Shown one piece after another: positions 1-64,000 of a DNA stretch of 64,000 nucleotides. The DNA comes from Halodesulfovibrio spirochaetisodalis. Lineage in GTDB: Bacteria > Desulfobacterota > Desulfovibrionia > Desulfovibrionales > Desulfovibrionaceae. A program made the translations under genes and the position numbers. The notes below the pieces were generated by a model, which did not search any database, was not told the DNA's origin, and saw only the letters and a list, made by a program, of their open reading frames with translations. The stretch's first letter is position 1. Each line of letters starts with the position of its first letter. The stretch covers positions 1-64,000 of the forward strand of contig NZ_JXMS01000014.1 of NCBI RefSeq assembly GCF_001672295.1. Direction: 5' to 3'.

Positions 1-173
1 CAAAATTTATCTACATATAAGTAAGCACGCATAGAATTGTTTTTTTTAGCCGGAAGACACATATCAATGCCACGAAAAAGGCTGAAGCTGTGTTTTTTCT
101 ATACGGGGGTACCATAACAACGTGGTTATTGTATGCTGATGTATATGGATGCTGATAGCTCAGGAGGAAGGGG

Positions 174-605
174 ATGAGTACTCAAAGAACAAAGCGTGTT
201 TCAGTTGTGACAGGAAACAGGGTGTGCTCTGCGTCTCAATATGCCAATAAGGAATTCAGGCCGTGGGGTACGTTTCAGGTTGTTGATTACGGCAAACGTC
301 ATCAGGTGAAGCGACTGATTGTATATCCGGGGCAGCGCTTGTCATTGCAAAAGCATTTTCATCGTGCTGAACACTGGGTTGTTGTGCGTGGGACAGCGTT
401 AGTCACCCGCGGTGAAGAACAGGTTTTGCTTACAGAGAATCAATCCACGTTTGTTCCGGTAGGTATGGTGCATCGCTTGGAGAATCCGGGAAAAGTCAAT
501 CTGGAGATTGTCGAAGTGCAAAGCGGCATCTATCTGGAAGAAGATGATATTGTCAGACTCGATGATGAATATGGGCGAGGCGATCAACCCGCAGGACGTT
601 CATAA
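174..605 (+). CDS. Stand-alone cupin, mannose-6-phosphate isomerase type II-like
   Basis: A 143-residue single-domain cupin matching the C-terminal isomerase domain of bifunctional ManC/AlgA proteins, without the nucleotidyltransferase half. The metal-site motif HFHRAEHW lies at residues 61-68, followed by VRGTA, and the second cupin motif runs from GMVHRLENPG (about 97-106) to EIVEVQ (111-116). Members convert fructose-6-phosphate to mannose-6-phosphate or bind related sugars in the cytoplasm. The first 25 residues are variable. The start is supported by a strong AGGAGGAAGGGG ribosome site directly upstream. It stands alone with no sugar-nucleotide genes beside it, so the substrate is not known. 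Cupin fold is firm; isomerase activity is inferred. Confidence 0.85.
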   Translation: MSTQRTKRVSVVTGNRVCSASQYANKEFRPWGTFQVVDYGKRHQVKRLIVYPGQRLSLQKHFHRAEHWVVVRGTALVTRGEEQVLLTENQSTFVPVGMVHRLENPGKVNLEIVEVQSGIYLEEDDIVRLDDEYGRGDQPAGRS

Positions 606-880
606 TCTGTGGATTTGAATGGTGGAGGTTGAACCAGTCGGCTCAAAATATATTTTGCTGCAACCAACAAAAAGAATAAGGCTGAGTCAGCCAGAAAAAA
701 TATCAGATTAATAATGTTCGAATTGCATCAACCGATTATGAATCTAGAGCAGTTGCTATGGCATGAGTTCTTTTAAGCTACAGGGTAAATTGAACCGGAA
801 GGTTTTTTTTGTTGTATGGACATGTTACCATGCTTTTACTGTTCAACCTGTTGTATTTGATACAGAACAGCATAAGATAC

Positions 881-905
881 AAAAAAAGCCCTGCAAAAGC
901 AGGGC
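881..905 (-). terminator. Rho-independent terminator of tRNA-Sec
   Basis: The stem GCCCTGC / GCAGGGC (888-905) closes on an AAAA loop and is followed on the minus strand by seven T (881-887). It begins about ten bases past the CCA end of the tRNA. Confidence 0.85.
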
Positions 906-914
906 GGAAATGCA

Positions 915-1008
915 TGGCGGAAGCGTATAGGAGTCGAACCTACCTAGGACATCACTGCCCTACACCGGTTTTGAAGACCGGACGCCACACCGGTGACGAA
1001 ACGCTTCC
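915..1008 (-). tRNA. selC: Selenocysteine tRNA, anticodon UCA
   Basis: Read on the minus strand it starts GGAAGCG and ends with the complementary CGCTTCC, then GCCA with CCA encoded. The anticodon UCA (972-974) sits in the stem-loop CCGGTCTTCAAAACCGG. The length of 94 nt, the extended acceptor stem, the long variable arm and the T arm GGTTCGACTCC are typical of tRNA-Sec. It inserts selenocysteine at UGA in selenoproteins (formate dehydrogenases, hydrogenases and others in this group). None of the selA/selB/selD genes or a selenoprotein is visible in the window. Confidence 0.95.
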
Positions 1009-1225
1009 TTAACGTGATTGTCTGTAACAATGCGCCTTCTAGCAGGAAACCTTCTCAGGTGCAAGAGTAAGATGCTCTGGGAATAAAGTTCACTGTAATT
1101 TAGAAAAAAGAGCGTTTCTACCATTGTCAAATCGCGTTCTAGTTATTAGAAATAAAAGTTCGAGTAAGAAAATTCATTTTAGCAAGTAAATTAAATCCGA
1201 TTCTAACTTCGGAGGGTAAGATACC

Positions 1226-3244
1226 TTGAACCAGTTTTCCCGGAACTTGATTCTCTGGGCTGTAATTTCCCTACTTATGGTTGTATTGTTTAACATGTTC
1301 AGCCAGCCTCAAAACTCGCAGACAAAGGTCAGCTACACAAAGTTTTTAGAGCTGGTGGACAAGGGCGACATTGCTGAAGTCTCTATTCAGGGGCAAAAGC
1401 TCCTTGCCAAAGAACATGGCGGTACCGTTATCAATACTTACGCACCTGATGATCCTAAGCTTGTAGATCGTCTTGTGGGTAAGGGTATTGTTGTTAATGC
1501 AGAGCCTAAAGAAGATTCCCCGTGGTACATGACATTGCTTGTATCATGGTTCCCTATGTTACTCCTAATCGGTGTATGGATTTTCTTCATGCGTCAGATG
1601 CAGGGCGGCGGCGGAAAGGCAATGTCCTTCGGTCGTTCCCGTGCCAGACTCATTTCACAGGAACAGACCAAAGTTACCTTTGCGGATGTTGCCGGTGTTG
1701 ATGAAGCTAAAGAAGAACTGAGCGAAGTTGTAGATTTTCTCTCCAATCCTAAGCGCTTTACCCGTCTTGGTGGACGCATTCCTAAAGGTGTTCTCCTTGT
1801 GGGCCCTCCGGGTACAGGTAAAACCTTGCTTGCACGTGCTGTTGCAGGTGAGGCAGGCGTTCCGTTTTTCTCTATATCCGGTTCTGACTTCGTAGAAATG
1901 TTTGTAGGTGTTGGTGCTTCCCGTGTGCGTGACTTATTCGTACAGGGTAAAAAGAATGCTCCATGCCTGATTTTTATTGATGAAATCGATGCAGTAGGTC
2001 GTCAGCGTGGCGCTGGTCTCGGCGGCGGACATGATGAACGCGAACAGACTTTGAACCAGTTGCTTGTTGAGATGGATGGCTTTGAATCCAACGAGGGTGT
2101 AATCCTCATTGCTGCTACTAACCGTCCAGATGTTCTTGACCCTGCTCTTCTTCGTCCTGGTCGCTTTGACCGTCAGGTTACTGTGCCTGTACCGGACGTT
2201 AAAGGCCGTAAGCGTATTCTGGAAGTGCACGCACGCCGTTCACCGCTTGCAGCTGATGTGAATATGGAAACCATTGCTAAAGGCACCCCGGGCTTCTCCG
2301 GTGCTGATCTGGAAAACCTTGTTAACGAAGCAGCTCTTCAGGCTGCCAAAGAGAACAAAGACCAGATTAATATGTTCGATTTTGAACAGGCAAAAGACAA
2401 GCTCATTATGGGTAAAGAGCGCCGCAGCATGGTTATGAGCGAGGAAGAAAAGAAAATTACAGCGTACCACGAAGGCGGTCATGCCCTCTGTGCTAAGCTG
2501 CTTCCTAAAGCTGACCCTGTTCATAAAGTATCCATTATTCCACGTGGACGTGCTCTTGGTGTTACCATGCAGCTTCCGGGTGAGGATCGTTATGGATATT
2601 CACGTACCTTCCTTGAAACGAACCTTGTGGTTCTTCTTGGTGGTCGTGTGGCAGAAGAAATTATCTTTGAAGACATTACAACAGGCGCAGGTAACGACAT
2701 TGAGCGTGCTACTAAGATGGCTCGTAAAATGGTTTGCGAATGGGGTATGTCTGATGCAATTGGTCCGCTTAATATTGGCGAACAGGGCGAAGAAGTATTC
2801 ATTGGTCGTGAATGGGCACAGTCCCGTAACTTCAGTGATGAGACTGCACGTCTTGTAGATGCGGAAGTGAAGCGTATTGTGGAAACAGCACGTAGCACTG
2901 CCCGTCAGCTGATTGAAGATAATATTGATGTTCTGCATAAAATTGCAGATTCTCTGCTTGAGCGCGAAACAATCAGTGGTGCAGACATTGACCTGTTGAT
3001 TGAGGGCAAAGAGCTCCCACCTCAGGAAGATATGAGTACTCAGCCTGAAAAGCCGGAGGAAGCTCAGGATGCTTTTGCGAAAGCCGCTGCAGCATATAGA
3101 GAGCAGCAGCCAGAAGATACGGCGGAAGAAGATTCTGGAGACTTTATTCTGGGAACCGAAGAGCAGGACGCAAAACCTGCTGCGGAGCCGGAGGAAAAGA
3201 AAGAACCGGAAACTGCAACCGAACCTTCTGAAGAGAAGAAATAA
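1226..3244 (+). CDS. ftsH: ATP-dependent membrane zinc protease FtsH
   Basis: A 672-residue AAA+ protease that degrades membrane and short-lived cytoplasmic proteins. Two membrane segments (about 5-24 and 103-122) flank a short periplasmic domain. Walker A is GPPGTGKT (193-200), Walker B LIFIDEID (248-255), the second region of homology covers about 298-316, and the zinc protease motif is HEGGH (415-419), with a distal acidic ligand in GAGNDIE. The tail beyond about residue 600 is an acidic, Glu/Lys/Ala-rich extension longer than in E. coli FtsH and probably disordered. The start is TTG, supported by GGAGGG at 1211-1216. Its stop overlaps the folP start by one base, so the two are translationally coupled. 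Confidence 0.98.
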
Positions 3245-4101
3245 TGAACACCCCGTTTTCCTGGGAAGTACGAGGGGGCAGGTCCATAGGCCCTGCCCCT
3301 TTTTGTATATTCGGTATTGTGAATGTAACACCTGATTCATTTCATGACGGTGGAGAATACAACTCTGTTGCGGCGGGCATTGCGCATGCACGAAAACAGG
3401 CCACAGCAGGTGCCCATGTGCTTGATATAGGCGGCGAGTCTTCCCGTCCTTTTGCTGAGCCGGTTTCTTTAGATGATGAAATAAGACGTGTTCTCCCTAT
3501 CGTGGAGGGTGTGCTGGGGGATTGTTCTGACACAGCGCTGCCGTGGGCAGTTTCTGTGGACACGTATAAAGCCGGAACAGCGGCTGCAGTGCTTGAAGCA
3601 GGTGCACATATTATCAACGATATATCTGCCTTTGAGTTTGATCCGGAATTAAAGGATGTTGTTGCACAATATCAGCCCGGATATGTTCTCATGCACAGTC
3701 AGGGAAAACCTGATACTATGCAACAGGCACCTGTATATGAGAATGTCGTTGATGACATTCTGGCTTTTTTTGAGCGTAAGCTTAAAGCACTGACAGACGC
3801 AGGAGTTCCTGAGTCACGTATTATGATTGATCCGGGTATCGGTTTTGGGAAAACAGTCGAACATAATATAACAATCCTGCAAAACATAGATGCATTTCAG
3901 GCTCTCGGCTTTCCGGTGATGGCTGGAGTATCCAATAAGTCTATGTTTGAAAAAGTGTGTGGCGCACCAGCAGGCGAGCGTGAGAACTGTACACAGGCAA
4001 CAACCGCTATCCTTGCATATCGCGGGGTAGAAGTGCATAGAGTGCATAATGTGGCAAAAACCCGTGAAACTCTCTTGCTTGCGGAAGCGATGCGTCGCTA
4101 G
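3244..4101 (+). CDS. folP: Dihydropteroate synthase
   Basis: A 285-residue TIM-barrel enzyme joining p-aminobenzoate to 6-hydroxymethyl-dihydropterin diphosphate in folate synthesis. Signature stretches are GIVNVTPDSFHDGG (about 24-37), DIGGESSRPF (61-70), HSQGKPDTMQ and DPGIGFGKT. Two normally strong motifs are altered near the C terminus: the usual SRK reads SNK (GVSNKSMF) and the usual RVHDV reads RVHNV. The rest is intact, so I still call it functional. Its ATG overlaps the ftsH stop codon, and cdaA follows 14 bases after its end, an arrangement expected in this group. Confidence 0.95.
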   Translation: MNTPFSWEVRGGRSIGPAPFCIFGIVNVTPDSFHDGGEYNSVAAGIAHARKQATAGAHVLDIGGESSRPFAEPVSLDDEIRRVLPIVEGVLGDCSDTALPWAVSVDTYKAGTAAAVLEAGAHIINDISAFEFDPELKDVVAQYQPGYVLMHSQGKPDTMQQAPVYENVVDDILAFFERKLKALTDAGVPESRIMIDPGIGFGKTVEHNITILQNIDAFQALGFPVMAGVSNKSMFEKVCGAPAGERENCTQATTAILAYRGVEVHRVHNVAKTRETLLLAEAMRR

Positions 4102-4115
4102 AAAACGGAGACAGC

Positions 4116-4874
4116 GTGTTTTCAATGGATACATTGGAATATATCAGTATTACATGGCGTGATGCGTTAGACATCGCCTTTGTAACCCTGCTGTTCTATC
4201 AGGTGATGATAGTCATTAAAGGGACAAGGGCGGTATCGGCTATTTACGGCTTGTTATTGCTCATTGCTGTTTTTGCCTTCTCTGAATATTTCGGGTTTTA
4301 TACCCTGCACTGGATTTTGCAGCAGTTCCTCAGTTCCTTCTTCCTTCTTGTTGTTATTCTCTTCCAAGATGACATACGACGCGGCCTTTCTAATATGGGC
4401 GCGCGCAGCTTTTTTAAGAAGCGAAAAATTGAGGATCAGTTTCTTGATGAGGTCATCAGCGCTGCCGTGAACATGTCCAAGCGTAAAGTTGGCGCGCTCA
4501 TGGTTCTTGAGAACCATGTACCACTTGGAGACGTCGCGCAGCGTGGCGTTGTTGTGGATGCGGCTGTTTCAAAGGAATTGCTTGTAACTATTTTTCAGAT
4601 GAAAAGTCCGCTGCACGATGGTGCAGTCATATTACGACGTGGCCGTGTGGCAGCGGCAGGCTGTATTTTGCCCCTTGCTGTGGGTGAACAGGACAGACCG
4701 GAATACGGTACACGGCACAGGGCTGCTCTAGGCATTACGGAAGAAACAGATGCTATTGCTGTGGTTGTTTCTGAAGAGCGTGCAGAAATTACAGTGGCTG
4801 TTAACGGAAGATTGACCAGCAATCTTGATAGAATCCGCTTAAAGCGGGTGTTACGTAACCTTTTGGAGCGGTAG
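4116..4874 (+). CDS. cdaA: Diadenylate cyclase CdaA (DisA_N domain)
   Basis: A 252-residue membrane enzyme that makes cyclic di-AMP from two ATP. Three N-terminal hydrophobic helices lie within residues 17-85, followed by the DisA_N catalytic domain with DGA at 168-170 (SPLHDGAVI) and RHRAA at 200-204, the two hallmarks of diadenylate cyclases. The GTG start is backed by GGAG at 4107-4110; an in-frame ATG at 4125 is an alternative. The order cdaA-cdaR-glmM matches the Gram-positive module in which CdaR and GlmM modulate the cyclase, so c-di-AMP control of cell-wall or osmotic balance is a reasonable inference. Confidence 0.95.
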   Translation: MFSMDTLEYISITWRDALDIAFVTLLFYQVMIVIKGTRAVSAIYGLLLLIAVFAFSEYFGFYTLHWILQQFLSSFFLLVVILFQDDIRRGLSNMGARSFFKKRKIEDQFLDEVISAAVNMSKRKVGALMVLENHVPLGDVAQRGVVVDAAVSKELLVTIFQMKSPLHDGAVILRRGRVAAAGCILPLAVGEQDRPEYGTRHRAALGITEETDAIAVVVSEERAEITVAVNGRLTSNLDRIRLKRVLRNLLER

Positions 4875-4877
4875 CGC

Positions 4878-5780
4878 ATGCGTGTGAGTTGGCGTCACTT
4901 ACTTTTGGCTTTTGTAATGGCTTCCTGTTTATGGGTTGTCATTTCCGGCCGTGAGCAAGTTGAAATATGGGAAAAAGCATCTGTTGAGTTAAAAGGGATG
5001 CCTACAGACCTGACGTTGCTCAGTGGTTTACCTCCTGAAATTGAAATTCGCGTGCGCGGGCCTAAAGGGTTGGTTCGAACAATAACAAATCGCCAGCTTA
5101 CCTACGTGCTCGATCTTTCTAAAGTCCGACCGGGGCTGAATGTTCTGCCTATACAGGCGAATGGTATACGACTTGGGAAAGCATTTGATGTGGTGGAGGT
5201 TCGCCCTTCACGTCTTACCCTTGAAGTGGATAAGCTTGTGGAGAAAGAGCTGCCTGTCGTGCCTCGTTGGTCTGGCGAATTGCCACCTGATCTCTTTATT
5301 GAATCTGCCACTGCAGATCCGCAGTATGTTACAGTCAGTGGACCAGAGTCCGAATTGTCTGCATTGAGTGATGTTGAGGCTGTAACACCTGCTCCGGCTA
5401 TAGAAAATCCGGGTAGTGTAAAACTTGACGGCACAGTTTCTTTGTCGTTACGAGCTAAAGCCACTCCACCGATAGTGGAGGTTACTTATATTCTGGGACT
5501 GCTCTCGCAGGAGCGCACAATTACCCGCAATGTAATTGTTATTCCTCGTGAAGGGTTAGATATAGAACTCGCCAAGCGTTCTGTGAAACTGACAATTGAA
5601 GTACCAGATTCTTTAAAAGACGATGCTACACTTTTGAATAGTATCAGAGTTATTTTAGAGTTGCCGGAAGATATTGCTCCCGGAGAACATCAGCTTCCTT
5701 ACCGACTGGAATTGCCTGACCGGATTCAAGTGGTCGGCACAGAGCCGGAGACCCTAACCGTGACTGTTTCCAAGAAATAA
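4878..5780 (+). CDS. YbbR-domain protein, CdaR-like regulator of CdaA
   Basis: A 300-residue protein with one N-terminal membrane anchor (about 7-24, LLLAFVMASCLWVVISG) and extracytoplasmic YbbR-type beta repeats. Their recurring pattern is V-x-V-x-G-P, as in VTVSGPESEL, with pro-rich strands such as LPVVPRWSGELP. It starts three bases after the cdaA stop, with GGAG inside the end of cdaA as ribosome site, so the two are almost certainly co-expressed. In Firmicutes the corresponding protein binds CdaA and tunes c-di-AMP synthesis. That role is inferred here from the domain and position. Confidence 0.88.
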   Translation: MRVSWRHLLLAFVMASCLWVVISGREQVEIWEKASVELKGMPTDLTLLSGLPPEIEIRVRGPKGLVRTITNRQLTYVLDLSKVRPGLNVLPIQANGIRLGKAFDVVEVRPSRLTLEVDKLVEKELPVVPRWSGELPPDLFIESATADPQYVTVSGPESELSALSDVEAVTPAPAIENPGSVKLDGTVSLSLRAKATPPIVEVTYILGLLSQERTITRNVIVIPREGLDIELAKRSVKLTIEVPDSLKDDATLLNSIRVILELPEDIAPGEHQLPYRLELPDRIQVVGTEPETLTVTVSKK

Positions 5781-5973
5781 TGTAGTCTCCTCAGGCTTTG
5801 TTTTTCAATCTATTTTATCGTTGATACAGACATACCCGCCTTTTGTTTATCTTGTCAGAAACGAGAAAGGTAATAGGGTATGTTGTTTTGATAGCCGGAC
5901 ACGCGAACAGCGTTTACTATATTCCGGCAGACTAAATTTATTTGCACACTAAATAAGATAAACAGGAGCTTCC

Positions 5974-7326
5974 ATGGGAAGACGCTTGTTTGGAACGGAT
6001 GGCATGCGCGGTACTGTGAATATGTACCCGATGGTTCCTGAAGTCGCTATGCGACTGGGACTTGCAGCAGGAACTGCTTTCCGGACTGAAACTGGACGAA
6101 ATAGAGTAGTTATCGGAAAGGATACCCGTCTTTCCGGTTATGTTTTTGAGAATGCACTTACCGCAGGCTTCTGTGCCGCAGGTATGGATGTGTATCTTGT
6201 CGGCCCGATGGCAACTCCCGCTATTGCTTTTCTGACAAGGAATATGCGTGCAACAATGGGCGTGGTTATTTCTGCTTCACATAACCCGTACCATGACAAC
6301 GGTATTAAGTTTTTTGACGACCGTGGTTTTAAACTTGCAGATTCTGTCGAAGATGCCATTACAGAGATGGTGCTTAATCCTGATCACCAGTGGGATTACC
6401 CTGCACCGGACAAAGTGGGACGCGCAAAGCGTATTGAAGATGCTGTCGGTCGCTATATTGTTTATTTGAAAAACAGTTTTCCGACGAACCTTTCTCTGGA
6501 AGGTCTGCGCATAGTTCTTGATTGTTCTAATGGCGCAAACTACAAAGTTGCTCCACTTGTATTGGAGGAGCTTGGCGCAGAAGTTATTCCAATCGGCGTT
6601 GAACCGAATGGTCTGAATATTAACAAGCGTTGCGGCTCGTTATATCCTGAGATCATGGCAGAAAAAGTGCGTGAAGTACGTGCTGATATCGGCCTTGCAC
6701 TTGATGGTGATGCAGACAGGCTCATTGTTTGTGATGAGCATGGCTCTGTGCTTGACGGTGATCAGATTATGGCTATCTGTGCTCAGGATATGATGGCTTC
6801 CGGCGATCTTGTCGGGAAGACCCTCGTATCAACCGTTATGAGTAATATGGCACTGGAAGTGTTTATGCGTGAGCACGGCGGACGCCTGCTGCGTACTCCT
6901 GTGGGAGATCGCCATGTTGTAGAAGCTATGCGGGCAGAGCATGCAACAATGGGTGGCGAGCAGTCAGGGCATCTGGTCTTCATGAACTACGGCACAACCG
7001 GTGACGGCCTTCTTGCCGGACTTCAGTTGCTTCGTATTATGCGTCAGCGCGATAAGCCGTTGTCCAGCCTTGCAGGCTTGCTGGAGTTATATCCTCAAGA
7101 GTTGATCAATGTTCGTGTTGATCGTAAAATTCCTTTTGAAGAGTGTCCGGGACTGCTTGAAGATGTGCAAAAGGCTGAAAAAGAATTAGGTGATAAGGGA
7201 CGCGTACTGTTGCGTTACTCCGGTACTGAGTCTTTATGTCGCGTAATGGTCGAAGGTGAAGACGGAGAGCAGGTTAAGCGCCTTGCGTCATATCTTGCTG
7301 AGTCTGCACAGAAAAACTTGGTGTAA
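5974..7326 (+). CDS. glmM: Phosphoglucosamine mutase
   Basis: A 450-residue alpha-D-phosphohexomutase converting glucosamine-6-phosphate to glucosamine-1-phosphate for UDP-GlcNAc, hence peptidoglycan and lipid A. The phosphoserine loop is [11 protein letters not shown] (S102), the magnesium loop DGDADR (244-249) and the C-terminal phosphate-binding loop RYSGTES. AGGAG precedes the ATG. A gap of 193 bases separates it from the YbbR gene; I see no riboswitch or clear terminator there, only a T-rich stretch, so an internal promoter is possible. galU follows after 16 bases. Confidence 0.97.
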
Positions 7327-7342
7327 CCATTCTGGAAATAAT

Positions 7343-8206
7343 ATGAATATTCGTAAAGTAGTTGTGCCTGTTGCCGGTTGGGGAACCCGTTCTCTTCCTG
7401 CCACCAAGAATATCCCGAAAGAAATGCTTCCAATCTACAATAAGCCTGTAGTTCAGTACATTGTGGAAGAAGCAATTCGCTCCGGTCTTGATGATGTAGT
7501 TTTCGTCACTAACCGTGAGAAGAAAGTTATTGAAGACCACTTTGATAAAAACCTTCAGCTTGAAGGATTATTGCAGCGGGCCGGTAAAGAAGAACTTCTG
7601 CGTACTGTGCAGGACGTTGCTCGTATGGCGAATATTATTTCTATTCGCCAGAAAGAACAGCTCGGCCTCGGGCATGCTGTGCTCTGTGCGAAAGATTTAA
7701 TTAATGAAGACGCATTCGGCGTAATGCTTGGCGATGATTTAATGTTCGGCATGGAGCCGGGATTAAAACAGCTTATTCAAGTTGCAGCAGCAGAGCACAT
7801 GCCTGTTGTCGGCGTTATGGAAGTAGAAGCTGATAAAGTAGACCGGTATGGTATTGTTGCCGGTGAAGAGATTTCTCCGGGCACGTACCGTGTAACTGAC
7901 CTTGTTGAAAAACCGGCAGTTCATGATGCACCGTCCCGTCTGGCTATTGTTGGACGTTATGTGCTTACTCCGGAAATTTTCCCTGCTCTTGAAAAAACTC
8001 AGGCCGGTGCCGGCGGTGAAATTCAGCTGACTGATGCATTGCGTACTGTGGCAAAAGAGCGTGGCCTGCTGGCTGTAAAAATGCGTGGAATGCGTTTTGA
8101 TGCCGGTAACTGGGCAGAGTATCTTACTGCTAATATTTACTTTGCATTGCAGGATGAGTCTATCCGCGATGATCTCGTAAAACATCTGAAGCCGCTGTTG
8201 CCTTAG
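7343..8206 (+). CDS. galU: UTP-glucose-1-phosphate uridylyltransferase
   Basis: A 287-residue enzyme making UDP-glucose from glucose-1-phosphate and UTP. The nucleotide-binding signature is VVPVAGWGTRSLPATKNIPKEMLP (about 6-29), with WG in place of the common FG; then VVQYIVEEA, LGDDLMF and VEKP. I chose ATG 7343, which puts the signature at its usual distance from the N terminus. The reading frame stays open to 7256, but that would overlap the end of glmM. The ribosome site is weak (GGAAA). It closes the ftsH-galU block and is followed by a terminator. Confidence 0.96.
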   Translation: MNIRKVVVPVAGWGTRSLPATKNIPKEMLPIYNKPVVQYIVEEAIRSGLDDVVFVTNREKKVIEDHFDKNLQLEGLLQRAGKEELLRTVQDVARMANIISIRQKEQLGLGHAVLCAKDLINEDAFGVMLGDDLMFGMEPGLKQLIQVAAAEHMPVVGVMEVEADKVDRYGIVAGEEISPGTYRVTDLVEKPAVHDAPSRLAIVGRYVLTPEIFPALEKTQAGAGGEIQLTDALRTVAKERGLLAVKMRGMRFDAGNWAEYLTANIYFALQDESIRDDLVKHLKPLLP

Positions 8207-8233
8207 TGAATGCGGTTTGAAGTTCGAATTCAA

Positions 8234-8262
8234 AAAGGTGGTCTCTATGATCGCCTTTTTTA
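8234..8262 (+). terminator. Rho-independent terminator after galU
   Basis: Arms AAAGGTGGTC and GATCGCCTTT pair over ten positions with two G-T pairs and run into six T at 8256-8261, just before priA. Confidence 0.8.
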
Positions 8263-8280
8263 CTTTCAGGGATATATATA

Positions 8281-10647
8281 ATGCTGTCCATTTCTCTTTT
8301 AAGTCCACCATACGCCACGTTAAGTTATGCAGCTCCTGCATGGCTTAAGACGTCTGTGTGGAAGTGCGGACAGCGTGTGGTGGTTCCGCTGGGCAAGGGT
8401 GGCATGCTTCGGGCAGGCATTATCGTCTCCATAGATGCAGAGGCTCCTGTCAAAGACGGGGTCGTCCTGAAAGAATGCTTGTGGCCTGCAGAGCGTGAAC
8501 CGTTGTTGCGTCCTGAATACTTGGCAATGGTTAAGCAGCTTGCGTTACGTCATATGGTGACTGAAGGTGAGGTGCTTGGAGGGCTTCTGCCTGCAGGACT
8601 TCGTACTTCTAAGCTTCGCCTGAGAGTTTTGGATGGGGGCAAGCCGCGGACAGTTTCACTGCGCGATATTGCCAAAATGTCAGAAACAGAACGTGCCTCT
8701 ATTGGTGCGTTATGGACAGACAACCGTGTTGAAATTCTGGACAGTTCTTTTGATGCCGAAGAGCAGGAATTGTGCAGCTTGCTTGTTGATCCTCCTTGGC
8801 CTGTGCGTCCTTCTGCCAAACGGCAGATAGAAGTACTTGAATATTTACAGGATAAGGGAATGCTTTCCCGTACTCGACTGTTGCAAGACTTGGGATCAAG
8901 TGTGTCTTCTGCTTTGAATACGCTTGCAGAACGAGAGCTTGTACGGATAGGTCCTCGTGAAGAAGGGACATGTGAGGCGTGTGTAGAGGATGAGCCTGAA
9001 TGCTCTTTTAAGGTTGATGAAGGCTTTACACTTTTACCGGAACAACAAGCTGCGTTTGATGATTTTACACGGTTGCTACATGAGGATGCTCCCAACTCTG
9101 CATTGCTGTATGGAATAACTGGCAGCGGAAAGACTGTCGTTTATCTGGAGTTGGCAGCCGAAGCTCTTGCGCAGGGACGGTCTGTTATGTTTCTTGCGCC
9201 GGAGGTTGCATTAGCCTGCAAACTGGACAGCGCAGTCCGTAGCCGTTTTCCTTCCCAAGAATGCTTTTTTTATAACGGCTATCAGTCTCCGGCAGAGAGG
9301 GAACGAACATTTCGAACTCTTGCAGAGCGAACAGCTCCTTGCATCATCGTGGGGACGCGTTCTGCACTCTTCCTTCCTGCTCCTCCACTGGGATTAGTTG
9401 TTCTTGATGAAGAACACGATACTTCCTTTAAACAGGATGAGGGACTAGTCTATCAGGCGAAAGAAGTGGCATATTATCGGGTGCAGCAGAGCAATGGACT
9501 GTTGCTTCTTGGCTCGGCAACGCCGGATGTGAAGACGTTTCATGCGGTGCAGCAACAGGCTGTCTCCATGAGTGTCATGAAGCAGCGTGCCGGTGAAGGA
9601 CGCTTACCGGATGTTACTCTTATTGATATTAAGACGTTGAAACGTACAGACGGTATCTTGGCGCTTGAGTGCAAACAGCAAATTAGGGACGTTGTGGAAC
9701 GCGGAGAGCAGGTCGTCATTTTGCTCAACCGCCGTGGGTATGCGCCGCTCATGTACTGTCTTGATTGCGGGCATGTTGCACGATGTCCTCATTGCGAGGT
9801 CGGATTGACCTACCATAAGGAGAGAGAACGGCTTATTTGCCATTATTGCGGGCATTCTGTGTCCTATCCGGTCGTGTGTTCCAAATGTAAGGGACTCCAT
9901 TACCTGCCTATGGGCGAGGGCACGGAAAAACTGGAGGAGCATCTCTCAGACATATTGCCCCCCGATACAAAAATTTTACGTCTGGATAGAGATTCTACCC
10001 GTCGCCCCGGTAAGATGCAGCGCATTCTTGATGCATTCGCAAATCAGGAAGCCCAAGTTCTGGTCGGGACTCAAATGCTATCAAAAGGGCATCATTTTCC
10101 GAATGTAACCCTTGCGGTTGTAGCTGATGGGGATCTCGGATTGAATCTTCCTGATTATCGCGCGGCAGAGCGTACCTTCCAGTTGCTGGTTCAGGCATCA
10201 GGGCGTGCTGGGCGTGGAGAAAAGGCAGGTCGTGTGCTTATCCAGACGCGAGACCCCGGGCACTACTGTTGGCAATTTGTTGGTAGTGCAGATTATGATG
10301 GATTTTTTACAGAAGAAATAGAGCGACGACGAAAGCGAAAATATCCTCCATTCGTTAAATTAGCGCTTGTCCGTGCCAGTTACCCGCTGGACTGGAATAA
10401 AGGAATGGAATGGATAGAATCGTTGACGCAAGTCGCAAGAACACTTGGAAAAGAGCATGATGTACGAGTGTTGGGGCATACGCCTTCACCGCTACCTATC
10501 CTGCGAGGCCGAAAGCGTTTTCAATGGACGCTGAAGTCTGACAGTTGGATAAGTGTTCGCACATTGTATTATGCAATGCGCAACGCCGTACCTCGAGGTT
10601 CCAAGCTGAGGATTTCTCTGGATATAGATCCTGTGAATATGTTGTGA
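8281..10647 (+). CDS. priA: Primosomal protein N', replication restart helicase PriA
   Basis: A 788-residue superfamily 2 helicase that reloads the replisome at collapsed forks. The N-terminal DNA-binding region (1-250) is followed by Walker A GITGSGKT (278-285), the DEEH box in VVLDEEHDTSFKQ, and the zinc-binding insertion with eight cysteines (CLDCGHVARCPHC to CHYCGHSV and CSKCKG). The helicase C domain includes GTQMLSKGHHFPNVTL and QASGRAGRG. AGGGAT lies just upstream of the ATG. The small Cys-rich gene begins 10 bases downstream, so they may share a transcript. Confidence 0.97.
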   Translation: MLSISLLSPPYATLSYAAPAWLKTSVWKCGQRVVVPLGKGGMLRAGIIVSIDAEAPVKDGVVLKECLWPAEREPLLRPEYLAMVKQLALRHMVTEGEVLGGLLPAGLRTSKLRLRVLDGGKPRTVSLRDIAKMSETERASIGALWTDNRVEILDSSFDAEEQELCSLLVDPPWPVRPSAKRQIEVLEYLQDKGMLSRTRLLQDLGSSVSSALNTLAERELVRIGPREEGTCEACVEDEPECSFKVDEGFTLLPEQQAAFDDFTRLLHEDAPNSALLYGITGSGKTVVYLELAAEALAQGRSVMFLAPEVALACKLDSAVRSRFPSQECFFYNGYQSPAERERTFRTLAERTAPCIIVGTRSALFLPAPPLGLVVLDEEHDTSFKQDEGLVYQAKEVAYYRVQQSNGLLLLGSATPDVKTFHAVQQQAVSMSVMKQRAGEGRLPDVTLIDIKTLKRTDGILALECKQQIRDVVERGEQVVILLNRRGYAPLMYCLDCGHVARCPHCEVGLTYHKERERLICHYCGHSVSYPVVCSKCKGLHYLPMGEGTEKLEEHLSDILPPDTKILRLDRDSTRRPGKMQRILDAFANQEAQVLVGTQMLSKGHHFPNVTLAVVADGDLGLNLPDYRAAERTFQLLVQASGRAGRGEKAGRVLIQTRDPGHYCWQFVGSADYDGFFTEEIERRRKRKYPPFVKLALVRASYPLDWNKGMEWIESLTQVARTLGKEHDVRVLGHTPSPLPILRGRKRFQWTLKSDSWISVRTLYYAMRNAVPRGSKLRISLDIDPVNML

Positions 10648-10657
10648 GGAGCTAACT

Positions 10658-11011
10658 ATGATTTATGTTGTGTCTGCTTGTGCCGCTTGTCCGTTTTACC
10701 TTTCAGATCACGGTGGCCAGTGTAGCGGGCGATTTCCGGAATTGAAGGAAGTTGATGTTGATCCTGAGTCCGCAAAGCCGGACTGGTGTCCTGTCCGTGA
10801 TGCTGCTTTGCGCGTTACTGAGTCTGCATCCAATAATAGCGGTCTTCCAGCCGTTGCTGTTGATGAATGCGAGGACTGCCCGTTCTTTTTTCAGAATGAA
10901 AAGCGCAGGTGTAATATAGCAAACCCGAAAGGGCGGCCAATATTAACTGATGGAGAGCGCCCTGTGTGGTGTGTTCTTCGTAAGGAAGTTATTGTCATAC
11001 GGAGCAGCTAG
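10658..11011 (+). CDS. Small protein with duplicated four-cysteine motif, function unknown
   Basis: A 117-residue protein I cannot name. It has an internal duplication: C8-x2-C11-PFY, ten residues, C22, then PDWC44-PVR; and C71-x2-C74-PFF, ten residues, C85, then PVWC105-VLR. Each half thus carries four cysteines with near-identical spacing, suggesting two metal sites (zinc or Fe-S) or paired redox centres. No signal peptide or membrane segment is visible. The ribosome site GAGGAG is good and the gene starts 10 bases after priA. The duplicated pattern makes it a real gene despite its size. Confidence 0.75.
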   Translation: MIYVVSACAACPFYLSDHGGQCSGRFPELKEVDVDPESAKPDWCPVRDAALRVTESASNNSGLPAVAVDECEDCPFFFQNEKRRCNIANPKGRPILTDGERPVWCVLRKEVIVIRSS

Positions 11012-11084
11012 CCTTTTTGTGAAAAATGGCAATTGCCTGAAACGTGACTTCGTTTTGGGTGCGAGTGTAGATAACGTCGTTTGT

Positions 11085-11122
11085 AAAAAAGTCAGGTATG
11101 TATCATACCTGACTTTTTTGTT
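11085..11122 (+). terminator. Rho-independent terminator after the Cys-rich gene
   Basis: Arms AAAAAAGTCAGGTATG and CATACCTGACTTTTTT enclose a three-base loop and run into more T. The stem is very strong. The 329-base gap to the next gene otherwise shows only AT-rich promoter-like sequence with no other feature I can support. Confidence 0.92.
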
Positions 11123-11340
11123 TTTCTATGGAGAGATGTTGCGATTGTAATGTGCATAGTGCTTTCGATCGTGGGTAGCATAGTTGTTTGGTTGCTGTAA
11201 GTTCTTAGAATAAAAGCGTAGAATTGCTTTGTTGTTGGCGTTTTTCCGTACAAGGCGTAGCTTGCTGCTTTGGATACGTTTTTGAGAGTGTTACTTTTGC
11301 TACGGTAGCAAAGTACGAATGAACGACTAAAGGTGATAGT

Positions 11341-11721
11341 ATGGAACGGCAGGGACGAGTATTAATTCTTGATGACGAGAAAATTGTACGCTTGAATTTG
11401 GTTGCGTTTTTTCAGGATGAGGGCTTTGCAGTGTCTGCGGCTGACAGTGCAGAAAGTGCGTTGGTACAGCTTGGTAAATGTAAAATAGATTTTGCAATTG
11501 TTGACATTCGTCTTGCAGGAATGGGGGGAGAAGACTTTATTCGAAATGCGTTACAAGATTATCCGAAGTTACACTGCCTTGTGTATACTGGGGCTGTTGA
11601 GTATCGCTTGCCGGCTGATTTGCTTGAATTGGGTGTTTCTTCAGAAGATGTCTTTATGAAGCCGGTTGTTGATATGCAACGGCTCACAAGGCGTATGGTG
11701 GAAGGTGGTCAGGTTTATTAG
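11341..11721 (+). CDS. Stand-alone response-regulator receiver domain
   Basis: A 126-residue CheY-like receiver without an output domain. The acidic pocket is D11-D12, the phospho-acceptor D55 (VDIRL), the switch Thr T83 (YTGA) and the conserved Lys K107 (FMKPV). It lies between two strong terminators and has no kinase beside it, so its partner is encoded elsewhere. Such lone receivers pass phosphate to other proteins or act by protein-protein contact. The ribosome site AAGGTGA precedes the ATG. Confidence 0.9.
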   Translation: MERQGRVLILDDEKIVRLNLVAFFQDEGFAVSAADSAESALVQLGKCKIDFAIVDIRLAGMGGEDFIRNALQDYPKLHCLVYTGAVEYRLPADLLELGVSSEDVFMKPVVDMQRLTRRMVEGGQVY

Positions 11722-11743
11722 CATTTTTTTGGGCAGGCTGAGT

Positions 11744-11780
11744 AAAAAAACTGGATGAGTTTTTCATCCAGTTTTTTTTA
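11744..11780 (+). terminator. Rho-independent terminator after the receiver gene
   Basis: Arms AAAAACTGGATGA and TCATCCAGTTTTT around a short T-rich loop, followed by further T. The stem could work in both directions. Confidence 0.9.
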
Positions 11781-11853
11781 TACGTGAGAATTATATGACC
11801 ACTCAGTCAAGTTACGTATAGCCTACTGAGATAGTAGAAAAATGTAAAAAATA

Positions 11854-11882
11854 TTGCCAAGTGCGAGTGATACTATTATAGA
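11854..11882 (+). promoter_or_regulatory. Probable sigma-70 promoter of the FadL-type porin
   Basis: TTGCCA (11854-11859) and TATAGA (11877-11882) are 17 bases apart, with AT-rich sequence upstream. Transcription from here would give a leader of roughly 165 bases before the porin ATG. The leader is open in the porin frame from 11915, but I see no support for translation there. Confidence 0.45.
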
Positions 11883-12055
11883 CCCTGTATCTAATTGATT
11901 GAGTAAGTCGCAGTTTGGCAGAGGGGCCTTGCAGCTTACTCATTTTGCATGTCTTGAGGGGAAACACTGTTCAGTTTTCATATCCTTTTGAAAACATTGA
12001 GCAGGGTGCTGAACAGGCACTTATAGACATGCCAAACATGAATACGAGGGAAAAA

Positions 12056-13306
12056 ATGAAGCGACATTTCCTGTCTATTGTTGCGTCTTGTGTATTGCTG
12101 TTGGCTCTGGCTACATCTGCTTCTGCTGCGGGCTTTGCGTTGTATGAATGGAGTGCGCGTGGTAACGCACTCGGTGGTACTCTTATCGGTCGCGCTGACG
12201 ATCCTTCCGCCGTTGCATACAACCCTGCTGGTATGACACAGCTTGACGGCACTCAAATTGCTCTTGGCGTATCTCTTGCTGCTCCTTCCACTGATGTTAA
12301 AACAACTTCTGCAACCGGTGTTGAAACTACAACCGGTAGTAAAGATGCTGTTTTCCCGATTCCGCATTTCTACGTTACACACAAAATTAACGACAAATGG
12401 GCTGTTGGTTTTGGTGAATACTCCCGCTTCGGTCTTGGCTTCGGCTACGACAAAGACAAATTTCCGGGTGCATACAACGTATATGATGCTCAGATTAAGT
12501 CCTTTTCTTTAAACCCTAACGTTGCGTACAAAATTACAGATCGTTTGTCTGCAGCTGTAGGTGTTGAATACATCCACGTAGATGTAGCTATTAAGAAAAA
12601 ATATCACCCGCTGCTCGGTGGTACTTCCAAGCTTACCGGTAATGGTGACGGCGTAGCTCTGACTGCTGGTCTTCATTACAACTTGGATAAATGGCGCTTT
12701 GGTGTGGGCTACCACAGTCAGGCTAAAGTAGATGCTGACGGTAAAACTAAAATTTCCGGCACAAACGACGCTGCAGCTGTAGGCGCAGGTGCATTGCCGA
12801 ACGGTAAGTACGATACTTCTACTTCTATCGTGCTTCCTGATATGATCAGCTTTGGTGTTACATATTACCCGATTGAAGAGCTGAGCATTGAGGTTGCTGC
12901 TGTGAACACCCGTTGGTCTACATACAGAAACTTTGACCTTTCTGTTGAAACTCCAGCTGGTGATAAAACTGTTGCACAGCCTAAAGACTGGAAAGACGTA
13001 TGGCGTATTGGTGTAGGTGCTGAGTATGCAATTAATGATACCTGGACTGTTCGCGGTAGCTACACCTATGATGAAGCACCTGAGAATTCAAAGTACGTAG
13101 ATTACATGATTCCAGCTGCTGACCGTCACCTTCTTGGTGCTGGTGTTGGCTACAAAATCAACAACTGGACAATCGACCTTGCATACACTTACATCATTGC
13201 AGAAAGTGTTAACTACGATAGCTCTGTTTCCAGTGGCGTATCTAAAGGTAAGTCCGAAAACGGTGTAACACATATTGGTGCAATCACTGTTGGCTACGCA
13301 TTCTAA
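12056..13306 (+). CDS. FadL/OmpP1-family outer membrane channel
   Basis: A 416-residue outer membrane beta-barrel. A Sec signal peptide (MKRHFLSIVASC to SASAA, about 1-25) is followed by GFALYEWSARGNALGG and NPAGMTQLDGT, the N-terminal plug signature of FadL proteins that import long-chain fatty acids or other hydrophobic compounds. The remainder is alternating strands ending in an aromatic (VGYAF). I chose ATG 12056 because it opens the signal peptide and has GAGGG at 12046-12050. It is flanked by terminators on both sides, so it is monocistronic. The substrate is not evident. Confidence 0.9.
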   Translation: MKRHFLSIVASCVLLLALATSASAAGFALYEWSARGNALGGTLIGRADDPSAVAYNPAGMTQLDGTQIALGVSLAAPSTDVKTTSATGVETTTGSKDAVFPIPHFYVTHKINDKWAVGFGEYSRFGLGFGYDKDKFPGAYNVYDAQIKSFSLNPNVAYKITDRLSAAVGVEYIHVDVAIKKKYHPLLGGTSKLTGNGDGVALTAGLHYNLDKWRFGVGYHSQAKVDADGKTKISGTNDAAAVGAGALPNGKYDTSTSIVLPDMISFGVTYYPIEELSIEVAAVNTRWSTYRNFDLSVETPAGDKTVAQPKDWKDVWRIGVGAEYAINDTWTVRGSYTYDEAPENSKYVDYMIPAADRHLLGAGVGYKINNWTIDLAYTYIIAESVNYDSSVSSGVSKGKSENGVTHIGAITVGYAF

Positions 13307-13355
13307 GTTGCCATAACGGGATAGGTTCTGTTCACTATCTGTCGTTGCAATAATG

Positions 13356-13388
13356 ACCGGCTCGGGGTAAATCCTGAGCCGGTTTTTT
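13356..13388 (+). terminator. Rho-independent terminator after the FadL-type gene
   Basis: ACCGGCTC and GAGCCGGT enclose a loop, followed by TTTTTTGTTTTT. It lies 50 bases past the stop. Confidence 0.9.
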
Positions 13389-13411
13389 GTTTTTATAAAG
13401 GGGTATGTTAC

Positions 13412-13870
13412 ATGCATGTTGTATTGTTTGAACCGGAAATTCCACCAAACACCGGAAATATAGCCAGATTATGTGCGGCAACCGCGACAGATCTGCATTT
13501 GATTGAACCACTGGGATTCAGTCTTGATGATAAATATCTTAAACGTGCTGGCCTTGATTATTGGCCACATGTTTCTGTTTCTGTATGGCCGGACTGGGAT
13601 GCGTATATAGAAGCAGCAGGGCATCAGCACAGGCACCTGATGGCAAGTGCCAAGCGAGGCATCGCTGTGCATGAAGTGGAATATGATGTGAATGACGCGC
13701 TTGTGTTTGGCCCTGAGACGAGAGGGCTGCCGGATAATCTTATGGACAAATATACGAACCATGTGCGCATTCCCATGTGGGGTGAGGTGCGGAGTCTGAA
13801 TTTATCTACAGCTGTGGGCATTGTTTTATATCAGGCATATGCTGCAACTGGAGTGTTAAACGGAAAGTAG
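13412..13870 (+). CDS. trmL: tRNA (cytidine/uridine-34 2'-O) methyltransferase TrmL
   Basis: A 152-residue SPOUT methyltransferase that methylates the wobble ribose of leucine tRNAs using SAM. Motif 1 is EIPPNTGNIARLCAATATDLHLIEPLGF, motif 2 FGPETRGLP and motif 3 IPMWGEVRSLNLSTAVGIVLYQA, which forms the trefoil knot. The length is that of the family. AAGGGG precedes the ATG. cbiB starts six bases after its stop, so they are likely co-transcribed although functionally unrelated. Confidence 0.95.
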   Translation: MHVVLFEPEIPPNTGNIARLCAATATDLHLIEPLGFSLDDKYLKRAGLDYWPHVSVSVWPDWDAYIEAAGHQHRHLMASAKRGIAVHEVEYDVNDALVFGPETRGLPDNLMDKYTNHVRIPMWGEVRSLNLSTAVGIVLYQAYAATGVLNGK

Positions 13871-13876
13871 GTGTAT

Positions 13877-14815
13877 ATGAATCTTTTTTGGATACCGTTG
13901 GCTGCGTTTTGCCTTGATCTTGTTTTCGCAGATCCCAGAAATGTACCGCATCCTGTTCAGCTTATAGGTCGCATGCTGGATAAGCTGGAAAAGATAGCAC
14001 GAAAAAATTTCCCCAACAGGATTGGTGGGGTGCTTTCACTTATCGTCCTGTTGCTAATGGTATTCATAATAGTAAGTGCACTTACAGGACTGCCATATGC
14101 GGGCTGGATTTTTGCACTGTATTTTGCATGGTCTGGGTTGGCTCTGGGAAGTTTGCTCAACGAAGGAACAAAAGCAGTCAGTGCTGTGGCCTTTGGCTCA
14201 CTTGAAGAAGGGCGCAAGGCTGTTTCCATGCTGGTAAGCAGGGACGTCTCGGAGTCGTCGCAAGAAGAGTTGTATAAGACGCTTGCTGAAACTCTTTCTG
14301 AAAATTTCAATGACGGAATTATCGCACCGTTTTTCTGGTTAGTTTTGTCAGGCCCTGTCGGGTTGTGGCTGTACAAAGCAACCTCCACAATGGATTCCAT
14401 GTGGGGGTATAAGAATAAAAAATGGAATGATCTCGGATGGGCAGGTGCTAAGTTTGATGACCTGCTTGCATATGTTCCTGCACGATTTTCAGCCATGTTC
14501 TTGCAGTGCACTGCTAATTTGGCAGGTCTTGGGACAGGTAAAGGTGTATGGGATAATGTAACCCGTGATGCAGCCAAAATGGAAAGCCCAAATGCTGGCT
14601 GGCCTATGGCAATGGCAGCGCATTTATATGGCAAACCTATGGGAGGCCGGGCTGTATACTTTGGAAAAGTGAAGGATAAGCCTGTGCTTGGTTCAGGTGA
14701 AGAAGCATGGGATGAGCATTCGTTGGTGCAATTGATTAAACACATCCGTCTTGCAGCAATTTTTGGCTGCGGCTTGATGTGGCTAGTTGTTTCGCTGTTA
14801 CGTGTTTTGCTGTAG
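13877..14815 (+). CDS. cbiB: Adenosylcobinamide-phosphate synthase CbiB/CobD
   Basis: A 312-residue integral membrane enzyme that attaches aminopropanol or its phosphate to adenosylcobyric acid in cobalamin synthesis. Family motifs are LDLVFADPRNVPHPVQLIGRML near the start, LSENFNDGIIAPFFW, TSTMDSMWGYKN, and DDLLAYVPARFSA. Several hydrophobic helices are present. ATG 13877 is favoured because GGAAAG at 13862-13867 is nine bases from it but only three from the alternative GTG at 13871. No other cobalamin genes and no B12 riboswitch are visible nearby. Confidence 0.93.
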   Translation: MNLFWIPLAAFCLDLVFADPRNVPHPVQLIGRMLDKLEKIARKNFPNRIGGVLSLIVLLLMVFIIVSALTGLPYAGWIFALYFAWSGLALGSLLNEGTKAVSAVAFGSLEEGRKAVSMLVSRDVSESSQEELYKTLAETLSENFNDGIIAPFFWLVLSGPVGLWLYKATSTMDSMWGYKNKKWNDLGWAGAKFDDLLAYVPARFSAMFLQCTANLAGLGTGKGVWDNVTRDAAKMESPNAGWPMAMAAHLYGKPMGGRAVYFGKVKDKPVLGSGEEAWDEHSLVQLIKHIRLAAIFGCGLMWLVVSLLRVLL

Positions 14816-14833
14816 CAGCATGCTATTTCTACT

Positions 14834-14872
14834 ACGCAAAAAGCCTACCTGTTTAAGGTAGGCTTTTTGCGT
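14834..14872. terminator. Bidirectional terminator between cbiB and the flavoprotein gene
   Basis: ACGCAAAAAGCCTACCT and AGGTAGGCTTTTTGCGT pair perfectly around a five-base loop. T-runs on both strands serve two convergent genes. Confidence 0.9.
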
Positions 14873-14885
14873 ATATATTGTAAAA

Positions 14886-16049
14886 TTACACAGCTTCACC
14901 CGCAGCATTGCCTGAAGCCCATGCCCAGTGAAGATTGAAGCCACCAAGATCGCCAAGAACATCTAAAACTTCACCCGTAAAGTAGAGGCCTGAACAGAGC
15001 TTACTCTCCATAGTTTTAGAGGAGATGTTCTCAGTATTTATTCCTCCACCAGTTGCTTCAGCCTTTTTCATGCCTTCGGTACCAGATGGAACAATTTCGA
15101 AGGCGTGAATACATGAGTTCAGTTTGTGCATATCTTGTTTGCTTAGCTGGGCAATTTGTTTTTCTCCCAGTTCTGCAGGGACAAGTGCTGCAGCGAGGCG
15201 TTCAGGGAATTGACGGTTAAGTACGGTTTTGAGCAATGGTTTTGAGCCTGCGTCGTTAAGGATATCCTCAAGGGAAGCATGGGGAAGAAAATCAATGGTG
15301 ATGGCATCACCTTTTTTCCAGTGTCCTGAAATTTGTAGCACTACAGGCCCACTGATTCCCTTATGGGTAAAGAGCATGTTCTCAGTAAATTGCTTTTTAT
15401 TGCACTGGATAGAAACAGGGAGGGCGATCCCTGAGAGGTTTTTAAGCTGCCAGTTGGATGGCATAACCAGTGGCACAAGTGCAGGGAAGGTTGGAACTAT
15501 TTTGTGTCCGAACTTGCGGGCAATTTTATACCCTGCGTCAGTAGCACCTGCCTGAGGCCAAGCACTTCCGCCCAGAGCAACTATAAGAGATGGTGCGTAA
15601 TGACTTGAATTTGTTAATGTGACGTCAAAAAGTTCATCATTTTTTTGTACGTCTGTAATTTGCTCGGAAAAAAGAAAGCGTACATTTTGTTCAAGGCAAT
15701 CATTGTAGAGAGCTTCTGTAATATCTGCCGCACTGCGTGTGCAGAAAAGCTGGCTGTGTTCACGCTCTTCCCAAGGAATATTGTGGAGTGAAAGATATTC
15801 AACCATATGCCATGGCGTAAAACGTGCAAGGGCAGACTTACTAAAGTGTTTGTTTTTACAATGGTAGTTAACCGCACTTAGGTCTATATTGGTAAAATTA
15901 CATTTACCACCGCCAGCAATCAAAATTTTTCGTCCGGCTTTGCGAGCATGGTCAACGACCAGAACTTTGCGGCCTCGCTTGGCAGCTGTAAGTGCAGCCC
16001 AGAGGCCGGAAGCGCCTGCACCTAGAATGATAACGTCATGGTGATTCAT
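14886..16049 (-). CDS. BaiN/HI0933-family FAD-dependent oxidoreductase
   Basis: A 387-residue flavoprotein. The dinucleotide-binding motif GAGASGLWAALTAAKRG opens the protein (about 9-25), followed by the family signature GRKILIAGGGKCNFTN, and the C-terminal FAD-contacting segment YFTGEVLDVLGDLGGFNLHWAWASG. The family (Pfam HI0933_like) includes the bile-acid reductase BaiN, but most members have no known substrate. CAGGAG precedes the ATG. It is divergent from the YheT-type hydrolase with about 100 bases between and no evident functional link. Confidence 0.9.
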   Translation of the reverse strand: MNHHDVIILGAGASGLWAALTAAKRGRKVLVVDHARKAGRKILIAGGGKCNFTNIDLSAVNYHCKNKHFSKSALARFTPWHMVEYLSLHNIPWEEREHSQLFCTRSAADITEALYNDCLEQNVRFLFSEQITDVQKNDELFDVTLTNSSHYAPSLIVALGGSAWPQAGATDAGYKIARKFGHKIVPTFPALVPLVMPSNWQLKNLSGIALPVSIQCNKKQFTENMLFTHKGISGPVVLQISGHWKKGDAITIDFLPHASLEDILNDAGSKPLLKTVLNRQFPERLAAALVPAELGEKQIAQLSKQDMHKLNSCIHAFEIVPSGTEGMKKAEATGGGINTENISSKTMESKLCSGLYFTGEVLDVLGDLGGFNLHWAWASGNAAGEAV

Positions 16050-16148
16050 GCGTGCTCCTGAAAAAAAGTGTCGTTACTGCTTACACGAAGCCAAAGGGAC
16101 GTATACTGTTATGATGGAATTGTCACGTTATCCTCTGAGGTGAGCACT

Positions 16149-17135
16149 ATGCCGATTTATGAAAACATACTGTATCCGGCTCCGTTCTTTTTACGCGGCG
16201 GACATGCGCAAACCTTGTATCCTGCTTTATTCAGGACTCTCGACTTGCCCGCCTGTACTGTTCAACGAATAACAACCCCCGATAATGATTTTTTGGATAT
16301 TGATTTCCATTATGTAACACCAAACAGCCCGCAGAAGCGCCTTGCAGTGGTTTCCCATGGACTGGAAGGTAATTCCAAACGTTCCTACATAAAAGGGATG
16401 GTTCGTGCGCTTGTAAGAGCTGGGTGGGATGCTGCCGCATGGAATTTTCGAGGGTGCAGTGGCTCTATGAACAGGACATTGCATATGTATCACAGCGGTT
16501 CTACAGAAGATCTGCACTCTGTAGTTAGTTATTGTGCACAAAAAGGGTATGAAGAGATAGTTCTTATAGGTTTCAGCATGGGCGGTAACCAGATTCTTAA
16601 TTATCTTGGACACCCCGATAGTCTGGTTCATCCCAGCGTTCAAGCATCAGTTGTTTTCTCTGTACCTTGTGATCTTGTAGGCGCGGCTAAGGCGATGGAT
16701 AAGTCGTCAAATGCAATCTATTTGAAAAATTTTATGCGCACGTTGAAAGAAAAGGTGGCGCAAAAGCATGAGTTTTATCCTGATCTGGTTGATATTAGCC
16801 GATTGAGTGAGTTGAAAACATTCAGAGATTTTGATGAAACGTATACTGCTCCATGGTATGGATTCAAAGACGCATTGGAGTACTGGGAAAAAGCTTCCAG
16901 CATTCAGTTTTTGGATAGAGTTCGTGTGCCTACGTTACTCATAAGTGCTCGTAATGACCCATTCCTGTGGCCCACATGCTATCCGACAGGTGCAGCGCAT
17001 CGCAGTAAGTATTTCTATCTTGAAACCCCTTCAGATGGTGGACACATTGGGTTTGTGCGCATTGCAGATGATGATTATTACTGGTCGGAAATTCGTGCAA
17101 TGGAATTCCTTGGTCAAGTTTCAGGACGCTGTTAA
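16149..17135 (+). CDS. YheT-type alpha/beta hydrolase
   Basis: A 328-residue alpha/beta hydrolase of the YheT/EMB8 group. The N terminus carries the family motif FFLRGGHAQTLYPALFR (about 13-29). The nucleophile is S143 in GFSMGGN, the acid Asp is in SARNDPFL and the base His is in DGGHIGF. ATG 16149 is chosen because GAGGTGAG lies just upstream; the frame is open to 16068, but those residues are not typical of the family. Esterase or acyltransferase activity is expected; the substrate is unknown. Confidence 0.9.
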   Translation: MPIYENILYPAPFFLRGGHAQTLYPALFRTLDLPACTVQRITTPDNDFLDIDFHYVTPNSPQKRLAVVSHGLEGNSKRSYIKGMVRALVRAGWDAAAWNFRGCSGSMNRTLHMYHSGSTEDLHSVVSYCAQKGYEEIVLIGFSMGGNQILNYLGHPDSLVHPSVQASVVFSVPCDLVGAAKAMDKSSNAIYLKNFMRTLKEKVAQKHEFYPDLVDISRLSELKTFRDFDETYTAPWYGFKDALEYWEKASSIQFLDRVRVPTLLISARNDPFLWPTCYPTGAAHRSKYFYLETPSDGGHIGFVRIADDDYYWSEIRAMEFLGQVSGRC

Positions 17136-17203
17136 GGAGTTCTCGTTAGGTAGAAGTGAGTGATTGTGCAAGAAAAGACTCTTTTCACTGCCAGTTAGTT
17201 GAA

Positions 17204-17250
17204 TAAAAAAAGCCGTGGAATGCGTAACGCGTTCCACGGCTTTGCTATTT
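17204..17250 (-). terminator. Terminator of typA, possibly bidirectional
   Basis: AGCCGTGGAA and TTCCACGGCT pair around an 11-base spacer rich in CG. On the minus strand the stem is followed by seven T (17204-17210); on the plus strand the tail TTTGCTATTT is weaker. Confidence 0.85.
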
Positions 17251-17273
17251 AAATACTTCGATTGAATGAAAGC

Positions 17274-19121
17274 TTACTTGGATTCAGCAGCCTTCTTTTT
17301 CTTGCCTGCGAGGCGATGGCGGTTTTGAGCAGAAAGGATGTTCTTACGCAGGCGGATGGACTCCGGTGTTACCTCGACACACTCATCTTCTGTGATGAAG
17401 TGGATAGCGCGTTCAAGCGTCATCGGGCGTACAGGGGTAAGGATAACAGCGTCGTCTTTACCGGATGCACGAACGTTTGTGAGTTTTTTACCCTTACAAG
17501 GGTTTACGTCAAGATCGTTGTCACGGTTGTGTTCGCCGATAACCATGCCCTCGTATACAGGCAGGCCTGCATCGATGAAAATTTCACCGCGTGGCTCAAG
17601 GTTAAAGAGAGCGTAGGCAACAGACTGACCAGCACGGTCACATACGAGAGAGCCAGTGTGACGGGTAGGGAACTCTCCACGGTATTCTTCGTAACCAGCA
17701 AACAGGGAGTTCATGATGCCAGTACCTTTAGTGTCGGTGAGAAACTCGTCACGGTAGCCGATAAGGCCACGGGAAGGAATAGAGAATTCCATACGTACGC
17801 GACCGGTACCGTTGTTTACGAGGTTTGTCATGCGACCTTTACGGGCGGAAAGTTTTTCAGTCACTACGCCCATGAATACATCATCACAGTCGATGAAAAG
17901 TTTTTCTGTAGGCTCAGAAAGTTTTCCATCGATTTCTTTGAAAATAACTTCTGGACGACCGATGGTGAGTTCGAACCCTTCACGGCGCATCTGTTCAACA
18001 AGAATAGCCATCTGGAATTCGCCACGACCTTTAACGATGAAACTGTCGCGTTCTTCACTATCTTCAACGCGAATAGCAACGTTGAGCATTGTTTCGCGGT
18101 TCAGGCGCTCACGGATTTTACTGGACTGAACGTGTTTACCTTCAGTGCCGGCAAGCGGTGAGGAGTTAATGCTGAAGCGCATAGAAACTGTTGGTTCGTC
18201 AACGTTGATACGAGTAAGCGCTTTTGGTGCTTCTTTTGTACAGATGGTGTCGCCGATTTTAACATCTTCGATACCGGAAATTACAACAATGTCACCCGGG
18301 TTGGCTTTGCTTGCTTCAGCAAGTTTCAGTCCCTGATATGTCTGGATTTTAGACACACGCAGGTTGCGCGGAGTATTATCAGCGCCGACACATGCAAGCT
18401 GGTCGTTGCTCTGGATACTGCCGTGGAACACGCGGCCTACTGCAAGACGACCAAGGTAGTCTGAGTAGGAAAGGTCTGCCACAAGCATCTGGAACGGCTG
18501 ATCTGGGTCGTATTTAGGGCCCGGAACTTCAGAAAGAATAGTTTCAAACAGTGGTGTAAGGTCTTTCTGTTCTTCTTCAGGAGACGTCATGGCAACGCCG
18601 TCACGACCTACTGCGTACAGTACAGGGAATTCGAGCTGGTCGTCGTTTGCTTCCAGATCGATGAAAAGGTCGTATACTTCATCGAGTACTTCATCGATGC
18701 GTGCATCAGGGCGGTCAATTTTGTTGATTACAACAATAACTTTGAGACCTGCTTCGAGTGTCTTTTTCAGAACAAAGCGAGTCTGCGGAAGTGGACCCTC
18801 GGATGCGTCGACGAGCAGGATTGCACCGTCAGCCATAGTGAGGGAACGTTCAACCTCACCGCCGAAGTCGGCGTGACCCGGAGTATCGATGATATTAATT
18901 TTTGTTCCCTGCCAGGAAACAGCACAGTTTTTAGCAGCAATGGTAATGCCACGCTCGCGTTCGAGATCCATGCTGTCCATTACACGGTCATCTACTTCCT
19001 GATTTTCACGGAAGATGCCGCCCTGCTTAAACATAGCGTCAACAAGGGTGGTTTTACCATGGTCAACGTGCGCGATGATCGCAACGTTACGAATTGCATC
19101 GTTATGAGTAGTCTGAGTCAC
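17274..19121 (-). CDS. typA: Ribosome-associated translational GTPase TypA/BipA
   Basis: A 615-residue GTPase related to EF-G that acts in ribosome assembly and stress adaptation. The P-loop AHVDHGKTTLVDAMF (about 16-30) is followed by RERGITIAAKN (switch II region), DTPGHADFGGEVER and NKIDRPDA, then the EF-G-like and TypA-specific C-terminal domains (PSRGLIGYRDEFLTDTKGTG). The start is GTG, backed by AAGGAATT upstream. The end is Lys/Ala-rich. Its own terminator lies just downstream. Confidence 0.97.
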   Translation of the reverse strand: MTQTTHNDAIRNVAIIAHVDHGKTTLVDAMFKQGGIFRENQEVDDRVMDSMDLERERGITIAAKNCAVSWQGTKINIIDTPGHADFGGEVERSLTMADGAILLVDASEGPLPQTRFVLKKTLEAGLKVIVVINKIDRPDARIDEVLDEVYDLFIDLEANDDQLEFPVLYAVGRDGVAMTSPEEEQKDLTPLFETILSEVPGPKYDPDQPFQMLVADLSYSDYLGRLAVGRVFHGSIQSNDQLACVGADNTPRNLRVSKIQTYQGLKLAEASKANPGDIVVISGIEDVKIGDTICTKEAPKALTRINVDEPTVSMRFSINSSPLAGTEGKHVQSSKIRERLNRETMLNVAIRVEDSEERDSFIVKGRGEFQMAILVEQMRREGFELTIGRPEVIFKEIDGKLSEPTEKLFIDCDDVFMGVVTEKLSARKGRMTNLVNNGTGRVRMEFSIPSRGLIGYRDEFLTDTKGTGIMNSLFAGYEEYRGEFPTRHTGSLVCDRAGQSVAYALFNLEPRGEIFIDAGLPVYEGMVIGEHNRDNDLDVNPCKGKKLTNVRASGKDDAVILTPVRPMTLERAIHFITEDECVEVTPESIRLRKNILSAQNRHRLAGKKKKAAESK

Positions 19122-19464
19122 AGATAATTCCTTATATAATGCAAAAGTTCTTTTGTTGCTGCTGGTTTTGTGCGGCTGGGAAAACTTTCGCGGTTATGCG
19201 TTGTGTCGGTGGCATATACCCAAGTGAGGGAAAGGGCAAGCACTCATAAGAGGGTTTTTACGTAATGTACCATGCAGAAAGGGGCAAAGCACGTAAAATA
19301 GAGCACCGTAAGCTCTCTTGGAGAAAATAGAGCTTACGGTGTTTTTTTATTCATGGACACAACGAACTAATGAAACCGCACGATGTTCCGATAAGCAGGG
19401 TGAAGAATCAGTTAGATCCAGTGGGCATTGTAAAGAAATGTGCCTGCCGGAATCGAAGCTGCAT
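19122..19464. other. Intergenic region between typA and PNP gene
   Basis: A 343-base gap. Nearest typA it should hold the minus-strand typA promoter. It also has one strong hairpin at 19301-19350. I see no gene or tRNA. Confidence 0.5.
19301..19350. terminator. Hairpin with T-run on the plus strand, between two minus-strand genes
   Basis: CACCGTAAGCTCT and AGAGCTTACGGTG pair over 13 bases around a 12-base loop. The plus strand then has TTTTTTTAT, an ideal plus-strand terminator. Read on the minus strand the tail is CTCTATTTTACG, less regular. It may still end PNP transcription, but its best orientation points away from both neighbours. Confidence 0.6.
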
Positions 19465-20292
19465 CTAGCACTGTTTGGCAATAACGCCTTGTAGCAGTGC
19501 AGAAAGGTTGGCACCAGCTTTGCTAGCAGTTCGGATAATTTCGTCAAGCGGAACATCTTGCATGCAGTCAGGAAGGTTTTTGTTTGTCAGGCATGATATG
19601 CCAAGAACTTTTAAACCGAGATGACGTGCGGCAATAACTTCCATAACGGTAGACATTCCGACCGCGTCAGCACCCAGCTGTTTGTACATTCGGGTTTCGG
19701 CAGGAGTTTCCATCTGAGGACCGTGTACTCCGGCATAGATGCCACGCTCAAGACGGATGCCAATTTTAGCTGCTTCTTCCATGGCACAGGCGATCAATTG
19801 CGGGTCATACGCCTGACTCATGTCAGGAAAGCGCGGGCCCCATTCGTCGACATTGCTTCCGGAGAGCGGAGTGCGTCCTGTGAAGTTGATATGGTCGGTA
19901 ATTGCCATGAGTGTTCCGGCATCCCAGTGGGGAATAAGGCAGCCTGCGGCATTGGTGGCAATGTATGTTTCAATGCCGAGCATGGCCATAACACGGACGC
20001 CCATGCTTACTTCTGCAGGTGAGTAGCCCTCGTACAGGTGATTTCTTCCTTGCTGGAGTACTACAGGAACGTCGGCAATTGTGCCGAAAACAAATTGTCC
20101 TGCATGAGATTCCACTGTTGAATGCGGGAAATCAATGATGTCGTTGTAGGAAATTGTTTCGGTGATTGCGACTGTGTTCGCAAAATCACCAAGGCCAGTG
20201 CCCAGAGCTATACCGATTTTAGGATTAAGATCGGTTTTTGCAAGCTCTTTGATTGACTGTACTGCGTTATGTACTTTATTCAAACTTTGCAT
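19465..20292 (-). CDS. Purine nucleoside phosphorylase
   Basis: A 275-residue PNP/MTAP family enzyme that splits purine nucleosides with phosphate. Signatures are IALGTGLGDF, the phosphate-site RNHLYEGYSPAEV, NAAGCLIPHWDAGTLMAITDHINFTGRTPL, YAGVHGPQMETPAETRMYKQLGADAVGMSTVMEVIAARHLGLKVLGISCLTN, all characteristic of the trimeric PNP class (PunA/DeoD-II type) rather than hexameric DeoD. It stands alone on the minus strand, divergent from motA by 120 bases. Confidence 0.93.
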   Translation of the reverse strand: MQSLNKVHNAVQSIKELAKTDLNPKIGIALGTGLGDFANTVAITETISYNDIIDFPHSTVESHAGQFVFGTIADVPVVLQQGRNHLYEGYSPAEVSMGVRVMAMLGIETYIATNAAGCLIPHWDAGTLMAITDHINFTGRTPLSGSNVDEWGPRFPDMSQAYDPQLIACAMEEAAKIGIRLERGIYAGVHGPQMETPAETRMYKQLGADAVGMSTVMEVIAARHLGLKVLGISCLTNKNLPDCMQDVPLDEIIRTASKAGANLSALLQGVIAKQC

Positions 20293-20412
20293 AACCTGCT
20301 ATACCTATTGTAGATTGTAGGGAGAACATGCCCCGTAATGGGTTTGACGGAGCATGATGCAGTTACATTTTGTGATAATTATACGAACCCGCCTGTTACA
20401 TAGGTTTAATAT

Positions 20413-21171
20413 ATGGATATTGCAACTCTTCTCGGGGTCGTTGTTGGTTTTGCTCTTGTTACTGGCGCCATTTTTATGGGGGGAAGTGTTGGTGACTTCA
20501 TTAACATACCGGGAGCAATGATTGTATTCGGTGGTTCCGGTGCAGCTATATTTGTAACTTTTCCTTTAGAGGAAGTGGCATTCGCTATCGGAAGTGTAGT
20601 GAGAGTGTTTGCCTCCCGACGTACTAAGCCTGCCGAAGTTGTTAACACAATGGTACGCATTGCTGAAATCAGTCGCCGTGAAGGTCTGGTTGCACTTGAA
20701 AATATTAAAAGTGAAAGTCCGCTGCTCAAAAAAGCATGTCAGCTTATTGCTGATAATGCTGATCCAGATATTATCCACGACACATTAAAAATTGAAATTT
20801 TATCAATGAAACGCAGGCAAAATATTGCCATAGCAGTTTTTAACAGGCTGGGTGCTGTTGCACCTGCTTTCGGGATGATCGGTACTCTTATCGGTCTGGT
20901 TCAGATGCTTGCTCATCTGGATGACCCTTCCAGTATTGGTCCTGCAATGGCTGTTGCGCTTTTGACAACATTCTACGGTGCGTTGCTTGCTAACCTGCTC
21001 TTCCTTCCAATGGCTGGTAAGCTTAAAGCGCGAACTCTTCAGGAAGAGATTCAGCTGAATGTTATTTTTGAGGGTGCAAAGTGTATTCTTGAAAACAACA
21101 ACCCTCGATTAGTATACGAAAAATTGAGCTCATTCATTCCACCGGAGGACAGAAAAGATGTTCGACGATAG
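20413..21171 (+). CDS. motA: Flagellar motor stator protein MotA
   Basis: A 252-residue inner-membrane stator subunit of the MotA/TolQ/ExbB family. Four hydrophobic helices are visible: about 2-20, 34-52, 150-170 (VAPAFGMIGTLIGLVQML) and 180-202 (AVALLTTFYGALLANLLFLP). Between them lies a charged cytoplasmic loop (RVFASRRTKPAEVV and onward). The GMIGTLIG stretch and following Pro are typical of the ion channel. The last 14 bases overlap motB. The upstream ribosome site is weak. Confidence 0.95.
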   Translation: MDIATLLGVVVGFALVTGAIFMGGSVGDFINIPGAMIVFGGSGAAIFVTFPLEEVAFAIGSVVRVFASRRTKPAEVVNTMVRIAEISRREGLVALENIKSESPLLKKACQLIADNADPDIIHDTLKIEILSMKRRQNIAIAVFNRLGAVAPAFGMIGTLIGLVQMLAHLDDPSSIGPAMAVALLTTFYGALLANLLFLPMAGKLKARTLQEEIQLNVIFEGAKCILENNNPRLVYEKLSSFIPPEDRKDVRR

Positions 21172-21895
21172 AGATGAATATGTTGATGAAGAGATTGCAG
21201 ACGAAGCGCAAGGAGACACTTGGATTACGACTTTTGCGGATATGGTAACCCTGCTTCTTGCATTCTTTGTACTCCTTTTTTCCATGTCTGTTATTGATGA
21301 AAAGCAATTTACAGATTCGTTTTTAACTGTTCGGCAGGTTTTTGGTGGGGATGACCAGAACTTGCTGACAACAAAAGTGCGACAGGATGATTCCGCAATT
21401 TTGGAATCTGTCCGCTTACAAAAACAGCTTATCGAAGCGCAGCGTCAGGTATATTCTGATATGCGTACCTACCTTAACAAGAAGGGGCTTGAGGGGCAGA
21501 TCGGGGCTGTTTTTGATGAAGGTGTAATTACACTTCGTCTTCCTGCTGCGGCTATGTTTGAAAACGGCAAAGTGACGTTAAGCAGCGAAGGCTACAGGTT
21601 GTTAGAGGAAATGCGCCAGTTATTTTTGAAGAATAAAGCTCAGGTTATCAACATCAAAGGGTACACTGATGATTTGCAACCGAGCCCTTCAAGCAGATAC
21701 AGAGATAACTGGGAAATATCAGCATTGCGTGCAGTCAATGTTCTGCGTTACTATATTGAGCATGGCATTGAGCCACAGCGGTTGACAGCAACCGGGCTTG
21801 GTGACCTTGATCCGCTCATGCCTAACATTAATGAAGCGAACAGAGCGCAGAACCGACGAGTTGAATTTGTTTTTGAAAGACGGGTGGGCAAGTAG
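21158..21895 (+). CDS. motB: Flagellar motor stator protein MotB
   Basis: A 245-residue stator subunit. A short acidic cytoplasmic end precedes the single membrane helix TTFADMVTLLLAFFVLLFSMSV, which holds the ion-binding Asp. The C-terminal OmpA-like peptidoglycan-binding domain has IKGYTDDLQPSPSSRYRDNWEISALRAVNVLRY and NRAQNRRVEFVF. GGAGG within the end of motA drives translation, and the overlap implies coupled synthesis of the MotA/MotB complex. The PilZ gene begins two bases after its stop. Confidence 0.95.
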   Translation: MFDDRDEYVDEEIADEAQGDTWITTFADMVTLLLAFFVLLFSMSVIDEKQFTDSFLTVRQVFGGDDQNLLTTKVRQDDSAILESVRLQKQLIEAQRQVYSDMRTYLNKKGLEGQIGAVFDEGVITLRLPAAAMFENGKVTLSSEGYRLLEEMRQLFLKNKAQVINIKGYTDDLQPSPSSRYRDNWEISALRAVNVLRYYIEHGIEPQRLTATGLGDLDPLMPNINEANRAQNRRVEFVFERRVGK

Positions 21896-21897
21896 CC

Positions 21898-22281
21898 ATG
21901 AGTAATCTTGAATTTACTATGCCAACAAATGGTAATGAGCGTCGCAGAGCTTTTAGAGCAAAGGCGTACGGTGTGTCTGTAACCTTTGATGAGCAAAATG
22001 TGACTTGCGATATTCTGGACGTCAGTGTAACAGGGTTCGCGATAAAAAATGACTTAGCATTCTTAAGAGAGGGCTCTGAACACTCAATTTCTATCAATGT
22101 TGCAGGGAAGAGCTATCTTTCCGATCTTACTTGTAGAGTGGTCAGAATACTTGATAATGGGATAATTGGCTGCGATTTCCGCACTCTTGATCGCAGACAG
22201 GAAGCACGGCTTGACCGGCTTGTGCTTGAGTTACAAAAGCGAATGATCGCTAAGAAAAAAGAAAAATCTGCAACTGAGTAG
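21898..22281 (+). CDS. PilZ-domain protein, likely c-di-GMP effector
   Basis: A 127-residue single PilZ domain. The c-di-GMP motifs are ERRRAFR near residue 14 (RxxxR), LDVSVTGFAI around 40 (D-x-S-x-x-G) and GCDFRTLDRRQEARLDRLV near the end. It follows motB by two bases and probably shares its transcript, so a role adjusting stator or flagellar output in response to c-di-GMP is a reasonable inference, as with YcgR. It lacks the YcgR N-terminal domain. The C terminus is Lys-rich. Confidence 0.88.
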   Translation: MSNLEFTMPTNGNERRRAFRAKAYGVSVTFDEQNVTCDILDVSVTGFAIKNDLAFLREGSEHSISINVAGKSYLSDLTCRVVRILDNGIIGCDFRTLDRRQEARLDRLVLELQKRMIAKKKEKSATE

Positions 22282-22304
22282 GTTGCAAAAATCGAGGGTA
22301 ATAC

Positions 22305-23723
22305 GTGCAGAATACAAACCACAAGGTACTGGTGGCGAACAGAGGGGAGATTGCCATCCGTATCATGCAGGCTTGTCAAAAGCTTGGTTTAGGTTTTGTC
22401 TGCGTTTACACCGCAGAAGATAGTGCTTCTGGTCATGTTCGCATGGCCAAAGAGCACGGGGGCGAAAAAAGCCTCTATCGTGTTTCTTCTTATCAGGATG
22501 CAAACGAACTGTTAGCTGTGGCTGATGAATCAGGTGCGACTGCTATTCATCCGGGCTATGGCTTTTTTGCAGAAGATTATCGTTTTGCACGCCGTGTAAC
22601 GCAGCGCGAAAATAAACTTATTTTTATCGGTCCTTCATGGAGAATTATTCGTGAACTGGGCGATAAAATTAATACTAAGCGTCTTGCGCGAAGCTTGGAA
22701 GTACCTACCGTGCCGGGCTCTGACCGTCCGGTTTACGATGAACTTGAAGCAGAAAAGATTGCTCGTCAGCTTTTCGAGTTTCAGGAAGAACAGGGCATTG
22801 AACGCCCTATGGTACTTGTAAAAGCATCCGCAGGTGGTGGCGGCATGGGTATTGAAGAGGTATATGATATTGACCTCTTTAAATCTGTGTACCGTCGTAT
22901 CCGCAGCTATTCTCTTCGTCAGTTCAGCGACGAAGGTGTGCTTATTGAACAGCGCATCAAAGACTTCAACCACTTGGAAGTACAGATCGTGTCCGACCGT
23001 ACTGGAAAAAATCCAGTACATTTTGGCACACGTAACTGCTCTATCCAGTCTACCGGTCTTCAAAAACGCCTTGAAATCGCCCCGGGTTTTGACCCTAGCT
23101 CCATTAACTACACATTCGACGCCCAGAAAGTTCTGGACGATATTACCGAATACTCTCTCGCTATGGCGCGCAAGGTTGGTTACGATAACGTAGGCACATG
23201 GGAGTGGATTGTGACCCGCGACGGTCGCCCGTTCCTCATGGAAGTAAACACACGTATTCAGGTTGAGAACGGTGTGTCTGCTATGATTTCCCGCGTTAAC
23301 GGACAGGCTGGTGTAGACCTTATTGCAGAGCAGATCCGCGTTGGTTTGGGAGAACCTCTTGGGTACACTCAGGATGCCGTCACCTTCGAAGGTGTTGGTA
23401 TTGAGTACCGCCTTATTGCTGAAAACCCTGAGATGAAATTTACTCCATGGGTTGGACGCATTGAGGATTTCGGTTGGGATAAACACGAATGGCTTCAGAT
23501 GCACACACATGTTCCGACAGATGTTGCATACGATATTCCGACCGAGTTTGACCCGAACCTTGCCCTTGCTATTATCTGGGGTAAGGACCTGTCTGAGGTA
23601 AAAAAACACGGTAAGGAATTCTTGGATGAATTGCGTCTTACAGGTCGCAATCAGGGTGAGGAATCACTCAAGTCCAATGTTAACTTCCTGCGCATTAAGA
23701 CTGACGAAATCCTTAAGTTTTAG
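22305..23723 (+). CDS. Biotin carboxylase subunit of acyl-CoA/acetyl-CoA carboxylase
   Basis: A 472-residue ATP-grasp enzyme that carboxylates biotin with ATP and bicarbonate. It has VLVANRGEIAIRIMQAC at the N terminus, IHPGYGFFAED, MVLVKASAGGGGMGIEEV (ATP loop) and FLMEVNTRIQVENGVSAMISRVNG. The last normally reads LQVEHPVTE; here the HPVTE part is NGVSA while the catalytic E-x-N-x-R is kept. The start is GTG with GAGGG upstream. It heads a run of genes with the carboxyltransferase and carrier-like protein. Confidence 0.92.
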   Translation: MQNTNHKVLVANRGEIAIRIMQACQKLGLGFVCVYTAEDSASGHVRMAKEHGGEKSLYRVSSYQDANELLAVADESGATAIHPGYGFFAEDYRFARRVTQRENKLIFIGPSWRIIRELGDKINTKRLARSLEVPTVPGSDRPVYDELEAEKIARQLFEFQEEQGIERPMVLVKASAGGGGMGIEEVYDIDLFKSVYRRIRSYSLRQFSDEGVLIEQRIKDFNHLEVQIVSDRTGKNPVHFGTRNCSIQSTGLQKRLEIAPGFDPSSINYTFDAQKVLDDITEYSLAMARKVGYDNVGTWEWIVTRDGRPFLMEVNTRIQVENGVSAMISRVNGQAGVDLIAEQIRVGLGEPLGYTQDAVTFEGVGIEYRLIAENPEMKFTPWVGRIEDFGWDKHEWLQMHTHVPTDVAYDIPTEFDPNLALAIIWGKDLSEVKKHGKEFLDELRLTGRNQGEESLKSNVNFLRIKTDEILKF

Positions 23724-23785
23724 TGCACATCCGGAACGCTCAGTAAAGCATTATCAACCCCGCCTAGCGGCGCGGGGGAGAATAT

Positions 23786-26047
23786 ATGGATACCGAAAAG
23801 AGAACACAGCATTTAACCGAACGTCTTACGTACATCAAAGACATATTCGGTGATAAGCAGCAGGAAAATATCCGTCTGCTTGAATCAAAACTTGAAGAGT
23901 TCATGCAGCGCGAGAACGGCTTGTCAAATGATGACAAGTTTGCAGCTCTCGTGACGCTTGAAGATCTTTTTGGTTTTGTAGAACGCAATCTTGAAAATGA
24001 ACTTACCGCGATGGACAAGGTGCGCATTGTGCGTCACTCACAGCGTATCTGCCTTCGTGATATCTTAGAAAACGTATACGATAACTACACCGAAATCGGT
24101 GGTAAGGACGAAAACAGCATTGACCCGTCAATGCTGATTGCTCGTGCGTACATTACTCGTCGCAGCGGTAAGCGTGTCTACCATCAGCCGGTTATGGTTA
24201 TTGGTCAGGAAAAAGGTCACGGCGAAGAGTTCCGTAACGGTGGCTCTGTAAAACCATGGGGTAATGCTAAGGCGTTGCACTACATGAAGGTTGCCGAAAC
24301 CGAGAACATTCCTGTGCACACATTTGTTTTCACACCGGGCTCATACCCGATTGAAGACGCTCCGGGCGCAGCACAGCAGATTGCTAAGAACCTGTATGAA
24401 ATGGCAGCACTCAGTGTACCTGTTGTATCCATCTTCTCTGAAGGCGGATCTGGCGGTGCAGAAGCTATTGGCCTTGGCGACAGCCGTCTGATGCTTTCAC
24501 ACGGGTACTACTCTGTTATTTCTCCTGAAGGTGCGGCTGCTATTGAGGGTCGTATCCGTGGTGGAGAGCGCGCTGGCTCTGAACTTGTAGAAAAATGCGC
24601 ACATCAGCTTAAAATCACTGCTGATGATAACGTGCGCATGGGCTACATTGATCACAAAATTCAGGAGCCTGCCCTTGGTGCACGTCCGTACCATTATGAC
24701 TTCTTCCGCAGTCTGCGTCAGGAAGTTATCCGTGCAACTGATGAAGTTGTATTGAACGTAAAAGGATTTTCTCCTTTCCGTGCAATGGCGCTTCGTCGTC
24801 GCAAAGGCAAGTCCATTGAAGATCTTGATCTCGAGAACATTCATGTACGCTGGAGCCTGAGCAAAAAGGCTCGTGCTCGTCTTATCGCCAAGCGTCACGC
24901 GAAGTTTAATAAACTCTCCAAATCTGCTTTCATCGATCGCCGTCCGGTACATCGCCGCGTGGCAGCATGGTTCGTAGAAAAAGGTTGGGATACTTACTCC
25001 TACTTTAAATACGATCTGTGGCGTTCACATCAGAAAAAACTGATGTACGCAGTAGAAGAGGTGGATGCGGAAGCCCGTGTTTTGATGGATAAAGTGAAAG
25101 CCCCTTGGAAAAAAATTACCAAGGCAATTCCTGCCAACACTTCCAAAGCTGACAAAGAGAAAGAACTTACAATGCTTTCTCAGTGGGACGAGGAAGATCA
25201 GGGCAAAGGGCAGTGGAGCTACATTTCTCCACGTGCTAAAGATGACCGTGCGATCACATGTCCGAATGCAGATACTCATGGTTGTCAGGACCTTTGGGCA
25301 CCTGACCTCTTTGGTGAGTACGCTGGCGTGTGTAACAGTTGTGGCCACCACTTCCCTATGGAATACCAGTGGTACATGCACAATATCTTTGATCCGGGCT
25401 CTATCTTTGAGTTTAATACCGAAGTAGAATCTGCTAACCCGCTTGGTTTTGAGGGCTTTGACCTTAAGCTTGAGCAGGCAAAAAATAAAACCGGTCTTAA
25501 ATCTTCCTGCACGACCTTTGAGGCACGTATTAACAACGTTAAAGTTGTTGTTGCGACCCTCATTGCACCGTTCCGCGGTGGTACTGTGGGTGCTGCAGAA
25601 GGTGAAAAGTTTATTCAGGCTGCAGAACGTGCGAAGAAGAAACGCTTCCCGTTCATCAGTTATGTTCACGGCACTGCCGGTATTCGTATTCAGGAAGGTG
25701 TTAACGGCGTAATTCAGATGCCTCGATGTACAATGGCTGTTCGCCGTTACATCGATGCTGGTGGTCTGTATCTCGTATTGTACGACACTAACTCTTATGC
25801 AGGTCCGCTTGCGAGTTTCCTTGGTTGTTCTCCGTACCAGTTTGCAATCCGTTCTTCTAACATCGGTTTTGCAGGTCCTGGTGTAATTAAAGAGACAACT
25901 GGTATGGATATTCCACCAGATTACCATCGTGCACAGAAGGCGCTCAGCCGTGGTCACATCCAGGGTATCTGGGACCGTCGTGATTCCCGACATAATTTAT
26001 CTCAGGCACTCATGACGATGGGCGGCCGTAACCTTTACTACCGTTAG
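23786..26047 (+). CDS. Fused acetyl-CoA carboxylase carboxyltransferase (alpha-beta)
   Basis: A 753-residue fusion of two crotonase-fold carboxyltransferase domains. The N-terminal half resembles AccA (GSVKPWGNAKALHYMKVAE, EGGSGGAEAIGLGDSRLM, YSVISPEGAAAIEGRI). A linker leads to a zinc finger with Cys at 492, 500, 516 and 519 (CPNADTHGC to CNSCG) and then an AccD-like half (TTFEARINNVKVVVATL, SYVHGTAGIRIQEGVNGVIQM, IGFAGPGVIKETTGMDIPP). It transfers carboxyl from biotin to acetyl-CoA to give malonyl-CoA. The alpha-then-beta order in one chain is unlike the separate E. coli subunits. GGGGGAG precedes the ATG. Confidence 0.92.
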   Translation: MDTEKRTQHLTERLTYIKDIFGDKQQENIRLLESKLEEFMQRENGLSNDDKFAALVTLEDLFGFVERNLENELTAMDKVRIVRHSQRICLRDILENVYDNYTEIGGKDENSIDPSMLIARAYITRRSGKRVYHQPVMVIGQEKGHGEEFRNGGSVKPWGNAKALHYMKVAETENIPVHTFVFTPGSYPIEDAPGAAQQIAKNLYEMAALSVPVVSIFSEGGSGGAEAIGLGDSRLMLSHGYYSVISPEGAAAIEGRIRGGERAGSELVEKCAHQLKITADDNVRMGYIDHKIQEPALGARPYHYDFFRSLRQEVIRATDEVVLNVKGFSPFRAMALRRRKGKSIEDLDLENIHVRWSLSKKARARLIAKRHAKFNKLSKSAFIDRRPVHRRVAAWFVEKGWDTYSYFKYDLWRSHQKKLMYAVEEVDAEARVLMDKVKAPWKKITKAIPANTSKADKEKELTMLSQWDEEDQGKGQWSYISPRAKDDRAITCPNADTHGCQDLWAPDLFGEYAGVCNSCGHHFPMEYQWYMHNIFDPGSIFEFNTEVESANPLGFEGFDLKLEQAKNKTGLKSSCTTFEARINNVKVVVATLIAPFRGGTVGAAEGEKFIQAAERAKKKRFPFISYVHGTAGIRIQEGVNGVIQMPRCTMAVRRYIDAGGLYLVLYDTNSYAGPLASFLGCSPYQFAIRSSNIGFAGPGVIKETTGMDIPPDYHRAQKALSRGHIQGIWDRRDSRHNLSQALMTMGGRNLYYR

Positions 26048-26059
26048 TGGAGGCTTTAG

Positions 26060-26710
26060 ATGCTCGACATTACAAAACTTCTTGAAGAGATTAAAGCTTC
26101 TCCGTACGAAGAGCTTGTTATTACAGCTCCTCACACCGGCGTAGTATCCTTTGGTTCTGTCAAAGAGGGCGACCGTGTTATCGGAGCAACAGGTACTTGG
26201 AATGAAATTCCGGGTACTCCTCTTGCTACCTTGCAGCGTGAGCGTAATGATAAAATTATTCGCGCTACCCAAAAAGGTGTTGTGGAAAAAATCTACACTG
26301 AGCTTGAAGGCACATTTGTAGAAGCAGGCACTGAACTAGTTCGCCTGCGTCACTTCCTTTCCAAGGAAGAAGTCCTCAGCATTATTCTTAAAAAAGCCTT
26401 ATACTTGTTTGAAGCTCCTGAACGTGCAAAATACTATTTTGCACCTGAAGTGGATAGCAAGATTAAAAGTTCCGGTTCTCAGAGTGTGACAGTGCACGAT
26501 GGAATGGAACTGTTTATCATGTCCCGCATGAAGCGTGAGGCACCGCTCAACTATTCTGGACCTGACGGCGTAATCTACTCCGTCTACTTCCAGCATAACG
26601 AGAACATTGACTCAGGTGCTCCGCTTATCGGTGTATGTCCGCCGGATCAGCTTGCTCTTATTGAAGACGTAGTTGTCCGCGTACAGACCGAGTGGACTGA
26701 ACAGGAGTAA
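26060..26710 (+). CDS. Biotinyl/lipoyl-like carrier protein of the carboxylase cluster
   Basis: A 216-residue protein with two regions resembling the biotinyl fold. The first (about 18-95) has ITAPHTGVVSFGSVKEGDRV and ATQKGVVEKIYTELEGTFVEAGTELVRL. The second (about 143-195) has MELFIMSRMKREAPL, then GVIYSVYFQHNENIDSGAPLIGV. The only candidate biotin-accepting lysine is K158 in RMKRE; the usual A/V-M-K-M/L is not met. It begins 12 bases after the carboxyltransferase with GGAGG, so it is very probably the carrier of this complex. Whether it is biotinylated cannot be told from sequence alone. Confidence 0.78.
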   Translation: MLDITKLLEEIKASPYEELVITAPHTGVVSFGSVKEGDRVIGATGTWNEIPGTPLATLQRERNDKIIRATQKGVVEKIYTELEGTFVEAGTELVRLRHFLSKEEVLSIILKKALYLFEAPERAKYYFAPEVDSKIKSSGSQSVTVHDGMELFIMSRMKREAPLNYSGPDGVIYSVYFQHNENIDSGAPLIGVCPPDQLALIEDVVVRVQTEWTEQE

Positions 26711-26712
26711 GC

Positions 26713-27060
26713 ATGGGTAAAGTTCTGCAGGTTCGTGTTTGGGCGTCTACATATTCAGAAGATGAAGTTCGACAGGAATGGCCGCGGTTGTATGAACTGG
26801 CTTTCCCTAAAGAACAGCAACTCTACGTTGCAAAAACCGGTGTGATTGAAATGATTGAAACACTGGTGGATGCGTGTCGTTTTGCTGACTGGTCTGATGA
26901 ATTAAAAGACTACGCCAAAAAACCGCTTGATGTTCTTTTTGTGCTCTGCAAAGAGCTCGAGGCTGCATTGAGTGAATGGAATCCGCAGAAAGCTAACCAG
27001 CTTACAGACAAAATCGAAGATGCATTATCAGACCTTGAAAAAGATTTACCGAACGAGTAA
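26713..27060 (+). CDS. Small acidic protein of the carboxylase operon, function unknown
   Basis: A 115-residue protein I do not recognise. It is acidic and mostly helical, with Leu-rich stretches such as KDYAKKPLDVLFVLCKELEAALSEWNPQKANQLTDKIEDALSDLEKDLP. No signal peptide, membrane helix or metal motif is visible. It starts two bases after the carrier-like gene with CAGGAG overlapping its stop, so it is translated with the carboxylase set and may be an accessory subunit; that is inference from position only. Confidence 0.75.
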   Translation: MGKVLQVRVWASTYSEDEVRQEWPRLYELAFPKEQQLYVAKTGVIEMIETLVDACRFADWSDELKDYAKKPLDVLFVLCKELEAALSEWNPQKANQLTDKIEDALSDLEKDLPNE

Positions 27061-27097
27061 GAATCGTAGATAAAGTTAATTTTAAGGAGCCTCAATA

Positions 27098-27595
27098 ATG
27101 CTGAATAAAGTGATGATCATCGGTCGTCTCGGTGCAGACCCCGAGTTGCGCTACGCGGGTAACGGTACGCCTATCGCTAACTTTAACGTTGCGACAGACG
27201 AATCCTATACAGACCGTGAAGGCAACAAACAGGATCGTACTGAATGGCACCGCGTGGTTGTCTTCCAGCGTGTGGCTGAGAACTGCGCTAACTACCTTGG
27301 CAAAGGAAGCCTTGTGTATGTTGAGGGCAGCCTGCAGACCCGCCAATGGCAGGATCAGCAGGGACAGACCCGTTATACTACGGAAATTAAAGCACAGCGT
27401 GTGCAGTTTCTTGATCGCAAAGGTGATGCAATGCAGCAGGGCGGCGAACGCCGTTCCTTCCAGCAGAACAACGCTCCGCGTCCGCAGCAGAACAACAATT
27501 TCCAGCCGCAACAGCAGCAGTATAATTCCGGGAATGAAGACCTTGGTCCCGCATTTCCATCAGAAGCTAGTGGAATGGACGACGTACCTTTTTAG
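27098..27595 (+). CDS. ssb: Single-stranded DNA-binding protein
   Basis: A 165-residue SSB. The OB fold (1-108) begins MLNKVMIIGRLGADPELRYAGNGTPIANFNVATDE and includes TEWHRVVVFQRVAENCANYLGKGSLVYVEGSL. A Gln/Asn/Pro-rich linker follows, ending in the conserved acidic tip GMDDVPF that contacts repair and replication partners. TAAGGAG precedes the ATG. It is the last gene before a strong terminator. Confidence 0.97.
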   Translation: MLNKVMIIGRLGADPELRYAGNGTPIANFNVATDESYTDREGNKQDRTEWHRVVVFQRVAENCANYLGKGSLVYVEGSLQTRQWQDQQGQTRYTTEIKAQRVQFLDRKGDAMQQGGERRSFQQNNAPRPQQNNNFQPQQQQYNSGNEDLGPAFPSEASGMDDVPF

Positions 27596-27625
27596 CATAC
27601 GTTATTCATGTCCTGAAAATAAAAG

Positions 27626-27657
27626 AAGCGAAGTCACAATGTGGCTTCGCTTTTTTA
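27626..27657 (+). terminator. Rho-independent terminator after ssb
   Basis: AAGCGAAGTCAC and GTGGCTTCGCTT pair over 12 bases with a three-base loop, followed by TTTTTT. Confidence 0.92.
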
Positions 27658-27765
27658 TTGGTCGTGCGGTGCTGTTCACGAATTCATATATCTGGGTAGG
27701 GCGTTGATAGCGTTGGGTACTTCGGATGCTCAAATGTGGGAATTAATGAGCTAGGGGCTGTTGAG

Positions 27766-29253
27766 TTAGATGTGTAGGTAGTTCCTAACTCGTTTTGCTG
27801 CAATCACTCCTGCTTCAATGGCTGTTTCAAAGACAGGGTAAATCATACCATCGCCAGCGAGTTGAACTCCACCATTCAATGTACCATATAGCTTGGTAAG
27901 ACGAGAGTATGCACCTACTGTGGAGACGGGGTAGGCGTAAGTAAATCTGTGGATGTCATATCCGCGTACTTTTTGCTTAAGGTCTGGCCAAATCTCTGCG
28001 AGTTCAGTGTAACTTCTTTCCAATAACTCATCATCAGTGGCTTCTAGCAGGTAGTTATCTTTATATGAGAATGGCGCTATATAGAGGGAGGCAATGTATC
28101 CTTTATGCGATTCCCCAAGCTTTCGTTGAATCCATGTTGAGTCATAGACATCTGTCGGTAGCAATCCGTCCGGGAGTGCCAAGTCAAAAGCATCAGTGAA
28201 AATAGGTTCGTCACTGAAAAGGGCTGCAGTCACGTAGGGGCCGTAGGGGACTTGATCTATTAAGTGCTGCTGGTACTGTGTGAGTATTTGTGAACCAATA
28301 CGTTGTGTAACCGGCATCGGTGTTGCGAAGATAACACTGCGTGTTTTGATTGTTTGAGTGTCACCGTTTGAAGTGTACTCAACATTATATAATCCATCTG
28401 CTGTTTTCTTTACGCCGGTAACCTTTGCCGATGTCATAACCTTATCGCCAAGCCTGCCTACAAGGGCATTGATTACGTCAGTAATACCGTTGGGGAAAGA
28501 GTATGCCCCGCTGGACTCATTTCTTTCATCCTTATTTTTTTGTAAGAATTCTTTTGTGACGGGGTAATCAAGTCCGATAAAGTCAAAAGCTATTTCTGGG
28601 AAAGCCCCCATTGCAGAGACTTCGTTAATATTGGCGCCAAATAAACCGCGGAAGGTTACATTGTAAATTTCAGAATAAATGTTGGGTAATTGTAGTTGGT
28701 CAAACCATTCTTTGCAGGTGAGCCTGTCTAGATAGGCAATCCTGCTCTCTTCATCAAAGTCTGGTACTTCATCATAGGAATTTGCGATGTTGATCAGGGT
28801 CTCCAAAAAACTATTTAGTTCGTCCAGCCCGCCTTTTTCAGCCAATAACTGTAATCTTCCGTTGTCGCCACTATATAGCTTACCTTCATGCCATATCTGA
28901 TCCATCGGAGAAGGGATTTCAATAGCTTTCAAATTCAGTTCAGTAAGCATTCGTTTAAAAGTACCGTAGGGCTTACTTAGGTATTCAGTACCCTTAGTAT
29001 ACGACCAGCCATTGTGTTCACCCGAGACTGTACGTCCACCGAAGTATTCTTCTGCCTCCAGTAGCACGATGTTTTTATCCTGAAGATGAAATGCTGAGGT
29101 TAAGCCAGAAATTCCTCCACCTATAATTACGGTGTCTTTTACTGTTGCAGTAGCGTAGGCGTTAGTGACGCTTGGAATTGGAGAGAGCACATTAGCTGCT
29201 GCAGACGATAGCAGCATTGTAATAAAACGCCTTCGGTTTAACTTGAGATTCAT
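27766..29253 (-). CDS. Flavin amine oxidase with N-terminal export signal
   Basis: A 495-residue FAD-dependent amine oxidase. From the chosen start the N terminus reads NLKLNRRRFITMLLSSAAANVLSP, a twin-arginine-like signal (RRRFI), then VIIGGGISGLTSAFHL (FAD), GGRTVSGEHNGWSYTKGTEYL and a C-terminal GGVQLAGDGMIYPVFETAIEAGVIAAKRV. I chose ATG 29253 because CAGGAG lies seven bases upstream; the frame is open to 29310 but those residues would bury the signal. It is divergent from a MarR regulator with a palindrome between. The substrate is probably an amine or similar compound; exact identity is unknown. Confidence 0.85.
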   Translation of the reverse strand: MNLKLNRRRFITMLLSSAAANVLSPIPSVTNAYATATVKDTVIIGGGISGLTSAFHLQDKNIVLLEAEEYFGGRTVSGEHNGWSYTKGTEYLSKPYGTFKRMLTELNLKAIEIPSPMDQIWHEGKLYSGDNGRLQLLAEKGGLDELNSFLETLINIANSYDEVPDFDEESRIAYLDRLTCKEWFDQLQLPNIYSEIYNVTFRGLFGANINEVSAMGAFPEIAFDFIGLDYPVTKEFLQKNKDERNESSGAYSFPNGITDVINALVGRLGDKVMTSAKVTGVKKTADGLYNVEYTSNGDTQTIKTRSVIFATPMPVTQRIGSQILTQYQQHLIDQVPYGPYVTAALFSDEPIFTDAFDLALPDGLLPTDVYDSTWIQRKLGESHKGYIASLYIAPFSYKDNYLLEATDDELLERSYTELAEIWPDLKQKVRGYDIHRFTYAYPVSTVGAYSRLTKLYGTLNGGVQLAGDGMIYPVFETAIEAGVIAAKRVRNYLHI

Positions 29254-29333
29254 TTTAAGCTCCTGTTGTGGTCGTGTGCTTGTGGCTGGCGGTTTGGTCT
29301 TGCATTTCATTAAAAGGGATGAACCATGAAGTC

Positions 29334-29364
29334 AATATAGTTAATTAAGTAAATTAACTATATT
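29334..29364. promoter_or_regulatory. Perfect 13-bp inverted repeat, probable MarR operator
   Basis: AATATAGTTAATT and AATTAACTATATT are exact reverse complements separated by AAGTA. The 31-base site lies about 80 bases upstream of the amine-oxidase ATG and 100 upstream of the marR start. That is where a repressor controlling both divergent promoters would sit. The AT-rich arms are typical of MarR sites. Confidence 0.75.
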
Positions 29365-29464
29365 TATAAAGAGAGAGTACGCGCATTAGGCAAGAGTTTA
29401 GCAGGGCGATCAGCCTTGCGGCTAATGTAAACTTATTTTAGGTAAGGTAAGTAAATGAAGGCAC

Positions 29465-29914
29465 GTGCAACAATATGGAATTAAATTTACAATGGATGAA
29501 CTCAAAAATAGCATTGAAAGGATTTATGAGAAATATATTGCTAAGTGTTTGCAGCATAAAGCAGAATCGTTCTCTGGTCTTTCTGAAATAAGCGTCACAG
29601 ATTCTCATTATCTAGAAATCTTATACTATCTAGATGATCCTACGTTTTCACAGTTTGCGGATGCTGCTAATGTTTCAAAACCGGCAGCTACTCAAATTAT
29701 TAAGAAGTTTATAGCGAAGGGCTATCTTAGCAAGGTTCAATCTCAAACGGATAAGAGGGTCTATCGATTACAGCTGCATGACGGGTATAAGCAATATTTT
29801 GCTGAGATTTCACGTGTTGAGGCTGAATTGTTTAAGAGTGTTGTTTCAGCGTTGACGGAAGATGAAATAACTTTTCTGACGAAGACGTTGCATAAAATCG
29901 AGAGCAAACTTTAG
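29465..29914 (+). CDS. MarR-family transcriptional regulator
   Basis: A 149-residue winged-helix regulator. The recognition region is DDPTFSQFADAANVSKPAATQIIKKFIAKGYLSKVQSQTDKRVYRLQLHDG (about 57-107), with the wing basic motif DKRVYRLQL. Flanking helices would form the dimer interface. The GTG start has GAAGG only three bases away; ATG 29492 (codon 10) is an alternative. It likely represses the divergent amine oxidase and itself through the palindrome at 29334-29364, and may respond to a substrate amine. The GNAT gene follows after 19 bases. Confidence 0.88.
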   Translation: MQQYGIKFTMDELKNSIERIYEKYIAKCLQHKAESFSGLSEISVTDSHYLEILYYLDDPTFSQFADAANVSKPAATQIIKKFIAKGYLSKVQSQTDKRVYRLQLHDGYKQYFAEISRVEAELFKSVVSALTEDEITFLTKTLHKIESKL

Positions 29915-29933
29915 TAAGAAGTCGGGTGCGTCG

Positions 29934-30581
29934 TTGAAATTTGTAACTTACCAAAAAAAATATTTGAATAGTTGTGTTGAGCTAGTGCGTGATACGTGGA
30001 GTTTTCATGAAAGTTTCAAAAATGCTAACCAGCTGGATATTCTCTATAAATATTATTTTTTGTCATGTTACAACTACTCTGAACACTGCGAACTGCTGAT
30101 TGACGAAAATGATACCGTTCGCGGCGTTTTGTTTGGCAGTATTGAGGCTGAAACAATTACTCGTTCTGTTAAGTACAAGTTTCACGAAGTGGCATTGGGG
30201 ATCTGGATTTTTTTGCACGTGATGTTGGGTCGTTTGGGATGCCGATCCACGGCTTTGAAAGAGATATCTGCTTTAACCGAAACAGACATGCTCGGCGAAC
30301 AGTATGCAGAGCAATTCGCAAGTGAGATAAATTTATTTATTGTTGCTAAAGGGTTGAGAGGGAGCGGTTTTGGCAGAGCCTTGATGGACAGATATGTGGG
30401 GTTTTGCAAGAAAAATGGTTTGAAGTCTGCTTTTTTATGGACCGATCTGGATTGTTCCTTTTCGTTTTATGAAAAGTATGGATTTAGATTACATTCAACC
30501 TTTTATCATCATAAGCTGGCAGATACAGCGACTCGCAAAGATAATGGTTTGATTTTTTATTTAGATATCCCTCTCGTGTAA
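29934..30581 (+). CDS. GNAT-family N-acetyltransferase
   Basis: A 215-residue acetyl-CoA-dependent acetyltransferase. The acetyl-CoA loop is VAKGLRGSGFGRALMDRYVGFCKKNG (Q/R-x-x-G-x-G/A pattern), followed by SAFLWTDLDCSFSFYEKYGFRLHSTFYHH, the C-terminal GNAT segment. The N-terminal half (1-110) is less typical. The start is TTG with a poor ribosome site, so it is uncertain. It is 19 bases behind marR and may belong to the same transcript, which would link it to metabolism of the same compound as the amine oxidase. Confidence 0.82.
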   Translation: MKFVTYQKKYLNSCVELVRDTWSFHESFKNANQLDILYKYYFLSCYNYSEHCELLIDENDTVRGVLFGSIEAETITRSVKYKFHEVALGIWIFLHVMLGRLGCRSTALKEISALTETDMLGEQYAEQFASEINLFIVAKGLRGSGFGRALMDRYVGFCKKNGLKSAFLWTDLDCSFSFYEKYGFRLHSTFYHHKLADTATRKDNGLIFYLDIPLV

Positions 30582-30664
30582 TTTATACATTATACTCTAG
30601 GATATTGTGCCGAATACGCTTACGTGTTCGGCTTTTTCGCGCATTGAGAAGTAAAGGAACATCC

Positions 30665-31162
30665 ATGTTTGATAGAGCATTATTGTTTGATTGGGGCGGA
30701 ACCTTGATGGAGACCATGCCTGTATATCTTGGAGAGGGGCGTGGCTGGTCAACAGTGCCTGCTGTGGATGGAGCTGTTGAAGCGGTGCAGAAGGCAAGCG
30801 AAAGCTGGCGGGTGGCACTGGCAACAAATGCTTCGGAGTCTAGTGATGAAGAAATGTTGGCCGCATTTGAGCCACTGGGCATTCAAAACTGTTTTTCTGC
30901 TGTCTATAGTTTTGGAAGAGCAGGGCGCCCAAAGCCTTGGATTGAATTTTGGCGCTATGCGCTGAATGACCTTCAGCTTCCAGCTGGCAAGGTTGTTATG
31001 ATAGGTGACAGCTATATGGATGATATCTGGGGTGCCACTGAGGCTGGCTTATATGGAATCTGGCTTAATCTACACTCCGATGAGCGCAGGGAAAAAGAAC
31101 GTGTGCGTACGATTCATTCATTCGCAGAACTGGATGACGCACTTCTTTCTTTGGGATTTTAG
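30665..31162 (+). CDS. HAD-superfamily hydrolase
   Basis: A 165-residue haloacid dehalogenase-like phosphatase. Motif I is LLFDWGGTL (nucleophile D at about 9, with GG where acid is common), motif II ALATNAS, motif III lysine in GRPKPWIEFW, motif IV GDSYMDDIWGATEAG. There is no large cap insertion beyond a short helical segment. ATG 30665 is chosen because AAGGAAC lies upstream; the frame extends to 30605 without conserved sequence. The substrate is probably a small phosphate ester and is not identifiable. Confidence 0.88.
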   Translation: MFDRALLFDWGGTLMETMPVYLGEGRGWSTVPAVDGAVEAVQKASESWRVALATNASESSDEEMLAAFEPLGIQNCFSAVYSFGRAGRPKPWIEFWRYALNDLQLPAGKVVMIGDSYMDDIWGATEAGLYGIWLNLHSDERREKERVRTIHSFAELDDALLSLGF

Positions 31163-31227
31163 TGCCGCTTCAGGGCTTATAAAATATATTGTAGATTTGT
31201 TATGTGATGATCTGCAATTTAAAAATA

Positions 31228-31272
31228 AAATCCGATGCCGACATGAATAGCATGTCGGCATCGGATTTTTTA
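31228..31272. terminator. Strong hairpin terminator after the HAD gene
   Basis: AAATCCGATGCCGACATG and CATGTCGGCATCGGATTT pair over 18 bases around AATAG, followed by T on the plus strand and by TTTATTTTTAAA on the minus strand. It can serve both the HAD gene and the 89-residue minus-strand gene. Confidence 0.92.
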
Positions 31273-31321
31273 GTAATGACGTAGCAGAAGGATAGTGACC
31301 AAAAAGCAGGCTGGATATGCG

Positions 31322-31591
31322 TTATACAATCCGTCCGAGTGAGTGGATGAGATTTTTTCTAAGCGCACGATGACGCCAGATTTCTTTCTCATCACCTGTG
31401 GCCAGATCTTTGCGCAATGCGGCGCGTAGTTCATCTTTTTGTGTCGTTGAAAGGTGAAGCATTCGAATGTCGCCTAAGAGTTCCAGTAGATCAGAATACT
31501 GCGATGGTGCTGGTTGATCGGTGGAGTCGTGGTAAAGGAACACGATACTTGCTTTCGGGGCTGCTGCAAATTGTGTTAAAAAGGCTAACAT
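31322..31591 (-). CDS. Orphan 89-residue protein behind a SAM-type riboswitch
   Basis: A small protein I do not recognise. The N-terminal third has a hydrophobic strand (ASIVFLYHDS, about 14-23), the remainder is helical and charged (TTQKDELRAALRKDLATGDEKEIWRHRALRKNLIHSLG). No signal peptide, Cys pair or membrane span is present. AAGGAG lies eight bases before the ATG. Upstream on the same strand lie an intrinsic terminator and a SAM-I-type riboswitch; downstream there is only a terminator. It is thus the sole gene under that switch, which points to methionine, SAM or sulfur metabolism. That link is inferred from the leader alone. Confidence 0.8.
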   Translation of the reverse strand: MLAFLTQFAAAPKASIVFLYHDSTDQPAPSQYSDLLELLGDIRMLHLSTTQKDELRAALRKDLATGDEKEIWRHRALRKNLIHSLGRIV

Positions 31592-31681
31592 GAATAATCT
31601 CCTTGTGACCGGAACATCCGGAAAGCTATTAGCTGTATTTTTATCGGACGCGCAATGCTATAAATCCGCCCGTATAAGCAT

Positions 31682-31707
31682 AAAAAAAGCCTCTCATAAG
31701 AGAGGCT
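31682..31707 (-). terminator. Attenuator terminator of the riboswitch leader
   Basis: On the minus strand AGCCTCTC and GAGAGGCT pair around a four-base loop and run into seven T (31682-31688). The 5' half CAGCCTC is complementary to GAGGCTG at the end of the riboswitch P1 stem, giving an alternative antiterminator. High SAM should therefore stop transcription. Confidence 0.9.
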
Positions 31708-31723
31708 GAAGTATCTACACAGC

Positions 31724-31825
31724 CTCATGGTTTCCGCAAAAGCGGCTGGCTTAGCACCTTGTTCTGTAATCAGTACAGGTTGCCGGACAGTCTTCGGGCC
31801 AGATCCCTCGTGTCCTCTGCATGAG
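31724..31825 (-). ncRNA. SAM-I-type (S-box) riboswitch
   Basis: Read on the minus strand, P1 is CTCATG (5') with CATGAG (3'). Inside are CAGAG, GAGGGA, TGGCCCGAAGA, TCCGGCAACC, and AAGGTGCTAAGCC, matching the SAM-I consensus AGAG, GAGGGA, GGCCC, CGGCAACC, GGUGCUAA. P4 is CCGC-TTTT-GCGG. The core sequence order and spacing fit an S-box, with small departures (two extra bases in the P2 arm, AAACC before P1). The expression platform follows at 31682-31707. I assign SAM as ligand from family knowledge. Confidence 0.87.
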
Positions 31826-31836
31826 CGTATGGATCT

Positions 31837-31864
31837 AGTATGCGCCAGTTTTTTATAAAGTCAA
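31837..31864 (-). promoter_or_regulatory. Probable promoter of the riboswitch transcript
   Basis: On the minus strand TTGACT (31859-31864) and CATACT (31837-31842) are 16 bases apart, and the riboswitch P1 begins about 11 bases further on. The remaining stretch up to murJ (31865-32119) is AT-rich and should hold the murJ promoter; I see no gene in it. Confidence 0.5.
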
Positions 31865-32119
31865 GCAGTAAATGTGCAAAAAAAGATATTGTATTTTTTA
31901 CAACAAGTTACTGTCGTTGAGTGGCGTTATATAAAGAAAAACAAATAGATAAGTTTTTAATGTCTTTTCATAAATGTGAAATTCGACAAAATAAAGCCAG
32001 AATCCATGAGTGGTCATTCAACCCTTGATGGGGTAGGTAATACAGATTGATGTATGGTCAGGTAGCACGCATAACCTGTGATGCTATTGAGGGAATTATT
32101 GTAAGGAGCTACCGCATAT

Positions 32120-33682
32120 ATGGCGTTTTTTACCGGCAGACAGCATATGGGAGTTGCTGCGGTTATTATGGCCGTGAGCATATTCTTGTCGCGATTTATG
32201 GGGTTGATCCGTGATAAAGTTATTTCTTTTTATTACGGGGCATCCATAGAGTCTGATATTTACTTTGCCTCGTTTGTTATTCCGGATTTTTTGAATTACC
32301 TCCTTGCTGGAGGATATTTTTCGATAACTCTTATTCCGTTACTCGCTGAATATTTTGGAAAGAATGAAGAGGAAGGGTGGACTTTTTTATCCACAGTACT
32401 TTTCTGGGTTGGGGTAGTTGTTACTGCTGGAACCTGTGTGGCATGGATTGGTGCACCGTATTTAGCAAAAATAGCCGCACCGGGATTCGATGCAGCCTCA
32501 CTGGCTCGGTTGACCTATTTTTTACGTATCATTCTTCCGGCACAAATTTTCTTTCTTCTTGGTTCATGTCTGTCCGGCGTGCTGTATATGCGAAAGCAAT
32601 TTATGGTGCCGGCACTCGTTCCGCTTGTGTATAATGCTAGCATTATACTCGGCGGCTTGCTTATGATTGATAGAGGGATGGAAGGTTTTTGCTGGGGGGT
32701 ACTCTTTGGTGCTGCTTCCGGTAGCTTTATGCTTCCTTTTCTAGCAGTGCGGAGCGGCGGCTTGCAGTGGCGTTTTTCACTGCATCATCCAGGACTGAAA
32801 AAGTTTGTACTGCTGGCTTTGCCGTTGATGATCGGGCAATCCATTGTAGTTCTAGATGAACAGTTTGTTCGTATTTTCGGGTCTCTCACTGGGGATGGTG
32901 CAGTAAGCTTACTGAACTATTCTCGCCGGATTATGCTTGTTCCCGTGGGGGTTGTGGCGCAGGCTGCTGGGGTTGCTTCATATCCATTTTTGGCAGCTCT
33001 TGTTGCCAAAGGTGATATGATGGAGTTCAATTCCACATTGAGCAGGGCGTTACGGAACACAATGCTGTTCATTGTACCGCTTTCTTTTTGGATGATAAGT
33101 GCAGCAGAACCTACGCTCAGGCTGATTTTTCAACAAGGGAGTTTCGGTGCTCATGAAACTCTTGCCGCAACCCCTCTCTTACAGATCATGCTGGCTTCAG
33201 TTGCTTTCTGGGGTGTCCAGCAGATGATCGGGCGTGCTTTTTATGCGCATAAGGATACTATTACTCCGGCTGTAGTTGGAAGTATCGTTTCTATATTGGC
33301 GATTCCGGCATATTGGTATCTTGGTCGGACTATTGGTGTAATGGGTGTGGCCTTGGCTGGTACCCTGTCTGTTGTAGTGTACACTCTGGCTCTTTCCGCT
33401 GTATGGACACGTAAATTTGGTAGTGACGCATTTTCTGGTGTGGCACGTATGTTCCTGCTTTCAGCAGTGCTTTGCATACCTGCGATGGTTGCTTCTATCT
33501 ATGCAGTTCAGCAGATAACTTTGATGCTGGCTGAGCGTCCTTTGACAGGAGCTTTTGCTTCCTTGGCTGTAAGCGGAATCCTTTTTTGCTTACTCTATGT
33601 TGGCACCTCATTATTGCTTGCTCCTAAAGCGATTGAGCCTGTTCTTTCCTTTATTAAAGGACGAATATTACGGCGTGCTTGA
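32120..33682 (+). CDS. murJ: Lipid II flippase MurJ
   Basis: A 520-residue polytopic MOP-family flippase that moves lipid II to the periplasmic face for peptidoglycan synthesis. It has SIFLSRFMGLIRDKVISFYYGASIESDIYFASFVIPDFLNYLLAGGYFSITLIPLLAEYF at the N terminus, which includes the conserved channel residues, and about 14 hydrophobic helices. Later hallmarks are LLNYSRRIMLVPVGVVAQAAGVASYPFLAAL and YAHKDTITPAVVGS. AAGGAG precedes the ATG. It is monocistronic, with a terminator just beyond. Confidence 0.95.
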   Translation: MAFFTGRQHMGVAAVIMAVSIFLSRFMGLIRDKVISFYYGASIESDIYFASFVIPDFLNYLLAGGYFSITLIPLLAEYFGKNEEEGWTFLSTVLFWVGVVVTAGTCVAWIGAPYLAKIAAPGFDAASLARLTYFLRIILPAQIFFLLGSCLSGVLYMRKQFMVPALVPLVYNASIILGGLLMIDRGMEGFCWGVLFGAASGSFMLPFLAVRSGGLQWRFSLHHPGLKKFVLLALPLMIGQSIVVLDEQFVRIFGSLTGDGAVSLLNYSRRIMLVPVGVVAQAAGVASYPFLAALVAKGDMMEFNSTLSRALRNTMLFIVPLSFWMISAAEPTLRLIFQQGSFGAHETLAATPLLQIMLASVAFWGVQQMIGRAFYAHKDTITPAVVGSIVSILAIPAYWYLGRTIGVMGVALAGTLSVVVYTLALSAVWTRKFGSDAFSGVARMFLLSAVLCIPAMVASIYAVQQITLMLAERPLTGAFASLAVSGILFCLLYVGTSLLLAPKAIEPVLSFIKGRILRRA

Positions 33683-33709
33683 GCCATACTCTACGTATAT
33701 GAAGATTGT

Positions 33710-33744
33710 AAAACTCTCCTTGTGGATGCGAGGAGAGTTTTTTT
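33710..33744 (+). terminator. Rho-independent terminator after murJ
   Basis: AAACTCTCCT and AGGAGAGTTT enclose a ten-base loop and run into TTTTTTT. Confidence 0.92.
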
Positions 33745-33929
33745 ATGCCTTTTGTAGCGGTACGATACGTGACAAATTATGAATGAAACCCGACAAATAA
33801 CGTGGGATCGGCACGATGTATGTTTTACTGAGACTAAGCTTCTGAAGCATGCTTTTATGAATAATATGGCGCTACAAGGGGTGGTTGGAGCTATAGCAAA
33901 AGTTGATGCACTGAACATTTGGGGCACGT

Positions 33930-36164
33930 ATGACGGTAGGTACTATCTGGAAACAGCGGGTGCAGAATTGGAGCAAGCACGGCGTATCACAAGATTTTCA
34001 GTTTCGTGTGATTGATGCAGTAAAGCCGGCAATCTCCATGAGTATCTCAGTAGGATTTGCTTTTTATCTGGATTTTAAACAACCCTACTGGGCTGCATTT
34101 GCAGTACTTATGATGAGCTTTTCTACATCCGGTCAGGCATTCAGGCGAGCTCTGGTAGGAATTCCCGGGACAATCGTAGGGGGATTGGCAGCTCTTACCA
34201 TTTTTTCCATATTTCCTCAGGCTCCTATTTTTTTGTTTCCGACGCTTATTTTATACAGCGGCATCTGCATGTATTTTTTGCAGGCCTGCAAAGTGAATGG
34301 ATATTTCTTTTTTGCCAGTTCGTTTGTTGCACTTGTGGTAATTACAACATCCATCCCTCATAGCGATGAAGTTTTTGCATATGCATTGGCGCGGTTGGAA
34401 GAAACATGTCTGGGAATGACGGTATATACGACTGTGACCTTGTTGTTATGGCGCCGTAGTGCGTGGCCTATCTTACAGGAAAAAGTGGGAGTCATGACAA
34501 CGCTGCACTCTGACTTGTTTAAAGAACAAATGCGGAGAATTGCAACAAATGATAATGAAAAAGTTTTTGCTGTACAGAGAAAGGCGCTACGTCTTCTGGA
34601 TAAGATTGAAGAGCTGGTAGGCTTTGCCGTAACGGACTCATTTGAGGTTTGGGAAAACAGAACACATTGGCATTCTTTTATTCAGCATTCGCGCGCTTTG
34701 GTTCATGCCCAACTCCGTTGGGGATGGGTAGTTCCGGAGCTACGAAAAGAATATATGAAGAAAACTCTGCCGGAGTTATCGGCAAAAATAAAACAGATGG
34801 AAGCAAGGCTGATAGCAATGAAGCAAGGCTCGCATGCAGAGCATCTGAGTGCATTGCCGTTTCCGGTTCAATTGGAGCGTAACGAAATAGAATTTACAAA
34901 ATTACCGTACTACCTGCAGGCACAAGTTGTGGTTGTTCAAAGTGCGTTTAATGAAATGGCTAGTCTTGTTCATGCAATAATGCACTATCATTGTTATTTT
35001 CATGACTACTCCTTGCCGCAACCTGTATCTTTTTTGCCCAAAGTTACATGGGAGCTGCCGTTGAATGTAGATTATTTGATTGCAGCGCTGCAAAGCATGG
35101 TGGTGTTTTCGACAGTCGTTATCATATGGTATTTTTGTTATCCGCCCGGATTAAATAGTGGTCAGTTCTTAATGCTTGGCGGTGCCTTTGCGCTTATTTC
35201 TGTATTTGTGAAAACACATTCTCCACTGCAGGATGCAAAGTCGTACGCACTTGCATCCTTGGTCATGACGGTTGTTTATGTATGTACGTTACAGAATTTA
35301 ACTACATACTATGGGTTAGGAACCGTCATGTTTTGCATAACGTTTATAGTGTATTTTGTTTTTGTGAAACCAGATCAGGTGTTGTTAAAGTTGGCGCTAT
35401 TACTTGCATGGCTTGCTTTTCCTAAATTTTCAAATGTGCAGGTGTACGACTTCCAAAGTGTCGTCAATAGCGCAATGAGCATGGCGCTTGCGGGGGTAAT
35501 TGCCAGTTTGGGGTTGTACTTCATTTCGTACCCCATAGCAGAATTACATTTTCTCCGTGAAAGACGACGTTTTTTTGCGAGTGCAACCTCTTTGCTTGAG
35601 CTAATGCCCAAAGGTGTATCACGTGAGTTGTCGTGGTTCGAACAAATGCGACTGAAAATTTGCTTGCAGAACTTTATTCGTCTTCCACAGACAATGCTGA
35701 GTTTGGCCGGAAGGCTGGATAAAGATTTAATAGGTGTTACTCGTGGAGAAGTCGGGAAGGTTATCTTTTCTTTTGAATTGCTGGGGGAAGCTTTGTTTTC
35801 TCTTTACCGTACGCATATGAAAGGGCGGGATGTTACGTTACCGGACGAATTACAGGCTTTGCTGAATGAATGGAGAAAATCTAAGATATTAATTTTCAAT
35901 GAGTTGCAAAAAGATATTTGTACTCCAGATATTGATGTTAAGGATCTTCAGAAAAAAGTTCGAAAACGTCTTAGTTCTATGGAGCAGAGAATAGAGCAAT
36001 TTAATGAGCAAGCTGAAAAGAGCGGCAAAGGAGTAAGCCAAAAAGAGAATGAGGTTCTGTATCTCTTGCTTGAACGCAACAGGGGACTTTCCAACGCCGT
36101 TATTGAGTATTTTTCTGCATCGCAGCAGGTAGACTGGGAAAAGTGGGCAAAGGTTCGTTTTTAG
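33930..36164 (+). CDS. FUSC-family membrane protein, AaeB-like efflux component
   Basis: A 744-residue inner-membrane protein with two blocks of hydrophobic helices (about 37-165 and 395-550) separated by a long charged cytoplasmic segment, the FUSC layout of AaeB-type exporters. The first block includes FKQPYWAAFAVLMMSFSTSGQAFRRALVGIPGTIVGG. The C-terminal 150 residues are helical and charged. The start is uncertain: ATG 33930 has GGGG five bases upstream, while GTG 33960 would give an N terminus closer to AaeB in length. DUF1656 and HlyD genes follow, completing an aromatic-acid or similar efflux set. Confidence 0.85.
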   Translation: MTVGTIWKQRVQNWSKHGVSQDFQFRVIDAVKPAISMSISVGFAFYLDFKQPYWAAFAVLMMSFSTSGQAFRRALVGIPGTIVGGLAALTIFSIFPQAPIFLFPTLILYSGICMYFLQACKVNGYFFFASSFVALVVITTSIPHSDEVFAYALARLEETCLGMTVYTTVTLLLWRRSAWPILQEKVGVMTTLHSDLFKEQMRRIATNDNEKVFAVQRKALRLLDKIEELVGFAVTDSFEVWENRTHWHSFIQHSRALVHAQLRWGWVVPELRKEYMKKTLPELSAKIKQMEARLIAMKQGSHAEHLSALPFPVQLERNEIEFTKLPYYLQAQVVVVQSAFNEMASLVHAIMHYHCYFHDYSLPQPVSFLPKVTWELPLNVDYLIAALQSMVVFSTVVIIWYFCYPPGLNSGQFLMLGGAFALISVFVKTHSPLQDAKSYALASLVMTVVYVCTLQNLTTYYGLGTVMFCITFIVYFVFVKPDQVLLKLALLLAWLAFPKFSNVQVYDFQSVVNSAMSMALAGVIASLGLYFISYPIAELHFLRERRRFFASATSLLELMPKGVSRELSWFEQMRLKICLQNFIRLPQTMLSLAGRLDKDLIGVTRGEVGKVIFSFELLGEALFSLYRTHMKGRDVTLPDELQALLNEWRKSKILIFNELQKDICTPDIDVKDLQKKVRKRLSSMEQRIEQFNEQAEKSGKGVSQKENEVLYLLLERNRGLSNAVIEYFSASQQVDWEKWAKVRF

Positions 36165-36172
36165 GGGGTGCT

Positions 36173-36376
36173 ATGCCGCATGAATTATCGTTTATAGGAA
36201 TTTATTTTCCTCCCATACTTGCAAATTTTGCGTTGGGTTTATTGCTGGCTTTAGGCACTGCTTTTGTCCTGAATCACCTCAGGATGTCGCGGCTTCTTGG
36301 GTATCCACCTCTGGTATTTATTTCTTTGGTAGTCTTGTACACTTGCTTGTTAAGTAAGTTTGTGATTCCGGCTTGA
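36173..36376 (+). CDS. DUF1656 small membrane protein, AaeX-like
   Basis: A 67-residue protein with two hydrophobic helices. MPHELSFIGIYFPPILANFALGLLLALGTAFVL and YPPLVFISLVVLYTCLLSKF match the DUF1656/AaeX pattern, where a conserved E or D with a Pro-Pro motif precedes the first helix. AGGGGGTG lies just before ATG 36173. It sits between the FUSC and HlyD genes with gaps of 8 and 14 bases, the same arrangement as aaeX in enterobacteria. Its exact role is not known in any organism. Confidence 0.85.
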   Translation: MPHELSFIGIYFPPILANFALGLLLALGTAFVLNHLRMSRLLGYPPLVFISLVVLYTCLLSKFVIPA

Positions 36377-36390
36377 CGGGAGTCTGAAGT

Positions 36391-37317
36391 ATGAAGCGTC
36401 TTATTCAGTGGTTCTTCACAGGTGTGTTCGTGGCAACAGCAGCCATTGCTCTGCTGCTGCGCTATGAGAACTACTTGATTAAGCCGTGGACGCGGGACGG
36501 GCAGGTTCAGGCGGATATAATTACGGTTGCCTCACGCGTAACCGGTCCTGTTGAGCATGTGTATTTTAAAGATAATCAGTTTGTAAAAAAAGGTGAGCTG
36601 CTGTTCACCATAGATAAGAGTACATTCATTGCTGCCGTAAATCAGGCTCAAGGCCAGCTTTTGGTGGATGAGGCTAATGCAGCAGAAGCACTTGATGTGC
36701 TGGTTCGGTCAAAAAAGCTGGTTGAGGAAGATGTGGATGCAATAGCCCGTCAGGCACTGGTTCAGTATGAGTATGCATGGCAGGCTGCAGATGCTCAGGT
36801 AAAAGCATCAAAGGCTCGGTTGGAGACTGCTGAACTTAACTTGAAGTATACTGATGTATATGCACCTGTGTCAGGCTATATAACAAACTACAGCCTGTAC
36901 AAGGGGACAATGTCTGTAGCGGACACTCCTCTGATTTCGCTGGTGGATGTATCGTCATACTGGGTCTACGGATATTTTAAAGAAACGGATGTGGCGAACA
37001 TACGTGAGGGGGATAAGGCTGAAATCACTCTAATGGGGTACCCTGAAAGCCCGTTGCAGGGGGTAGTGCAAAGCCTCGGGTGGGGCATTGCACAGATGAA
37101 TACAGAGCTAAACTACAATTTATTGCCTGAAGTAAGTGCAACATTTGAATGGATACGGCTAGCACAGCGCATCCCTGTAAAGATACTTTTTACCCATATC
37201 CCTGCCCATGTCCGGCTGCGCGTGGGTACCACAGCGTCTATTTTAGTGGACACTGCAGCCAGAGAAAAACTACCTGAAGGGGTAAGCGAAATACGCCGGA
37301 AGGTATGGTATAAGTAA
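36391..37317 (+). CDS. HlyD-family membrane fusion protein, AaeA-like
   Basis: A 308-residue periplasmic adaptor. One N-terminal membrane helix (about 7-24) is followed by IKPWTRDGQVQADIITVASRVTGPVEHVYFKDNQFVKKGELLFTID, the first half of the biotinyl-lipoyl domain, a short helical hairpin, then LKYTDVYAPVSGYITNYSLYKGTMS and the beta-barrel region VYGYFKETDVANIREGDKAEITLMGYP. It would link the FUSC pump to the periplasm or outer membrane. No outer-membrane TolC-like gene is nearby. Confidence 0.9.
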   Translation: MKRLIQWFFTGVFVATAAIALLLRYENYLIKPWTRDGQVQADIITVASRVTGPVEHVYFKDNQFVKKGELLFTIDKSTFIAAVNQAQGQLLVDEANAAEALDVLVRSKKLVEEDVDAIARQALVQYEYAWQAADAQVKASKARLETAELNLKYTDVYAPVSGYITNYSLYKGTMSVADTPLISLVDVSSYWVYGYFKETDVANIREGDKAEITLMGYPESPLQGVVQSLGWGIAQMNTELNYNLLPEVSATFEWIRLAQRIPVKILFTHIPAHVRLRVGTTASILVDTAAREKLPEGVSEIRRKVWYK

Positions 37318-37423
37318 GACCGCCACTCAGTGCCGGTCTTCAGTTACGTTGCATATGAAAAAATGTAAGCGTAAAAAGCAGTCGCAGTTGATGCGTGAGG
37401 ATGCATCAGCATTAGGGTGTACT

Positions 37424-37807
37424 TTACTGTTCAAGCCCGCCTTCCGTATCAGCAAAAAATGCATCAGTAAGATCAGTCTCTTCAGTTTCGATGGTAGCCA
37501 GCTTTTCATCAAGCCATTGGCGAAGAGCCTGAGCAGCATGGTAGTTCATGACAATTCTTGAATGTACGTCCCGTACAAGAGTCTTTTCTTCAGTCTGAGC
37601 AATAAGTTCCGGCCCTAGGGTGCCATCAGGGTTAATTGTGCGCTCTGAGAAGGCAGGAAGTTTGTCAGATTCTGTGTAGAAGTTCATTTCAATTTCAGCC
37701 TGTGAATTAATCCCGCCCCAAACGCCGTGGGTATATTGTTGTTTGACACCTTCACGAATGTCGTATTCAAAGCGAATTTTTGATGGAAGCTTAAAATTGC
37801 GGGGCAT
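37424..37807 (-). CDS. Conserved-looking protein, function unknown
   Basis: A 127-residue soluble protein. Features are YTHGVWGGINSQAEIEMNFYTESDKLPAFSERTI, then DVHSRIVMNYHAAQALRQWLDEKLATIE. The late stretch, with its IVM followed by a helix, recalls small DUF3467-like proteins, but I am not sure of that match. ATG 37807 is chosen because AGGAG lies seven bases upstream; the frame runs to 37825. The last residues are acidic. It is convergent with the HlyD gene, with an imperfect hairpin (37316-37341) between. Confidence 0.65.
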   Translation of the reverse strand: MPRNFKLPSKIRFEYDIREGVKQQYTHGVWGGINSQAEIEMNFYTESDKLPAFSERTINPDGTLGPELIAQTEEKTLVRDVHSRIVMNYHAAQALRQWLDEKLATIETEETDLTDAFFADTEGGLEQ

Positions 37808-38004
37808 GGTGTGTCTCCTGAACATACATGTTGTTATGGTACTTGCCTGTTAGTTTTACTGATGTACCAGCATGTTAAGCTGAAGTGCAATATACACAGG
37901 AGTTGTTTGGTTAGCAAAGGCTTCCCCTTACTGCAGGGCTTGACTGATTTGCCGTTATACCGCACAGTCTCTGCTCATGAAATCAACCATCCCGGGAGAG
38001 GATT

Positions 38005-38568
38005 ATGGCTGAATATACGAGTGAAAATATCGAAGCTAAACCATATTTCGATATGGAATTATTGCTGCAACTGAGTCAGGAGACTCGTGTTGACGGTGAC
38101 TTGATGGATAAGATGGCTGGCTTATGGGAAAAGTGGCTTGGTCATCTTACTGTGAAAAAGTTAAAGGTAGGAAAAATCCAGTACCTTGCAATATGGCTGG
38201 ATGAAGAAGCAGAAAAAGATACTGACAATGCATGGGACGAATCTCCATCTGATGCATTCATGATTACTAACCTTGCACAGGCATTTATCATGAGCAGTAT
38301 CTATTCTATCCTCCCTGATGTTGAAACTGCAGGCTGTGCTCCGGCTCCAAGACCGACAGATGGTCTTGTTGACGTACTGGAAGAAATCGGTTGCCCATAC
38401 AACGATAATGCTTCCGCATTGTCCCGTCGTTTTGCTGTACTTACATTTTACCCGTTCAAAGGTGCATGTGACATCTGTTACCTGCAGCCGGACTGTCCTA
38501 AAGGAAACGGACAGGATCAGGGAAGCGGCAGCTTTACTATTCCGGGATTTGAATCTGATCCACAGTAG
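38005..38568 (+). CDS. Unknown protein with C-terminal cysteine cluster
   Basis: A 187-residue protein I do not recognise. The first 100 residues are mixed helix and strand (LDEEAEKDTDNAWDESPSDAFMITNLAQAFIMSSIYSILPDVETAGC). Cys lie at 111, 130, 155, 158 and 164, the last three in FKGACDICYLQPDCPKGNG (C-x2-C-x5-C), suggesting a metal or Fe-S site. The end is Gly/Ser-rich. GGGAGAGG precedes the ATG. Its terminator lies inside the coding end of the convergent neighbour. Confidence 0.75.
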   Translation: MAEYTSENIEAKPYFDMELLLQLSQETRVDGDLMDKMAGLWEKWLGHLTVKKLKVGKIQYLAIWLDEEAEKDTDNAWDESPSDAFMITNLAQAFIMSSIYSILPDVETAGCAPAPRPTDGLVDVLEEIGCPYNDNASALSRRFAVLTFYPFKGACDICYLQPDCPKGNGQDQGSGSFTIPGFESDPQ

Positions 38569-38577
38569 CAGCTTCGT

Positions 38578-39171
38578 TTATTCTGAACTTGCTTTGACCC
38601 GTAGTTGTACTTTCAACTGCGGGTTTTTTTGTATCCATTCAATAAGTTTCTGAGTGGACAGTGAGGTTTTGTCCAGTACTGCAGTTAGCACGGATTCTGG
38701 GGCATCAGAAAGGGCGTGTTCAATCTTTGTTGCCTGGACTGTTAAGCCCTTGCTCAGGAGTTCAAGTCCCTTGTCTTCCATCACAGCATTAAAGAGCAGC
38801 AAGGTGACTGTCCCCTCTTTGATGTTTTGGGGCTGATCAGCATTTTCGTAGGTGATTGCACCGCGCAGTGCAGAAATAGGGCTGTTGCGACACATAGTCA
38901 TGCCGGCAACGCCCGGTGCTACAGCACCGAGCGCAATACGGGCATTTTCTGGAATAGTGGCAGAATAAAGGTCGTCTACCGGCTTTCCATTTATGAATAT
39001 CGTCTTGATTTGTGAATCAATATACTCTTCAGGAAATCCCAGACGTTTTGTCAGGAAGTCCATCATGCTGCTACCGATATCAGCAGAGATTTCAGATGCT
39101 GACTGTGTAAGGTATCTCCATGTAGTGCGGGCAGTATCTGTATTGTCGATAGTAATTGTGAGCTGAGTCAT
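38578..39171 (-). CDS. Unknown protein with beta-grasp-like N-terminal half
   Basis: A 197-residue protein without a firm family. Residues about 55-95 (IKTIFINGKPVDDLYSATIPENARIALGAVAPGVAGM) recall MoaD/ThiS-type beta-grasp folds, where a strand, NG turn and late Gly-rich end recur; this is only a resemblance. The second half has beta and helix (GTVTLLLFNAVMEDKGLELLSKGLTVQATKIEHAL). AAGGTATCC precedes the ATG. It lies 27 bases upstream of the AI-2E family permease gene's end and is convergent with the Cys-cluster gene. Confidence 0.7.
   Translation of the reverse strand: MTQLTITIDNTDTARTTWRYLTQSASEISADIGSSMMDFLTKRLGFPEEYIDSQIKTIFINGKPVDDLYSATIPENARIALGAVAPGVAGMTMCRNSPISALRGAITYENADQPQNIKEGTVTLLLFNAVMEDKGLELLSKGLTVQATKIEHALSDAPESVLTAVLDKTSLSTQKLIEWIQKNPQLKVQLRVKASSE
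38597..38630 (+). terminator. Plus-strand terminator inside the end of the convergent gene
   Basis: ACCCGTAGTTG and CAACTGCGGGT pair (one G-T) around a six-base loop and run into seven T. It terminates the 38005-38568 gene yet lies within the last 17 codons of the minus-strand gene. Confidence 0.82.
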
Positions 39172-39198
39172 AAGGATACCTTTTGCGTAGCCGGAAAG

Positions 39199-40344
39199 TT
39201 AGTGTCGGGAGTTTTCAGATAGAATGTGGTGGTACTCTTCACCATAGATTTTAAGCATAACCATTACAAAACTTAAAATAAGTGGGCCGTAAAGAATTCC
39301 AAGCATGCCAAATGTCTTCAGTCCCCCAAGGATGGACAGAAAAATAAAGAAGACAGAAACGCCTGCGCTTTCACGCATGAAATACGGACGCAGGAAGCTG
39401 TCGATTGCTGCAACCGGTATTGCACCCCAGAGAACCATAAAGAGAGCCTGCTGCCAGCCTGCTGTTACCAGCAGGTATACACTGGCCGGGATCCAGACAA
39501 GGCCGGTGCCCACAATAGGGATAAGAGAGCAGAAGCTCATGACTGTTCCCCAGAACAAAGGAGTTATCCCCACGAAGGCAAGGCCGATTCCTCCGACGAG
39601 TCCCTGCAGAATGGCGACCAGTAACCCTCCAACCAGAACGGATCGTGATGTGGAGCGCAGGGAATGTAATAATGCATCTTCCTGAGACTCACGCATTGGC
39701 CAAAGGTATTTAAGCCCTGCAACCATTTTGCTGCCGTCTTTAAGCAGGAAAAAAACAATGAGTAACATCAGAAGGAATTTGGCAACAAAGTTCAATGTGT
39801 CACCAAGGGCAGTCGTACCCACTTCAACAATCTGCTGACCAACTGCTTTAGAAATAGCTGCAAGATATGACTTTATGGCAGCTTCGTTAACATCGATAAA
39901 AGGGAGTTGGGCATGAAACCACTGAAGAGCAGGGTCATTTTGGATGTTCGAAAGAAATGAATCTGACTGGGACTGCTGAAGCCAAGTTGTTACTGCGTGG
40001 ATACTGTCTGCTGCCTGCGGGATAAGGCTTGCAATGAAAAAAGTCATTGGTGCTGCAATGCACAGAACCAGTAAGAGCATTGCAATGGTTGATGCCCATA
40101 TCTCACGCCCGTTTACTTTAGCAAGAATACGTTTGTATATAGGGTAGCAGCACGCTGCGACTACAATCGACAAGATGATCGTGTTAAGAAACGGTGCCGC
40201 AATAAGATATACGAGATATAAAGAAAAAAGGAGAAGAAGGATGGTGAAATAACGGAACAGGTTGTTTCTTGGAAATTTAAGTGTCGGGCCTGTATGGTCG
40301 TTATTGCATCCGTTATGTGTATTTTGTGATTGATCTTCAGTCAT
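39199..40344 (-). CDS. AI-2E family transporter (PerM/YdiK-like permease)
   Basis: A 381-residue inner-membrane protein of the AI-2E_transport family, whose members include TqsA and PerM but also Na+/H+ antiporters, so the substrate is open. Eight or so hydrophobic helices are visible, with the typical paired helices at about 33-80, the soluble middle (AATTWLQQSQ through AISKAVGQQIVEVG) and the C-terminal block VGGIGLAFVGITPLFWGTVMSFCSLIPIVGTGLVWIPASVYLL, which carries the family-conserved P-x-x-G. Downstream lies the 197-residue gene on the same strand. Confidence 0.88.
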   Translation of the reverse strand: MTEDQSQNTHNGCNNDHTGPTLKFPRNNLFRYFTILLLLFSLYLVYLIAAPFLNTIILSIVVAACCYPIYKRILAKVNGREIWASTIAMLLLVLCIAAPMTFFIASLIPQAADSIHAVTTWLQQSQSDSFLSNIQNDPALQWFHAQLPFIDVNEAAIKSYLAAISKAVGQQIVEVGTTALGDTLNFVAKFLLMLLIVFFLLKDGSKMVAGLKYLWPMRESQEDALLHSLRSTSRSVLVGGLLVAILQGLVGGIGLAFVGITPLFWGTVMSFCSLIPIVGTGLVWIPASVYLLVTAGWQQALFMVLWGAIPVAAIDSFLRPYFMRESAGVSVFFIFLSILGGLKTFGMLGILYGPLILSFVMVMLKIYGEEYHHILSENSRH

Positions 40345-40483
40345 AAGCGAAGTTTTCCAACTATGGGTTCATACGCAAAGGCAGGATGCCTGCGTGTATG
40401 TTTACAAACAAGATGATGGTATTGTAGCCAGAATGGATTTCAACTGCCAATAAAAAATGCGCATTATACGTCTATATGCAGTG

Positions 40484-41410
40484 TTATGGATGGGGGCGAA
40501 ATTCTTCGTTATGGGGGAGTAGAGGAAGATCGTTACGGTAGTCCGTATAATCTCCCCAGGTTCTGTCTTCCAGTTCTTCAATTGCCCCGACATTTTTTGT
40601 GAAAAGTGCAATAGAAAGGCGGTCAATAAGACGGATTTGCATTCGAGCTTCATCCACATTGATTGCAGGCGGAACGTCACCCGAAAGCATAAGGGTTTCC
40701 ATGTTAAATCGCTGGAGCTTGCGTGAAAATTCAGCAGCATCGAAGATAGCTTTGTACAAGCGTCGCCTGAATGTTTCTACGTGTTGAAACACGGTGGCTT
40801 CTTCATATTCCAGCATGCAAGGCAATGAGGTTAGCGTTGTAATCCAGATACTAAGCAGATTGGAAAACAACGGGTCATGTCTTGGAATGGAAGTAAGAAA
40901 TAGTGTGAGCGCAGTATGTGTTGCCGCAGATTCAGGCAGATTGGACGCGCGAATGCAGCTTGGTACTGATACTGGTAAGCTTTTGAATATCTCCGGAGCA
41001 GATTGCCTAAGAAGTGGAACTACAGAGTTACAGAAGTATAGGCGGCTGACAAAATCGCTCCACATCCATTCTGGAACGGGTAGTTGCAGGGAGTCGTTAT
41101 CTCTGTATATCAGTACTGATGGTGCTTCTTCTATCAGCAGCGAGGTAAGGCGCTCAGTCTCCGATGTAGTGAATGGGGTGGTGAGAAGGGGCTCCAGTGT
41201 ATGGCGCAGCACTGTGTCGGGGAAAAGAATGAACTCAAAAAAAGGTTCAACATCTGGATTGTCCATATCTGAGAAGATTGCTTCAAGCTCGGAAAATGAA
41301 CAGACGCCAAGGATTGTCTCAGCGTATTCCTTGACGTCTGCTGTGAATTCCTGTCCTGACTGTAGCCAGTCACAGATGATGGAATGAACTTGTTTTATAG
41401 TGGATTGCAT
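40484..41410 (-). CDS. Helical protein downstream of mazG, function unknown
   Basis: A 308-residue protein I cannot assign. It is predicted mostly helical, with Leu-rich stretches such as LSIWITTLTSLPCMLEYEEATVFQHVETFRRRLYKAIFDAAEFSRKLQRFNMETLML. No signal peptide, metal motif or membrane helix stands out. ATG 41410 is preferred, but a TTG at 41455, six bases after the mazG stop, would extend it by 15 residues. It likely shares the mazG transcript. Confidence 0.65.
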   Translation of the reverse strand: MQSTIKQVHSIICDWLQSGQEFTADVKEYAETILGVCSFSELEAIFSDMDNPDVEPFFEFILFPDTVLRHTLEPLLTTPFTTSETERLTSLLIEEAPSVLIYRDNDSLQLPVPEWMWSDFVSRLYFCNSVVPLLRQSAPEIFKSLPVSVPSCIRASNLPESAATHTALTLFLTSIPRHDPLFSNLLSIWITTLTSLPCMLEYEEATVFQHVETFRRRLYKAIFDAAEFSRKLQRFNMETLMLSGDVPPAINVDEARMQIRLIDRLSIALFTKNVGAIEELEDRTWGDYTDYRNDLPLLPHNEEFRPHP

Positions 41411-41460
41411 GAACAGCAGTTCTCTATTGTTGCGAGAAAAGGTAAGTATGCCCAATCTCT

Positions 41461-42258
41461 TTAGGCACTCTGTTTTTTTACGTCATCCCAGAGTGAGTCC
41501 ATTTCTTCAAAGGAAAGGTCGGAAAAGACTAAACCGCGTTCGTGTGCGAGTGCTTCCATTTTTTCAAAGCGATCAAGAAACTTAAGGTTTGTCTTATCAA
41601 GCGCAGTGTTTGCTTTAATCCCTTTGCGTCTGCCAAGTTCCACCAATGTAAAGAGAACATCGCCAAATTCAGATTCAATTGCGTCATGATTACCAGATGC
41701 GACTGCGTCGTTGAATTCTTTCCATTCTGCTTCGTATTGTTTTTCAACTTCTGCATCGGTTGTCCATGTAAAACCAACTCGTGCAGCTTTGGAGTTGAGG
41801 CGGTATGCTTTGAGTAAGGACGGCAGTCCCGCAGGTAAACTGTCAAAAGTACCCTTGGGTTTACTTGCGTTGCTTCCTTTTTTTTCGGTTCGCTTAATTT
41901 TTTCCCAGTTTGCCCAAATTTCTTCAACATTCTGGATATCCAGTTCACCAAATACATGCGGGTGACGACGGATCATTTTTGCAGCGTTTTCCTGCATTGA
42001 ATCAGCCAGAGTGAAACCCTCTTTTTCATACAGGCTGCTGATAAAGATGATGAGAGACATAACATCGCCCATCTCTTCACGAACATCTACGTTTTTGTTG
42101 CTACGGATTGCATCAACAAGTTCGTATGTTTCTTCCAGTAGATAGTCGCAGAGAGTTTGTGGAGTCTGCTCTTTGTCCCAAGGACACCCGTTTTCACCGA
42201 TGAGCTCGTCAATTACGTTACGCAGGGCAAGCAGGGCTTCGGTAGTACTTTTAGTCAT
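41461..42258 (-). CDS. mazG: Nucleoside triphosphate pyrophosphohydrolase MazG
   Basis: A 265-residue protein with two MazG domains. The first has LIGENGCPWDKEQTPQTLCDYLLEETYELVDAI and REEMGDVMSLIIFISSLYEKEGF; the E-E-x-x-E and E-x-x-D metal ligands are both present. The second is AEWKEFNDAVASGNHDAIESEFGDVLFTLVELGRRKGI. It hydrolyses non-canonical or excess NTPs to NMPs and lowers ppGpp-linked stress in E. coli. The ribosome site is weak. Confidence 0.95.
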   Translation of the reverse strand: MTKSTTEALLALRNVIDELIGENGCPWDKEQTPQTLCDYLLEETYELVDAIRSNKNVDVREEMGDVMSLIIFISSLYEKEGFTLADSMQENAAKMIRRHPHVFGELDIQNVEEIWANWEKIKRTEKKGSNASKPKGTFDSLPAGLPSLLKAYRLNSKAARVGFTWTTDAEVEKQYEAEWKEFNDAVASGNHDAIESEFGDVLFTLVELGRRKGIKANTALDKTNLKFLDRFEKMEALAHERGLVFSDLSFEEMDSLWDDVKKQSA

Positions 42259-42297
42259 TGTTTCGCTCTTCGTTTATTTGGTTAAGATGGTACACAT

Positions 42298-42323
42298 AAA
42301 AAAGCCCTTGGCTAGGCAAGGGC
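42298..42323 (-). terminator. Rho-independent terminator after cvpA
   Basis: GCCCTTG and CAAGGGC (42304-42323) pair around a six-base loop; on the minus strand six T follow (42298-42303). It separates cvpA from mazG. Confidence 0.88.
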
Positions 42324-42341
42324 AGTTATTCAAAAAATTGT

Positions 42342-42806
42342 TTATAACGTTGCAGGAATAAACTGCCGCAGCATATCTGTGACGGTGCTTAAATGGGGAA
42401 CAAGCATGGACGATTGAACAGCTTGTGATGCTGGGAAGAAGTGTAAAATGAATGCAAGGATAATGCAGCAAAGCAGAATGCCTTTTGCCCCGCCGAGAAC
42501 TCCGCCAAAGCTGTAGTCGAGCCAAGCAGCACCAGCAGCACCAATAATCTTTCTGAGTAAGCCGGAGATAATGGCTACAAGAATGAGAACGCCAATAAAA
42601 ATTAACCCGTATGCAGCAACACCTGTCCATTTAGGAGAGATGAAAGCATCAAGATGAGTAGCCAGCTGTCTGTAATAATTGTTGGCTAGAATAAAGCCGC
42701 CGATGACACCAGCAATGGAAGCTGTCTCTAAAACGAGACCCCGGAAAAAGCCCCGGATACAGAAAAATCCAGTAATAATAATGAATATGATATCAAGATA
42801 GTTCAT
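42342..42806 (-). CDS. cvpA: CvpA-family membrane protein
   Basis: A 154-residue protein with four hydrophobic helices, starting MNYLDIIFIIITGFFCIRGFFRGLVLETASIAGVIGGFILA, which carries the CvpA hallmark D-x-I followed by G-F-x-x-G-x-x-x-E. The family is needed for colicin V export in E. coli and is linked to envelope homeostasis; the molecular function is not settled. It is divergent from the HDOD gene, with 184 bases between that should hold both promoters. Confidence 0.85.
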   Translation of the reverse strand: MNYLDIIFIIITGFFCIRGFFRGLVLETASIAGVIGGFILANNYYRQLATHLDAFISPKWTGVAAYGLIFIGVLILVAIISGLLRKIIGAAGAAWLDYSFGGVLGGAKGILLCCIILAFILHFFPASQAVQSSMLVPHLSTVTDMLRQFIPATL

Positions 42807-42990
42807 GTAGTGCCCACAGAAAAAGTAATCGGTTTTAAATCTTAGTGGGTAGTAGCATAAAAAGACCCGGTGGAAAAGAACACGATTTTCACAATAGGAA
42901 TTGCGTTTGCAAGTAACTGTAGGTACTTTTTGTCAAACTAAAAAGATAATCTGTTATTTGCATGTTTTTATCAGGGGAAAAGACAAACCG

Positions 42991-44220
42991 ATGACGATTT
43001 CCAGCCTTGAAATTGGGCAGACTCTTTCGTGTGATGTACAGCTCGCCAATGGCAGGCGGCTGTTTTCAGCCGGACATATTGTTACCGGACAAACATTGCG
43101 CGTGTTGAAAATTTGGGGGGTACAGGGAGCAGCGTTACATAGTGCGTCAACGTGCTCTCCCTGCAAAACAGTATCCGCAGACCGCAATCGCAGTATTACC
43201 TGTTCGTTTGATGCCATGGGGGTATTAGAGCAACAACGTCGAGCCGGTATAATTCCAGACTCTTTTCGTATCGAAGAAGGTTTTGTCTCAGCTTGCTGTG
43301 AGAAAAAGAATAGTGCAGGAGCGTTTTTGTCTTTTGGGGAAGAGACGCGTTCCGAAGCACAAGCTAATCCTTCTATAGATGCGATTAGACGCATAAGTAT
43401 GGCTGATATTCAAAATAGTTATAAAGATTTTCCTGAAGAATTCTTCATTTTTATCAAAATGTTGAATAACGTATACATAACGCCAGAAGCCATAATTGCA
43501 GCAATAGAAAAAAAACAGGATCTGAAGGAAAAATTATTAAGAATATGTGAGCGCTTGGTTTATATTTCAAATTGTGAAATAAAATCTGTATATAGCTGTA
43601 CAGCTTTTCTAGGTAGCAGAACTGTATTGTATTTAGCAATAATGCTTGTATATATAGACTATCTCAGAAAAAAAGATTGTTCTAATATAACGTTGCACTA
43701 TATAAAATGTGCTATTACAAAGGGTGTCGCTGCACGATACATTGCAGCCGCTGTTGGTGGATGTGGCGGAGAATGCTTTTTTTCCAGAGGTTTCTTGCGT
43801 AACATAGGATGCTTGTTTTATGTTCGTAACTTTCCTGTTGCGTATAAAGAAGTACGAAGGAAAGTTGTTTGTGGTGAATTAGATATATGTACAGCTGAAG
43901 AGCGTTATATAGGGATAAACCATGCCGCTCTGGGAGGACGTATAGTCAAATGGCTTGGTTTTCCAGCTTCTATTGAAAAAAATGTACGGGAGCATCATAT
44001 TCCTTTTAATAAAGTAGGGACTAGAGAACATGCGGTGATGAATGTGGCAGCATTTGTTGCGCAGTCTCTTTCGTTTAATCCTGCGTATGATATTCCTCTT
44101 CATGTTGTAGACAGTGATGTGTGGGCTATGTTGAATTTTTCAGAAGATTCATTTTCCGAGCTTGTGGAAGTTATTTATTTGAAGTCTAAAGAAATTATAC
44201 GGTTGGCATATGGAGAGTAA
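42991..44220 (+). CDS. HDOD-domain signalling protein
   Basis: A 409-residue protein. An N-terminal module of about 50 residues (SLEIGQTLSCDVQLANGRRLFSAGHIVTGQTLRVLKIWGVQGAAL) resembles the leader of HD-GYP proteins; a variable linker follows to about 135; the rest is an HDOD domain with GINHAALGGRIVKWLGFPASIEKNVREHHIPFNK and a catalytic HD pair absent. ATG 42991 has GGGGAAAAG upstream; the frame opens at 42901. Its middle is markedly AT-rich. It overlaps the next gene by 11 bases, so the two form a unit. Confidence 0.82.
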   Translation: MTISSLEIGQTLSCDVQLANGRRLFSAGHIVTGQTLRVLKIWGVQGAALHSASTCSPCKTVSADRNRSITCSFDAMGVLEQQRRAGIIPDSFRIEEGFVSACCEKKNSAGAFLSFGEETRSEAQANPSIDAIRRISMADIQNSYKDFPEEFFIFIKMLNNVYITPEAIIAAIEKKQDLKEKLLRICERLVYISNCEIKSVYSCTAFLGSRTVLYLAIMLVYIDYLRKKDCSNITLHYIKCAITKGVAARYIAAAVGGCGGECFFSRGFLRNIGCLFYVRNFPVAYKEVRRKVVCGELDICTAEERYIGINHAALGGRIVKWLGFPASIEKNVREHHIPFNKVGTREHAVMNVAAFVAQSLSFNPAYDIPLHVVDSDVWAMLNFSEDSFSELVEVIYLKSKEIIRLAYGE

Positions 44221-45184
44221 CATTGCACCTGCTGGCGTAGAGTCTCTGGAAGGGCAGGTTGCACGATTGGAAGATCAGGCCCGTTTTACTCTGGATGCGC
44301 TTGAGCTGGCTGCATCACTTGGAGATTTTCAAACGAGCATAAGCTCGCTACATGAACCTACCTTACTTTTACAGGAGGTAGTCACTCGCGTAGCTACGAT
44401 TACACCTTTTACCGCTTCTGCTGTATATCTTGTCGATGAGGGGACATCAGATTTTTATCTGGCGTATTCAGACCGGCAAGAGTGGAGTGAAAAGATAGAG
44501 TCAGCCACAACGTCCTTTATTGATAGCGGAATGTTTTCTTTTGCTTTGAAAGAAGGAAGGCCGGTTGTTGTTCATGCTGTAGAGGTACAACGAAGAGTAT
44601 TGCTGCATGTTCTGGAAACATCATCACGTGTTCGTGGCATGTTTGTAGGGGTGTTTTCTGAAGGTGCCAGCAACCTTACGGCAGTAGAAATGGCTTTATT
44701 ATCCATTGTCTGTAAAAACTGCGCATCTGCAGTAGAAGCATTTGAGTTGTACAAGTGTTTTAAGTGTGGTGGCGAGGATATTGTAGCCTTTTCTGATTCA
44801 CTTCCTGCAGGTGTATTGGATATAGGGAAAAATGGACGTATTCTTTTTGCCAATAAGTTTGCTGGAAAATTACTGGGAAGCTTTGCTGCTCCTGAAAAAC
44901 GATCTTTCATAGAATACTTAGTACCTGAGGAACAGGAGCGCATAGCATCATTGTTGATCAGTTGTTATGCCTTTGGTGTTCCGGCTCAAGAATATCAGAC
45001 AGAGTCCCTTGCTAAGCCGCAAAGTTCAATGAGAACGCAGACGGTCTTAAATACGCTGGAGGGACGGAAAATCGTGACCTTGCATCTTACCCCTCTGGAA
45101 CGTAGCGGAAATATAGTTCTCAGAGGTGTACTGGCTCCTACAGACGAGATGCACAACGGAACAGCGGTGGTTGAGGGGATTTAA
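44210..45184 (+). CDS. GAF and PAS sensory protein without output domain
   Basis: A 324-residue protein. A coiled-coil start (LEGQVARLEDQARFTLDALELA) leads to a GAF-like domain (about 50-180, including VVTRVATITPFTASAVYLVDEGTSDFYLAYSDRQ) and a PAS-like domain (about 197-310, DSLPAGVLDIGKNGRILFANKFAGKLLG). No kinase, GGDEF or helix-turn-helix follows. Its ATG overlaps the HDOD stop region, implying coupled synthesis and likely contact between the two. The pair may form a split signal protein. The ligand is unknown. Confidence 0.78.
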   Translation: MESNIAPAGVESLEGQVARLEDQARFTLDALELAASLGDFQTSISSLHEPTLLLQEVVTRVATITPFTASAVYLVDEGTSDFYLAYSDRQEWSEKIESATTSFIDSGMFSFALKEGRPVVVHAVEVQRRVLLHVLETSSRVRGMFVGVFSEGASNLTAVEMALLSIVCKNCASAVEAFELYKCFKCGGEDIVAFSDSLPAGVLDIGKNGRILFANKFAGKLLGSFAAPEKRSFIEYLVPEEQERIASLLISCYAFGVPAQEYQTESLAKPQSSMRTQTVLNTLEGRKIVTLHLTPLERSGNIVLRGVLAPTDEMHNGTAVVEGI

Positions 45185-45271
45185 TTTTTTGCAGCAGGTA
45201 GACTTACGAGTTGTGCCTGAACAGCTTCTTTCTTATTGTTTTCATGCGGGATGTAAACAAAAGGATATACT

Positions 45272-45496
45272 ATGCAGATAGAAGTAAAATGCTTTGCAAC
45301 TCTTTCTGAATTTACGCCGGAAGGAAATATGCTTGCAGTTGAAAATGGTGCCACCATCCAGCAAGTGATAACTTTGCTCGGCATTAATGTTGAAGACGTT
45401 AAAATTATGTTTATTAATGGAAAGCACGAAGCACTGGAGAGTGTGCTTAAGGAAGGAGATCGCCTTGGGCTCTTCCCTGCCGTAGGCGGTGGTTAA
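45272..45496 (+). CDS. MoaD/ThiS-family sulfur carrier-like protein
   Basis: A 74-residue beta-grasp protein ending in VGGG. It has MQIEVKCFATLSEF, a central VENGATIQQVITLLGI and the NGK turn, then LKEGDRLGLFPAVGGG. The C-terminal Gly-Gly is where MoaD and ThiS are adenylated and thiocarboxylated. No ThiF/MoeB-type or molybdopterin gene is next to it, so which pathway it serves (molybdopterin, tungstopterin, thiamine or other) cannot be told. AAAGGATA precedes the ATG. Confidence 0.85.
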   Translation: MQIEVKCFATLSEFTPEGNMLAVENGATIQQVITLLGINVEDVKIMFINGKHEALESVLKEGDRLGLFPAVGGG

Positions 45497-45565
45497 TCTT
45501 CACTTTGAGTACAAAACCGACTGCCTGATAGATTGAAAAGTCTGTGCACCCCAAGAAAAGTACAA

Positions 45566-45603
45566 AGCCAAACCCATATATAGACATGGGTTTGGCTTTT
45601 TTT
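45566..45603 (+). terminator. Rho-independent terminator after the MoaD-like gene
   Basis: AGCCAAACCCAT and ATGGGTTTGGCT pair perfectly over 12 bases around an eight-base loop, followed by a run of T. Confidence 0.92.
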
Positions 45604-45626
45604 GTGATAATAGCAAAGAGGCTACG

Positions 45627-47843
45627 TTACCATTCTTCAGAGCCGCTGTTTTTAAGCTCAACAGCAATGCAGCGAAGCAGCCCGTAATCATACTTACCAT
45701 GCAGAGCTGTATGCGCTCCCTTAATTCCTGTGCCTGTACCAATCGCAGCTGCAACTTCTGCACGAACCGATTCTACTTCCTGCGCTGTAAGTTGTGCTGT
45801 GACAGCCGCCAGCTCAACTTTTCCTAATTCCACAGCACGGGCTATATGTCCGTAGATAGTACCGGGAACGAGATTTCGTTCAGCTGCTACTAAATTGATA
45901 TCACCCAGTTCATTAAAGAGGTCGATAGATTTTTGGACAGTTCCTGTAATGGTTTTATCGGCGTCTTTTTTCTTTTGCTTTGCAGCTGCACGTTGTGGAA
46001 GCGGGGGGAGAGTCTCCGGCCTTCCGTGTTCAGCCTCAAACGCGAGCAGGACGTTGAGAAGCATATCTCCGTACATGGCAAGTTTTGTTTGTCCGATGCC
46101 GTGAATGTTGCAGAGATCATCTTTTTCTATTGGACGATAAGCGGTCAATTCCAGAAGTGTTTTGTCTGGCAGAACAGAATATGGCGGGATATTCTGCTCG
46201 CGTGAAATTTTTGTACGTTCCAGCTTAAGCAAGTCAAGTAACAGGGTCGCATCAGGGCGCCTCAATGCATCTTCCATGGCAGCATCAAGTTCTTTTTTAT
46301 TCACATGCTTGGCAGCAGTTGCAGAAAGCGATTCCCTACGCAGGGAAACGGTTCGCTCGTTGCGTAATATTTCCCAGCTTGTTTCGTTAAGCTTTAAACT
46401 TCCGTTTTCAGGATCGGAGTCAAGGAGCTGCAAGGCAACAAGTTGTCTGAATACTCCCTTCCAAGTTTCCTTTCCAAGTTCTTTTCCGCAAGCAAAGGTT
46501 TTTATGAGATTGTGCTCATGTTCTGAAACTCGCTTGGTCAAGTTACCGACTAAAATATCAGTCAGGTGTGTAGCGCCAAATCGTTGGCCGGTTCTGAATA
46601 CACAGGACAAGGCTTTTTGGGCTGCAATCGTGCCATCCCAAGTTTCCACAGGAAACAGACAAGTATCACAGTTGCCGCATTTTTCTTTTCGAGTTTCACC
46701 AAAGTAAGAAAGGATAACGTTGCGGCGGCATTCGGTTGTTTCTACGAAGCCAAGCAAAGAATTGAATTTGTGTTGCTCAATGATGGCGCGATTAGTTGAA
46801 GAGCGTGTGATCATGCGTCGCGCAAGTACAATATCCTGCATATTGTAGAGCAATAATGCATCCGCGGGGATACCGTCACGCCCTGCACGTCCGGTTTCCT
46901 GATGATAGGCTTCAAGGCTTTTGGGTAGCCCTAAGTGTGCAACAAAACGAACGTTAGGCTTGTTGATCCCCATGCCGAATGCAACGGTGGCAACCATGAT
47001 GACGCTCTCTTCCATCATGAACTTTGATTGATTGTGATTCCGTTGAATTGCACTCATACCTGCATGGTAAGGCAACGCATTAAAACCGGCGGTAATAAGC
47101 TTTTCAGCAATTTCTTCAACTTTTTTACGTGACTGGCAGTAGATAATTCCGGATTCATCTTTGTAACTGCTGCGTATAAAACTGAAAAGCTGGTCGTATC
47201 CTCTTTCCCGGTTTTGAATAGAGTACGTAATGTTCGGGCGATCAAATCCAGTTGCAAAAACAGGAGCCTGCTGTAGATGAAGCTGCTCGGCAATGTCGTT
47301 GCGCGTCGGGCCATCGGCTGTTGCAGTGAGTGCGATGACAGGAACCTGCGGAAATCGTTCACGCAGAATGGAGAGCCTGGTGTACTCAGGCCTGAAGTCG
47401 TGTCCCCACTGGGATACACAGTGCGCTTCATCAATGGTAAACAATGCCGGTCTGATAGTATCAAGCAGTGCGAGAAATACGGGAGTCACAAGGCGTTCTG
47501 GAGCGACATACAGCATGTCCAGCTCACCATTGCGCAATTGCAGTTCTACTTGTGCCTGTTCCTGCGGGCTTTGGCTGGAATTTAAAAAAGCTGCCCGAAT
47601 GCCCATTTGCACAAGTTCATTAACTTGATCCTGCATGAGAGCAATAAGTGGCGATACAATAATTCCGGTTCCGTCCCGGACAATTGATGGAAGCTGATAG
47701 CATAGGGACTTTCCGCTGCCTGTCGGCATGATAACAAGAGCATCACCGCCGTTAATCATCTGATTAACGATCTCTTCCTGCTTACCGCGAAAGTCTCTGA
47801 AGCCGTATGTCGTCCTAAGGATCTCTAGTGGAGTTTGATTCAT
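45627..47843 (-). CDS. recQ: ATP-dependent DNA helicase RecQ
   Basis: A 738-residue 3'-5' helicase for recombination and fork repair. Walker A is MPTGSGKSLCYQLP (about 39-52), the DEAH box FTIDEAHCVSQWGHDFRPEY, later ATVAFGMGINKPNVRFVAHLGLPKSLEAYHQETGRAGRDG. The zinc site has Cys in CRRNVILSYFGETRKEKCGNCDTC. The RQC region, an HRDC domain (LLKLERTKISREQNIPPYSVLPDKTLLELTAYRPI) and a C-terminal helix-turn-helix-like segment follow. GAGGGAAC precedes the ATG. Confidence 0.96.
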   Translation of the reverse strand: MNQTPLEILRTTYGFRDFRGKQEEIVNQMINGGDALVIMPTGSGKSLCYQLPSIVRDGTGIIVSPLIALMQDQVNELVQMGIRAAFLNSSQSPQEQAQVELQLRNGELDMLYVAPERLVTPVFLALLDTIRPALFTIDEAHCVSQWGHDFRPEYTRLSILRERFPQVPVIALTATADGPTRNDIAEQLHLQQAPVFATGFDRPNITYSIQNRERGYDQLFSFIRSSYKDESGIIYCQSRKKVEEIAEKLITAGFNALPYHAGMSAIQRNHNQSKFMMEESVIMVATVAFGMGINKPNVRFVAHLGLPKSLEAYHQETGRAGRDGIPADALLLYNMQDIVLARRMITRSSTNRAIIEQHKFNSLLGFVETTECRRNVILSYFGETRKEKCGNCDTCLFPVETWDGTIAAQKALSCVFRTGQRFGATHLTDILVGNLTKRVSEHEHNLIKTFACGKELGKETWKGVFRQLVALQLLDSDPENGSLKLNETSWEILRNERTVSLRRESLSATAAKHVNKKELDAAMEDALRRPDATLLLDLLKLERTKISREQNIPPYSVLPDKTLLELTAYRPIEKDDLCNIHGIGQTKLAMYGDMLLNVLLAFEAEHGRPETLPPLPQRAAAKQKKKDADKTITGTVQKSIDLFNELGDINLVAAERNLVPGTIYGHIARAVELGKVELAAVTAQLTAQEVESVRAEVAAAIGTGTGIKGAHTALHGKYDYGLLRCIAVELKNSGSEEW

Positions 47844-47927
47844 TGTTCCCTCGTGTGTGCGGGAAGATAGCGTATGACGTTGCGCTTAGCAAAGTTTTTG
47901 CGCGGAAGGCCTTGGCTCCGTTTTTGG

Positions 47928-48422
47928 TTAGCTGGATTTGGAAGCAAGGTTTGCTTTATTTGCCCAAGGGTAATCCAGAAACCATCCGGTTGGGCACATA
48001 AAAGAGTGTGTTGGGCAATCTTCCGGAGTCAGAAATTCTGGATTTTCAGGTAGCTCAGTTGCGGTGAGTATTTTCCCACGGCACCGGCAGCCAAGTGAGT
48101 AGGGAGGTAGCATGCGTATAAAATCTGGATGCGATGCTGCAATAATTTTTCCGCGTAGCTTTTCGCAGGTAGCGCATGCTTGTTGTTTGTCTGCAAGATG
48201 TTCAATGTGATCAATGGTTATTTCCAAGTACAAGCAACGGTCTTCAACGAGTGCTCTCATCGTTTTCAAATGTTCTGTCCTCCATTCCATCACGGCATCC
48301 ATGAATGCATTGAGGTCTTCATCTGAAGCTTCATGCTCTTCCATTAGCAGCCAGACAACTTGACCGGACAGACGCGTGAATAAGGGGTGAAGGTTGGACA
48401 GTGTGGTGTCATCAGTCTGCAT
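47928..48422 (-). CDS. Unknown Cys-rich protein with a phage head-protein-like motif
   Basis: A 164-residue protein. The N-terminal half is helical. The middle has C83-x2-C86-EKLRGKIIAA, then LPPYSLGC112-R-C114-RGKIL. The arrangement of C-x2-C, L-x-G-K, P-P-x-x-x-x-C-R-C resembles the C-terminal zinc-like segment of Mu gpF-type minor head proteins. Two more Cys lie at 136 and 143. There is no phage gene around it, so it may be a domesticated fragment or a chance resemblance. AAGGATATA precedes the ATG. Confidence 0.65.
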   Translation of the reverse strand: MQTDDTTLSNLHPLFTRLSGQVVWLLMEEHEASDEDLNAFMDAVMEWRTEHLKTMRALVEDRCLYLEITIDHIEHLADKQQACATCEKLRGKIIAASHPDFIRMLPPYSLGCRCRGKILTATELPENPEFLTPEDCPTHSFMCPTGWFLDYPWANKANLASKSS

Positions 48423-48445
48423 TTGCTATATCCTTTTGCAAAAGC

Positions 48446-48475
48446 AAGGCGGTGAACACGTGTTCACCGCCTTGG
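48446..48475 (-). terminator. Hairpin terminator after lon
   Basis: CAAGGCGGTGAACA and TGTTCACCGCCTTG are exact complements separated by two bases. On the minus strand CTTTTGC follows, a short T-run, placed 75 bases after the lon stop. Confidence 0.7.
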
Positions 48476-48551
48476 GCTGTATATTATATCTAGATGGTTC
48501 GGCTGCCGGAGGCTGGACATGAGTCCAGACTGTGCGGTTCATGGCGGCTGA

Positions 48552-50954
48552 TTATTTAAAGGCCAGCGGAATAATATCCTCAATATGAGAGGCTGTGTGC
48601 ACTTCAATTTTCTTGAGGAGATCAGCCGGAACATCTTCAAGATCTTTTTCATTCTGCTTTGGAATGCACACGTGTTTAAGACCGCGGGCTACTCCAGCAA
48701 GAATTTTCTCTTTGATACCACCGACAGGCAGAACTCGACCACGCAGGGTAATTTCACCTGTCATGCACAGTTCGTTGTTTACAGGTTTTTCTGAGAGTGC
48801 AGAGAGAAGTGCAATCAACAACGTTACACCAGCTGACGGACCGTCTTTAGGTGTGGCACCTGCAGGAACATGAATATGGATATCGTGGGTATCAAGGAAG
48901 TCAGGATCTATCTTTAACTCTTCAGCATGTGCACGTGCATAGCTCAATGCTGCCTGTGCAGACTCTTTCATGACATCCCCAAGCTGGCCGGTAAGAGTGA
49001 GTTTTCCCTTACCTTTCATCAGGGTGACTTCTACATTGAGCATAACCCCGCCGTATGGAGTCCATGCAAGTCCTTGTGCTACGCCCGGCATTTGGTCAGC
49101 ATCTTTTTCTTCATCAATAAAGCGTGGAATGCCGAGTAGTTTTTGTAGAGTCTTAGCCGTTACCTTGTATGGACCAGCAGTACCCTCTGCTTTTTGACGG
49201 GCAAGTTTGCGGCACACAGACCCAATTTCACGCTCGAGGTTACGCAGTCCTGCTTCGCGGGTGTACTCCTGAATGATTTTGGAAAGGACACTGTCCGCAA
49301 TAGAGACCTCATCAGTCTTCAGACCGTTTTCCTCAGCCTGTCTAGGCAACAGGTAGCGGCGGGCAATGCGAGTTTTTTCCTGCATGGTGTACCCTGGAAT
49401 CTGGATCACTTCCATGCGATCACGCAACGGCCCCGGGATGGTATCAAGCTGGTTTGCGGTGCAGATAAACATAACTTTGGACAGATCAAACGGTACGTTT
49501 AAGTAATGGTCTGAGAAGTTACTGTTTTGTTCAGGGTCAAGCACTTCAAGTAACGCTGAAGATGGATCACCCCTGAAGTCTGAGCCAAGCTTGTCGATTT
49601 CGTCCAGCATGATAACAGGGTTGCGTGTTCCCATGAGCTTCATTGTCTGGATGATACGACCCGGCATCGCACCTACATATGTGCGACGGTGTCCACGGAT
49701 TTCTGCTTCGTCACGCATGCCGCCAAGAGAAATACGCTGGAATTTACGACCGAGTGAACGGGCAATGGAACGTCCGAGAGACGTTTTACCTACACCCGGA
49801 GGGCCCGCAAAACAAAGGATAGGCCCTTTGGATTTTGGATTAAGTTTACGTACTGATAAATATTCAAGAATTCGATCTTTTACTTTTTCAAGACCGTAGT
49901 GATCTTCGTCAAGAATTTCCTGTGCTTTCAGGATATCCAGACGGTCACGGGAAAGTTTTTTCCATGGAAGCTCGGAGAGCCACTCAAGGTAGTTACGTAC
50001 CACACTTGCTTCTGAGGATTCAGGGTGCATGCCGGTGAGGCGGCGCAACTGCTTTGTTGCTTCTTTACGTACGTCTTTAGGTAAGCCTGCCTTATCAAGT
50101 GCTTCTGCAAGCTCTTCGGCTTCTTCTTCAGCACCTTCACCTTCTCCAAGCTCAGTGCGGATAGCTTTTAGCTGCTCGCGCAAGTAGTAGTCACGCTGAG
50201 CTTTGTCCATACCTTCGCGAGCCATGGACTGAATGCGAGCCTGTACGTTTGCAACCTCAGATTCTTTTTGAAGCTGTTTGTTAACAAGATCAAGGCGTTC
50301 GAGCGGGTCATTGCATTCAAGAATGGATTGGGCATCAGGCACTTTCATTCGTAGATTTGCTGCAATCAAATCTGCAAGGCGTCCCGGATCATGCACTGTG
50401 TTGAGAACAGACATGATTTCTGATGTGGCAACGCCGCGAAGAGAGAGAATTTCTTCACTCTGCTCACGAACAGCACGCATCATAGCTTCTGTTTCAACGG
50501 AAACTTCTTCAATTTCAATTTCTTCAAGACCGTTTACTTCAGCAGTGAGGTACGGCTCAGTGCTAGTGAAACGTTCAATTTTAGCGCGGCTTACACCCTG
50601 CACGAGCACCTTCAGGCGTCCGTCAGGCATTTTAAGCATGCGCATGATCATCACAACGGTACCTGTAGTGTGCAGATCCTCAGGTGTCGGATCTTCAGTT
50701 GCTTCATCTTTCTGTGTTGTGATCATCATGTAGCGGCTGCCGTTGAGCGCAGCATCTACAGCTTGGATAGATTTTTCACGTCCAACAAAGAGAGGAAGAA
50801 TCATATAGTTGAAGACAACGATATCTCGAACCGGAAGTACTGGCAGATCTGCAGGAAATTCCGGCAAAGTCGCATCGGAATCGTGATCTAATGCGCCTGC
50901 AAGAACTTCTTCTTCGGTTATGATCGGTGTGTTGTTCATCATATCATCGGTCAT
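48552..50954 (-). CDS. lon: ATP-dependent protease Lon
   Basis: An 800-residue AAA+ protease that removes damaged and regulatory proteins. The N-terminal LonN domain starts at about residue 33 (FPADLPVLPVRDIVVFNYMILPLFVGREKSI); Walker A is CFAGPPGVGKTSLGRSIA and Walker B PVIMLDEIDKLG; the catalytic Ser is in PKDGPSAGVTLLIALLSAL and the catalytic Lys in GGIKEKILAGVARG. CTGGAGGG precedes the first ATG; a second ATG lies four codons on. It ends with a Cys-free hydrophobic tail. Confidence 0.97.
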   Translation of the reverse strand: MTDDMMNNTPIITEEEVLAGALDHDSDATLPEFPADLPVLPVRDIVVFNYMILPLFVGREKSIQAVDAALNGSRYMMITTQKDEATEDPTPEDLHTTGTVVMIMRMLKMPDGRLKVLVQGVSRAKIERFTSTEPYLTAEVNGLEEIEIEEVSVETEAMMRAVREQSEEILSLRGVATSEIMSVLNTVHDPGRLADLIAANLRMKVPDAQSILECNDPLERLDLVNKQLQKESEVANVQARIQSMAREGMDKAQRDYYLREQLKAIRTELGEGEGAEEEAEELAEALDKAGLPKDVRKEATKQLRRLTGMHPESSEASVVRNYLEWLSELPWKKLSRDRLDILKAQEILDEDHYGLEKVKDRILEYLSVRKLNPKSKGPILCFAGPPGVGKTSLGRSIARSLGRKFQRISLGGMRDEAEIRGHRRTYVGAMPGRIIQTMKLMGTRNPVIMLDEIDKLGSDFRGDPSSALLEVLDPEQNSNFSDHYLNVPFDLSKVMFICTANQLDTIPGPLRDRMEVIQIPGYTMQEKTRIARRYLLPRQAEENGLKTDEVSIADSVLSKIIQEYTREAGLRNLEREIGSVCRKLARQKAEGTAGPYKVTAKTLQKLLGIPRFIDEEKDADQMPGVAQGLAWTPYGGVMLNVEVTLMKGKGKLTLTGQLGDVMKESAQAALSYARAHAEELKIDPDFLDTHDIHIHVPAGATPKDGPSAGVTLLIALLSALSEKPVNNELCMTGEITLRGRVLPVGGIKEKILAGVARGLKHVCIPKQNEKDLEDVPADLLKKIEVHTASHIEDIIPLAFK

Positions 50955-51022
50955 GGGTGCCCTCCAGCCGAGCTGGTACGGTGTTATATATTGTCTGCCA
51001 TAGCCCTGGCAGTGACATGCAG

Positions 51023-51292
51023 TTACTGCATTGAAAATTCAGTAAGTTCTTCCTGTAAATTTGTATCACACGGTATTACGTCAGCAACGCGGCTGCTGAC
51101 AGGGCCTTGCCAGAGTTCTTTTTCGAACTGGCGTAAACTGCCAAGGTCTCCTTCGGCAACAATCTCGACACTTCCATCAGGACGATTACGAACCCAGCCA
51201 TGTAATCCCAACGAAAAAGCTGTGTGGTGAGTCCAATACCGGAATCCTACCCCTTGCACTTTCCCCGTTACAATATAACGCTGTCTGGCCAT
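51023..51292 (-). CDS. acyP: Acylphosphatase
   Basis: An 89-residue enzyme that hydrolyses acyl phosphates. The signature is VTGKVQGVGFRYWTHHTAFSLGLHGWVRNRPDGSVEIVAEG, holding the catalytic Arg in GFRYW and Asn in RNRPDG. ATG 51292 is chosen because AAGGAGG lies upstream; the frame extends to 51331 but without conserved residues. It begins 22 bases after the radC stop on the same strand. Confidence 0.95.
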   Translation of the reverse strand: MARQRYIVTGKVQGVGFRYWTHHTAFSLGLHGWVRNRPDGSVEIVAEGDLGSLRQFEKELWQGPVSSRVADVIPCDTNLQEELTEFSMQ

Positions 51293-51314
51293 GATACGCC
51301 TCCTTTGGAAGGTT

Positions 51315-51992
51315 TTACATGTGTCCCTCATCTTTCAGGCTGTAATACGTATCCGCGGTAATAATCAGATGGTCGAGCAGTCGGATGCCTAAAATTCGTC
51401 CAGCCTGAACGATATGCCGTGTTATTTCTATATCCGGTGAGGAAGGAGTCAGGTTTCCACCCGGATGGTTGTGAACAATAACCAGCGAGCTTGCTTTGCG
51501 TTGCAGAGCCTGCTCCATGAGCTCCCTTGGGTAGATCATGGTGGTGTTTACTGTTCCTGTTGAAATTCGCTCCCACGAAAGAAGTCTGTTCTGGTTATCG
51601 AGAAACGCAGCCCAGAATTCTTCTTTTTCTTTGCGCCCCAGTCGGGTACGCGCCATTTCTGCGACTTCGGCAGGGCTTGAAAGCTGCTTTTTCTCACGAA
51701 TGCCGGATTCCATGTATCTGGAAAACAGCTCTCGCAAAAGCTTCCAGTGGCTTATCAGAGAATCGCCGAATCCTTTGAGTTTTCGGAGCTCTTCATCCTG
51801 CGCGTCAAGTACGCCACGTAGCGTTCCGAACTTATTTAACAGTTCTTTTGCCAGTGGCTTTGTATCTGAGCGTAAAATTACTGTCCCGAGCACGAGCTCA
51901 AGAATTTCGTAGTCCGCGAGGGACTGTTCGTCTTTGTGTAATTTTTCGCGCAGACGCTTTCTGTGTCCATGATAGTGAGCTTTTTCTGTCAT
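51315..51992 (-). CDS. radC: RadC-family JAMM protein
   Basis: A 225-residue protein with an N-terminal helix-hairpin-helix-like region (LVLGTVILRSDTKPLAKELLNKFGTLRGVLDAQDEELRKLKGFGDSL) and a C-terminal JAMM metalloprotease-like domain with VIVHNHPGGNLTPSSPD (H-x-H and S/D ligands). It was once thought a DNA-repair factor; the present role is unclear, though the family is widespread. The region upstream (51993-52111) is AT-rich with no strong ribosome site. Confidence 0.9.
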   Translation of the reverse strand: MTEKAHYHGHRKRLREKLHKDEQSLADYEILELVLGTVILRSDTKPLAKELLNKFGTLRGVLDAQDEELRKLKGFGDSLISHWKLLRELFSRYMESGIREKKQLSSPAEVAEMARTRLGRKEKEEFWAAFLDNQNRLLSWERISTGTVNTTMIYPRELMEQALQRKASSLVIVHNHPGGNLTPSSPDIEITRHIVQAGRILGIRLLDHLIITADTYYSLKDEGHM

Positions 51993-52111
51993 AATAAACA
52001 GGAATTGCGACGTGGCAAGCGGTAACAGGTGAAATTTAATTATATTTTAACAAAAAATGATCATCAACTCGGAAAAAATATATCAAAAAGATATAAAAAT
52101 ATGCAAAATAA

Positions 52112-53083
52112 CTACTTTTGCGGAGAAAAAAGTGCAAGAAGGCCGGCTACTAAAATTTCCATTGCCTGTTCTGGCTTACGTTCACCCGTTTTGATGCCGG
52201 TTTCAGCTTCCAGAGCAAGATCCCAAATTTTTGAGAGACGTACAGGGCCGAGACTGGTAGCTAGACGCTTTTTTTGTTGCATGACATTTGAAGGCAGCCG
52301 AACCGTTTCTCCAGCATAGAGTTGCCACAGAATTCGAGCTTCGCGCAGGAGCATCGCCAGAAACGAAAAGATCATGGCGTCTCCGGCTTCCTGACTGGAT
52401 ATGACCTTGTTCCACACTTTGTCTGGTGCTTTGCCGGACTGTAGCGCGTTAATGAATGCGAATATGTCCATATCAGCATCATGGGAAATATCTTTAATAT
52501 GTTCGGCAGTTATTGTTCGAGATTCACCTGTTGCGAGCGCCAGTTTGTCCAGCTCGTTTTTTGCTGCCGAAGCATCCTGCGGCAGAACCTGCGACAGGGC
52601 ATGAACAATCTTTTGCTCGATCTGCACCTTATTTTTTGCAGCCCACTGCTCTATAAAACCGCGCATGGCGCGTTCATTAAGTCCGGCAGATTGCCAGATC
52701 CACGCTTTGGTTTCAGCAAGCTTCCAGCATGGAAGTTTTTTCACTGCAGCAGGGATCTTAGGTTTGCCTCGGTCATATGGTGCCTCAAGACAAATAATAA
52801 CCCATGCCAGCGGGTTGAATTGCCCTAAGCTGGTGCTCAGTTTACGCCATGCATCAATAGGCAGGTTTTGCGCATTGCGGATAATAAGTACTTTAGGAGA
52901 AGCAAACAGTCCTTGCAGTGTCAGGTTTTCCCAAAAAACAGGAGGCAGCCCTTCATCGCTCCAGTATACATGTTTTTCCCACCTTCCTTCGGGAGCTGGA
53001 TTATCCTGCATAAGAGTGTCGATGTGATTTTTAGTCAGCTGTATATCCGGGCAGACGCAAATGTAAAATCCGGGTCTAGACAT
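52112..53083 (-). CDS. holA: DNA polymerase III delta subunit
   Basis: A 323-residue clamp-loader subunit that opens the sliding clamp. The N terminus reads RPGFYICVCPDIQLTKNHIDTLM; the region WRKLSTSLGQFNPLAWVIICLEAPYDRGKPKIPAAVKKL and the later RMEA-like DPEQNS-free helical C-terminal domain with GDAMIFSFLAMLLREARILWQLY match HolA overall. Sequence identity in this family is low, so the call rests on pattern and on the lptE-holA order. AGGATATACC precedes the ATG. Confidence 0.82.
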   Translation of the reverse strand: MSRPGFYICVCPDIQLTKNHIDTLMQDNPAPEGRWEKHVYWSDEGLPPVFWENLTLQGLFASPKVLIIRNAQNLPIDAWRKLSTSLGQFNPLAWVIICLEAPYDRGKPKIPAAVKKLPCWKLAETKAWIWQSAGLNERAMRGFIEQWAAKNKVQIEQKIVHALSQVLPQDASAAKNELDKLALATGESRTITAEHIKDISHDADMDIFAFINALQSGKAPDKVWNKVISSQEAGDAMIFSFLAMLLREARILWQLYAGETVRLPSNVMQQKKRLATSLGPVRLSKIWDLALEAETGIKTGERKPEQAMEILVAGLLALFSPQK

Positions 53084-53182
53084 GGTATATCCTGTTTTCT
53101 TGTGTTCAAGTGGGCAGCAAGCACTAGTAGTAGGCTTTGCAGTGAAGCAAAATGATATTCAGCGGGTTGTGCTGTATTCAAT

Positions 53183-53212
53183 AAAAAAGGCTCGAAGTGA
53201 TAACTCCGAGCC
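53183..53212 (-). terminator. Terminator-like hairpin between lptE and holA
   Basis: On the minus strand GGCTCGGAG and CTTCGAGCC pair with one mismatch and are followed by six T (53183-53188). It ends about 50 bases after the lptE stop, so holA may have its own promoter or be reached by read-through. Confidence 0.8.
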
Positions 53213-53260
53213 TCTTTATATACAATGGTATCGCGCAGGTCTATGGTATGCGCTGCGAAG

Positions 53261-53776
53261 TTAGAATGTGTTGCGCATCTTATCGACAATTTTCTCTACA
53301 AGCAGGTTGGAAATCTGTGTACCTGCAAGACGTGCATCGGATGTCGGGTACGATCTGGCAAGTGATGTACGCTCCGACGCCCATACAAGCTCGTTATTTT
53401 TGTTGTAGACAGAAACTGTGAAAGTAAGGGTGATCGTGTAATCCAGTGTCTCATTTTTCTTGCCACGTACACGGCTGTCGATGGTAAATTTCTGGATGTC
53501 GATGACCATGCTGTAGTCGGCGTCTTCAGAGCCGGTCATTACAGCAATGTCCCTGTCTGTAATTTCGTCGTACATGCTTGTGCGTAATACTTGATTAATC
53601 CACGGGTAAATCGTGGAGTTTTTCACTTCTCGTATACGCATTGTGGAGGAACCATCACCAAAGAGACTTGGCTGGTTGTTGGTAAACGTGTATCCGCATC
53701 CTGTAAGGGTAAGGGCAGCAAAAAGCGTGATGATTGCGCACAGGCGGGATACAGCGGAAAAACGAGGAAGCATCAT
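53261..53776 (-). CDS. lptE: LPS-assembly lipoprotein LptE
   Basis: A 171-residue lipoprotein. The signal ends in the lipobox LTGC with Cys 27, after a hydrophobic core (AIITLFAALT). The mature part begins GYTFTNN and has SSTMRIREVKNSTIYPWINQVLRTSMYDEI, the usual LptE opening, then beta strands (DYTITLTFTVSVYNKNNELVWASERT). It would plug the LptD barrel and help deliver lipopolysaccharide to the outer membrane. CAGGAACC precedes the ATG; the second ATG is an option. It is divergent from yaiI. Confidence 0.85.
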   Translation of the reverse strand: MMLPRFSAVSRLCAIITLFAALTLTGCGYTFTNNQPSLFGDGSSTMRIREVKNSTIYPWINQVLRTSMYDEITDRDIAVMTGSEDADYSMVIDIQKFTIDSRVRGKKNETLDYTITLTFTVSVYNKNNELVWASERTSLARSYPTSDARLAGTQISNLLVEKIVDKMRNTF

Positions 53777-53980
53777 AGCGGGTTCCTGTATTGTTTGATT
53801 TGTGGAAAAAAGAAAAGACAGTCGGCATAACCCTGTATAAGCAAAGTGATACCAAGACGATATTAGATAACAGATGAAGTGTAATTACGTCTAGCTTCGG
53901 ATGTGCTTGGGCAGATTATCGATGTAGCATGATAATATTCTTAGATGTTATTGCGTCCAACGTGGCGCTGCGGAGTACCT

Positions 53981-54439
53981 ATGCAAATATGGGTTGATGC
54001 GGATGCATGTCCCAAAGTGATTAAGGAAGTGCTTTTTAAAGTGGCAGAGCGGCGCAAAGTAAAGACAACGCTTGTCGCTAATAGCGGGATGGCAGTGCCG
54101 GCATCCCAATATATAGACTTCATAAAGGTAGGGGCAGGGTTTGGTGCTGCCGATAAGAAAATAGCAGAGCAGGTGCAGACTGGCGACCTCGTTGTAACAG
54201 CAGATGTGCCACTGGCAGATGTTATTGTTGAAAAAGGCGCAACCGGCTTAAATCCACGCGGTCAGTTATACACAGAGGACAACATAAAAGGTCTGCTGCG
54301 TATGCGGCACCTTATGGAAGAGCTCAGAAGTGGCGGTATGGTCTCCGGTGGACCAGCACCGCTCGGTGCGCGTGACAAGCAGGAATTCACAAATCAGCTG
54401 GATAAGTTTGTTACACGCAGGCTGAAAGAAGAAGCTTAG
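53981..54439 (+). CDS. YaiI/YqxD-family (DUF188) protein
   Basis: A 152-residue protein of the DUF188 family. It opens MQIWVDADACPKVIKEVLFKVAERRKVKTTLVAN and contains QTGDLVVTADVPLADVIVEKGATGLNPRGQLYTEDNIK, both conserved, with paired acidic residues suggestive of a PIN-like metal site. Function is unknown in all organisms. ATG 53981 is chosen because GGAG lies seven bases upstream and the family begins there. The region just beyond holds a repeat-like hairpin. Confidence 0.88.
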   Translation: MQIWVDADACPKVIKEVLFKVAERRKVKTTLVANSGMAVPASQYIDFIKVGAGFGAADKKIAEQVQTGDLVVTADVPLADVIVEKGATGLNPRGQLYTEDNIKGLLRMRHLMEELRSGGMVSGGPAPLGARDKQEFTNQLDKFVTRRLKEEA

Positions 54440-54461
54440 GGCTTAGTTCTTTATTTTTTAG

Positions 54462-54525
54462 ATGCCTCCGGCGGCTTAAGAACCTCTTGCAAGAGGTTCT
54501 TAAGAATCTCCAGAAACTTTCATAT
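54462..54525 (+). repeat. Hairpin element beginning GCCTCCGGCGG
   Basis: The segment starts with ATGCCTCCGGCGGC and holds the exact inverted repeat TTAAGAACCTC / GAGGTTCTTAA around TTGCAA. The opening GCCTCCGGCGG recurs (inverted) at the ends of the repeats at 59641-59700 and 60053-60112. It has no T-run, so I class it as a repeat rather than terminator. Confidence 0.5.
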
Positions 54526-54614
54526 GCGATTTCAGCCCGTTTTTAGAGTAAGTTCGTGGCTTATGCATCACTACCCTTCAGTTTACAGATAATTTGTATT
54601 TGTGGCGTTGCTTC

Positions 54615-54661
54615 AAAAAACTCAGAGGCTCACATAGGATATGTGAGCCTCTGAGTTTTTT
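54615..54661. terminator. Bidirectional terminator in the yaiI to DUF697 gap
   Basis: AAAACTCAGAGGCTCACATA and TATGTGAGCCTCTGAGTTTT pair around a few bases, with T-runs on both strands. It serves yaiI and the convergent DUF697-like gene. The 434-base gap also holds the repeats at 54462 and 54791. Confidence 0.93.
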
Positions 54662-54790
54662 GCGTATTACCCTATGGGGTTGCTTTAATCTGGCCGGAAA
54701 GGGTGCTGTTAGCTCGTTTACTTTTGCTGTGGAAAGGTAGCGTGTTCGCGGCTTCCAACTTCGTAAGCAACGGGGTTGTTCGCGTATACT

Positions 54791-54857
54791 TGGGGTCAAG
54801 GGGACGGTGTCCCCTTGTGGGGGTGCAGGGGGCAACGCCCGCCTGCCCGTCGGAGAC
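54791..54857 (+). repeat. GC-rich repeat, diverged copy A
   Basis: GGTCAAGGGGACGGTGTCCCCTTG, then GGGTGCAGGGGGCAACGCCCGCCTGCCCGTCGGAGACA. It has the same order of parts as the copies at 59641 and 60053: a GGTCAAGGGG palindromic hairpin, a spacer, a GC hairpin and a CCCG-CGGAG end. It is less similar than those two are to each other. Confidence 0.6.
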
Positions 54858-54873
54858 AACCAGAGAGTTCTAT

Positions 54874-56502
54874 CTATTCTGCTGTCTTATTGTTCTCTTG
54901 TTTACGCTTTTTCTTTGAGAAAGGACGTGCCAGCACTTTTTTAGTTTTTCCAGCAGCAGAAGATATTTTTTTGCCGGACTTTTTTACGTTGTGTTTGATT
55001 GCCGCGTCAGCATTGCTCACAGCAGAAACTGTTTTTTTACCCGCGGTTTGAATAGTGCTGGCCGCAGCCGCTGCACTCGTATTGATGCTGTCAGTGACAC
55101 CTGAAACAGCAGAACTTAAGCCGTTGCTGGCCGAGCCAGCAACAGACGTCGCGGCTGATGCTGCAGTGGAAATACCACTGGAAACACTTGCAGCGGTTGC
55201 ACTGATTCCTTTTCCTGTGGCATTTGCTGCCGCAGCCATACCTTTTGCAGTTGCATTGACGCCTTTAGTGGCACCGGATGCGGCAGCCGCAACGCCCTTT
55301 CCTGCGGTTGCTGCTGCGCTAGAAACGCCGCTTGCTACACCAGTGGCTGCATCTTTTGAAGCCTGTGAAATAGTTTTGCCTGTGGCAGAGGCTCCTGCAA
55401 CAATCTTTTCGGTGGTATCTGAAACGCATTCCCGTGCTGCTTTAAAGCGTTCTTTCTTTATTGAGTCGTTTGGGGTGTCGGCTGATTCAACACGCTCTGC
55501 AGATTCTGTCTTGTTTTCAGGCTCGGCTGTGGAGCCTTTTTTTCCAGAAGGTGCAATACTGCGGACAGCATCCCATGCTTTTGCCATGCTGCGCTTAACG
55601 GTTTTGGAGGCTCCGGCAATAAGCAGTTGCGCCACAGTTGCGATGGTGTCGCCTGATGTTCTCATAAACATGGCGGCAGCTTCACGGGTTGCAGACTTTC
55701 TGAGCTCTTTTTGTGATTGCAGGTCAGCATCAGAGTAAAGACTCATGTAGTTGCGGGCAATAATGCCGCAGCGCATGGTGAGCAGGGAGTTCATGGAACC
55801 ATCAAGGATAGAGGAGGTGATGACTCCTGCAACAGCCTGTGCTCCGGGTATGCTCCCGACTGCGGAAGTTGCTACAAGCGGAGCTACAATTTGCTGCGTA
55901 TATTCTTCGACAACAATGTCTTCTAACGCACCAGCAAAAAAAGCAGTTCCGGCAACGTTTTTATACAGTGTAATCAGGTCATTCATGTGTGGACGCTGCG
56001 CGTACAGCTTGGTGACCTTATAGATGAGATGGGTGATGAGCGCGAAGACAATCAGGGTATCCAGTCTGCCGTTCTGGGCAGTGGCAGTGCCTATGAAAAC
56101 CCGCTTGGAGGTGTCTTCAATAAGTCTGTTGGCCTCGGCTTCAAGAATTTCGATCGCGTCTGTAATTTCTTGTTCTGTTGAACACGTCACCTGCTGGCTT
56201 TTCAGGTAAGGGTTACGCCGCAGACGATCAATGTACGCGTTGCGGTATTCCTTCAGCTGTTCTTCTGTTGGATTATCCGGAAGAAGAAGCGGCTTGGGAA
56301 AAACGAACATGGTGAGGGCTGAGTAACCAAGGAGAGCTGCACCGGAGATGGTGAGTGTCCAGAATACAACTGGTACATATGCCGGATCAATATATGCTGA
56401 AAGGTCGGCAATCGTACGTATACCTGAAAGTAACAGCGAGCCAAGTGCGATGCATATGACACCGCTCAGTAAGATAAGGAGAAGTTTAAGCTTTGACTGC
56501 AT
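54874..56502 (-). CDS. DUF697-like membrane protein with Ala/Ser/Gly-rich and basic tail
   Basis: A 542-residue protein in three parts. Part 1 (1-70) has two membrane helices. Part 2 (about 140-310) has further hydrophobic helices in a Gly/Ala-rich setting (VAGTAFFAGALEDIVVEEYTQQIVAPLVATSAVGSIPGAQAVAGVI), resembling the DUF697/YcjF group. Part 3 (about 360-500) is nearly all Ala, Ser, Thr, Gly and Val in loose repeats such as ATAKGMAAAANATGKG, then a Lys-rich end (501-540) like histone H1. The function is unknown. The ribosome site is weak. Confidence 0.75.
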   Translation of the reverse strand: MQSKLKLLLILLSGVICIALGSLLLSGIRTIADLSAYIDPAYVPVVFWTLTISGAALLGYSALTMFVFPKPLLLPDNPTEEQLKEYRNAYIDRLRRNPYLKSQQVTCSTEQEITDAIEILEAEANRLIEDTSKRVFIGTATAQNGRLDTLIVFALITHLIYKVTKLYAQRPHMNDLITLYKNVAGTAFFAGALEDIVVEEYTQQIVAPLVATSAVGSIPGAQAVAGVITSSILDGSMNSLLTMRCGIIARNYMSLYSDADLQSQKELRKSATREAAAMFMRTSGDTIATVAQLLIAGASKTVKRSMAKAWDAVRSIAPSGKKGSTAEPENKTESAERVESADTPNDSIKKERFKAARECVSDTTEKIVAGASATGKTISQASKDAATGVASGVSSAAATAGKGVAAAASGATKGVNATAKGMAAAANATGKGISATAASVSSGISTAASAATSVAGSASNGLSSAVSGVTDSINTSAAAAASTIQTAGKKTVSAVSNADAAIKHNVKKSGKKISSAAGKTKKVLARPFSKKKRKQENNKTAE

Positions 56503-56721
56503 GTAAATCCATGTGCTTCCGTGCGCATGAGCACGGAGAAGAAGGTTCGAAGTCTATGAATAGGTTGCATGCATCGCCCCGAAAAGTTGATTGCTACGTT
56601 GTAGCCGTATGGCAATGCTTTTAGATAGAGTAAGTATACGTTTGTGGATTCGCAAGGGCGATTTTATTCACTCTTTCTGAAGAGGCGCAAATTTCAGAAC
56701 AGTCAATTGCTGGATAATAGG

Positions 56722-56786
56722 AGTTTGAACCGCATCTACAGCAGGTAAGAGCCTTTAATTAAAAATAAAAGGCTGAGGTTCAAACT
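56722..56786 (+). ncRNA. Nested stem-loop, candidate structured RNA
   Basis: An outer stem AGTTTGAACC / GGTTCAAACT (exact, ten bases) encloses an inner AGCCTTT / AAAGGCT stem, with a TTTATTTTG stretch after it on the plus strand. It may be a small RNA with its own terminator or an unusual terminator. It is not explained by the flanking minus-strand genes. Whether it is expressed cannot be seen. Confidence 0.4.
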
Positions 56787-56916
56787 TTATTTTGTTGATG
56801 GGTTTGCTGAACATTACAATATCATTACAATAACGTAAGGGCTGGCACAGTTCGTTTGGTAGGGCAGGTACCTGAAACGGATGGGCAGAGGTTCCTTCAG
56901 CAAAAATCTTTTCCAA

Positions 56917-56972
56917 ATAAAAAAGCCAAACTCTCAGGGACCATACGGTCTGGTAGAGTTTGGCTTTTTTAT
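56917..56972. terminator. Terminator downstream of leuS
   Basis: AAAAGCCAAACTCT and AGAGTTTGGCTTTT pair over 14 bases; the enclosed GACCATACGGTC forms a second short stem. T-runs occur on both strands, and the minus strand serves leuS. Confidence 0.9.
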
Positions 56973-57085
56973 TATTGGCGTTACGCCGTAAACTGCAACG
57001 AATAATCTCTATGCGTCGTCTGACGGGGGCAGGTAGATGATCTCCCTTGTCCGTCGGGGACGAAACGTATGCGTCGCAGGCTGTG

Positions 57086-59575
57086 CTAGTTTGCTACGAT
57101 GTTAACAAGCTTGCCCGGAACAACGATCACTTTACGGATTGTTTTTCCTTCAACGTGTTTCATAACGTTAGCATCGTTTTTAGCGAGCTCTTCCACTTCT
57201 TCTTTACTTGCAGATGCAGGCACTTCGAGGCGGGCGCGAACTTTGCCGTTTACCTGTACTACAACGGTGAGCACGTCTTTAACCATTGCTTCTTCGCTGT
57301 AGGTCGGCCACATGGCGTGTACGAGGCGCTCTGTGTGTCCGAGGTGTTCCCAGATCTCTTCGCAAAGGTGCGGAGTGAATGGAGACATCAGGTTAACAAC
57401 AGTGCTGATTGCAGAGGAGAGCACTTTGCGGCCTTTTTCGTCGCCTTTGAGTGCGTCTTTTGCAAGGTAGAGTTCGTTTACCAGTTCCATAACAGCTGCG
57501 ATAGCTGTGTTGAACTGGAAGCGCTGCTCAATGTCGTCGCCTGCTTTCTTAACGGTCTCGTGTTCTTTCAGACGAATGGACTTTGCTTCTTTACAAGTGC
57601 AGTCGTCAGCAGTGGAAGAACAAGGCTGTACAGTAAGGAGTTCGCCTTCGAGCTCTTCAATCAGGCGCCAGATGCGGTTTACAAAACGGAAAGAACCTTC
57701 AATGCCGGTTTCTGACCATTCGAAGTCACGCTCAGGTGGTGCCGCAAAGAGGCAGAAGAGGCGAACTGTGTCAGCACCGTAGCGCGCGATCATGTCTGTA
57801 GGGTCAACAACGTTGCCTTTGGACTTGGACATTTTGGAACCGTCCATCAGTACCATGCCCTGAGTGAGCAGGTTTGCGAATGGTTCGTCAAAGTTCATGT
57901 AACCGCAGTCGCGCAGTGCTTTGGTAAAGAAGCGTGCGTAGAGCAGATGCAGGATAGCATGCTCAACACCACCGATGTACTGGTCAACTGGTGCCCAGTA
58001 ATTGAGTGCTTCCGGAGTAAACGGTGCTTCGTGGTTCTGTGCATCTGTGTAGCGTGCAAAGTACCAGGAGGATTCAACGAATGTATCCATGGTGTCTGTC
58101 TCACGGCGTGCAGGCTTACCGCACTGAGGACAGGAGCAGTTTACAAATTCTGGAGTATCCGGAAGCGGAGAACGGCCGTCTTCGTGTGTCTGCACGTTGA
58201 GAGGCAGTTCAATAGGAAGATTTTCTTCTTTTTCAGGAACAATACCGCACTCATCACAGTATACTACAGGGATTGGAGCACCCCAGTAGCGCTGGCGGGA
58301 GATGTTCCAGTCACGCAGGCGGTAGTTAATGGTTTTCTCACCGCAGTTGTTTTCCTGAAGCCATGCAGCAACTTTTGCTTTACCTTCTTCGTTGGAAATT
58401 CCGGTGAATTCGCCGGAGTTAACCATTTTACCCGGAGCAGAAGCAGCTTCTGTCATGGTTGCAGTATCAAGCTCTTCACCTTCAGGCTGGATAACAACCT
58501 GAAGCGGGAGATCGTATTTGCGTGCAAATTCAAAGTCACGCTGGTCATGGGCAGGTACAGCCATAACAGCACCGGTACCGTAATCAACGAGAACAAAGTT
58601 TGCCACGTACACAGGAATCTTTGCACCGTTAATAGGGTTGATGCAGTATGCGCCGGTGAAGATACCTTCTTTTTCGAGGTTGTCAGAGGTACGCTCGATG
58701 CGATCCATGTTGGTGATTCGTTTTACAAATGCGCGTACGTCTTCTGCCTGCTCTTTGCCTTCGATAAGTTTTTCAACCATCGGATGCTCAGGAGCAAGAC
58801 TCATGAAGGTTACACCGAAGACGGTGTCAGGGCGGGTGGTGAAGACTGGAATAGTTTCGTCTGAATCTTCAACTTTGAACTGAATTTCAGCACCTACGGA
58901 TTTACCGATCCAGTTTTCCTGCATGGAAATAACGCGATCAGGCCAGCCGCCTTTGAGCTTTTCAAGGTCTGCAAGAAGCTCTTCAGCGTAATCTGTAATT
59001 TTAAGGAACCACTGTGCGAGGTCACGCTGTTCAACAACGGTGTCACAGCGCCAGCAAAGGCCGTCTTCAACCTGTTCGTTAGCAAGAACAGTATTACAGG
59101 TAGGACACCAGTTCTGAGCCTGACGTTTGCGGTAGAGCAGACCTTTTTCAAGAAATTTGAGGAAGAACAGCTGTTCCCAGCGGTAGTATTCTTTGTCGCA
59201 GGTAGCAAGCTCACGGCGCCAGTCGAAAGAGTAGCCGAGACGGGAGAGCTGGCTACGCATGTTGTCGATGTTGGAGTGAGTCCATTTTGCAGGGTGGATG
59301 TTGTTTTTGATAGCTGCGTTTTCTGCAGGAAGACCGAACGCATCCCAGCCCATAGGGTGCATTACGTTTTTGCCTTTCATACGCATGAAACGCGCTACAA
59401 CATCACCGAGGGAGTAGTTGCGAACATGACCCATGTGAATGTTGCCGGAAGGGTACGGGAACATTTCCAGCACATAGTGTTTAGGTTTGTCCGATGTGTG
59501 ATCGGTGTGGAAATCGCCGTTGGTAGCCCAAGTTTGCTGCCACTTCGTTTCTATGGCTTGCGGATCATATTTCAT
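57086..59575 (-). CDS. leuS: Leucyl-tRNA synthetase
   Basis: An 829-residue class I synthetase that charges tRNA-Leu. The HIGH motif appears as PYPSGNIHMGHVRNY (about 40-54), and KMSKS as DGSKMSKSKGNVVDP. The CP1 editing domain with TRPDTVFGVTFMSLAPEHP lies between. Two Cys clusters (CPTCN to CWRC; CDEC, CPQC) suggest zinc. ATG 59575 is chosen because it begins KYDPQAIETKWQ, the usual start, with AAGGA upstream; the frame stays open to 59755 across a repeat but that part is not coding. Confidence 0.97.
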   Translation of the reverse strand: MKYDPQAIETKWQQTWATNGDFHTDHTSDKPKHYVLEMFPYPSGNIHMGHVRNYSLGDVVARFMRMKGKNVMHPMGWDAFGLPAENAAIKNNIHPAKWTHSNIDNMRSQLSRLGYSFDWRRELATCDKEYYRWEQLFFLKFLEKGLLYRKRQAQNWCPTCNTVLANEQVEDGLCWRCDTVVEQRDLAQWFLKITDYAEELLADLEKLKGGWPDRVISMQENWIGKSVGAEIQFKVEDSDETIPVFTTRPDTVFGVTFMSLAPEHPMVEKLIEGKEQAEDVRAFVKRITNMDRIERTSDNLEKEGIFTGAYCINPINGAKIPVYVANFVLVDYGTGAVMAVPAHDQRDFEFARKYDLPLQVVIQPEGEELDTATMTEAASAPGKMVNSGEFTGISNEEGKAKVAAWLQENNCGEKTINYRLRDWNISRQRYWGAPIPVVYCDECGIVPEKEENLPIELPLNVQTHEDGRSPLPDTPEFVNCSCPQCGKPARRETDTMDTFVESSWYFARYTDAQNHEAPFTPEALNYWAPVDQYIGGVEHAILHLLYARFFTKALRDCGYMNFDEPFANLLTQGMVLMDGSKMSKSKGNVVDPTDMIARYGADTVRLFCLFAAPPERDFEWSETGIEGSFRFVNRIWRLIEELEGELLTVQPCSSTADDCTCKEAKSIRLKEHETVKKAGDDIEQRFQFNTAIAAVMELVNELYLAKDALKGDEKGRKVLSSAISTVVNLMSPFTPHLCEEIWEHLGHTERLVHAMWPTYSEEAMVKDVLTVVVQVNGKVRARLEVPASASKEEVEELAKNDANVMKHVEGKTIRKVIVVPGKLVNIVAN

Positions 59576-59640
59576 TGCCGACAGTTCCTTTAATCTTTCG
59601 CTCATTAAAAAAGTCTGTTGTGAAAATGCGTCATGGAGAG

Positions 59641-59700
59641 GTGCCTCCGGCGGGAGGGCTCTGCCCTTCACCCGCAAGGGGGACGCCCCCTTGACCGCGA
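59641..59700 (-). repeat. GC-rich 60-base repeat, copy B
   Basis: On the minus strand: TCGCGGTCAAGGGGGCGTCC, CCCTTGCGGGTGAAGGGCAG, AGCCCTCCCGCCGGAGGCAC. The palindrome AAGGGGGCGTCCCCCTT makes one hairpin and GGGCAGAGCCC a second. The first 29 bases are identical to copy C at 60053-60112, which is in opposite orientation. Its layout resembles a REP-like element. Confidence 0.85.
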
Positions 59701-60052
59701 ATACGGATAGTTTCTGTGCGAAGTCGCAGCAATGAAGGTATCCGTATGTGTACAACAGTTTTTTGATTCTCTATAAAAAATATATAGTTACATAGAAGCC
59801 TGTTATGCAGTTACAGCAATATGGAGCTTCTGGAACATCATATTTATTTTTAATGCCTTGCAATACAAAACAACCTGTTCTTCGGCAAGAGAAGGGGGCT
59901 TGTTTTGTGCAAAAATGTTATTTTAACGGGATATGCCCGGACTCCTTTTTCAAGGAGTCCGGGCACAAGAAAACGCTATATATGAAGGCGACTGAAAAGA
60001 GGTACATAAAGAAGCCGAAGACTTGGTCATTGAGAAAAAACTTTTCGTCAAA

Positions 60053-60112
60053 TCGCGGTCAAGGGGGCGTCCCCCTTGCGGATGCAAGGCGGAGCCTGCC
60101 CGCCGGAGGCAT
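60053..60112 (+). repeat. GC-rich 60-base repeat, copy C
   Basis: On the plus strand: TCGCGGTCAAGGGGGCGTCC, CCCTTGCGGATGCAAGGCGG, AGCCTGCCCGCCGGAGGCAT. It is identical to copy B over the first 29 bases and over CCCGCCGGAGGCA at the end. The middle hairpin is altered with compensating changes (AGGCGGAGCCT). It begins 18 bases past the nusB stop. Confidence 0.85.
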
Positions 60113-60129
60113 TCTTACTGTATTCTATT

Positions 60130-60597
60130 TTAGTATTTCAGTTCCAGTTTGCCTTCTTCGAGAGCTTTTGCTGCAGCATCTAGTAGACCGTTAACGAACG
60201 GGCGGGAACGGTCATCACCGAACTGCTTTGCAAGTTCGATTGCTTCGTTGATTGCAACTTTTGGTGGAATGTCTTCACGGTAGAGCATTTCAAAAACTGC
60301 AAGGCGGAGCAGGGTGATTTCAATTTTACCGATACGTTCCACTTTCCAGTGGCGGGAAAATTGAGCGATCACTTCATCGAGAGCACGGTAGTTACTCCAT
60401 ACACCTTCGATGAGATCCCAGGTGAAGCCTTCCGGCTGGCACTGGGCTTCCGGCTTATCTGCATTGTCAGGGGAAGTCATGTAGGCTTCCTGCAATGCTT
60501 CAATAGTCATAGCCGGAGAAAAGTTTAAGCCGTACAGAAACTGGAATGCTTGTGCACGAGCCAACTTACGTGGTGTTTTTTTTGGTTTGTTAGCCAT
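60130..60597 (-). CDS. nusB: Transcription antitermination factor NusB
   Basis: A 155-residue all-helical factor that with NusE binds boxA in rRNA leaders. It opens with a Lys/Pro-rich stretch, then RKLARAQAFQFLYGLNF (about 11-27), later WKVERIGKIEITLLRLAVFEMLYREDIPPKVAINEAIELAKQFGDDRSRPFVNGLLDAAAKAL, the NusB signature. It starts three bases after the ribH stop, at the end of the riboflavin operon, where it is found in many bacteria. Confidence 0.96.
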   Translation of the reverse strand: MANKPKKTPRKLARAQAFQFLYGLNFSPAMTIEALQEAYMTSPDNADKPEAQCQPEGFTWDLIEGVWSNYRALDEVIAQFSRHWKVERIGKIEITLLRLAVFEMLYREDIPPKVAINEAIELAKQFGDDRSRPFVNGLLDAAAKALEEGKLELKY

Positions 60598-60600
60598 ATA

Positions 60601-61071
60601 TTACAATTGCTCCAGAACACGGTATGTTTCAAGCATGGCGGATGCGGCTTCAACGCCTTTGTTGCCGCCTTTGGAGCCAGCGCGTTCGATTGCTTGTTCA
60701 AGAGAGTCACAGGTGAGCAGGCCGAAACCAACTGGTACGTCAGAGTCAAGGCTGACCTGTGCAAGACCCTTTGCACATTCATTACATACAAAATCAAAGT
60801 GAGGAGTAGCGCCGCGGATAACTGCGCCGAGTGCTACGATGCCGTCATACTTACCGCTTGCAGCCAGTTTTTTAGCAGCGATAGGCATTTCAAATGCACC
60901 AGGAAGCTTTACGATAGTAATGTCTTCACGGTCGCCGCCGTTGCGCACAAGGTAATCCACTGCGCCACCCACAAGGCGGTCAACAACGAAATCGTTGAAA
61001 CGGGTTGCGATGATAGCGATTTTAAGACCTTTAGCGTCGAACTGACCTTCGATAGTTTTGATATGCAGCAT
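60601..61071 (-). CDS. ribH: 6,7-dimethyl-8-ribityllumazine synthase
   Basis: A 156-residue enzyme that forms lumazine, the penultimate riboflavin intermediate, and assembles into pentamers or icosahedra. Motifs are [94 protein letters not shown] 61071 is chosen because AAGGAG lies seven bases upstream; the frame is open to 61113 without conserved residues. Confidence 0.97.
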
Positions 61072-61205
61072 GTATAATCTCCTTCTTGTGACCGCAATTT
61101 GCTCCAGCAGCAAAAGCGGGTCGGTAAGTATAGAACAAGCTCCCTAGCCCTGAAAAGAACTATTTTTAGGGATAGGGAGCATATATTTACTGTAAATAAC
61201 GGTGA

Positions 61206-62423
61206 CTACTTGGAATCATTAAGATGTTCCAGCATGTGTCCCATTTTTTCTTTTTTAGTGCGCAGGTAATCTTCGTTGAATTCGCATGCATTCATTTCAA
61301 TAGGAACACGTTCAACTACTTCAATTCCATACCCTTCGATGCCGACAATCTTTTTAGGGTTGTTGGTCATCATGCGCATTTTACGAACACCGAGATCAAC
61401 CAGCATCTGTGCACCGATGCCGTAATCGCGAAGGTCAGCCTTAAAGCCGAGCTTTTCGTTTGCTTCTACAGTGTCGTAACCCTGATCTTGCAGGTTGTAC
61501 GCTTTAATTTTGTTGGCAAGGCCGATACCGCGTCCTTCCTGACGCATGTACAGGATGATGCCCTGATCTTCTGCCTGAACTTTGCACATGGCGTTTGCAA
61601 GCTGGTCGCCGCAATCGCAACGCATGGAGCCGAGCACGTCACCGGTAAGGCATTCGCTGTGTACGCGGACGAGTACCGGTTTGCTGGAATCAATAGGCCC
61701 TTTAACGATAGCCACATGAGTTTCCGGCTCAAGTTCGTTTTCATAGGCGATGATTTTGAATTCGCCGTATTTGGTAGGCATTTCCGCTTCTGCAACGCGG
61801 GTAACGGACAGTTCGTCCGGACGCATGCGGTAGCGGATGAGATCGCGGATAGTGGCGATTTTCATGTCGTGCTTTTCAGCAAATTCGACGAGATCCGGCA
61901 TACGTGCCATTTCACCGTCGTCTTTCATGATTTCGCAAATAACCGCTGCGCCTTTGAGGCCGCCGAGTTTGGCAAGATCAACAGAACCTTCTGTCTGGCC
62001 TGCACGAACAAGTACGCCGCCTTTTTGTGCGCGTAACGGGAAAATATGACCCGGAGTAACAATGTCGTCCGGTTTTACGTCGTCTGCAATTGCTGCCTGA
62101 ATAGTTGTAGCACGGTCTTTGGCAGATATACCGGTGGTAACACCTGTGCGGGCTTCAATGGATACGGTAAAGTTGGTGCCGAATTTTGAACCATTGCGCT
62201 GGGTCATCATTGGCAGGTCGAGCTTGTCTACCCATTCAGGTGCAAGCGCAAGACAAATAAGCCCGCGTCCATGAGTTGCCATAAAGTTGATAACTTCTGG
62301 TGTTACATGCTCTGCAGCAATAGTAAGGTCACCTTCGTTCTCGCGATCCTCGTCATCTACGAGAATAACCATCCGACCTTTTTTAATCTCTTCAATGGCC
62401 TCTTCGGCCGTACACATAGGCAT
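61206..62423 (-). CDS. ribBA: Bifunctional DHBP synthase and GTP cyclohydrolase II
   Basis: A 405-residue fusion that makes both riboflavin precursors. The RibB half (1-200) has [33 protein letters not shown], and [33 protein letters not shown]. The RibA half has [24 protein letters not shown], with the three zinc Cys, and [27 protein letters not shown] 62423 is preferred because CGAGGTG lies upstream; the frame is open to 62456. It sits between ribE and ribH in the operon. Confidence 0.97.
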
Positions 62424-62487
62424 TGTCGCACCTCGTTGTATGTTCTTAAACTGCATGTCCCACGAAGCAGATTAATGAATGCGAAAA

Positions 62488-63150
62488 TTAGAATCCGTTC
62501 TTTCTGAGAAACTCTTCCGTAATAGAGGATGGAGCCGAAGACTCCTGCGTTGCGTTGGGCTGCCATGCACCAAGCATGCGTTGGACATATTTTCCGATAA
62601 CGTCGGTCTCTATATTAACACTGTAGCCCGGATTCCATTGGGCTATTGTGGTAATCTTCTGAGTTTCAGGGATAATGTTTACTTCCAGAAAACTGTTTCC
62701 ACAAGCATTAACTGTGAGGCTGATTCCGTCCAGCGTTACAGAACCTTTCGGGATAACCTGTGTTTCGAACTCCTGCGGGAAGGAAATTCTGTAGATCTTG
62801 GAAAGTCCTGCAGGACGCACAGAATCTACAGTGCCGATACAGTCAACGTGTCCGCTAACAATGTGTCCGCCAAGGCGGTCGCCCATTGCCAGAGCGCGTT
62901 CAAGGTTTACGTAGCTGCCGGACTTGAGCTTGCCGAGGTTGGTAAGCCCCATAGTCTCTGCAGATGCGTAAACACTGAACCAGTCAGCGCCGAAATCTTC
63001 AACAGTAAGACACACGCCGTTTGTGGCGATGGATTCACCGAGAACGTAGTCGGTTAATTCGCAGCGTGGCTTGATTGTGAAGCGGGTCTCTTTGCCCATG
63101 TTCTGAACGGAGCGGATTTCGCCCTGTCCGAGAATGATTCCTGTGAACAT
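62488..63150 (-). CDS. ribE: Riboflavin synthase, alpha chain
   Basis: A 220-residue enzyme that dismutates two lumazines to riboflavin. It has the usual start MFTGIILGQGEI, two lumazine-binding repeats with GESIATNGVCLTVED and GSVTLDGISLTVNACG, and GGHIVSGHVDCIGTV. CAGGAA precedes the ATG, and its start lies directly against the ribD stop, showing coupled translation. The C-terminal tail beyond about 200 is Ser/Glu-rich. Confidence 0.96.
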   Translation of the reverse strand: MFTGIILGQGEIRSVQNMGKETRFTIKPRCELTDYVLGESIATNGVCLTVEDFGADWFSVYASAETMGLTNLGKLKSGSYVNLERALAMGDRLGGHIVSGHVDCIGTVDSVRPAGLSKIYRISFPQEFETQVIPKGSVTLDGISLTVNACGNSFLEVNIIPETQKITTIAQWNPGYSVNIETDVIGKYVQRMLGAWQPNATQESSAPSSITEEFLRKNGF

Positions 63151-63151
63151 G

Positions 63152-64000
63152 TTACATTTCCTGTCGGCGTAATGTTACGATAACATCATCACCGCTGAGT
63201 TCCGTTTTGATAATTCGCAATTGGAGCGCTTCATCCATTGTAGCTATGCTTCTACCGGAAAAAATATCGGGCGCGCTGTGATCTCCGACAATTTTCGGAG
63301 CCATATGCAATTGGAATTCGTTTACGAGCATATTCTCTAAAAGCGATAATGCCAATTTTCCGCCGCCTTCGCAAAGGGTGTAGAGGCAGTTTTTTTCCTG
63401 CCGCAGCCAGCTGAGGCCTGCTGCAAGGTCGAGCTCTCCGTTTTGCTCCGGCACAGCGAGTACAGTGCTGCCTGATGATTGCAATTTCCTTGCTGCATCA
63501 GATAAGGCTGATTTTTCGTTTGTCCAGAAAATAACTTGTTCCGGCCGGTCGCAAAGCAGCGTGAATTGCTCGGGGTTTTCCGGAAGACGTTTCGTGACAA
63601 TCACTGCGAGCGGTTGCTGCTCAACACCTTCGAGGCGACAGGTGAGCTGCGGGTTGTCTGCGTAGAATGTTCCACCGCCTACAATAACAGCATCAACTTT
63701 TTTTCTGAGCTCATGTACGCGCTTGCGGGATTCTTCACCGCTGATCCATTGTGAGTGGCCTGTACGGGTGGCAATTTTGCCATCCAACGTGGAAGCCAGT
63801 TTCAAAATGGAATACGGGTATGGCGTCTGAATCCATGTCAGGAAGTCTGCAACAAGGTCGCGGCATTCTGCTTCCAGAACACCCGTTTCAACGTGTACAC
63901 CGTGTTCGCGCAGAAAGTCTGCTCCGCCTTTGGCTTTAGGGTTAGGGTCTTTTAAGCCTATAACTACACGCTTTATACCTGCATCCAGAATTGCCTTGGA
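63152..64000 (-). CDS. ribD: Riboflavin biosynthesis protein RibD, N-terminus beyond window
   Basis: Partial gene: 283 codons are present and the frame is open to the window edge, so the 5' end is missing. The visible start, SKAILDAGIKRVVIGLKDPNPKAKGGADFLREHGVHVETGVL, is the end of the deaminase domain. The zinc-site part of the deaminase lies outside. The reductase domain follows: ILKLASTLDGKIATRTGHSQWISGEESRKRVHELRKKVDAVIVGGGTFYADNPQLTCRL and LCEGGGKLALSLLENMLVNEFQLHMAPKIVG. It deaminates and reduces the pyrimidine intermediate. An FMN riboswitch, if present, would lie outside the window. Confidence 0.95.
   Translation of the reverse strand, partial: SKAILDAGIKRVVIGLKDPNPKAKGGADFLREHGVHVETGVLEAECRDLVADFLTWIQTPYPYSILKLASTLDGKIATRTGHSQWISGEESRKRVHELRKKVDAVIVGGGTFYADNPQLTCRLEGVEQQPLAVIVTKRLPENPEQFTLLCDRPEQVIFWTNEKSALSDAARKLQSSGSTVLAVPEQNGELDLAAGLSWLRQEKNCLYTLCEGGGKLALSLLENMLVNEFQLHMAPKIVGDHSAPDIFSGRSIATMDEALQLRIIKTELSGDDVIVTLRRQEM

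Follow-up and report, generated by a model that had tools for sequence, protein, structure and literature searches.

The locus described here lies in a stretch of 64,000 nt from Halodesulfovibrio spirochaetisodalis that was analysed at its full length (hereafter the window); coordinates are positions in this window, and all the features of the locus are on the minus strand. An open reading frame at 31322..31591 encodes an orphan protein of 89 residues. It is preceded by the Shine-Dalgarno sequence AAGGAG (31599..31604), 7 nt before the start codon, and followed by a strong intrinsic terminator of 19 pairs (31227..31269) that closes a single-gene unit. The first-pass annotation, made from the sequence alone, had seen no other gene before the next terminator, and the one other minus-strand frame of at least 50 codons in this interval (54 codons) indeed overlaps the small-protein gene. 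The murJ gene is divergent upstream, and a gene for a HAD-type hydrolase is convergent downstream.

Upstream of the small-protein gene, an S-box core had been read from the letters of the minus strand, and covariance-model searching confirmed it: RF00162 (SAM-I) matched at 31722..31827 with 58.0 bits (E 8.2e-11), above the gathering score of 44.4 bits, and positions 1-108 of the 108 in the model were aligned to the aptamer, some of the pairs being non-standard. It is the sole RF00162 match in this draft genome (3.61 Mb, 59 contigs, 99% complete). The P1 stem, antiterminator and U-tailed terminator of the same description are also present. P1 is formed by CTCATG (31825-31820) and CATGAG (31729-31724), and the predicted antiterminator (31702..31726) by GAGGCTG (31726-31720) and CAGCCTC (31708-31702). 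The GAGGCTG strand overlaps the 3' arm of P1 and its partner overlaps the terminator, so that this pairing competes with P1 and the terminator and the expression platform is exclusive with P1. The terminator, AGCCTCTC-TTAT-GAGAGGCT followed by a T run, occupies 31681..31708, with a hairpin of 8 pairs at 31707-31688 (-14.4 kcal/mol). The promoter-like pair that had been noted further 5', TTGACT-N16-CATACT (31837..31864), exists with 9 of 12 matches; however, two such sites were found in the region by scanning against 1.8 in shuffled sequences, which is the level of chance, and the pair is therefore no proof of a promoter.

A further element, absent from the earlier description of the locus, lies between the terminator and the start codon (31615..31677), where the SAM-II model RF00521 gave 11 bits at 31629-31672. 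Its plan consists of a P1 stem (31672-31667 / 31650-31645), the L1 motif GAUUU (31666-31662), a short loop, UUGC (31655-31652), an A-rich linker, GCUAA (31633-31629) and a tail able to pair with the loop, in the window through a possible pseudoknot between AGC (31659-31657) and GCU (31626-31624). The same components follow one another in the same order in SAM-II riboswitches.

The small-protein gene is under purifying selection, with Ka/Ks of 0.058-0.096 against five congeners and of 0.034-0.133 in 10 of the 11 pairs of family members computed, the 11th having a saturated Ks and a 12th pair being skipped for unequal length. Members are 88-91 residues long by the chosen start codons, and all 17 that were inspected begin with ATG and have a GGAG-type site upstream. 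The alignment of 14 of these 17 proteins (A1; three near-identical Nitratidesulfovibrio members were left out) contains 21 invariant columns, including W72, R75 and R78-K79-N80, and the pI ranges from 4.8 to 8.9 in nine members. Matches in Pfam, NCBIfam, PHROGs, PADLOC and PDB sequences were all weak and scattered, the best having E 0.016. Predicted by AlphaFold from 10 sequences, the structure is mostly helical and of moderate confidence (mean pLDDT 76); the model had no PDB match at E <= 0.001, none of the 11 chains compared reached Z >= 2, and these fold searches revealed no DNA- or RNA-binding fold. The protein could thus not be assigned to a family by any of these routes, as had been stated beforehand.

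Homologues of the small protein were found in 17 of 119 genomes of the family by protein search and in 34 of 297 genomes of the class by profile search, while a profile search of 297 genomes across the phylum found it only in the window genome. A 35th match in the class (G274, residues 35-77 of a 1037-residue frame, E 7e-4) was dropped as spurious. The protein occurs in three genera: Halodesulfovibrio, Nitratidesulfovibrio and a genus recorded as Desulfovibrio, which we take to be Maridesulfovibrio and refer to below as g8. An RF00162 match was located directly upstream and on the same strand at every small-protein locus scanned, namely the window, 16 of 16 and 20 of 20, the last scan taking in five of the nine named homologue loci; by coordinates, each of the 34 class genomes with the small protein carries a SAM-I aptamer upstream of the gene. 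The homologues therefore keep the leader, and the view that this SAM-I switch is dedicated to an unassignable small protein is upheld.

Eight regions were compared for gene context. Among the matches listed, the leader and gene are flanked by the HAD gene on one side and murJ on the other in Halodesulfovibrio and Nitratidesulfovibrio and are found elsewhere in g8, where they are kept together despite the different neighbourhood, which suggests that leader and gene form a self-contained module. In the neighbourhood of the window itself, the interval 27766-30581, from an ssb-like gene to the HAD gene, contains amine-oxidase-like, MarR-like and GNAT-like frames (named by eye) that are without counterpart in the congener region L100 among the matches listed, and the difference would represent a local insertion or loss. 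At a distance from the locus, a selenocysteine tRNA is present at 919-1008 of the window (RF01852, 84.6 bits).

The leaders were further compared with respect to their expression platforms. Of the 37 leaders collected, 35 are distinct; some named and unnamed loci come from a shared record, so that the leaders do not represent 37 independent genomes. A terminator script identified a hairpin with a T tail in 28 of the 37; the remaining nine (four in Nitratidesulfovibrio and five in g8), which were missed by its strict T-tail rule, have a hairpin with a T-rich or interrupted T tail when read by eye, and the antiterminator counts cover the others. Perfect antiterminator complementarity of 6-8 nt is present in 10 of the 11 Halodesulfovibrio leaders (two of which have the same sequence); none was seen among the 17 testable leaders from g8 and Nitratidesulfovibrio, two of which have 5-nt matches. 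Classical termination is thus well supported in Halodesulfovibrio, and the terminator/antiterminator geometry in the genus of the window is a computed result.

In the class as a whole, 49 SAM-I aptamers were detected in 44 of the 297 genomes, in a scan that, like all our RNA-model scans of more than 40 genomes, used stricter filters by which weak matches are lost. SAM riboswitches normally point at methionine or SAM genes, yet the commonest target in this class, preceded by 34 of the 49 aptamers, is the uncharacterised small protein. The other 15 comprise four second aptamers in Halodesulfovibrio, five before panC-type genes, one in G230, two in G060 and three in a fourth genus, g14. In Halodesulfovibrio, a second SAM-I aptamer precedes metX in G096 (L044), G021 (L046) and G172 (L176, by reading of the frame), and G283 also has a second aptamer; in the window genome, neither a second SAM-I aptamer nor metX was found. 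The panC-type genes (pantoate-beta-alanine ligase) were identified by Pfam at L035 and read from the frames at L033, L038, L040 and L042, and at L042 a metK-like frame, read by eye, follows. An unusual target is represented by ADP-ribosylglycohydrolase-type genes, which lie directly downstream of SAM-I in two families, in G230 (L174, 457-1350) and in G060 (L034 and L045); PF03747 was assigned by Pfam for G230 only, and the two G060 frames are similar. In g14 (L037, L039 and L043, that is, G013, G077 and G054; for example L043, 1500-2249), SAM-I and a SAM-II-like element stand before a second orphan protein, which has 149 residues in G054 and no Pfam match.

The second element accompanies the small-protein gene almost without exception. 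The motif of P1, GAUUU, UUGC and GCUAA was found in 36 of the 37 small-protein leaders (34 of the 35 distinct ones), and in the class sample the element is present in 33 of the 34 small-protein leaders and in three leaders of another orphan gene. The exception is G021, in which SAM-I and the small-protein gene are present and the second element was found neither by motif nor by a model derived from the element (R2, see below). Across the 297 class genomes, the same model found no element convincingly without SAM-I. The distance from the end of GCUAA to the ATG is 33-37 nt in the subgroup of the window and mostly 100-154 nt in g8 and Nitratidesulfovibrio.

The relationship of this element to SAM-II was examined with the Rfam models RF00521 (SAM_alpha) and RF01726, which is also a SAM-II model. 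No SAM-II-like element reached the gathering score: the best relative has 27.9 bits against 36 for the SAM-II model. In a cmscan against 4227 families, the element of the window matched SAM_alpha with 11 bits (E 3) in 14th place, below chance matches to the terminator. Among 12 mini-loci, SAM-II models were the best match in five (SAM_alpha with 20.5, 19.2, 15.3 and 14.6 bits, RF01726 with 15.9), and seven had no SAM-II match, including that of the window and five other Halodesulfovibrio stretches; the other families that appeared in these runs were an lncRNA model on the antisense strand and a snoRNA model. In the g14 leaders, SAM_alpha was twice the best of the 4227 families, scoring 27.9 bits (E 1.4e-4) and 27.6 bits (E 1.8e-4) when 308 bases were searched, and RF01726 was the best in the third (20.1 bits, E 0.15).

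Two models derived from the element itself, R1 and R2, were then compared with these sequences; the window element is in the training sets of both, and R1 was built without g14. In 119 genomes, R1 gave one further match below E 0.005, in G013 of g14 (E 1.8e-4), located 3' of SAM-I; its other matches, at E >= 0.005, were taken as chance. Applied directly to the g14 SAM-I leaders, R1 was positive in all three (E 2e-6 to 3e-6), two of which its filtered scan of the family had missed. The g14 relatives with E values down to 1.4e-4 are thus tied to the window element through R1, the window copy alone being not significant. In the reverse direction, five rhizobial loci were used whose SAM-II had been found by a blastn search with the consensus sequence of Rfam; two of the five have metA annotated downstream. 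With filters off, R1 placed its best match on the aptamer in five of five, with individually weak E values (0.004, 0.17, 0.17, 0.62 and 4; two of the loci score equal), and the five best matches of R2 over 17 loci were the five rhizobial aptamers (E 0.0055-0.46), while the 12 SAM-I loci without the element gave nothing better than E 1.5. R1 also had no matches at six alphaproteobacterial plasmid metX loci, which is uninformative because Rfam finds no SAM-II there. Over the 297 class genomes, R2 returned 33 matches at E <= 2e-10, many of which belong to its training set or closely resemble members of it, and all were located in tandem leaders (30 of the small protein and three of g14); the small-protein leaders of G096, G172 and G283 scored weakly at the expected place. 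Five R2 matches outside tandem leaders (G305, G188, G005, G265 and G064; E 0.003-0.006) were taken as chance.

Structural support was assessed on an alignment of 23 of the 27 distinct elements (A3), four near-identical g8 copies being left out; a further alignment (A6) consisted of 14 A3 sequences, without the long-insert Halodesulfovibrio forms, and two g14 elements. In the 23 aligned elements P1 is 90% paired, and both sides have changed in four of its seven pairs. The covariation score over P1 and the pseudoknot was 0.396, against 0.171 in shuffles that ignore relatedness (none of 500 reached the observed value) and no more than 0.185 when the partners were slid out of the true register. 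The count of pairs with changes on both sides, six, is unremarkable, being reached in 178 of 500 shuffles. In the fixed register, 69% of the pseudoknot cells are paired, with one of the three pairs formed in only five of 23 rows, and with a free register the pseudoknot was not significant (3.30 versus 3.19 pairs; 621 of 2000 shuffles as high). Folding with the tail occupied raised the accessibility of the Shine-Dalgarno sequence in two and lowered it in three of 34 leaders. Judged by motif plan and model matches, the second element is probably homologous to SAM-II; the name SAM-II-like is retained because all copies score below the gathering score, the pseudoknot is not significant in the free register and no consistent switching of the ribosome site is predicted. 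On this evidence, the SAM-II models now in use appear to overlook a divergent branch that lies outside the alphaproteobacteria.

Taken together, our analyses favour, with a probability of roughly two in three, an operon of a single gene that is repressed by SAM through two successive gates, the protein being made when SAM is scarce. The first gate, whose SAM-I class was established by computation, as was the near-constant association of both elements with the gene, would act on transcription: with SAM bound, P1 would hold the GAGGCTG strand, the terminator would form and the RNA would end before the gene; in its absence, GAGGCTG would pair with CAGCCTC and transcription would proceed. The second gate, the divergent SAM-II-type element, would be present only on transcripts that escape the first and most likely acts afterwards, on translation or mRNA stability. 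Given two SAM gates in series, the small protein would be made only under SAM scarcity. Binding of SAM by both RNAs, the action of the second gate and the role of the protein are what we infer. If this reading is correct, a second SAM-type sensor is apparently stacked behind the first at the commonest SAM-I target of the class.

An alternative is that only SAM-I senses SAM and that the second element is a conserved hairpin with another role, such as a binding site for the small protein or another factor, an mRNA stabiliser or a sensor of a different ligand, its likeness to SAM-II having arisen by convergence. The scores below the Rfam thresholds, which are lowest for the Halodesulfovibrio copies, the pseudoknot test in free register and the lack of predicted ribosome-site switching are consistent with such a hairpin. 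Nevertheless, the only riboswitch families that appeared in the mini-locus runs were the two SAM-II models, and the element-derived models land on rhizobial SAM-II aptamers. Moreover, the g14 element lies ahead of another protein, one that Pfam does not recognise, which makes a binding site reserved for the 89-residue protein less likely. We consider this alternative unlikely. It is far less probable still that the reading frame is non-functional or merely coding-like and the leader is a trans-acting RNA: although a distal target can be regulated in trans by a Listeria SAM riboswitch, according to the available text of PMC12121620, the Ka/Ks values of 0.034-0.133, the 21 residues invariant in 14 aligned members and the ATG with a GGAG-type site in all 17 members inspected speak against this reading.

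Under the two-gate reading, the small protein is most likely an accessory or regulatory factor that would raise methionine or SAM supply or spare SAM, and it is probably a new part of methionine/SAM control. The first-pass annotation had suggested a new participant in the physiology of methionine, SAM or sulfur; the dedicated SAM-I switch on an unassignable protein stands, and the physiological role is its natural reading only. Our preferred guess as to function, a tentative one, is that the protein is a relay which at low SAM stimulates or de-represses DUF39/HcyBio or another methionine gene that lacks a SAM switch. Desulfovibrio depends on the DUF39 (HcyBio) route to synthesise homocysteine, as given in the available part of PMC5764234. 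In keeping with a relay, the window genome has one SAM-I aptamer and no metX match, and in the family sample full-length metX-like genes, which nowhere in the 119 genomes reached the curated cut-off, occur in only two of the 17 small-protein genomes, while HcyBio, the homocysteine gene, occurs in all 17; a regulator under a metabolite switch would also explain the monocistronic unit. On the other hand, 70 of the 102 family genomes that lack the small protein also have HcyBio, the fold searches gave no sign of a DNA- or RNA-binding fold, and the pI of the nine members spans 4.8 to 8.9. Furthermore, the SAM-cycle genes of Desulfovibrionales are already under the SAH-sensing SahR in nine of 10 genomes, by the available text of PMC4239095; as SahR already senses SAH there, its complement would be an arm that senses SAM to serve methionine supply. 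A joint reading, which we hold to be equally doubtful, is that Desulfovibrionaceae evolved the two-class gate, SAM-I followed by SAM-II, and use it only for orphan proteins of small size (the 89-residue family of three genera, the 149-residue protein of a fourth), which would act as relays of SAM status to switch-less DUF39/HcyBio. The locus offers a testable entry to methionine regulation in bacteria whose homocysteine comes from the DUF39 route.

Earlier surveys touch on several of these elements. In the available text of the study by Rodionov and colleagues in 2004, no S-box is listed for two Desulfovibrio genomes and missing homocysteine genes are noted (PMC545781). Among some 200 proteobacterial genomes surveyed in 2014, including 10 from Desulfovibrionales, SAM_alpha was located only in Rhizobiales and Rhodobacterales, as far as the available text of that survey goes (PMC4239095). 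The accessible part of a 2022 survey of tandem riboswitches reports SAM-II/SAM-V in Pelagibacter, SAM-II/SAM-I-IV (7) and SAM-I/IV-SAM-II (2); it contains no pair of SAM-I followed by SAM-II, and its two Desulfo- mentions concern another organism and other riboswitches (PMC9481103). The main text of a 2025 survey of contiguous riboswitches contains no Desulfo- word (PMC12452182), and a SAM-I/SAM-II pair may be contained in its tables, since all SAM classes are pooled there as one family. By titles and the opening lines of abstracts, no SAM-I/SAM-II leader in sulfate reducers was found in the literature searched, which comprised papers outside subscription.

The closest precedent in a related sulfate reducer is a 2024 report of a SAM riboswitch before the hypothetical gene RS11395 of Oleidesulfovibrio alaskensis G20, the function of which was left open (PMC11124144). 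By the available text of that report, a sulfate reducer with a solitary SAM riboswitch ahead of a hypothetical gene is therefore already in print; the arrangement, a single SAM-I before a hypothetical gene, is alike, and RS11395 is possibly the same gene as ours, but that text describes neither a survey of homologues nor a second element. Compared to known SAM-I (S-box, RF00162) riboswitches, the first element has a full-length aptamer above threshold and, in the genus of the window, the usual logic of P1, antiterminator and terminator, but its target is an orphan small protein instead of a recognised methionine, SAM or cysteine gene. With SAM-II (RF00521/RF01726), the second element shares the motif plan and model matches in both directions, but it remains below the gathering score and was found only downstream of SAM-I in the genomes searched. 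The tandem leader, present in 36 of the 297 class genomes, most closely resembles the bi-mechanism tandem SAM switches, in which one leader carries two structurally different SAM sensors, the first with a terminator. Here, too, a terminator follows the first switch, and folding indicates no clear switching of the ribosome site by the second; the difference lies in the pair itself, which is SAM-I followed by a SAM-II-like element, and in its orphan target.
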